DNA of 32,415 nt from Chlorobiaceae bacterium (GCA_013334755.1 JAAXWX010000001.1:99920-132334); one strand, 5' to 3'. Positions 1 to 32,415 are shown, numbered from the stretch's first letter. Program-made: numbers and translations. Notes: a model not told the origin generated them from the sequence alone.

Positions 1-104
1 ACTACAACGTGATGGCCACTGCCGACTAAATGGCGAACGCCTGCGGGAGTACAGGCAACCCGGTTTTCATTGATTTTAATTTCCTTCGGGATACCGATAT
101 TCAT
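1..104 (-). CDS. ald: Alanine dehydrogenase, N-terminal fragment
   Basis: The first 34 codons of a gene that continues past the left edge of the window. The translation begins [20 protein letters not shown] and continues with AGVRHLV and GHHVV, which is the characteristic N-terminus of NAD-dependent L-alanine dehydrogenase (the AlaDh/PNT family start 'IGVPKEIK.NENRVA.TP'). The enzyme interconverts L-alanine with pyruvate plus ammonia in the cytoplasm. The nicotinamide nucleotide transhydrogenase alpha subunit shares this fold, but its N-terminus usually differs from the 'NENRVA' form. The ATG at 104-102 is chosen because the family starts there. No clear Shine-Dalgarno precedes it. The rest of the gene and the NAD-binding domain are outside the window. 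Confidence 0.85.
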
Positions 105-129
105 GATGGAACAATTGATGCGCTTGATA

Positions 130-160
130 ATTATCTATAGACACGTTCAACGTTGTGAAC
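130..160 (-). promoter_or_regulatory. Possible ald promoter overlapped by an inverted repeat
   Basis: On the minus strand TTCACA (159-154) and GATAAT (135-130) are separated by 18 bases and lie upstream of the ald start. An inverted repeat GTTCA-6-TGAAC (145-160) covers the putative -35 hexamer, as an operator would. This rests only on pattern matching. Neither hexamer is perfect. Confidence 0.25.
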
Positions 161-318
161 ATCGCAAAAAAGAACCCGGCAGTTATCTGTTTTCAGTCAA
201 AACCATCAGGAGTGCACATCGCTCTTTTCTGATAATAATGTTTATCTATTGAGGTGACAAATATGAGGGGATCCATTTGTAAAGAATAACTTTTTTCTTA
301 CTTTAACACTCTTGTAAC

Positions 319-392
319 GGCGAAGTGGCCGAGTGGTTAGGCAGAGGTCTGCAAAACCTTCTACAGCGGTTCGAATCCGCTCTTCGCCTCCA
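319..392 (+). tRNA. tRNA-Cys (GCA anticodon)
   Basis: A complete cloverleaf can be folded by eye. The acceptor stem GGCGAAG (319-325) pairs perfectly with CTTCGCC (382-388), followed by discriminator T389 and an encoded CCA (390-392). The anticodon loop reads CTGCAAA, giving anticodon GCA, which decodes Cys codons UGC/UGU. The T-arm contains GCGGTTCGAATCCGC. The D-arm region is GCCGAGTGGTTAGGC. An intrinsic terminator follows within 10 bases, so the gene appears to be transcribed alone. Confidence 0.97.
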
Positions 393-399
393 GCAAAAC

Positions 400-432
400 A
401 AAAAAAGCCTGTGCATCACGCAGGCTTTTTTT
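400..432. terminator. Bidirectional intrinsic terminator between tRNA-Cys and the kdn cluster
   Basis: A run of seven A (400-406), stem GCCTGTG, loop CATCA, stem CGCAGGC (one G-T pair) and seven T (426-432). Because it has A's on one side and T's on the other, it can end tRNA-Cys transcription on the plus strand and, 35 bases past its stop codon, the convergent aminotransferase gene on the minus strand. Confidence 0.9.
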
Positions 433-467
433 GTTGCAACAAAGAGGTCTACTTCTCAAAATCCGGA

Positions 468-1625
468 CTATCCTATCTTTTCTGCGCCGGAAAGGATCGC
501 CATGACAAGCTTTTCAATTGTTACCTCATCCATCAGTACAGGAATGTTCAGGCAGATACTGCTGCGCAGCATGATGCCGGTTTTCGGCCAGAGCGCTTCA
601 AGATCGGCATCACGGTAGCGGTCGTACTCACCCAGGAGATGTCCCCATACTCCTGCATAATGCCAGTCAAGGGCTTCCGGAAGAATCTTGGTACCAAATC
701 CATGCTCCGTCAGATGAGCTTCAAACTGCAGGGCAGCTTCGCGATCCCTGACCCTGAAAATCAGGGTATCTCCCTGTGAACCGGCTTCATCGCTGAATGG
801 CCTCAAAATAATGTTGTCGAGATGACGGATGGCATCCTTGATTTTCCGCTTATTCTCCCTTGAACGCGAAAGAATAGTATCAATTTTAGCAAGCTGGGCA
901 AGGCCGATTGCTGCTGTAACTTCGCTGAGACGCAAATTAAGCCCTTTTGAGCGTCTGGGATCTTTACCTCTCGGTAATCCGGGCAAGTGCATATGACCGT
1001 GGTCAGAGAATTCGGCTGCACGATCATAGATCTCTTTGTCATTAGTCACAATAATTCCACCCTCACCGGTATGAAGAGTCTTCCCTGCATCAAACGAGAA
1101 AGAGGCAACACTGCCGAAGGTGCCGAGCTTGCGTCCCTTGTAGGAAGCACCGAGTGCCTGTGCAGCATCCTCAATCAAAATCAGGCCATGCTTACTGCAG
1201 ATCGCCGAAAGCTCATCCATTTTCGGCGAAGCCCACATAGGAATGGCTACCACCGCTTTTGTGGATGGTGTAATCGCCCTTTCAACCTCTACAGGATCGA
1301 GATGGTAGGTTTCATCAAGCTCAACAGGCACAGGTACCGCACCGAGCGCACTGATGGCCTCCACGGGAGCAATAAAGGTCCACGCTGTCGTAATAACCTC
1401 ATCACCGGGACCAATACCAGCACCGGCAAGGGCGCAATGTATTGCTGCAGTGCCGGATGAAACGGCATGGGCGTATGTTACCCCCATCCATCCGGCAAAT
1501 TTTTCCTCAAATTCTCTTGCTTTGTAATTACCACCGCCGTAACGGTACAAATTGACCTTTTCCCTGCTGAAAAGCTCCTGTATTTCTGCCAGTTCTTCTT
1601 TACCGATTAGTTCTGCGCCAGCCAT
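468..1625 (-). CDS. kdnA: KdnA-like PLP-dependent sugar aminotransferase (DegT/DnrJ/EryC1 family)
   Basis: A 385-residue fold-type I aminotransferase of the DegT/DnrJ/EryC1/StrS family. Family marks are SSGTAAIHCAL near residue 56, EDAAQALGA at 152-160, and the Schiff-base lysine K182 in SFDAGKTLHTGEGG. These enzymes transfer an amino group, usually from glutamate, to a keto sugar. The immediate neighbour is a KdnB-like dehydrogenase (21-base gap). This pairing is what specifies KdnA, 8-amino-3,8-dideoxy-manno-octulosonate transaminase, which aminates the C8 aldehyde produced by KdnB. It is the last gene of a five-gene minus-strand cluster and is followed by a terminator. An AGGA lies 8 bases before the ATG. 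The aminotransferase assignment is firm. The substrate (Kdo C8 aldehyde or another ulosonic acid) is inferred from context. Confidence 0.72.
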   Translation of the reverse strand: MAGAELIGKEELAEIQELFSREKVNLYRYGGGNYKAREFEEKFAGWMGVTYAHAVSSGTAAIHCALAGAGIGPGDEVITTAWTFIAPVEAISALGAVPVPVELDETYHLDPVEVERAITPSTKAVVAIPMWASPKMDELSAICSKHGLILIEDAAQALGASYKGRKLGTFGSVASFSFDAGKTLHTGEGGIIVTNDKEIYDRAAEFSDHGHMHLPGLPRGKDPRRSKGLNLRLSEVTAAIGLAQLAKIDTILSRSRENKRKIKDAIRHLDNIILRPFSDEAGSQGDTLIFRVRDREAALQFEAHLTEHGFGTKILPEALDWHYAGVWGHLLGEYDRYRDADLEALWPKTGIMLRSSICLNIPVLMDEVTIEKLVMAILSGAEKIG

Positions 1626-1646
1626 AATAGATATCCTGATCTTATT

Positions 1647-2789
1647 TTAGATTAATTGAGAAACAACGGCCAATGCCGATTCTTCAGTGAATTCAACCGG
1701 ATTACCAGAGAAAGACCCTTTCAGGGCTTCTGATGCGTTATGGGCAAATTCAGCAATGTTGCCTGCACCATACCCGTAAGGGACGAGAGAAGGGATCTGA
1801 AGCTGACGGTAGAGTTCATCCAGCTCTTCAAGCAGTTCATCCGTAGCCTCCCTGGGTGAAGGAGTCGAACGCATGGGATTGAAAAGTGCATATTTTTCAT
1901 AACCCTGAAGATGGTTGTACCGCATGACCTCCTTGAGAAAGATCGCACCGGCAAGACCGTGCGGTACACGATGCTTCACACCGAGATAGTAGGCAAAACC
2001 ATTAGTAGGACCGTCTCCTGAATTCATGAGTGCCGCCGTACCACAAACACTGCCAATGGCAAGGTCAAGCCGCGACTCTGCCCGATCAAGCTGGTTCTGC
2101 TGCAAAGCGTAAAACGTGCGCTGGAATCCCTCGATCGAAAAAATCCTGCTCAATGCAGTATGTTTTAGTGAACCAAAACTGTCCACACAGTGCACAAGAC
2201 TATCCATAGCCGATGCGATAACGCTTTCAAGAGGAGCCGTCATGGAGAGCTGAGGATCAATAACAGCTTTTTTCGGGAAATTCATCCTGCTGTTAATGCC
2301 AAGTTTGCGTCCCTCAACTTCGTCAATAAAAACCGCGTTAAAGCTTACTTCTGCACCGCTGCCCAGAAGTGACGGGACTGTGACAAGAGGCAACGGATTA
2401 TTTACACCAGAAGGAAATCCCTTGAGTGAAAGAGCCGGAACATTATTCGTCATGAGAAGAGCAACCCCTTTACCAAGATCAAGAGTGCTTCCGCCTCCAA
2501 TGGCAACAAGAGCGTCAGGAGGATTACTGCGGAAAAATTCAGTGACTTTTTCCAGATGAGTATAGGTCGGCTCTCCGGCACATTCATTGCAATAGAGCAC
2601 TGCACCGGTAAACGTTGAAGTCAGGTTCCTCAAAACATCCTGAAAATAGAGGCTTCCTGCCAGATTCGCATCGTAGATGATACCCGGCTTTTTCAATGTC
2701 AATTTGGTCAGATGCTCATTCAGGTTCAGTGCTTCGTTAACCCCGATGACAAGATCGGTGGATAAAAAGAAATTCATAAAAACAGTCAT
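1647..2789 (-). CDS. kdnB: KdnB-like iron-containing alcohol dehydrogenase family protein
   Basis: A 380-residue member of the Fe-ADH/dehydroquinate-synthase-like superfamily. GGGSTLD (98-104) binds the nucleotide. SGAEVS follows at about 144-149. Asp196 and His200 (DSLVH) and His277 (VPHGLA) fit three of the four usual metal ligands. The fourth canonical ligand, the first His of the HxxxHxLG motif, is Asn263, and the second His of that motif is Tyr267. KdnB is described as oxidising the C8 alcohol of Kdo so that KdnA can aminate it. The segments GRKLGINS and HCVDS resemble KdnB as I recall it. The position next to a KdnA-like gene supports that role, but other Fe-ADH subfamilies (for example phosphonoacetaldehyde reductase-like) are possible. 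A second ATG at 2777 could be the true start. Confidence 0.62.
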   Translation of the reverse strand: MTVFMNFFLSTDLVIGVNEALNLNEHLTKLTLKKPGIIYDANLAGSLYFQDVLRNLTSTFTGAVLYCNECAGEPTYTHLEKVTEFFRSNPPDALVAIGGGSTLDLGKGVALLMTNNVPALSLKGFPSGVNNPLPLVTVPSLLGSGAEVSFNAVFIDEVEGRKLGINSRMNFPKKAVIDPQLSMTAPLESVIASAMDSLVHCVDSFGSLKHTALSRIFSIEGFQRTFYALQQNQLDRAESRLDLAIGSVCGTAALMNSGDGPTNGFAYYLGVKHRVPHGLAGAIFLKEVMRYNHLQGYEKYALFNPMRSTPSPREATDELLEELDELYRQLQIPSLVPYGYGAGNIAEFAHNASEALKGSFSGNPVEFTEESALAVVSQLI

Positions 2790-2798
2790 CTAATGGTT

Positions 2799-3503
2799 CT
2801 ATTGATTTGCATCCTGGCCTGCCAGGTTTTTTTTATACAAGTAATACTCAATTAAATCTATTTCTTCAACAGTATCAATCTCCCATGTTTGCCAAAACTC
2901 CATTTCATAGGCAGAAAGTTTTTCACCTATTCTGTTGTTAAAGGTAGTAAGAATTTCAGGCTTGAATATATAGATTGAGCCATTTTCAATAAACTGTGCT
3001 GGACGGTCCTGTCGCATGCCACGATTGCGATAATCAAAGTTGACACTCTGCCATTTCCCTTTCCTTGATTCCCACAAGGTAAGGTCATCTGCCCTGGTGA
3101 CCGAAATCAGCGAATCGGACCCTTCTCGAATAAAAAGTTCTAAAGCACGATCAATATCACCTGGCTTTCTCAAAGGGGAGGTTGCCTGCAGAAAAACAAT
3201 CGTATCAATCGGCTTATTGTAATCCCGTTCAATGACCGTTGCAGCATGCACAATAGCGGATTCCGAACTTGCCTTGTCTCCAGCAAGTTCCGGAGGACGT
3301 ACAATCACCTCCGCACCATATTCAACAGCAACGTTGGCAATAGCCTGGTCGTCTGTTGAAACAAACACTTTCTCTATTGATTTTGAAGCCAATGCCTGTA
3401 AAACAGTCCATGCAAGCAGGGGTTTTCCTGCTACAGGGTAAATATTCTTTTCTTTCAGCCCTTTCGACCCACCCCTTGCAGGAATGACTGCTACGGTATA
3501 CAT
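2799..3503 (-). CDS. CMP-sugar synthetase, NeuA/acylneuraminate cytidylyltransferase family
   Basis: A 234-residue nucleotidyltransferase that couples CTP to a 2-keto-3-deoxy sugar acid and releases pyrophosphate, giving the CMP-activated donor. The N-terminal CTP loop is [14 protein letters not shown] (residues 7-20). It is followed by [14 protein letters not shown] and ENGSIYIF, all typical of CMP-sialic, -legionaminic or -pseudaminic acid synthetases. It is not the KdsB type, whose loop reads IPAR(Y/F)xSTRLPGK. The gene lies 9 bases before the KdnB-like gene and 21 bases after the glycosyltransferase, so all are probably co-transcribed. The expected substrate is therefore the ulosonic acid made by the neighbouring pair, but no NeuB/LegI-type condensing enzyme is in the window. 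Family confidence is high. The exact sugar is unknown. Confidence 0.85.
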
Positions 3504-3524
3504 ATAAAATAAGAGCGTTTAAGT

Positions 3525-4481
3525 TCAGCCATCTATTACCTGTCTGCAGACATCAGCAATTTTTTTTGCAGCAGATTTATTCTGTAAAGGGGTAAGCGAT
3601 TTTAACTCATCAGGAGGCAGGCCGCAATGGACAATCTTGTTCAGGGCTGAGCCTACAAAAATCGTCGATGAAAACTGTGCAATCAGCATTCGGGAATTGG
3701 CGATCATCTCTTCGGTTCTGCCTTCACTGAAGACAAGACTATCGGGAGCATAACGTTGAATTTCTCTGGTCGCTCTTTCAATATTTTCATTGGGATGAAG
3801 TTTGAAGAGAAGCTGACTTCCTTCAGCCATTGCAAGATATTTCCGGATATTTTTAAGACGATTCTCATAAATAAAGGTTTCACGGTTGTCGGACGTACAG
3901 ACAAGAACGTAATCACGATGATGAAAATCATTCTGAAGATACTGCTCGCAGTTATCAAAATTGGGAATACTTGTAACGACAATCTTGGACGGATTGACCC
4001 CTTTTTGAATGAACAGATCGCGATACCCTTCACTTGCAACACAGAACTTCTCGTAGGCATCGGACAAACCTGTCGTAGCCGTACCGGCAATCCAGCGAGG
4101 GATCCACTGAAAGTTCCTTGCAAAATGGAAAAGAATCGTTTCAGGTTCAGTCATGCCCTCCTGAACCAGCACAATTTTTTTTCGACGGATATGCTTGGGA
4201 ACAATAAGATCTGTACAGGTAACAACAAGATCATAAGCATGGGTAAGACCACCAATATCAAGCTTCAAATGGTTTGAACGGAGATATTCAAGCGTACGTT
4301 CCGAGCGCTTGCGGCCCATGATGGTAAACTCAAGCAATCCTATGTCACTGGCAGATCCAAGAACACCATCACTGAAAAACGGTGAAAAATATTGGTCATA
4401 TTCGCCCAGGCACCCGGCAATCTGATGCATTTGGGTGGTCTGGTTCATTGAGCCGCAGATAAATAATATTTTCTTTTTCAT
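3525..4481 (-). CDS. Putative GT-B-like glycosyltransferase, surface polysaccharide
   Basis: A 318-residue cytoplasmic-looking protein without a signal peptide. The N-terminus KKKILFICGS is a Rossmann-type first strand. LVQEGMTEP, then VVTSIPNFDN, then LLFKLHPNE and LIAQFSSTIFVGSALNK near the C-terminus follow the pattern of GT-B enzymes of the capsule, CDP-glycerol-transferase and polysialyltransferase-like type, in which the HPNE/SS motifs lie in the nucleotide-binding half. The start overlaps the stop of the preceding gene as ATGA, with GGAG 4 bases upstream, so translation is probably coupled. Lying directly before a CMP-sugar synthetase, it is a candidate for transferring the CMP-activated sugar made by this cluster. 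That role is inference. No exact family name could be fixed by eye. Confidence 0.55.
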   Translation of the reverse strand: MKKKILFICGSMNQTTQMHQIAGCLGEYDQYFSPFFSDGVLGSASDIGLLEFTIMGRKRSERTLEYLRSNHLKLDIGGLTHAYDLVVTCTDLIVPKHIRRKKIVLVQEGMTEPETILFHFARNFQWIPRWIAGTATTGLSDAYEKFCVASEGYRDLFIQKGVNPSKIVVTSIPNFDNCEQYLQNDFHHRDYVLVCTSDNRETFIYENRLKNIRKYLAMAEGSQLLFKLHPNENIERATREIQRYAPDSLVFSEGRTEEMIANSRMLIAQFSSTIFVGSALNKIVHCGLPPDELKSLTPLQNKSAAKKIADVCRQVIDG

Positions 4482-5539
4482 GAATCTCCGTTGCTGAATC
4501 CTTCTGCGTCACGCAAATGGACCCCTGAAAAAAACATGATACAATACCCGGCTGAGTACCAGAGAAGTTCCTTGAAACGCCTCAAAAGCACAAATGCACC
4601 GTAATCCTGAAAATCATGCATACCGAGCGCTTGAAAAAAAACACGATAACCCAACTCCTGCACACCAAGTCCTGAGGGAATGAAAAAAAACAAAGCCCTC
4701 AACATGGTAATTGCCGTATCCATGGCTAACACCTGAAGAAAAGAGATTTCAACACCAAGCAAGCATAATATAATATAACTCTCAATCGCAAGCATGAACC
4801 ATGCAAGGATATAGATGAGCAATACAAAAATCAGCCGACGGGCAAAAGGTGCATCGAAACTCTTCAACTCCTCATCAGTATCAAGAAATCCAGCCTCCTT
4901 TGTCAGCAGCCATACTTTTACCCGCTTGAATGGCACATACATCAAGATTCTGTGAACATTCTGTGCAGCGCTGCCGTTAAGAAGAACAAAAAGAAAAAAG
5001 AGAAAAAGGAGAAAAACCGCTATACCGCATCCAATCATAATATAACCGAGTACAGCAACCGGAAACATCGGAATTGTTACTGACTGCAAGAGTGAAAAAC
5101 CTGCAATGGCACCGATAATGGTATAGATTCCCTGGGCAACGCCAAGTAAAAGTTTGCGCACAGCAACACTTGCAACGCCTGCAGGAAGAGGAATTCCAAT
5201 AAAACGATTACAGAGAAACGGACGAAGAGGTTCACCAATAGCTACCCCTGCCGGAATTGTCATTGATATGGTTTCTGTTATCAACTGTATTTTCAGAAGC
5301 TTGAAAAATGGAATTGCCCTTATACTCGGAGGAAAAACATTCATCCATGCAATGGTTTCAAGAAGATGAAGCGCACTAAAAGGCAAAAGGATTAATACCG
5401 AGGAAAAACCGATTGAGGATATCCGTTCAATCACTCCTGCAAGATCAATTTGTCGGAACTGAAACACAATCAGGATAATCCCGAGACCAAGACCGATATA
5501 ACCAGCCAAGGTACTACTGGATTTTTTCGTCATTTTCAT
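4478..5539 (-). CDS. YbhN/LPG_synthase_TM-type integral membrane protein (flippase-like)
   Basis: A 353-residue polytopic membrane protein with about six to eight hydrophobic segments (roughly residues 11-28, 44-65, 125-150, 157-188, 232-258, 265-295 and one near the C-terminus). The layout and the segment IPAGVAIGEPLRPF, followed later by FFIPSGLGVQELGYR, match the UPF0104/lysylphosphatidylglycerol-synthetase transmembrane family (YbhN, AglD and HpnL-like). Members are thought to move or present lipid-linked substrates and often sit in envelope glycan loci. The ATG at 5539 is preferred; a TTG one codon upstream is also in frame. The stop overlaps the next gene by 4 bases. It is probably the first gene of the cluster. 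The biochemical function of the family is not settled. Confidence 0.75.
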   Translation of the reverse strand: MKMTKKSSSTLAGYIGLGLGIILIVFQFRQIDLAGVIERISSIGFSSVLILLPFSALHLLETIAWMNVFPPSIRAIPFFKLLKIQLITETISMTIPAGVAIGEPLRPFLCNRFIGIPLPAGVASVAVRKLLLGVAQGIYTIIGAIAGFSLLQSVTIPMFPVAVLGYIMIGCGIAVFLLFLFFLFVLLNGSAAQNVHRILMYVPFKRVKVWLLTKEAGFLDTDEELKSFDAPFARRLIFVLLIYILAWFMLAIESYIILCLLGVEISFLQVLAMDTAITMLRALFFFIPSGLGVQELGYRVFFQALGMHDFQDYGAFVLLRRFKELLWYSAGYCIMFFSGVHLRDAEGFSNGDS

Positions 5540-5580
5540 CAAAAATCAGGAAACATAGCTAAAAAAATACACAAAACTTA

Positions 5581-5597
5581 TTTGCACAATTTGCAAA
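5581..5597. promoter_or_regulatory. Inverted repeat in the divergent promoter region
   Basis: TTTGCA-CAATT-TGCAAA, a perfect 6-base inverted repeat, lies 42 bases upstream of the membrane-protein ATG and within the 222-base gap shared with the divergent acyl-CoA ligase gene. It could be an operator. No convincing -35/-10 pair was found for either gene. Confidence 0.2.
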
Positions 5598-5761
5598 GAT
5601 AAGAATGTATGGTTAAATATTTGTTAATCATTCAGGCTACCGTTAATCGGCTTTTTGGGAGATGATGCCAAACCGAACTTCCCTCTTTATAAAGCCCGAT
5701 TGAATCCCGTGCTTGCTCTTCCTTGAAGGGATATCTTCCACAAAAATAAAATCACTCACTG

Positions 5762-7594
5762 ATGGGACTTATTAATCCTGACTTCCAGACATTACCTGAG
5801 CTCTTCTCCTCTGTTTTCCATCATTTCAGAGGACAGGACTCTAAATTTCCAATTGCAAGGAAGATCAATGGGGTATATGAACCTATCTCTTATGATGCCT
5901 TTGAAAAGGATGTCCGTGATCTCTCTGCATTTCTTAAGAACAATGGCATCAAGGCAAAGGAAAGGGTCGCTATTCTTTCGGAAAACAGACCGGGATGGTA
6001 TCTGGCTGATATGGCTATACTGAATATCGGTGCAATCAACGTACCACTTTATCCCTCATTGCCGTCCAACCAGATCGAATACATTCTCAACAACTGTAGT
6101 GCGAAGGCTATTATAGTCTCAAATATGCTCCAGCTTGGCAAAATCCTTTCGATCTGGCAAAACCTTCCGGAGTTGACCCTTGTCGTGGTTATGAACCGTC
6201 TTGAGGAAGCTCTGGAGGATGTTTTGGACCTGAACCAGGCAAAAACAAAGGGCGAAAAAATTCTTGAGGAAAAACCGTGGATCCTTGAAGCTGCACCCGT
6301 AGAGCCTGATGATGTTGCAACCATCATCTACACATCCGGTACTACCGGGCTTCCGAAAGGAGTTATGCTTACTCATCGGAATATTTGTGAAAACGTCAAA
6401 TCCTGTTCTTCAATTATTCGCCTTGATGAATCAGATTGCGGCCTCTCCTTCCTGCCTCTTTCCCATGCTTATGAACGAACCGGCGGCTATTATCTGTTAT
6501 TTTCCTGCGGAGCCAGCATTTATCTGGCTGAAAGTATTGAAACAATTTCGCTGAACATGACCGAAGCCCGCCCTACGATTATCTTTACCGTTCCGAGGCT
6601 CTTTGACCGCATCAAAATGAGCATACTCAAGCAAATTTCTGCCCAAAGCGCCATAAAGCAGAAAATATTCTACTGGGCACTGAAAACGGGGGAAAAATAC
6701 CACCAGGAAATCAATAAAAAAGGAAGTGCCGGACAATTTCTTTCAATACAGCACACGTTAGCCGAAAAGCTTGTATATGACAAAATCAAAAACAAATTTG
6801 GCGGGAGGTTGCGCTATTTTGTCTCGGGAGGAGCGGCTTTGCCTCAAAAGATTGGTGAATTTTTTCAGGCACTTGATATCAACATCCTTGAAGGATTTGG
6901 TCTGACTGAAACCGCACCGGTAACCCATGTCAATCGGCCGGAAAAAATCAAGTATGGCACTGTAGGGCCCGCAGTTGACAATGTCCAGGTCAAGATTGCC
7001 GATGATGGAGAAATACTACTCAAAGGCCCGAATATCATGAAGGGTTACTGGAATGATGAGGAGGCAACCCGGCAGGTTATCAAGGATGGATGGTTCTATA
7101 CTGGTGACATTGGAGAAATCGACCGGGATGGATATTTAAAAATAACCGACCGCAAAAAACATATTATTGTCACCTCTGGTGGAAAAAATATTGCGCCAAT
7201 GCCCATTGAAAATCTGATTTCCGATAGTCCTTATGTCGACCAGGTCGTTGTGATTGGAGAAAAAAGGCCATTTCTTATTGCCCTTATTGTTCCTGATTTC
7301 AACAAACTCAAGGAGTTTGCTGATGCAGAGGGAATTAAGGCTGCAACCAGCAAAGAGTTGATTGAAAACAAAAGCATTCAGCAGATTTTTGAAAAACTCA
7401 TCCGTACCGTCTCACGGCAGCTTGCCACTCATGAAAAAGTTCGCAAGTTCCTGCTGGTCGATAGTGCGTTCACCATTGAAAACGGTCATATGACCCCGAC
7501 CCTCAAACTCAAACGCAAGGATATTACCACGAGGTATGCCGCAGAGATTGACAAAGTGTACAACACGCTCAACATGGTTTACAACACCGAGTAA
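5762..7594 (+). CDS. fadD: Long-chain fatty acid--CoA ligase (AMP-forming)
   Basis: A full-length 610-residue ANL-superfamily enzyme. It activates a fatty acid with ATP to an acyl-adenylate and then to acyl-CoA. Visible motifs are the P-loop [11 protein letters not shown] (190-200), LPLSHAYER (231-239), EGFGLTET (377-384), YTGD (446-449), TDRKK (462-466) and the C-terminal catalytic lysine region TPTLKLKRK (578-586, K582). The length and the 'LPLSHAYER' sequence are typical of the bacterial FadD15-like/long-chain ACS group. In an organism of this kind the role is probably recycling or remodelling of membrane fatty acids rather than beta-oxidation (inference). The gene is transcribed alone, divergently from the kdn-like cluster. 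No terminator was found after its stop. Confidence 0.92.
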
Positions 7595-7751
7595 AAAGTC
7601 GTACAAGATTTCCATCAAACCCGTATTACCGCATTTTTTTCGGAATTCCGAGCTACTGTTTTTCAAACAATGATTGAACAAACCCTGCAGAATGATGGAA
7701 GTAGCTTCGAGACTTTCCGGTGTATAATCCTGACTGCATTCAAATAGCCGC

Positions 7752-7796
7752 TCATATAGGCTGACTGATAACTCTCCTTGCTGTTGGCCTATATGA
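7752..7796. repeat. Perfect 10-bp inverted repeat with 25-base spacer
   Basis: TCATATAGGC (7752-7761) is the exact reverse complement of GCCTATATGA (7787-7796). The right arm ends 17 bases before the ATG at 7814. It could be a regulatory hairpin, a protein-binding site or the scar of an inserted element. There is no T-run, so it is not an obvious terminator. Confidence 0.6.
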
Positions 7797-7813
7797 TAAT
7801 TCATTGAATAATA

Positions 7814-8249
7814 ATGGCTAATAGCAACTATGATTATGCGGATGACTCAATACTGGACAGCATCCGCAAGGTGCTGGCCTTTTTCGATGAAACGGAGAGC
7901 ATGTTTGAGCATCACGAAAAAGGGCTCCATAATCAGTCCATTGAAATATATCCTGAATGCGAAGACCATCGCTCTCGAAAAACGGATCTGCAAAGCAGCA
8001 AATCCCCTATCCGTCTATACTGAATCAGTATTTCTTTATAAACCGGCCATTGAGTTGTGATTCGCAAGGGGTATGCAAAAAAATACCGCTGAAGCAGCAA
8101 TATCATACCAGGAAGGGAGTTCCGGGCGCTTGATCATCATCTCCAAGGTTTCCGGACGGTATCTGGAAATCTGCCCTTCCATTTACAAACATTGCGCTTA
8201 CAGGAGAGCCGAAGCAAACGGATTTAATTACCTGAAACGAAAGCAATGA
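7814..8249 (+). pseudogene. Possible broken small gene, function unknown
   Basis: A frame opening at ATG 7814 gives a protein-like start, MANSNYDYADDSILDSIRKV then LAFFDETESMFEHHEKG, and stops at 8023. The +1 frame is open from 7830 to 8249 (140 codons) with only one stop, TGA 8058-8060. Its downstream part can start at ATG 8073 (MQKNTAEAAISYQEG, then SGRYLEICPSIYKHCAYRR) and encodes 58 residues. A frameshift near 7925 plus the TGA would turn one gene of about 145 codons into these pieces. The end lies 3 bases from the convergent mutY-like stop. No family is recognised, and two independent very small genes remain an alternative. Confidence 0.3.
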
Positions 8250-8252
8250 CGA

Positions 8253-9140
8253 TCATGCTTCCCTTTCATTCTCCTCCCTGATTTTCAGCACCTTTCCCCC
8301 CTCCCGGTTCGGATTGTCGACCTCACGAACAAGACCTTCGCTGACGAGGTCATTGATGATCTCCTGCAATCCCCATGGGCATGAACCATACTTTTCTTCA
8401 AGCTCTTCGAGAAAGAGGAATTCCGAAACGACAAGCTCCTTCAGCAGCCTTCCCCTGTACCAGCGCCTTGAACCATGGAATTTCGACTGAGTTGAGAGAG
8501 GACGAATTCCTGTTTTGCGGCTCGTGAGATGAAGTGCTCCGTAGTCCATGAGTGCATTGTGCCACTCCCTGCTGCGGCCTTCCGGAAGAAGCTGTTCTGC
8601 TGCAGCCTGTATCTTTGGCTTCGGGGTATCTTCAGGCAGGTCGAACTCGTGTATAATGATCCGGCGGATATTGGTATCGACTGCAGCAAGATCAAGATTA
8701 TCGGCAAATACCGGTATAGAGCGGCAGGTGTACTCCCCAATGCCAGGAAGCATTTTCAGCTCAAGAGGAGTTGACGGAACAATGCCGCTGAAACGCTCCT
8801 CAATCATACGGGCGCAGGTCTGGAGCCGTTGACCGCGCGAATTGTAGCCGAGTCCGCTCCAGAGCATGAGCACCTCCCTTAGCGAGGCCGAAGCAAGAGC
8901 CGCGGTATCGGGAAACTGCTCCATCCAGGCTGTGAATTTTCCAGCAACACGCTCTGCCTGTGTCTGCTGCAGCATGATCTCGCTGACCATTACAGCATAC
9001 CGGTCGGTCGTCTCCCTCCAGGGGAAACTCCTTCGGTTCAACTGGTAAAAGTCAAAAATCTTTTGACGGAAGAGTTCAACATCCCTGCTATTCAAGCTCA
9101 ATTTCATTGGGTGAACTGATAGGGGACGGGTAAAAGTCAT
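8253..9140 (-). CDS. mutY: MutY-like A/G-mismatch adenine glycosylase lacking the Fe-S cluster
   Basis: A 295-residue HhH-GPD base-excision-repair protein. It has FPWR (39-42), SEIMLQQTQ with catalytic Glu54, WSGLGYNSRGQ, the helix-hairpin-helix LPGIGEYT (131-138), and VDTNIRR with catalytic Asp155. In MutY these residues excise adenine opposite 8-oxoguanine. The cysteine set C-x6-C-x2-C-x5-C that normally follows the glycosylase domain is absent: after residue 200 the only Cys is 254. The C-terminal NUDIX-like domain is also missing, replaced by about 60 residues that look like a winged helix (around 238-290). An alternative start is ATG 9107 (MKLSLNSRD). The substrate could be A:oxoG or another mismatch (MIG-like). 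No neighbour clarifies its role. Confidence 0.8.
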   Translation of the reverse strand: MTFTRPLSVHPMKLSLNSRDVELFRQKIFDFYQLNRRSFPWRETTDRYAVMVSEIMLQQTQAERVAGKFTAWMEQFPDTAALASASLREVLMLWSGLGYNSRGQRLQTCARMIEERFSGIVPSTPLELKMLPGIGEYTCRSIPVFADNLDLAAVDTNIRRIIIHEFDLPEDTPKPKIQAAAEQLLPEGRSREWHNALMDYGALHLTSRKTGIRPLSTQSKFHGSRRWYRGRLLKELVVSEFLFLEELEEKYGSCPWGLQEIINDLVSEGLVREVDNPNREGGKVLKIREENEREA

Positions 9141-9375
9141 GAAAGGGATCTTGGCAAAAAAGAGGTTCCATAATTAATCGACCAAAACCTCCTGGAAGGC
9201 AGACTTTTCGGTTGAACAAGAAGCAACGAAGGAATGGATCGCAAATTTTCACCAAAACAGAATACTCAACGTATTGGCAAACAGATGACTGCAAACCAAA
9301 AACATTCGAGGAGATCGAAGTCATAACGACCCTGAAAACGGCTTACAAGATGAGCCGATTGGAGGCGGGAAATAT

Positions 9376-9414
9376 CTGAAAATGAAAATCCGGCTGGCCG
9401 AAGCCAGCCGGATT
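9376..9414 (-). terminator. Intrinsic terminator after rplS
   Basis: A perfect 12-bp stem, AATCCGGCTGGC (9387-9398) with GCCAGCCGGATT (9403-9414), around the tetraloop CGAA. On the minus strand it is followed by a T-rich stretch (TTTTCATTTTC, overlapping the stem end). It lies about 10 bases past the rplS stop and should end the ffh-to-rplS transcript. Confidence 0.9.
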
Positions 9415-9423
9415 GCAAAAAAC

Positions 9424-9786
9424 TCAGACCTTTTCTACAACCTTGCGTTCCTTGACCTTCAATGCAGCCTTGCCTGTACGTTTACGCAAGTAGAACAGTT
9501 TTGCCCTTCTTGCCTTGCCGTGCTTTACAACAGTGACGCTCTCGATATTGGGAGAGTTGACCGGAATAATCCTTTCAACACCGACACCATGTGATATTTT
9601 GCGTACGGTGATAGTTTTATTGCCACCAGCACCCCTGTCACTGATTACAATACCTTCGAAAGCCTGAAGTCTTTCTTTTTCGCCCTCAATAACCTTCAAC
9701 TGAATTTTGACGGTATCACCAGGGTTAATTTCCGGAAAATCTGTAACAGCCTGAGTGGCTTCAACCAACTTGATTAACTGATCCAT
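9424..9786 (-). CDS. rplS: 50S ribosomal protein L19
   Basis: A 120-residue protein with the full L19 pattern: [19 protein letters not shown], then [12 protein letters not shown], then [18 protein letters not shown], then [15 protein letters not shown]19 sits at the 30S-50S interface of the ribosome. The length equals the family norm. It is the last gene of the ffh-rpsP-rimM-trmD-rplS series (46 bases after trmD), an arrangement close to the classical rpsP-rimM-trmD-rplS operon, and is followed by a strong terminator. Confidence 0.98.
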
Positions 9787-9832
9787 GACAACAATACTAT
9801 TTACGTTATTTTTTCTTTAACCCTAAAAACTA

Positions 9833-10516
9833 TTAACCCAGAAGATCGGGCCGACGTTCGCGTGTTCGCTGAAGAGCGTTTTCGCTACGCCACTGCTCGA
9901 TATTGCTGTGATGACCTTTCAACAGCACTTCTGGTACCTTCATGCCTCTGAATTCTGCAGGACGAGTGTAATAGGAACAATCAAGGAGCCCAGTCTGAAA
10001 AGAATCAGTCAAAGCCGACTCACTGTCACCGAGAACACCAGGTATAACCCTCACAAGCGCATCCATAAAAAAAAGCGCAGGTATCTCACCTCCTGAAACC
10101 ACAACATCACCTATGGATATCTCCATGGTAATCAAATTCTGTCGGATTCTTTCATCAATTGCTTTATAATGACCGCAAAGAATAATAAGGTTTTGCATCC
10201 TTGAAAATCTGTTCGCCATTGACTGCACAAACAACTCTCCATCCGGCGAAAGAAAAATGACTTCATCATATGTTCTCTCTGCCTGAAGCTCTTCAATACA
10301 GGCAAAAACCGGTTCCGGACGAAGTACCATTCCGGCACCACCACCAAAAGGTGAATCATCGATCTGTTTGTACCTGCCCAGTCCATAATCATGCAGGTTA
10401 TGAATATGAATTTCCGCGTGATTTTTTCTGCGTGCAATGCTTAATAATCCATTATCAAGCGGCGAATCAAAAAAACCAGGAATGACGGAAATCACATCAA
10501 TCCTTATGGCATTCAT
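9833..10516 (-). CDS. trmD: tRNA (guanine37-N1)-methyltransferase
   Basis: A 227-residue SPOUT methyltransferase that uses S-adenosylmethionine to form m1G37 next to the anticodon of tRNAs, preventing frameshifting. Recognisable elements are [17 protein letters not shown] at the N-terminus, [34 protein letters not shown], and the knot segment [20 protein letters not shown] followed by IPGVLG. The C-terminal domain ends with [15 protein letters not shown]. The length is at the short end of the usual range, but all core motifs are present. It is located between rimM (41 bases) and rplS (46 bases) in the ribosomal operon. Confidence 0.98.
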
Positions 10517-10557
10517 GAGCTGAAAAAAGTTTCAAAAGAGTTAACAGATACAACCAT

Positions 10558-11061
10558 TCACATAAACTCGTCAAATCGTGGTATAACCATATACTGTTCA
10601 CAAAGATTGAACTCTGTAACAAACTCATCGATAGCCGGGATCAGAATCTTTCGCTCACCGACTTGAACTTCATAGACGTCATGCGCCGGCATGTTTAAAA
10701 CATTGCTTATGACTCCAACTTCACGGCGACCGCAGTCCATAACCTTCATACCTATGATCTCATGAAGATAGGCACGATTATCCGGTTGAGGCCAGAGCTG
10801 ATCTTCCGAAATAAACAATTTGCAGCCAGCAAGTGCATCAGCTTTTTCCATGCTGTCAATTCCTTCAAAGAACAACCATGCAAACCCTCCGGAAAGAGCG
10901 GCTTTTTTTACCGTTAGCCGCTCAACCGAATCAATGGACTTTCCCGCATAATACTCTTTGCGGGAAAGAAAACTTTCCGGGAAGTCGGTAACCGGCTCCA
11001 CTTTCACCTCACCCTTCAGCCCTTTTGACTTGAGAATGATACCTGTCAGATAGAGCTCCAT
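10558..11061 (-). CDS. rimM: 16S rRNA processing protein RimM
   Basis: A 167-residue ribosome maturation factor. The N-terminal RimM barrel starts LTGIILKSKGLKGEVKVEP (close to the family's 'G.I...hGl.GevkV.p'). The C-terminal PRC-barrel part includes YLHEIIGMKVMD, GVISNVLNMPAHDVYEVQ, and the ending KILIPAIDEFVTEFNL. RimM assists assembly of the 30S head and binds S19. The size matches the family. It lies 26 bases after rpsP and before trmD, as in many bacteria. Confidence 0.97.
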   Translation of the reverse strand: MELYLTGIILKSKGLKGEVKVEPVTDFPESFLSRKEYYAGKSIDSVERLTVKKAALSGGFAWLFFEGIDSMEKADALAGCKLFISEDQLWPQPDNRAYLHEIIGMKVMDCGRREVGVISNVLNMPAHDVYEVQVGERKILIPAIDEFVTEFNLCEQYMVIPRFDEFM

Positions 11062-11087
11062 TCTAACCTCAGCATGAAAGAGGGTTA

Positions 11088-11498
11088 TTAAGCCTCTCCA
11101 CCTGTAGCGGCCTTGGCTTCTGCCTCTTTTTTGGCACTACGGCGATGGGACTTAAGTGCAAGCCTTTTTTGACGTCTTGCAGTCTGATGCTCCTGCCACT
11201 TTTCCATTTCGGCTGAAATTTCTGCCTCACTGCGGCCCATGCTTTTCAGCCTGAGTTCATAAAGCAATCCTGTCGTACGTATAAGGCTGTTCACTGTTGC
11301 CGTTGGCTGTGCGCCAGTCTGCATCCAGTAAACAATACGATCTTTTTTAATGGTAACAGCATGCGGCTTCGCAGTTGGCTGATAAGTGCCAACTACTTCA
11401 AGAAATTTGCCGTCCCTTGGCGAGCGCGCATCGGCCACGACAATCTGGTATACCGGCAATTTTTTTCTTCCTGCTCTTTTCAGTCTGATCTTTACCAA
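11088..11498 (-). CDS. rpsP: 30S ribosomal protein S16 with C-terminal extension
   Basis: A 136-residue protein. The N-terminal 80 residues are canonical S16: [20 protein letters not shown], then [18 protein letters not shown], then [13 protein letters not shown]. The start codon is TTG at 11498-11496: the family begins exactly at MVKIRL and no ATG or GTG is available there. The C-terminal 50 residues form a charged Lys/Ala/Glu-rich extension beyond the roughly 80-90 residue core, as in some other bacterial S16 proteins. S16 binds the 5' domain of 16S rRNA early in assembly. It lies 48 bases after ffh. Confidence 0.97.
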
Positions 11499-11546
11499 GG
11501 CTAAAATATTTTAGTTAATGTTTACTGTAAACAGTGAATATGTAAT

Positions 11547-12896
11547 CTATCGTTTTAAAAATTTGTCAAGTGCCAAATTCTGTGAAGTGATTTTCCTGCC
11601 GGACTGCGACAATTTTGATACAGAACGCATCATCTTCTTCATCTCTCCAAATTGCTTCAGCAACAGGTTAACCTCCTGAACCTTCGTGCCGCTCCCCATC
11701 GCAATACGCTGCCTACGGCTTCCATTGATTATTTCGGGAGTCATTTTTTCCTGCTTTGTCATGGAATTAATCATGGCTTCGATAGGCTTAAAGTCAAGAT
11801 TTTCAAGATCCTGCTTCGGTACCATCTTGTTCAGTCCCGGCACCATTTCTATCAATCCCTGAATTGAACCCATTTTCTTGAGTTGCTGCAACTGATCAAA
11901 AAAGTCATTGAGATCAAACTCATTCTTCATCAACTTTTTCTGCATCTCAAGACTTTTCTCAAGATCCAGATTCTCCTGGGCTTTTTCAACAAAACTTACT
12001 ATATCGCCCATTCCAAGAATTCTCTGGGCCATACGATCGGGATAAAAAAGATCAAGGTCATCAACCTTTTCTCCGATACTGATAAATTTAATCGGCTTCT
12101 CGACAACCTGACGTATGGAAAGAGCGGCACCACCTCTTGAATCACCATCAAGCTTGGTAAGCACAACGCCGTCAAAATCAAGTTGATCATTAAATGCCTT
12201 TGCAGTATTGACAGCTTCCTGTCCCATCATGGAATCAACAACAAAAAGAAGCTCGTCAGGCTTGAGAGCATTCTTCAACGCTTCTGCCTCCGCCATCATG
12301 AGATGATCAATCTGCAACCGTCCGGCAGTATCAATTATAACAACATCTTTCGCTGAAGACCTTGCTGCCTCCAACCCCTGGAGGGCGGCTTTCATGGCAT
12401 CCTGCTCATCAATGGCAAAAACAGGAACATCAACCTGCTCACCAAGAACCTTAAGCTGTTCAACAGCCGCCGGGCGGTAGACATCTGCAGCAACGAGCAT
12501 CGGCTGTTTCCCGCTTTTTTTCAGGCGTAACGCAAGTTTGGCGCAAAAAGTGGTTTTTCCTGAACCTTGCAGACCAGCAACCATTATGATTGCTGGAAGT
12601 TTTTTCGGTGAAAGATTCAGCGGCTTCTGTTCGCCACCCATCAGCTCGGTCAGTTCATCATAAACGATTTTAACAATCATTTGTGCAGGCGAGACGCTTT
12701 TGATGACCTGTTCGCCAAGGGATTTTGCCCGTATATCTTCAATTAATTTCTTCGCTACCTTGTAGTTGACATCCGCACCAAGAAGAGCTCTCTTGATATC
12801 GCGCATGGCAAGACCAATATTTACCTCATTAATGGTTGCCTGACCGGCAAGCTTTTTAAAGGTAACCTCTAATTTATCACTTAAACTATCAAACAT
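11547..12896 (-). CDS. ffh: Signal recognition particle protein Ffh (SRP54)
   Basis: A 449-residue GTPase that binds 4.5S RNA and signal sequences of nascent membrane and exported proteins and docks with FtsY. It has the N domain (1-90), the G domain with GLQGSGKTT (108-116), DTAGR near 190 and [10 protein letters not shown] near 248-257, and the methionine-rich M domain (about 320-449), with [12 protein letters not shown] as the RNA-binding helix region. Length is typical. It is the first gene of the series leading to rplS, and the promoter is probably in the 160-base gap to the divergent heptose kinase gene. Confidence 0.98.
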
Positions 12897-12940
12897 TGGA
12901 TTCTGCTTTTTCAGATAAAGCTTAAAAATGCTTAGCTTTA

Positions 12941-12946
12941 ATTATA
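12941..12946 (-). promoter_or_regulatory. Possible -10 element upstream of ffh
   Basis: On the minus strand TATAAT (12946-12941) lies 45 bases upstream of the ffh ATG. No good -35 hexamer is visible 16-18 bases further up (TTTATT at best), so this is only a candidate start region for the ffh-rpsP-rimM-trmD-rplS transcript. Confidence 0.35.
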
Positions 12947-13058
12947 ACAAAAAATAGCTAAAAATAAAATGATACAATAACATCTTCATTGGTGGCCAAG
13001 GATTTTGTTTCAATTTTTTTATTTAACATCAACAGAACACACCTCGAAACAAGACGTT

Positions 13059-14045
13059 ATGACAAAAGGATCGATCCTGAACATCCTGAACTCTTTTCAC
13101 AGCAAACGAATTGCTGTTATCGGTGACATCATGCTGGACAAATATATTTTCGGCCATGTTTCACGCATTTCGCCGGAATATCCTGTACCCGTTGTTGACG
13201 TCACCCACGAAGACCTCCGGCTTGGAGGCGCTGCAAATGTTGCATTAAACACCCTTTCACTTGGAGCTGAAACCTTTTTGATCGGCATTACAGGGGCGGA
13301 TGACAACAGGAAGATACTCCTTGAGCTGTTTCGAAATCGCGGACTTGCAACTGAAGGAATGATCTGCGATCCCTCAAGGCCAACAACATGCAAAACAAGA
13401 ATTCTTTCGCAAAATCATCATATAACAAGGGTAGATTTCGAAAGCAGAAAAGAGATAGATTCGAAAATTGAGCAAATGGTATTTGACTCTTTTGAAGCTT
13501 TGCTTGACTCGATAGATGCCGTCGTGCTGGAAGACTACAACAAGGGACTTCTCAGCACTCAACTCATTCAAAAGATTATAACGTCTGCAAAAAAACATAA
13601 CATTCCGGTACTTGTTGACCCCAAACTTCAGAATTTCTTTGCCTACAAAGGATGCTCGGTTTTTAAGCCAAACCTTTCCGAAATAGCTGCGTCGCTTGGA
13701 ATCGTAATCCACAACAACGACAATGAGGTTGAACATGCTTGCCAATTGCTTCAGGAAAAGCTCCAGGCTGACACCATTATCGTAACAAGAAGCGATAAAG
13801 GTATGACCATTTATAACGGATCATTTACTCATATTGAAGCAACATCGCTGGAGGTTGCCGATGTTTCAGGAGCTGGAGATACTGTAATCGGTATTCTGGC
13901 ACTCGGCGCCGCTGCAGGTATTGATATCGTAACTAATGCAACTATAGCTAATCTTGCCGCAGGGACAGTCTGCCAGGAAGTTGGCGCGGTTCCCGTCAGG
14001 CCGGACAAACTGCTTAAGGCTTGTCAGGAATATCTTCAATTATAG
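13059..14045 (+). CDS. rfaE1: D-glycero-beta-D-manno-heptose-7-phosphate kinase
   Basis: A 328-residue PfkB/ribokinase-family kinase matching the N-terminal domain of HldE (HldA/RfaE1). Motifs are [19 protein letters not shown] near the N-terminus, [29 protein letters not shown] and the catalytic loop [11 protein letters not shown]. It phosphorylates heptose-7-phosphate at C1 on the way to ADP-heptose for LPS inner core. The HldE cytidylyltransferase-like second domain is absent, so a separate hldC/rfaE2 gene is expected elsewhere. The start at ATG 13059 (MTKGSILN) fits the family better than ATG 13005, which would add 18 residues. Its last 32 bases overlap the 3' end of the convergent START-domain gene. 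Confidence 0.92.
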
Positions 14046-14652
14046 AGAGATGTTGCTCTATCTCCACTGGATAAGGAGGATTATATGACCTGTCCATCAT
14101 GAGAGTTCTCATATTGTTCAATGAATAAAAAGGCACCTCGAACATACCGGCATTGCTGACAGGAGCAGGCACATCTTTTCCTGGATCAACATGCATCACA
14201 AATGTCGTATGCACGGTTCCATGGCCTGTCGGAGTAAAAACCCACATCCCCGTCGAGTGGCGGACCCTGTGATATTTCGGATTGTCCGGAAGATAATCCG
14301 GTTCACCCTTCATTGTAACACCTACCGCGTTCTCTCCTGCCGATACAAGCCCGGTACGCATAATCACCTCTCGTTTTTGCAGGGGCCAGGGAGTATTGAT
14401 GATCTGGCGCACGACATATTCCACACCATCAGTTTTTTCAAGAATTTCCATAGCGGAAAGCTGATGAACCCATCGATTATAGTTGCCCATATCATGAAAA
14501 AGGCTGATCAGTTTTTTCAATGAAACCGGCATCTCTGTTTCTCCCTTAAAGCTGTGGATATCTGAACCGCTAACCTTGGAGGAAAATATCTTGATCCCTT
14601 TATGTTCAACTCGAAAAGCCCATTCCCCATGAAGAATTAACGCGATATCCAT
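14014..14652 (-). CDS. START-domain (SRPBCC) lipid-binding-like protein, copy A
   Basis: A 212-residue protein with the START/SRPBCC helix-grip pattern: a mid-protein [14 protein letters not shown], then [17 protein letters not shown], then [15 protein letters not shown], then [12 protein letters not shown], and a C-terminal helix with [14 protein letters not shown] domains enclose a hydrophobic ligand such as a lipid, but no bacterial ligand is assigned here. No signal peptide is evident. ATG 14652 is chosen because the frame further upstream opens only with TTG. It follows its paralogue by 51 bases, probably in one transcript, and its stop lies inside the convergent heptose kinase gene. Confidence 0.75.
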
Positions 14653-14703
14653 ACCGTTTCTATTTGTATAATGAATGAGGGAGTACAAGAAAACCCCGAT
14701 AAA

Positions 14704-15360
14704 TCACTCTGTTATAAACTTTTCATAATGCTGGATCACATCTTTGGATGATTTTTTAAACGGGGCATCAACCGGAGTCATATACTTTTCTTTCTTGACC
14801 ATTTCCCGCAAATTGATCATGGTATGATAGGGTGTATCAATAACAGCAATATTTGCAAGCCAGGAGGGAATCTCTCCCCCGGGTTCGATGTGAAGGCGAA
14901 AAACAACCCTGCACTGGTTCTCTGAAAGAGGAATTATGTTCCACGCACCTTCAAGCTCAGGAACACGAACATAATTGTCGTTTATTGGAAGATAGTCAGC
15001 AACACAATCAAGTTTGATAAAAACTTCCGAAGTTTCAGGGTCCATATACCCCTGTGATCGGGTTATGATTTCTCGGTCAGAAACAGGCCAGGGAGCACTG
15101 ACAAGCTGATAAACAATCCTTCCTTCATCTTCCGACAATTCTTTCAGCAACCGCATTTCTTTTGTCTTCCATACCCATTCAGTAGCAACATCAATATCAT
15201 ACAAAAGGCTTAAAACCGCATGCTGAGGAGCATCAATTGTTGCAACAGCCACGAATGAAAGAAAATCAGAAGTAGGAACAGGACAGGTAAATATTTTCAA
15301 CCAGTCATTGTTAAGCCGTAAGGTACAGGAAGCATTATTGATTTTTTGAAGTAACGACAT
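14704..15360 (-). CDS. START-domain (SRPBCC) lipid-binding-like protein, copy B
   Basis: A 218-residue paralogue of the next gene downstream. Matching blocks are [15 protein letters not shown], then [16 protein letters not shown], then [14 protein letters not shown], then [14 protein letters not shown], which align in the same order with copy A. The two are a tandem duplication that has diverged widely. The fold implies a hydrophobic ligand pocket. There is no signal peptide or membrane segment, so a cytoplasmic location is likely. It starts 56 bases after the C-terminal processing protease gene ends, on the same strand, and may be co-transcribed with it. Confidence 0.75.
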
Positions 15361-15416
15361 AGTAACAAAGTATTAAGAATTAAAAAAACATACAATTTAT
15401 ACCTTTCGGCTGGCTT

Positions 15417-17069
15417 TCACGGGTGACTGACTGGTACTGTTGCAGCTATATTGAAAACCGGATCAGCAGACCGCACCAAGAACATGATCTGACCTTCAGC
15501 TCCAAAAAGCTGATGAGCGATTTTCGATTTCACAGCATCTGCAATGTGTTTTCTGTCCTGAATAAATCCGACCCGATTAAAAATTATTTTTTTCATCTTG
15601 CAGGCTTTTATGACAAGAGCCTCAAAATTGCTCTCTTCTGAATAATCAACAATAAATTGATCAAGAGAGGCTCGATAACCTTGAGCAAGACTGCGGGGAT
15701 TATCGAGAACTTTCCGAGCCATGTCATCTAAAGAACCAGACTGGTAAAGTTCCTGATAAAAATCAGTATAGGCTTTTCCGGTTACCCAATAATCGGGTAT
15801 AACCCCTCCTGCATCCCGCAATGCGGTCAACTTGCCCGTCGCTTTTATCTTTCCTCTTTGAATTGACGACACCAGTACTGGCAGAGAACTGGTTTTATAC
15901 ACCGTGACATCACTGTTTTTTAAGTACAACAAACTGTCTGAGTGTGCAAAGAGTTTCTGGGGAAGAATGTTTGTCATCGCATCCTGATAATAACGTTCGC
16001 GTCCTGCAACACCTTTCCGATAGACACGCTGTATCTGACGACCTGATGGTGTATAATATCTTGACACTGTCAGCCGCAGAGCCGAGCCGTCAGCAAACGG
16101 AAGCTGTCGCTGCACCAACCCTTTACCGAAAGAAAGCTCACCGACTATGACTGCTCTTTTGTTGTCCTGAAGCGCTCCAGCAAGAATTTCTGATGCCGAA
16201 GCGCTTCCTTTGTCGACAAGTACAATCAGATCACCTTTTTCATAACCATCGCCCGACTTTGCTACATAACGTTCCATCACACCCGTATTACGGCCTTTTG
16301 TATAAACGATCAACTGATCTTTTGCCAAGAATTCATCAGCGACTTCTACTGCCTGTTCAAGAAAACCCCCCGGATTTCCTCGCAGATCTATTACCAGGCG
16401 CAACATCCCCTGCTTTTTCAACTGTGCTAACGATAGCCGAAACTCATCAGCAGTCGTGGCGATGAAACGACTTATTCGAATATATCCCACACGATGATCA
16501 AGCATAAATGCAGCATCAATACTGGAGGTAGATATTTTCCCCCTTGCAACGAGAAAGTCAAAAATCTTGCCACTTACAGGACGAAGTACTTTCAAGCGAA
16601 CGGTTGTCCCTCGAGTTCCTCTGAGTTTTCTAAGCACTTCCTGGGGTGAAATACCGATTGCCGAAACAGAGTCAATCGCGATGATACGATCTCCTGCAGT
16701 TATACCGGCAGATGCACTTGGTCCACCTGAAAGGGGGGTGACAACAAGCAGAGTGTCATTGATAACATCAAACTCTATTCCAATACCATCAAAATTGCCG
16801 TCGAACTCCGCCTGGGAATAGGATACTTTTTCCGGTTCAAGATAAACAGTGTGAGGGTCCAGAAATTCAGCCATTCCCTGAATACCTGCACTCGCAAGAC
16901 TGTCACCATTAACCTCATCAACATAGAACTCCTTCATCAAGCCATAGGCTTCAAGCATTTTTTTCTGCCTTTCAAATCGACTATCTCCACCTCTATTCAG
17001 CCTTGTGCCAAGAAAAATGCCAAAAGCCAGCACGATAAGCATCATGACTGTTATCAATATACGAGACAT
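15417..17069 (-). CDS. ctpA: C-terminal processing peptidase, S41 family
   Basis: A 550-residue protease with an N-terminal membrane anchor or signal segment (residues 3-22), placing the catalytic part outside the cytoplasm. A PDZ domain covers about 85-165. The S41 catalytic domain contains LRGNPGGFLEQAVEVADEF (229-247), GSASASEI (288-295, with the nucleophile Ser at about 291) and SFGKGLVQ with the general-base Lys316. These proteases cleave selected envelope proteins near their C-termini. After the protease domain there is a long C-terminal region (about 370-550) without recognised motifs, making the protein longer than minimal CtpA/CtpB. A candidate promoter region would lie in the AT-rich stretch upstream. 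It is probably the first gene of a unit with the two START proteins. Confidence 0.93.
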   Translation of the reverse strand: MSRILITVMMLIVLAFGIFLGTRLNRGGDSRFERQKKMLEAYGLMKEFYVDEVNGDSLASAGIQGMAEFLDPHTVYLEPEKVSYSQAEFDGNFDGIGIEFDVINDTLLVVTPLSGGPSASAGITAGDRIIAIDSVSAIGISPQEVLRKLRGTRGTTVRLKVLRPVSGKIFDFLVARGKISTSSIDAAFMLDHRVGYIRISRFIATTADEFRLSLAQLKKQGMLRLVIDLRGNPGGFLEQAVEVADEFLAKDQLIVYTKGRNTGVMERYVAKSGDGYEKGDLIVLVDKGSASASEILAGALQDNKRAVIVGELSFGKGLVQRQLPFADGSALRLTVSRYYTPSGRQIQRVYRKGVAGRERYYQDAMTNILPQKLFAHSDSLLYLKNSDVTVYKTSSLPVLVSSIQRGKIKATGKLTALRDAGGVIPDYWVTGKAYTDFYQELYQSGSLDDMARKVLDNPRSLAQGYRASLDQFIVDYSEESNFEALVIKACKMKKIIFNRVGFIQDRKHIADAVKSKIAHQLFGAEGQIMFLVRSADPVFNIAATVPVSHP

Positions 17070-17846
17070 ACGGGATTGGTTAATTACCAGTGAGAACGAG
17101 TGCGATTGCTGCCTGAATTACAGTTTACCGATCACAAATCAAAATCACAAAAAATCATTGCGTAATCAACAAACCACTGCTCACATAACTCACTCAGTGC
17201 ACACAACACAGATTGTACACATCGCGAATAAAGAACAAAACAACAGCAACAATAAAAACATAAAAAATCAAAACAAATTAAGATGTATCAACAATTTTTA
17301 CAATGCGATATTATAAAATCAAAATAAATAATAACCAAAATAACATCACATAAAACCCAAAATAAAGACTTCCGAACAGTACCGCAACTCTCAATAAAAA
17401 CAAAATGATTACCAATAAACCACCTAATTTTCAAATCAAACAAAACATTGATAAAAATAAATTAATCATCATACCTTACTTAAAATTAAACAAAATAAAA
17501 ATCAATAAAATAATTTAAACTTAAATTTATATAAAATAATCTATGTTCTTATATTTGAACAAATTAACACTATTTGATCAAAGTTTTATTTAATATATTT
17601 TAAAACAGTTTACAACCAATTAATAAAAAATTATTATTCAAATCAATATTAATATTATCATGATTATTTTTGATTTTCTTACTATTTATCATTTGATTTT
17701 AACTGTATAAATACGACTGTTGCGCCGATAAGTTAGGCTTATAACATCAAGTATTTATATAATTTAATTAATTTATAACCTGTAAGAGCTATCCATATAT
17801 CACAATTTTATAATAATTTTGATAAGGATAGCGATGAGAGGAATCC
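17070..17846. other. 777-base AT-rich non-coding region with strong strand skew
   Basis: No plausible gene is seen on either strand. A hand count of 17221-17520 gives A 168, T 66, C 52, G 14: 22% G+C, with A 2.5 times T and C 3.7 times G on the plus strand. From about 17580 the A/T imbalance fades, but the DNA stays AT-rich up to the ridA stop. No DnaA boxes, iterons, tRNA or clear terminator were recognised. The right part includes runs such as TTTAATTAATTTATAA. The region separates ctpA from ridA, both on the minus strand. Confidence 0.85.
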
Positions 17847-18326
17847 CTATATTATGGGGAATTTACATTGAACAATCAGTTCGAGTTCAAGGCTTGCATT
17901 AAGGGGTAATTCTGCAACACCCACTGCACTTCTTGCATGACTCCCCCGTCCCCCGAATATCTCATGCAGTAATGATGATGCTCCATTAGCCACGAGATGC
18001 TGGCCGGAAAAGTTACGTTCACTGGCAACGTAAAGAGTAAGTTTTACAATTCTTTCAATACTGTCAAGAGTTCCGGTCACTGATTTAATAGCGGCAAGTG
18101 CATTAAGAAGGGCTATACGGGAGGCATAAACAGCATCTTCCTTACTCTCATCATCGATCTTCCATTTTCCACCAGGCTCAATCAGTTTGCCGTCAACAAG
18201 GGGAAGTTGACCAGAAGTATAGACATAGTTGCCGCTCCGTATGGCTGGAGAATAAAGACCTGCGGCTGTGGATAGCTGAGGCAACATAAAGCCTGTTGTG
18301 ATGATTTTTTCTTCGACTGTACCCAT
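17847..18326 (-). CDS. RidA/YjgF family protein (enamine/imine deaminase type)
   Basis: A 159-residue member of the YjgF/YER057c/UK114 family. The C-terminal signature is ARSAVGVAELPLNASLELEL (131-150), in which Arg132 corresponds to the Arg that binds the substrate carboxylate in RidA, with Glu at about 147. The N-terminus contains YVYTSGQLPL. RidA hydrolyses reactive enamine/imine intermediates from PLP enzymes. This protein is longer than the 125-130 residue RidA and matches the longer subfamily of about 150 residues, for which the activity is less certain. It stands alone, divergent from the thiamine operon. Confidence 0.9.
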   Translation of the reverse strand: MGTVEEKIITTGFMLPQLSTAAGLYSPAIRSGNYVYTSGQLPLVDGKLIEPGGKWKIDDESKEDAVYASRIALLNALAAIKSVTGTLDSIERIVKLTLYVASERNFSGQHLVANGASSLLHEIFGGRGSHARSAVGVAELPLNASLELELIVQCKFPII

Positions 18327-18504
18327 GATATAACGGTTGAAGAGGTTGCAATGGCTGTTGCTTCAGATTATTCTGCGGCAATGTTCAAGTATGCGTCAAT
18401 GAAAATATACTCGTGGAATGGATAATAAATATCAGGAAAAGAGGTTCCCGGGATTATTGCTAAAATTATTTTTAGTCCGTGACAAATCAAAGTATTTTAA
18501 TCAC

Positions 18505-19152
18505 ATGAGACATAAACAAAAAAATCAGCCCCCCCTTCCTCGCCTTTACCTCATCAGCAACGGTAATGGAAATAGTGATGGCGGCGCACTTCTCCTGGAG
18601 CAACTCCATCTCCTTACTGCCTTTTTGCCCTGCATAATACAGATAAGAGAAAAAAAACTTGAAGCAAAAGAGCTTATGGATCTGGCCCTGAAAGCCAGGG
18701 CCGCCAAATCTTCCGATAAGAGTCTTTTACTTATCAACGAACGTGCTGATATTGCCCTCGCTGCAGGACTTGATGGTGTTCATCTGCCTGAAAAGGCGTG
18801 TTCAGCTATGGCACTTCGTACATTTGCTCCGGGATTGATCTATGGTTGCAGCGTACATTCCGCCTTATCTCTTCGCATTGCTGAAGAATCCGGAGCTGAT
18901 TACCTGCTTTTTGGCCCTGTTTTCGATACCCCGTCAAAAAGAAAATACGGACCGCCTCAAGGTCTCGAAAATCTTGAGGCACTATGCCAGGCAACGTCAC
19001 TTCCAGTCTTTGCAGTCGGCGGCATCAATCCCGAAAATGCTGCACGCTGCATTGCCAAAGGCGCTTATGGAATAGCAGGTATTTCAATTTTTCAGGATAC
19101 GACCCGATTTATCAAGACTATTGAACAATTTAATATCTACTTGAATCCATGA
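18505..19152 (+). CDS. TenI-like thiazole tautomerase / ThiE paralogue
   Basis: A 215-residue TIM-barrel protein of the ThiE/TenI family. It has IIQIREKKL, LLINERADIALAAGLDGVHLP, YGCSVHS, FGPVFDTPSKRKYGP and VFAVGGINPENA. The pattern DGVHLPE instead of ThiE's HLGQxD, together with GCSVHS, resembles TenI, which isomerises the thiazole phosphate precursor, rather than true thiamine-phosphate synthase. It could still be a second ThiE. The family core begins close to this ATG; an in-frame ATG at 18418 would add 29 residues of unclear value. Its stop overlaps the start of thiE as ATGA, and thiD follows, so all three are in one thiamine operon. I found no TPP riboswitch upstream. Confidence 0.75.
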   Translation: MRHKQKNQPPLPRLYLISNGNGNSDGGALLLEQLHLLTAFLPCIIQIREKKLEAKELMDLALKARAAKSSDKSLLLINERADIALAAGLDGVHLPEKACSAMALRTFAPGLIYGCSVHSALSLRIAEESGADYLLFGPVFDTPSKRKYGPPQGLENLEALCQATSLPVFAVGGINPENAARCIAKGAYGIAGISIFQDTTRFIKTIEQFNIYLNP

Positions 19153-19784
19153 TTCCTTCTTCTCCATTTCTCTGCGTCATTACTGATGAGACAATCTGCC
19201 CCGTTACTCTTGCAGAAAATGCCCTTAAAGGAGGGGCTGCCATGATTCAGTTAAGACATAAAACCGCATCAGGCAGCCAACTTTATGCATGGGCTGTTGA
19301 AATCCGCAAACTCTGCCACCAATATCAGGCACTCTGCATTATTAATGACCGGGTAGACATTGCCCTGGCTATCAAGGCTGATGGTGTACACCTTGGTCAG
19401 CAGGATATGGGCGTCAGATCAGCACGGAAACTGGCAGGGAACAAGTGCCTTATCGGAGTATCTGCATCTTCACCTCAAGAAGCACTACAAGCAGAAAAAG
19501 AGGGTGCTGACTATATCGGATTCGGACATATCTACCCAACATTATCAAAACTGAAAGGGTATTCTCCATTGGGTACTGATATCCTTCAGAAAACGGCAGC
19601 CCTGATTTCCCTGCCGATTATTGCTATAGGAGGCGTCAATGCAGAAAATGCGGAATTGCTTATATCGAGTGGAGCATCCGGTATTGCAGTCATATCAGCG
19701 GTCAGCAGGTCGGATAATCCCTCCGGAGCATCATATGAGCTCGTGTGTGCCATAAATAAAAAAAGCCATGAAAAAAGCCTATAA
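19149..19784 (+). CDS. thiE: Thiamine-phosphate synthase
   Basis: A 211-residue TIM-barrel enzyme that joins HMP pyrophosphate and thiazole phosphate into thiamine phosphate. Visible motifs are MIQLRHK (32-38, pyrophosphate contacts), CIINDRVDIALAIKADGVHL, then GQQDMG, IGVSASS, YIGFGHIYPTLSK and IIAIGGVNAENA. The full HLGQxD segment and the length fit genuine ThiE, unlike the paralogue upstream. Translation is coupled at both ends: a 4-base overlap with the upstream gene and a 17-base overlap with thiD. Confidence 0.93.
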   Translation: MIPSSPFLCVITDETICPVTLAENALKGGAAMIQLRHKTASGSQLYAWAVEIRKLCHQYQALCIINDRVDIALAIKADGVHLGQQDMGVRSARKLAGNKCLIGVSASSPQEALQAEKEGADYIGFGHIYPTLSKLKGYSPLGTDILQKTAALISLPIIAIGGVNAENAELLISSGASGIAVISAVSRSDNPSGASYELVCAINKKSHEKSL

Positions 19785-20583
19785 AACCGTACTCACCATA
19801 GCTGGCTCTGACGGCAGCGGCGGAGCTGGAATACAGGCAGATATAAAGACGTTTTCAGCTCTTGAATGTTATGGATTATCGGTCATAACTGCTCTTACAG
19901 CCCAAAATACAAAGGGAGTCACAGCAATATACCCTGTTGCTGAAACATGCGTTATGGCGCAGTTCAGAAGCATTGCATCCGATATTTCAATCGATGCTGT
20001 AAAAATAGGAATGCTGGGAACGATCGGCATGGTAAGAACCGTCTCAGCATTGCTGAGAGAACTGCGAGGAAATACACCCATTATTCTGGATTCCGTTCTC
20101 GGTTCTTCAGGAGGTACCATTCTCCTTCCTTTTGAAGCAATTCCCGTTCTTAAGGCCGAACTTTTCCCTCTTGCCTCAATGATTACACCGAACTTACCAG
20201 AAACCGCGCTGCTGATTGATATGAAATATCCTCCGGCAACTCCGGAATCCATAGAAACAGCTGCAATGAAGCTCCTTGAAACCGGCACGGGCTCAGTACT
20301 CATCAAAGGAGGGCATGGAGAAGGAGACAACTGCTGTGACTGCCTTCTCTACGACAATCGTTTTTTCTGGTTCAGCTCACAAAAAATCAGAACAAATAAC
20401 ACCCATGGAACCGGCTGTACGCTATCTTCAGCCATTGCTGCATATATGGCGCGAGGGGAAACAATAGAGGCTGCCGTGAGTAAAGCAAAAACCTATATCA
20501 ATGAAGCCCTTCGGGCAGGCGCAACCTTCCGTCTGGGACATGGAAATGGCCCTTTACATCACTTTTACAGACAATGGAGTTAA
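19768..20583 (+). CDS. thiD: Hydroxymethylpyrimidine/phosphomethylpyrimidine kinase
   Basis: A 271-residue ribokinase-fold enzyme that phosphorylates HMP and then HMP-phosphate to the pyrophosphate used by ThiE. Motifs are TIAGSDGSGGAGIQADIKTF (9-28), CYGLSVITALTAQNT, LDSVLGSSGG, ITPNLPETALL, LIKGGHGEG, and the ATP-site loop NTHGTGCTLSSAIA. The C-terminus GHGNGPLHHF is usual for ThiD. The start lies inside the thiE 3' end. The gene ends one base from the convergent ugd stop, with no terminator in between. Confidence 0.96.
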   Translation: MKKAYKTVLTIAGSDGSGGAGIQADIKTFSALECYGLSVITALTAQNTKGVTAIYPVAETCVMAQFRSIASDISIDAVKIGMLGTIGMVRTVSALLRELRGNTPIILDSVLGSSGGTILLPFEAIPVLKAELFPLASMITPNLPETALLIDMKYPPATPESIETAAMKLLETGTGSVLIKGGHGEGDNCCDCLLYDNRFFWFSSQKIRTNNTHGTGCTLSSAIAAYMARGETIEAAVSKAKTYINEALRAGATFRLGHGNGPLHHFYRQWS

Positions 20584-20584
20584 T

Positions 20585-21922
20585 TCAGGAAATTCCACGG
20601 GGAGAACGACCTATTGAATAATAGGTAAAACCGGACTGCTCCATGAATTCAGGGTTATAGATATTCCTGCCGTCAAAAACAACCGGATGAGTAAGATCTC
20701 TTTTAATCATATCGAAATCGGGACTGCGGAAAACCAGCCACTCAGTCAGCACGACAAGGGCATTTGAGCCTTTTATGGCATCTTCAGGGTTTGATGCATA
20801 AAAAATGTCATCACATTCACCATATATTCTTCTGACCTCATGCATGGCAACAGGGTCATAAACTCGTACCCTTGCACCGCCTTGTAAAAGCTCATCAATA
20901 ACCCTGCGGCTTGGAGCTTCACGCATATCGTCGGTATTGGGTTTGAAGGAGAGCCCCCATATCGCAAAAACGCAACCGTTGATATCGTCAGCGAAATGTC
21001 CCCTTATCTTTCTGACAATACTGCTTTTCTGATCATTATTGACTGCTTCGACAGCCTGCAGAATCCGCGAATGATAACCATGCTTGTGTGCCGTTCTTTC
21101 AAGAGCCTGTACATCCTTGGGAAAACAGGAGCCGCCATAGCCAACTCCGGGATAAATAAATGAAAATCCGATCCTTGAATCGGAACCGATGCCCTTTCTT
21201 ACAGCCTCGACATCGGCGCCAACCCGTTCAGCAATGTTCGCGATTTCATTCATAAAACTGATTTTTGTTGCCAGCATGGCATTTGCAGCATACTTGGTCA
21301 GTTCAGCTGAACGGATATCCATGGCAATAAAACGCTCGTGACTGCGGTTGAATGGAGAGTAAAGAAAACGAAGCAGCTCTCTGGTACGGGGATTATCAAC
21401 ACCAACAACGATTCGTTCAGGTTTCATAAAATCGTTGACAGCATCACCCTCCTTAAGAAACTCAGGGTTTGAAACGACATCAAAATCAATATCCACCTTT
21501 CTTTCCGCAAGAACCGAGCTTATTCTTTCCCTGACAAGGTCTGCTGTACCTACAGGCACTGTCGATTTATTGATGACAATCCTGTACTCCTGCATGAAGG
21601 ACCCGATACTTTCTGCAACACTAAGCACATGACGCAGATCCGCAGAACCATCTTCATCAGGAGGAGTTCCGACTGCAATGAATTGGTACAGTCCATATTC
21701 AACTCCTTCACGAAGATCCGAGGTAAATTTTAAACGGCCTTCTCTTATATTTTCAGCAACAATTTCATCAAGCCCAGGTTCATGGATCGAAATTTTACCC
21801 TCATTGAGTCTATCGATCTTCTGCTGGTCAATATCTACACAAAGAACATCGTTACCTACTTCGGCAAAACATGCACCTGTAACAAGCCCGACATAACCTG
21901 ATCCAAATATGGTTATTTTCAT
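20585..21922 (-). CDS. ugd: UDP-glucose 6-dehydrogenase
   Basis: A 445-residue enzyme that oxidises UDP-glucose twice with NAD+ to UDP-glucuronate, a precursor for surface polysaccharides. The NAD-binding GSGYVGLV is at 7-14. The middle region includes [12 protein letters not shown] and [20 protein letters not shown]. The catalytic cysteine is C266 in [10 protein letters not shown]. The C-terminal domain has [16 protein letters not shown] and LTEWLVFR. All key residues are present and the length is normal. It is the last gene of a minus-strand series beginning at nrnA, 65 bases after a lipoprotein gene. This context suggests envelope glycan synthesis. Confidence 0.96.
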
Positions 21923-21987
21923 AAAATAAAGAGCCGGATTAATGTGATGAGTTGTGATTTACAACTGATTTTCTAAAGTGGTTTTTT

Positions 21988-22839
21988 TCACTCCTCTATT
22001 ACAATGACAAGGCACCGGGATTTCTGCCAGAAGGCATTCTCATCACGAATAAGAAGCAGCGATGACGATTTTCCCCCAACAAGCTCATAAGAGCCTACGG
22101 TATGTGGTGTTATGATTTTAAGGCTCTTCAGTGGCATATTAAAAAAAAGATCCCTTGTTTCCGTTATATCCACCTTTTTGAAAAGTTTCACATTGAAGTC
22201 AGAAGCAAGGCGGTACTCACTGCCGAACAACTTCTCGAGAGGATTGATTCTGACAAGAATACCTTTAGCGACAAGTTCGTTAAAGGATCCGGTAATATAA
22301 TAGGCCGTATAAAGCTGTATCTCCTGATCCTGAATAAATTCGTCAAGTACGTCTACTGTTGCTATGAGTGACGAAATCTGTGTGTTCAGCTTCTGAACAT
22401 TGCCCTTGAGTGCATTTACTTCTTTATCCTTTGTATTTATGGCGATTTTCAGTTCAGAGACAAGCCGGTCAAGAGATTCAACACGATAGGATGAGGACTT
22501 GTTCTCTTCTTCAAGTTTCCGGATAAGTTTTTTACTGGCCACCAGTGAGGAATCGATAAAACGGATACTCGCCATGATATCCTTGCCGATTTTCTCAACA
22601 TCTGTTGTATCCCTGCCCTCTATGCCTGAAGAAAGGCGTTCTACAACAGCCTCTTTCTGCTGTATCCTGCCAAGATTTTTCTGTACCTGAGCAAGAATGG
22701 CCATCATTGATTCGACATGCTCCTGCTGAGGATCAAGCTTTTTCTGCTCCGGGCTACACGAAGAAAGAATCAGAAGGAAGGCAAAAAAAACCACCCCGGT
22801 AACCCTGATCCGACTAATCCTTACAGCCATTGAATCCAT
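21988..22839 (-). CDS. Coiled-coil lipoprotein of unknown function
   Basis: A 283-residue protein with a basic N-terminus, a hydrophobic segment (13-25) and a lipobox ending LSSC (Cys28), so it is probably lipidated and exported. Residues about 95-175 are rich in Lys/Glu/Ile/Leu with heptad-like spacing ([32 protein letters not shown]) and should form a coiled coil. The C-terminal 100 residues look like a compact beta-rich domain. No family is recognised. Its start lies 19 bases inside the upstream lipase-like gene, so translation is probably coupled and the two proteins may act together in the envelope. A second ATG at 22830 is possible. Confidence 0.75.
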
Positions 22840-23525
22840 TGTTCAACCCCTTCTTTTGTGCCGTACCATCTGGTATGCGGTGTTGGGAGATGTTCTGCAT
22901 CTGCAATAGTAACATTTTCAGCACCTTCAAGAAAACAGCTTTCGGCAGGAACAATTCCATCACCCGCAACATTGCCATCTTCCTGGACGCTTTTATAAAA
23001 CTTATAACACATTCTTTCGATAAAACTTCCATTGTCATTGCCATAATACTTATCACTGGCGACAGAAACAACACGACAATGCTCAAAAAAATCAGGTTGC
23101 AGGTGCCTGAATATAAAATCAGTCTTCAGCTTTGCATAATGCTCATGAGTATGAAAAGGTGTGCCCAGGGTAATCAGCTTTGCAACACGACCTTCTGTAT
23201 GATAAACATCCCCCTGAAACAGTTTTCCAAGAAGGTAAATCATTGCCACAGTACCTCCTCCGCTATGTGCCACAAGCGTCACTGGTTCTGTGGGAAATCT
23301 CCGTCCCATCTCCCTTACAGTGCGATCAACTGCTTTCATAACCCGGTTAGTTGATTTTTCCGGTGAAGGGGGGAATCCTATCCAGTCAACAAGATTTACG
23401 GGTGCAACAGCAACTCTGTCGTTTGAAATATACCCTGAAAGCACATCTTTCATCGTTTCGTACAGGGTATCCCAGAAAAGTACGCCGGGAATTATCACTA
23501 CAGGGTTCTGAGGTACGTCCTTCAT
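22821..23525 (-). CDS. Lipase/esterase-like alpha/beta hydrolase
   Basis: A 234-residue hydrolase. VVIIPGVLF near the N-terminus supplies the oxyanion-hole region. The nucleophile elbow is AHSGG with Ser88. GDGIVP holds Asp189, and EHLP holds His212, completing a plausible Ser-Asp-His triad with the order and spacing seen in triacylglycerol-lipase and PGAP1-like proteins. LGTPF (120-124) is also typical of these lipases. There is no signal peptide, so it may act in the cytoplasm on lipid or ester substrates. It lies 50 bases after pepA and overlaps the lipoprotein gene. The substrate is unknown. Confidence 0.75.
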
Positions 23526-23575
23526 AAAGATAAGGTTGGTAATGTAGTACTGAGATGCTTGTTACAACGACTCTT

Positions 23576-25087
23576 TCAGGACATTTTTTTCAGCACTTCA
23601 AGAAGCAGGCTCACTCCGAATCCTGTCCCCCCATTCACCTTGCCTGCACCCTTCGGTGAAAACGATGGACCAGCAATATCGATATGGGCCCAGTTATTAT
23701 GGCCATCAATAAATTTTTCAAGAAATTTGGCAGCAGTAACCGTACCAGCACCACGCCCACCGGTATTATTAAAATCGGCAACATCTGACTTTATCTGTTC
23801 ATCATAGAGATCCCACAACGGCATGCGCCAGACTTTTTCGCCTGACTGTTGACCGGCTTGAAAAATCTCTTCTGCCAGCTTGTCATTGTTACTGAAAAAA
23901 CCAGCAACAGCATAACCCAGTGCAACAATACAGGCACCTGTCAGTGTAGCAATATCAATGATTACATCCGGTTTATACTTCTCTTTCCCATATGAAAGGG
24001 CATCGGCAAGGATAAGCCGCCCTTCGGCATCAGTATTGCCAACCTCCACCGTAATGCCCGAATGTGTCGTAATAACATCACCTGGCTGCTGGGCTGTAGC
24101 ACTCGGCATGTTGTCAGTAGCCGGAATCAGCCCGATAATATGCAAAGGAAGCTCGAGACGAACTGCTGCTTCAACTGCTCCCATAACACTGGCAGCGCCT
24201 GACATGTCCGACTTCATCTCTCCCATATTTTCAGAAGGTTTGAGCGAAATACCGCCGGAATCGAAGGTAACCCCTTTCCCAACAAGCGCGACAACAGACT
24301 TGACTTTCCCTTTTGGCTTATAATCAAGTATAATAAAGGCCGGAGGATGATCGCTACCCTTGTTGACGGCAAGCAATCCTCCCATGCCAAGAGCCTCAAT
24401 CTCCTTTTTTTGAAAAACCGTCACATCATAACCATATTTTTTGCCTGACTCCTCCGCTGCTTTTGCAATATCCGCTGCCTGCAGGTAATTTCCTGGAAGA
24501 TTCACCAGATCTCTTGCCATTTTCTGACAAGAACCAACAATCTTTCCTTCGGCCACCCCTTTCTCACTCTCCTTAAAAGCTCCAGCATTAACCCGCAGAA
24601 GAAGCTCGCTAATCCCTTTCGATTTACTGGATGACTTCTTTTTATCCAGCTTGCCACTTTTAAGTCGATCAAACTTGTAAGAGCCGCCAAAACAACCCTC
24701 AACAAAAGCAGCCGCAAGAATTGCAACATTCTGACCGGTCGAAACCGCAAAGTTTTCAATACCAGAACAGTCAACTGCAACGTTTTCGAGTTTCATCTCC
24801 ACAGTCCTGGCAGCAAATGAAACCGCAGCCTTGCGCCAGTCATCAAGGGATTTCCCCTCGCCAAGCCCAAGCAGTGCAATCCTCGATGCAGAGTACTTTC
24901 CGCTTCCGCCATACAAAAGAACAACCTCGCCAGCTTCCGCTTTAAAATCTTTTAAAACACGCAAATCAAAACCAAGCACAGCTAATGTCATTCCTGCCTC
25001 TTTTTCCAGCTCAATACTACTGAACGGCAGTGCAAGAAGATCGGTCTCCACAAGAGCAAGATCACATTTTGTCACTGATATTTTCAT
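23576..25087 (-). CDS. pepA: Leucyl aminopeptidase (M17 family)
   Basis: A 503-residue cytosolic metallopeptidase that removes N-terminal residues from peptides. The M17 signature NTDAEGRL is at about 351-358. The metal and active-site segments [19 protein letters not shown] and [10 protein letters not shown] are intact, as is [12 protein letters not shown]. The N-terminal macro-like domain covers about 1-170 and carries a Lys/Ser-rich insertion ([13 protein letters not shown]). The start is ATG 25087 (MKISVTK); the frame extends three codons further up only through a TTG. It lies 33 bases after nrnA. Confidence 0.96.
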
Positions 25088-25120
25088 AACTTTCAATAAT
25101 CGATGTTAACGGTATTACAT

Positions 25121-26179
25121 TTACTCTCTGTGATTTTTAAGGAATAGTCGCAGGTCTTCAAGCAATACCTGCTGAGCTTTGTCGGACGAAAAAGGAAAGA
25201 GACATCCTGCAGCATTCATGTGCCCACCGCCCCCATACTTTTTTGCCAACTGGTTGACATAAATATTGCCACGTGATCTGAAACTCGCCTTGGTTCTTCC
25301 ATCCTGCATTTCGACCATAAGCACGGCTATGCGAACTGAAGGAACACTTAAAAGGTAGCGGATAATGAGATCGGTGTCAAACAGTTTGCTCTCGGTAGAC
25401 TTGATCATATCCTGTGATATGAAGAGCCATGAAATTTCACCATTATCAAGTATGGTAATGGCACTCAGGGCAGCACCAAGAAGTTTCAGCGCATTGGGCG
25501 TCAAAGAATTATAAATCATGTCATAAATTTCAGCAGCATCAGCGCCCTTGCTCACAAGGTCTCCTGCAAGCTGATAGACATATGGAGTTGTTTTGGGAAA
25601 CCTGAATGAACCGGTATCAGTCATGACGGCAACATAGAGCGCTTCAGCAATTTCAGGTGTAAAAAGCTCCAGACCCAATCGTTTCTGAAGCGCATACACC
25701 AGATCGTAAATAAGTTCACCGGTCGATGAAGCATAGTTTTCGCATACCATAACATCTGTAAAATCATCCGGCTCAAGATGATGATCGATACAGACAAGCT
25801 TCAAGCTGCCGAGCTCTCTCGAAAAACTCACATGTGGCCACAGTGAACCCATCCTGTCCCGAAGGTTGGCATCAAGCAGAATAACAACATCACAAAGCGA
25901 TAATTCCTGAATAGCCTCCTCACTCCTTTTATCGAAAAGAGCTATGGGATATAATTTTTTGAGAAAAGTGTAATTCGGTGGGACTTCAGTTGGATTGACT
26001 ATAGATACCTCTTTCCCAAGCGCTTTGAGCACTCTTGCGAGAGCTACCTCGCTGCCAAGACCGTCACCATCAGAATTTTCATGGGTTGTAATAACAAAAT
26101 GCTGACCTTCAAGCAGCGCATCGATGACCGGAGACCATTCCTCGGCATTAAGCGTCCGACCATACTCAGGAACTATCAT
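25121..26179 (-). CDS. nrnA: DHH-family phosphoesterase, NrnA-like (oligoribonuclease/pAp phosphatase)
   Basis: A 352-residue DHH/DHHA1 protein. The N-terminal motif SDGDGLGSE (36-44) and the DHH triad CIDHHLEPDD (130-139) bind the catalytic metals. The C-terminal DHHA1 domain carries GGGGHMNAAG (316-325). The architecture matches NrnA, which degrades short RNA oligonucleotides and converts pAp to AMP. Members of this family can also act on cyclic dinucleotide products such as pApA. It is the first gene of a minus-strand series (nrnA, pepA, hydrolase, lipoprotein, ugd). A palindrome lies just upstream of its start. Confidence 0.9.
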   Translation of the reverse strand: MIVPEYGRTLNAEEWSPVIDALLEGQHFVITTHENSDGDGLGSEVALARVLKALGKEVSIVNPTEVPPNYTFLKKLYPIALFDKRSEEAIQELSLCDVVILLDANLRDRMGSLWPHVSFSRELGSLKLVCIDHHLEPDDFTDVMVCENYASSTGELIYDLVYALQKRLGLELFTPEIAEALYVAVMTDTGSFRFPKTTPYVYQLAGDLVSKGADAAEIYDMIYNSLTPNALKLLGAALSAITILDNGEISWLFISQDMIKSTESKLFDTDLIIRYLLSVPSVRIAVLMVEMQDGRTKASFRSRGNIYVNQLAKKYGGGGHMNAAGCLFPFSSDKAQQVLLEDLRLFLKNHRE

Positions 26180-26186
26180 TAGCTGG

Positions 26187-26240
26187 TTGTAATTTTACAA
26201 AAATAGAACATTATCCATGCTTTTTCTCTAACAGAGAAAA
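26187..26240. promoter_or_regulatory. Two inverted repeats upstream of nrnA
   Basis: TTGTAA-TT-TTACAA (26187-26200) ends 8 bases from the nrnA ATG, and TTTTCTCT-AAC-AGAGAAAA (26222-26240) lies further upstream in the 260-base gap shared with divergent rlmN. Either could be a repressor site; the second could also form an RNA hairpin. The rest of this gap is AT-rich without other recognised features. Confidence 0.3.
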
Positions 26241-26439
26241 CAGTGCATCAAACTATACTTTAATCAGCAAAGCTATGCAACAATTTTATTTTTAACACAT
26301 AACTCCCCAGATAAAGTACTTTTTTTATAAAGGACAAGCAAAAGAACAATTGAGAACATATATTTTGCCATATGCAAGCACTGGTAATTCTTGAACACTG
26401 CTCCATTATCTGTTTTTTCCACAAAACGCTCTCTATTCG

Positions 26440-27519
26440 ATGCCTGAATCACTGCAAAATATAACTGATCTTACCCTCAAAGAACTTAATCAGGCAATCA
26501 GCCTGCTGGGTGAACCTTCATTCAGGGCAACACAGATACACCAATGGCTTTTCAGCCATCATGCGACGAGTTTTGACGACATGACCATCCTTAGTCTTGC
26601 TTTACGCAAAAAACTTTCAGAAACCTTCTCTATAAGCCATTTAAAACTTGTTGATCACCAGGAAAGCCCCGAAGAGGGCTGCGACAGTCCAACAGAAAAA
26701 ATCCTGCTTAAACTGTCAGATAATACGTTTGTGGAAAGCGTACTGATTGCTTCGGAAAACAGAATGACCGCATGCGTCTCTTCACAGATCGGATGCCCGC
26801 TTCAATGCCCCTTCTGTGCAACAGGAAGAATGGGATTTCAAAGGAATCTCAGTGCCGGAGAAATTACCGGACAAATCTTTGCACTCAACCAGCTGGTTGC
26901 AGCAAAAGAGCCTGGCAAAACCATAACCAACATTGTTTTTATGGGGATGGGTGAACCATTGCTCAACACCGATAACGTCCTTGAAGCCATTGAAACCCTG
27001 AGTTCAAGAAACTACCGCTTCTGCCTTTCGCAGAAAAGAATAACCATTTCAACAGTCGGAGTTATCCCGGAAATTCAACGACTCGGGAAGTCAGGAATGA
27101 AAACGAAGCTTGCAGTCTCGCTTCATGCTGCCGATCAGCAGAAACGTGAATCAATCATGCCCATAGCTGCCCGACAATATCCCCTTAAAGAACTGGGCAG
27201 ATCACTCGGCGAATATAGTGCATCAACAGGAATGCCGGTTACTATTGTTTATTTGCTCCTCAAAGGGATCAACGATTCACTGGACGATGCAAAAATGCTT
27301 GCACGTTTTGCCAAAACCTTTTTATGCAAAATAAATTTGATTGATTACAATTCAATCATTAATATTAAATTCAAGCCAGTTTACAGCTCTACCAGAGACA
27401 TTTTCCAGCAATACCTCATTAATTCAGGACTGCATGTCACAGTCAGAAAAAGCTACGGCACAACCATTAATGCGGCATGCGGCCAACTGGCAACAGCCGG
27501 CAAGCAGAACCCGCAATAA
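26440..27519 (+). CDS. rlmN: 23S rRNA (adenine2503-C2)/tRNA methyltransferase RlmN
   Basis: A 359-residue radical-SAM enzyme that methylates C2 of A2503 in 23S rRNA and A37 of some tRNAs. The radical-SAM cysteines are C119, C123 and C126 in CPLQCPFC. MGMGEPLLN, ISTVGVIPEIQ, AVSLHAAD and a C-terminal cysteine (C347, INAACGQLA), which forms the protein-RNA intermediate, are present. The Cys112 region MTACVSSQ is usual for the family. Length is normal. It heads a plus-strand group with an unknown gene and adk. Confidence 0.97.
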   Translation: MPESLQNITDLTLKELNQAISLLGEPSFRATQIHQWLFSHHATSFDDMTILSLALRKKLSETFSISHLKLVDHQESPEEGCDSPTEKILLKLSDNTFVESVLIASENRMTACVSSQIGCPLQCPFCATGRMGFQRNLSAGEITGQIFALNQLVAAKEPGKTITNIVFMGMGEPLLNTDNVLEAIETLSSRNYRFCLSQKRITISTVGVIPEIQRLGKSGMKTKLAVSLHAADQQKRESIMPIAARQYPLKELGRSLGEYSASTGMPVTIVYLLLKGINDSLDDAKMLARFAKTFLCKINLIDYNSIINIKFKPVYSSTRDIFQQYLINSGLHVTVRKSYGTTINAACGQLATAGKQNPQ

Positions 27520-27540
27520 TCTTTAACCGTCTTAACCATC

Positions 27541-28320
27541 ATGGAGTTGATCGATTTTATTCCGTTCAAAAACGAATTTACCAAAGCCTGCCAGGGGCTT
27601 ACCACCAATGCTACGCATACGTCGGAAAAACCTGTTTTAGATGAACTGAAAGTCAGACGATACGATAAACCCATTGCCGACATTTCGGAGTTTATTCTCA
27701 ACAAAATTGATCACTGGCTTGGATGGAATCTTGTAAATGAAAAAACAGCTGTCGGCGGCATGACAACCATTCGTGCCGAGGTAAGCTCCTTTATCCTTTT
27801 TGGATTGAAAATAAATGTCACCTTCGGACTTCTTGAAGAAAAGGATATCAATGGCCGCTTCATCACCACGGTTAATGCCAAAGCTGAAACCCACATTGAA
27901 TCCAGGGGAGATCTGGGTGAAAGCCGCAGAGTGATCAGAATGATGCTCGGTGCAATGGATTTTGAGTTCAGAAATACCGTGATCAATGAAGAGGACTATC
28001 AATACCGCTCAGTGGATACAAAGGGGTCGGCTGCAGCATGCCAGCAGATTTTTAATGATGCCCAGTTGCAGCAGCACAAACAACCTGAGGGAAGCCCAAA
28101 AAGCACAACAATCGAATTCAAAAAAAAGCCTGTCATACAGACTATCCTGCTCAAGCCCACTGCAAAGAATGAAGAAACCGCCCCTGCTGCCACTCCCCTT
28201 ACAGGAGCTGAAGTGCAGAATGGATCAGCGACAAGCGCTCCTGCAGCCAGCATGACCGCAGAAGAATCAAAGCCCTCTAAGCCAAAAATCATGATCGTTA
28301 CTACAAAAAAAACCCTATAA
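27541..28320 (+). CDS. Protein of unknown function between rlmN and adk
   Basis: A 259-residue protein not assigned to a family. Residues 1-165 look like a globular alpha/beta domain: it has alternating strands such as [22 protein letters not shown] and [19 protein letters not shown]. From about 165 the chain becomes low in complexity and rich in Pro, Ala, Lys, Thr and Ser (for example [12 protein letters not shown] and [11 protein letters not shown]), probably disordered. There is no signal peptide or membrane segment. It lies 21 bases after rlmN and 10 bases before adk, so it is likely co-transcribed with both. Codon use looks like the neighbours, which argues for a long-resident gene. Confidence 0.8.
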
Positions 28321-28330
28321 CAACAGTTTG

Positions 28331-28987
28331 ATGAGAATTATTCTACTGGGAGCACCGGGGGCCGGAAAAGGCACACAGTCAAACTATATCTCGAAAACCC
28401 TCGGAATTCCGCAGATTTCGACGGGCGACATGCTGCGCGCTGCGGTCAAAGCAGGAACACCTCTTGGTATTGCTGCAAAGAAAGTTATGGATGCAGGACA
28501 ACTTATATCTGATGAAATCATTATTGGTCTTGTCAAAGAACGTCTGACTGAAAACGACTGTGCCAATGGATGCCTTTTCGACGGCTTTCCCCGTACTCTT
28601 AATCAGGCTGAAGCGTTGCGAAAAGATGGAATCCACATTGACCATATCGTTGAAATTAATGTTGAAGATAAAGAGATTATCGAGCGGATGAGTGGACGCC
28701 GTGTACACCTGGCATCAGGCAGAACCTATCATGTACAGTTCAACCCGCCAAAAAAAGCGGATATTGATGACGAAACCGGTGAGTCCCTGATCCAAAGGGA
28801 GGATGATTCTGAAGACACGGTAAAAAAACGCCTTGAAATCTATCATGCTCAAACAGCGCCTCTGATTGAATATTATATGGCGTTGTCAAAGAACGGAACT
28901 CCGGACGCTCCGAACTACTACAGGATTCAGGGAACAGGAAAAGTCGAGGAGATCCGTGACAGAATTCTGGAAGCATTGCTTGCCTGA
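28331..28987 (+). CDS. adk: Adenylate kinase
   Basis: A 218-residue kinase interconverting ATP plus AMP with two ADP. The P-loop [10 protein letters not shown] is at 7-16. AMP-binding [11 protein letters not shown] and DGFPRT are present. The LID segment [20 protein letters not shown] is of the long type and has no zinc-binding cysteines. [11 protein letters not shown] is the usual closing motif. The start is ATG 28331. A TTG codon directly before it is in frame but unlikely to be used. A strong terminator follows the gene. Confidence 0.98.
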
Positions 28988-29012
28988 AAACACCAACGAA
29001 AAATCTTCAATT

Positions 29013-29045
29013 AAAAAAAGTCAGTACTTTTGTGCTGGCTTTTTT
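29013..29045 (+). terminator. Intrinsic terminator between adk and priA
   Basis: Seven A, stem GTCAGTAC (29020-29027), loop TTTT, stem GTGCTGGC (29032-29039) with two G-T pairs, then six T (29040-29045). It lies 25 bases past the adk stop, and its T-run ends 11 bases before the priA ATG. Because it also has an A-run on the left it could work in either direction. Confidence 0.85.
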
Positions 29046-29056
29046 CATTCACCAAG

Positions 29057-31495
29057 ATGCATGCACTGATAGCAGCAGAAAATTTATTCAGGGGAGAACC
29101 GTTTACAGCGATCGTGCCTGATATTCTGGAACAAGAGATCCAGCAGGGTTGCATGGTGCTGCTTTCGGTAAAAAAAGGAAATGGAAAAGTATCAATCGGA
29201 TACATTCTGAGCCTGACAACCCTGAATTACGGAGAACCATCGAATATTGAAATAGTGGATGTGCTCTATGATGGCTGCCCTGTTCTGAACCAATCACTCC
29301 TGCAGCTTACCGAGTGGATGGCTGATTATTACCTCACAAGGAGAACCGATACGCTCATGGCAGCCCTGCCTGCGGCGATCCGCACCACTGTTCATGATGT
29401 GGTTGAAATGAAGAACTTTTCACTCAAGTCAGAAGAACCGAAAATCATCAACACAGCTCTCCGGCGTTCTATCTTGAAAATATTGACAACAGAGAAAAAG
29501 CTGACAATCCCCCAGCTGCAGCGCAGGCTTGGAAAAAAACAACTGTACCGTACCATCTCCGAACTTGAGCGGGGAGGGCATCTGACACTCACAAAGAAGT
29601 TTTTAACCACAAAAGCAAAACAAAAAATCAGTTACCGCCTAAGCGCATCATTACCGGATAACGCAGAGGAGGAGCTGAAAAACTCACCGAAGCAGCTTGA
29701 GGCCATCAAAAAACTTGCCTCCCTCGGCAACAAATACACTTTGCCGGAAAATATCAGTAGCTCAAGAGATACTCTCAACACCCTCGTAAAAAAAGGATTT
29801 GTTGAAAAAATTCAAACGGATGTCACAAGCAAATTCACGACCGGCTTTGCAGAAACGCCCCAATCGTCAAAAACGCCGACCGTCTCACAGCAAAAAGCTC
29901 TTGAACAACTGATTTGTGCCTTTAATAAACATGAATATGGCACATTCCTGCTTCACGGTGTAACAGGCAGCGGAAAAACCCTGATTTATATCGAGTTGCT
30001 GAAAACAGTCCTTGCTGCAGGAAAAACCGCTATCGTATTGGTACCGGAAATAGCCCTGACCCCCCAGACAGCCGGACGATTCCAAGAGCACTTTCATGAT
30101 GAGATCACCATTCTGCACAGTGCCATGAGTAACCAGGAAAAATATGATGCATGGCATAGTCTGCGGCTCGGAAAAACAAAAATCGCCCTTGGTGCCCGCT
30201 CAACTATTTTCGCTCCAATCGAAAACCTCGGAGCAATCATTGTGGACGAAGAGCATGACACCGCCTACAAACAGGACCGTACTCCCCGCTATCATGCACG
30301 GGATACGGCAATCATGAGGGCAATGTTCAGCAAGACGATATGCGTGCTCGGATCGGCAACACCTTCGTTTGAGTCATACAGCAACGCCATCAACGGAAAA
30401 TACACCCTTATCAATCTTCCGGAACGGGTTGACGGGGCTACCATGCCAGGCATCACACTTGTCTGGATGAAAGGAAGTCCAAAGGCTTCTTCATCAATTT
30501 CCGAAATCCTCTATCAACAGATTGCACTCCGCCTTGAAAAAAACGAGCAGGTTATTCTTCTGCAAAACAGGCGGGGGTTTGCAGGAAGTATCTTCTGTCT
30601 TGACTGTGGTCATATACCGCTCTGCCGGTTCTGCAATATTCCTCTTGTCTACCATGCAGCCCAGAAACATCTCCGCTGCCACTACTGCGGACATTCTGTC
30701 AATTTTACTGAATTATGCGATAAATGTTCATCAACCAATCTTTTTTATAAAAGCAGCGGCACTGAACGCATCCAGGAAGAGCTGCAAACTCTTTTCCCTG
30801 AAGAAAAAATTCTCCGTATGGATGTAGACACCACAACAGCAAGAGGTTCCCACGGCAGAATTCTCAAAGAGTTCCAGGAGAACAAAGCGCGTATTCTGCT
30901 CGGCACGCAAATGGTCGCCAAAGGACTCGATTTCCCGGCAGTCACCCTTGTCGGAGTTCTTATGGCCGATATTGGACTTAATATTCCGGACTTCCGTGCT
31001 TCGGAACGGACATTTTCCCTTCTCACCCAGGTAGCAGGACGCGCTGGACGCTCTTCCTTGCCAGGAGAGGTCTTCTTGCAGGTTTATAATAAGGAAAACG
31101 ATGTTTTCACGGCTTTATTGCAGGGATCCGGCAGTTTTGAAAAGTTTTTTTTCCAGGAAACTGCTGTCAGAAAAGAACTCCAATACCCTCCTGCATCAAG
31201 ACTTATAAAATTCGAATGCAGCGCAGAAGAGGAAAAACAAGCTGAAGCTGCAGCATTATATTGCCGCAAATCCCTGGAGCTGCAACTTCCCGCAACAAGA
31301 GGCGCAGTGCTTGGCCCGGCACCAGCTGGCATTGCAAAAATAAAAGGACGATACCGTTATCAGGTGCTCGTCAAACTCTTTGATGGCAAACTCTCACCAC
31401 TATTTGTTAAACAGATGAGCAGCGACATATCCGCTCGCTTCCGTTCATCAGGGCTCACCTTCAGTATTGATGTCGATCCCCAGAACCTCATGTAA
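29057..31495 (+). CDS. priA: Primosomal protein N' (replication restart helicase PriA)
   Basis: An 812-residue 3'-5' helicase that recognises stalled forks and reloads the replicative helicase. The N-terminal DNA-binding part is followed by the Walker A GVTGSGKT (301-308), the DEEH box (VDEEHD, about 396-401), GSATPSFES, and the zinc region with eight cysteines at about 514, 517, 523, 526, 541, 544, 554 and 557. The C-terminal helicase part includes LLGTQMVAKGLDFP and QVAGRAGR. ATG 29057 (MHALIAAENLF) is chosen. The frame continues upstream only through a TTG at 29030 inside the terminator hairpin. No clear Shine-Dalgarno is present. Confidence 0.96.
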   Translation: MHALIAAENLFRGEPFTAIVPDILEQEIQQGCMVLLSVKKGNGKVSIGYILSLTTLNYGEPSNIEIVDVLYDGCPVLNQSLLQLTEWMADYYLTRRTDTLMAALPAAIRTTVHDVVEMKNFSLKSEEPKIINTALRRSILKILTTEKKLTIPQLQRRLGKKQLYRTISELERGGHLTLTKKFLTTKAKQKISYRLSASLPDNAEEELKNSPKQLEAIKKLASLGNKYTLPENISSSRDTLNTLVKKGFVEKIQTDVTSKFTTGFAETPQSSKTPTVSQQKALEQLICAFNKHEYGTFLLHGVTGSGKTLIYIELLKTVLAAGKTAIVLVPEIALTPQTAGRFQEHFHDEITILHSAMSNQEKYDAWHSLRLGKTKIALGARSTIFAPIENLGAIIVDEEHDTAYKQDRTPRYHARDTAIMRAMFSKTICVLGSATPSFESYSNAINGKYTLINLPERVDGATMPGITLVWMKGSPKASSSISEILYQQIALRLEKNEQVILLQNRRGFAGSIFCLDCGHIPLCRFCNIPLVYHAAQKHLRCHYCGHSVNFTELCDKCSSTNLFYKSSGTERIQEELQTLFPEEKILRMDVDTTTARGSHGRILKEFQENKARILLGTQMVAKGLDFPAVTLVGVLMADIGLNIPDFRASERTFSLLTQVAGRAGRSSLPGEVFLQVYNKENDVFTALLQGSGSFEKFFFQETAVRKELQYPPASRLIKFECSAEEEKQAEAAALYCRKSLELQLPATRGAVLGPAPAGIAKIKGRYRYQVLVKLFDGKLSPLFVKQMSSDISARFRSSGLTFSIDVDPQNLM

Positions 31496-31762
31496 CAAAC
31501 CGCTCTTTTCACATCGTTTCTTCCTGTTTTATTATACGTGCAACTCTAAAAAAAAGATGGCTTTTTACGGTCTCCTGATCATTGATGCAACCACTCTTTG
31601 TCCACGATATGTTTACATCCAGGAAAAATTCTGTATTAATTGGGTATCAGGTAATTACCGTACTATTTACTTATCATCTTAACAATGAAAGAATTACAAA
31701 ACGCCGGTTTTGTTTCTGATCCTGTGTTATGTGGAATAACTTTTTTATGTTTTGCAGAATCG

Positions 31763-32149
31763 CTAAAGATCATAAGGATCGTCAATAATTTCAAAAAAGA
31801 TCTCTTTCTGGTGCTCCGTAAATCCAATTCTGATGTAATGGATGTTTTCACTTTTAAAGATATCAGCCCCTTTTTCTGCTGCCCTCAGAATGATGTGACC
31901 TTTATGACGCCCGAGCTCTTTTGAAAGGTCATTCCATTTTTTGAACACGATATTGGTAAACGAGTCCCCCTCTCTAAGCCATAAAATATCACTCTCCGAA
32001 AGATCAACTATCATCTCCGGAGTTGCAAGCAACGACATCTCTTTACCGATCCAGATAGATATGATTTCACAGTGAAACGGTAGAAAAACAGCGTTTTTTA
32101 CCACAAATCCCTTTTCTCCGTTCCTGAACGCATCAAGAAAGCTTTTCAT
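31763..32149 (-). CDS. Small protein of unknown function
   Basis: A 128-residue soluble-looking protein that I do not recognise. It starts MKSFLDAFRNGEKGFVVKNA and contains alternating hydrophobic strands (AVFLPFHCEIISIWIG) and a charged middle section; it ends HQKEIFFEIIDDPYDL. There is no signal peptide or clear membrane segment. It begins 33 bases after the stop of the transporter gene on the same strand, so the two may be co-transcribed. The 267 bases between its end and the priA stop contain no gene I can support. Confidence 0.65.
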   Translation of the reverse strand: MKSFLDAFRNGEKGFVVKNAVFLPFHCEIISIWIGKEMSLLATPEMIVDLSESDILWLREGDSFTNIVFKKWNDLSKELGRHKGHIILRAAEKGADIFKSENIHYIRIGFTEHQKEIFFEIIDDPYDL

Positions 32150-32182
32150 GAGACTTGAGTGTTAATAATTAACCAACAGTTC

Positions 32183-32415
32183 TCAGCTTTTAAAAAACAG
32201 TAACCATAAAACAATAAATATCGGCAGAAGAATTGGCAGGGAATATTTGTAGATATACTCCAGAAAATCAGGAACTTCTAGATCTGCTTGAGCGGCTATA
32301 TTTTTAACCATAAAGTTCGGTGCATTACCAATATATGTCAGGGCTCCGAAAAATACTGAAGCTACAGAAATTGCGATGAGATAAATGTCTGATGAGACAT
32401 CACCCTGTACCGGGG
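32183..32415 (-). CDS. CitMHS_2-type ion transporter / Na+:H+ antiporter-like protein, C-terminal fragment
   Basis: The last 76 codons of a gene running off the right edge. The translation includes DIYLIAISVASVFFGALTYI, then GNAPNFMVKNIA, then a final hydrophobic helix (SLPILLPIFIVLWLLFF) ending KS. The motif GALTYIGNAPNFMVK is characteristic of the ArsB/NhaD-superfamily group often labelled putative citrate transporter or sodium:proton antiporter (CitMHS_2). It is an inner-membrane protein. The transported ion cannot be judged from the fragment. Confidence 0.8.
   Translation of the reverse strand, partial: PVQGDVSSDIYLIAISVASVFFGALTYIGNAPNFMVKNIAAQADLEVPDFLEYIYKYSLPILLPIFIVLWLLFFKS

Follow-up and report, generated by a model that had tools for sequence, protein, structure and literature searches.

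The window analysed here, a stretch of 32,415 nucleotides from a Chlorobiaceae genome of 2.1 Mb, carries a five-gene operon that probably makes and activates a nonulosonic acid aminated at C9, most likely 9-amino-9-deoxy-KDN. This reading builds on observations at four levels: the identities of the genes, the conservation of the operon, the clade membership of its enzymes and the way in which the dehydrogenase–aminotransferase pair is linked to NeuB in other phyla. Judged from the sequences, a nine-carbon nonulosonate aminated at C9 is better supported than the eight-carbon Kdo8N form. An earlier note on this DNA had proposed an uncharacterised amino-ulosonic acid in a surface glycan. The amino-ulosonic part of that proposal stands, but a Kdo-like substrate is unsupported, as the aminotransferase falls in a NeuB-linked clade.

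A conserved five-gene operon in the Chlorobiaceae

The five open reading frames lie on the minus strand at 468–5542, each where the earlier note had placed it, and are spaced by 21, 9, 21 and −4 bp (Table 1). Pfam cut-offs are exceeded for DegT, Fe-ADH, CTP_transf_3 and LPG_synthase_TM, while the GT-B protein receives no Pfam call.

Table 1. The operon and its borders in the window.
Feature	Position	Strand	Basis
tRNA-Cys, downstream boundary of the operon	319..392	plus	ARAGORN
KdnA-family DegT/PLP aminotransferase, 385 aa, nonulosonate-type sub-clade	468..1625	minus	Sequence, fold, tree
Type-III (Fe/Zn) alcohol dehydrogenase (ADH), non-KdnB branch	1647..2789	minus	Pfam Fe-ADH, tree
NeuA-type CMP-sugar synthetase, 234 aa	2799..3503	minus	NeuA structures, PseF/NeuA models, tree
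Probable glycosyltransferase of GT-B fold, 318 aa	3525..4481	minus	GT-B fold, weak GT-family matches, conserved motifs
YbhN/LPG_synthase_TM-like protein	5542 (TTG; ATG at 5539)–4478	minus	PF03706, 88 bits
Divergent AMP-binding enzyme, other boundary of the operon	5762–7594		

Named relatives place the window in the Chlorobiaceae, the aminotransferase of Chlorobium ferrooxidans (L104) being 93% identical to that of the window. This enzyme was present in all 37 of the 37 genus genomes searched first, with 83–94% identity; the rest of the order and phylum returned in the same search only generic DegT proteins near 40%. In a larger sample it occurred in almost every genome from two genera of the Chlorobiaceae and was absent from the sister families of the order. 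The order of the five genes is repeated in the inspected loci, the second genus (g19) included, where one locus (L226) has an additional stretch between the ADH and NeuA genes. The five genes thus form a conserved, ordered unit throughout the Chlorobiaceae and not a chance array, and an operon kept so universally is more suggestive of a core component of the envelope than of a variable capsule.

One metagenome-assembled genome (G008) has two aminotransferase loci (L128 and L129), with 87% and 85% identity to the window. This assembly is listed as 7% contaminated and the two copies possibly stem from two strains.

The aminotransferase and the two KdnA clades

The top solved sequence match of the aminotransferase is KdnA (5k8b), with 276 bits against 165 for the next match and with 44% identity over the first 333 residues. 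KdnA is also the top fold match of the predicted model (TM 0.91, E 2.7e-38). The PLP lysine, Lys182, is invariant, and it is common to both proteins together with DHGH and the substrate-pocket motif WH(Y/F)...W.H. On sequence and predicted fold the enzyme is a member of the KdnA family, and the shared motifs and best match suggest a chemistry like that of KdnA.

A tree of 48 KdnA-family sequences splits into two clades, each with 100/99 support. Shewanella KdnA belongs to the first, together with sequences from Desulfobacterota, Thiomicrorhabdus and many Bacteroidota. The second comprises the Chlorobiaceae, with the window, as well as SAR86, Omnitrophota, one Bacteroidota locus (L206) and one gammaproteobacterium (L218). 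The window aminotransferase is therefore outside the clade whose KdnAs accompany Kdo genes and in the sister clade with NeuB-linked proteins. Near-fixed differences that are diagnostic of the clades are G/V181, P/D218, R/H224, T/F287, L/Y315 and P/W316; several of these positions are likely to be located in pocket loops, to go by the neighbouring conserved motifs. A Syntrophaceae sequence (L156) is placed between the two clades with weak support. If the reading given above is right, KdnA homologues annotated as Kdo8N enzymes would comprise two groups that differ in their likely substrates.

Outside the window's clade, KdnA, often with KdnB and KdsB, was seen across Bacteroidota, Desulfobacterota and Thiomicrorhabdus (L207–L217, L224, L225 and L230–L233). 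This wide spread suggests that Kdo8N may extend far beyond Shewanella.

Gene neighbourhoods in other phyla

KdnA-family genes were collected by a scan of about 85,000 species genomes, which was then extended by sampling Omnitrophota, the SAR86 order, the window's own phylum and Gammaproteobacteria. Among the loci of the window's clade that lie outside the Chlorobiaceae, eight of nine carry NeuB at a distance of no more than 6 kb; the ninth (L179) is cut by a contig edge. In contrast, NeuB adjoins KdnA in 0 of the 35 other KdnA-family loci, where the neighbours are KdnB and often KdsB, KdsA or WaaA. A Fisher test gives about 6e-8 for this difference, a value that ignores kinship and serves as a guide only.

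The arrangement is NeuA-ADH-KdnA-NeuB in SAR86 (L146 and L180), NeuB-NeuC-x-ADH-KdnA-NeuA in a further locus of the SAR86 order (L181), NeuB-NeuC-NeuD-x-ADH-x-KdnA-NeuA in Bacteroidota (L206) and ADH-KdnA-NeuA-NeuB-NeuC-NeuD in Omnitrophota (L154 and L178). The last two loci are the ones in which a full NeuA-NeuB-NeuC-NeuD cassette stands beside a KdnA of the window's clade; in L154, NeuB, NeuC and NeuD follow directly after ADH-KdnA-NeuA and score above the NCBIfam curated cut-offs. That the same partners recur in differing gene orders between lineages argues for a functional linkage. The locus of the gammaproteobacterium is a mosaic (L218:7021–11808) of a window-clade aminotransferase, a KdnB-type ADH, NeuB and an SpsF-like cytidylyltransferase.

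Some of these neighbourhoods have features of their own. The SAR86 NeuB (L146:11155–13401 and L180:10616–12862) is part of a protein of 748 residues, with the architecture CBS-NeuB-SAF-AP_endonuc_2 (xylose-isomerase-like) in L146. An Omnitrophota NeuB cluster (L155:1741–3321) contains two tandem, near-identical genes of about 260 aa, 88–93% alike, for which Pfam and NCBIfam gave no match. A legionaminic acid cluster was considered for L154 and rejected, the nearby DegT protein and epimerase scoring below the LegC and LegB cut-offs.

The dehydrogenase

KdnB (5k8c) scores only 59.5 bits against the window ADH, compared with 95–97 bits for 1,3-propanediol and lactaldehyde enzymes. In the ADH tree the protein groups with the ADHs of NeuB-linked loci (100/97), with the KdnB clade at the end of a branch 3.38 changes per column long. 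The third classical metal-ligand histidine of type-III ADHs, at a position that we take to be that of FucO His263, is changed throughout the window's ADH clade, to Asn in Chlorobiaceae and SAR86 and to Gly or Ala in its remaining members linked to NeuB, whereas KdnB keeps the histidine. The scores, the separate branch and the lost ligand rule out that this dehydrogenase is KdnB. Of the KdnA/KdnB pair claimed by the earlier note, which had itself pointed to phylogeny as the check, a KdnA-family aminotransferase and a type-III ADH are retained; the ADH lies outside the KdnB clade and the aminotransferase in a separate, NeuB-linked sub-clade of its family.

The ADH is thus a separately recruited type-III enzyme with an altered metal site, and its activity is uncertain because a canonical metal ligand is missing. 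It is very improbable, in our estimate, that the protein is a regulatory or structural relative instead of a dehydrogenase and that the operon makes a different sugar. The substitution of one ligand histidine by Asn, Gly or Ala across the clade would agree with such a role, as would the top NCBIfam match, the regulatory ErcA family, which is far below its cut-off. However, the clade retains the GGGS motif for NAD binding as well as D, H and H at the other positions of the metal site, and in NeuB-linked loci that are complete the ADH gene keeps close to that of the aminotransferase, the mosaic L218 having a KdnB-type ADH instead.

The activating enzyme and the Kdo pathway of the genome

The tree places the cytidylyltransferase among solved NeuA enzymes (100/99) and away from KdsB. 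PseF/NeuA models and NeuA structures score far above KdsB, whose model TIGR00466 gives 29.9 bits against a cut-off of 155.2; the NCBIfam cut-off for PseF, the pseudaminic acid cytidylyltransferase, is also not reached (116.6 of 205.7 bits). The ARGGSKG loop and the RQD..ENGS region of NeuA-type enzymes are retained. By these sequence criteria the activating enzyme is a NeuA-type CMP-sugar synthetase, which bears out the sialic-acid type assigned by the earlier note. No other NeuA-type enzyme was detected in G000, nor in most of the genomes of the genus that were searched.

The genome also has its own KdsA, KdsC, KdsB and WaaA, a complete Kdo pathway that is separate from the operon. Kdo has been found in the lipooligosaccharide (LOS) of Chlorobaculum tepidum (PMC12285230), so it is made and used and has not been replaced.

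With Kdo available, the pair might aminate it at C8, the NeuA-like enzyme having been adapted to activate Kdo8N. After all, no other solved protein is as close to the aminotransferase in sequence and fold as KdnA, and the W-H-Y/F...W-H pocket motif is shared. We nevertheless consider this route unlikely. The aminotransferase belongs to a separate clade that is linked to NeuB elsewhere and differs in its diagnostic residues, and true Kdo8N sets have KdnB and usually KdsB, in place of the non-KdnB dehydrogenase and NeuA-type activator of the operon.

A NeuB–phosphatase locus as the proposed source of the sugar

NeuB is not part of the Chlorobiaceae operon. One NeuB-family gene is present at a conserved second locus in every genome of the genus that was tested, where it adjoins a gene for a KdsC-like HAD phosphatase (G000 contig 11, L054:646–2109). 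The earlier note had raised the possibility that nonulosonic acid condensing genes of the genome feed the operon's cytidylyltransferase; the genome does have a NeuB, and no other NeuA-type enzyme was detected in it.

The NeuB contains a PF03102 domain (257.6 bits) and scores 248 bits against the NeuB_NnaB curated cut-off of 400; a domain search found no SAF domain. The best model of the HAD protein is the KDN-9-P phosphatase NF058599, with 148.9 bits and thus below the cut-off of 180; the KdsC model scores lower (129.6 of 208 bits). Its top solved match is 3e81, which we take to be a member of the BT1713 phosphatase set. Every Chlorobiaceae genome checked has NeuB and this second HAD nearest to KDN-9-P phosphatase. 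Bacterial synthesis of KDN by way of KDN-9-P is known, the route in Bacteroides running from Man-6-P to KDN-9-P to KDN (PMC6200933), and the resemblance of the NeuB–HAD pair to this route makes KDN the leading guess.

The core of SAF-less NeuB and HAD extends across the whole order, including sister families (L062, L069, L070 and L072) in which NeuB is about 75% identical. Those families are without the operon and no close NeuA was found in them, so the product of the NeuB–HAD pair may have a further use.

The ADH–aminotransferase pair could also aminate a nonulosonate other than KDN, for example Neu5Ac, at which the Omnitrophota cassettes hint, or an unknown product of the SAF-less NeuB, or it could act at a carbon other than C9. 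NeuC and NeuD beside the pair in Omnitrophota suggest N-acetylated sugars there, and the missing SAF domain may reflect an unusual substrate in Chlorobium. However, neither NeuC nor NeuD was found in the vicinity of the Chlorobium genes, KDN-9-P phosphatase is the nearest family of the neighbouring HAD, and the chemistry of KdnA takes place at a terminal carbon. This alternative is distinctly unlikely in our judgement.

Glycosyltransferase-like and membrane proteins

The product of the fourth gene has a GT-B fold in a predicted model of modest confidence (pLDDT 70). Weak matches to two surface-carbohydrate glycosyltransferase families are obtained for 23 of 30 and 17 of 30 orthologues. In a Foldseek search 2-epimerases rank first, with bacterial polysialyltransferase and TagF lower. 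The motifs QEG, KLHP and FSST are invariant among the orthologues and may echo the (D/E)(D/E)G, HP and SS/T motifs of bacterial sialyltransferases, although the GT-B fold also matches 2-epimerases. A NeuC-like UDP-GlcNAc 2-epimerase was rejected, the GDR, HGG(E) and GNSSSG motifs of the aligned NeuCs being absent by inspection and the hhalign probability being 0.5%. A glycosyltransferase is the probable assignment.

The membrane protein scores 92 bits with HpnL, below the HpnL cut-off, in addition to its PF03706 match. This LPG_synthase_TM/HpnL/YbhN-like integral membrane protein is possibly a lipid transporter. The glycosyltransferase-like and flippase-like proteins described by the earlier note are thus both present. 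The structures of the outer-membrane lipids of Chlorobaculum tepidum are stated as not established (PMC12285230). An aminoglycosphingolipid of Chlorobium limicola, reported by Jensen et al. 1991 according to a citation in PMC11762602, is a possible acceptor or product.

A model of the pathway

From family, linkage and conservation we infer the substrate, the product, the position of amination, the order of the steps and the acceptor in the following model. The unlinked SAF-less NeuB would condense phosphoenolpyruvate with a hexose 6-phosphate, for which mannose-6-P is a guess, and the neighbouring KdsC/KDN-9-phosphatase-like HAD would strip the phosphate to give KDN. The type-III ADH would then oxidize the terminal C9 alcohol to an aldehyde, which the KdnA-family PLP enzyme would transaminate before the NeuA-type enzyme converts the sugar to its CMP form. 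Finally, the GT-B protein would transfer the sugar to an acceptor, perhaps a lipid or the LOS core, and the YbhN-like protein may carry either the product or its lipid to the other side of the membrane.

This type of pathway is so far known only for the eight-carbon Kdo, and the operon is probably a version for a nine-carbon, sialic-acid-like sugar. If true, conversion of the terminal hydroxyl to an amine also exists for sugars of this class, and a major group of phototrophs has terminal amination among its core traits. In a broader and more tentative proposal, which we hold as possible rather than probable, nearly all Chlorobiaceae make an unreported zwitterionic 9-amino nonulosonic acid that belongs to the core constituents of their surface, and SAR86, Omnitrophota and other lineages have this oxidation–amination module added to their sialic acid cassettes. 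The openly accessible literature, with most subscription journals outside its scope, yielded no report of a natural 9-amino nonulosonate or of nonulosonic acids in Chlorobium.

Comparison with known systems

In Shewanella, KdnB and KdnA turn Kdo into 8-amino-Kdo, which a KdsB-type enzyme activates. The Chlorobium operon shares with the KdnA/KdnB/KdsB set of Shewanella oneidensis a PLP aminotransferase of the same family, an adjacent type-III ADH and a CMP-sugar synthetase, as well as the proposal that an ulosonic acid is oxidized and transaminated at its terminal alcohol before it is activated. It differs in that the ADH belongs to a different branch and its metal site is changed, and in that NeuA takes the place of KdsB; in the window's group NeuB rather than Kds genes is linked, residue differences are fixed or nearly so at several positions, and there are an extra probable glycosyltransferase and a membrane protein. 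Kdo8N itself has been described as a Shewanella hallmark (PMC6357163).

The KDN pathway of Bacteroides thetaiotaomicron (BT1714 synthase, BT1713 phosphatase and CMP-KDN synthetase; PMC6200933) likewise has a NeuB-type synthase beside a KdsC-like HAD and a NeuA-type activator in the genome. In Chlorobium, however, the activator resides in a separate operon with an oxidation–amination pair, the HAD does not reach the cut-off of its family and NeuB is without SAF. Classical NeuA-NeuB-NeuC-NeuD cassettes are without the ADH/aminotransferase pair and the Chlorobium operon is without NeuC and NeuD, but in Omnitrophota an ADH–KdnA-type pair is inserted beside just such genes.
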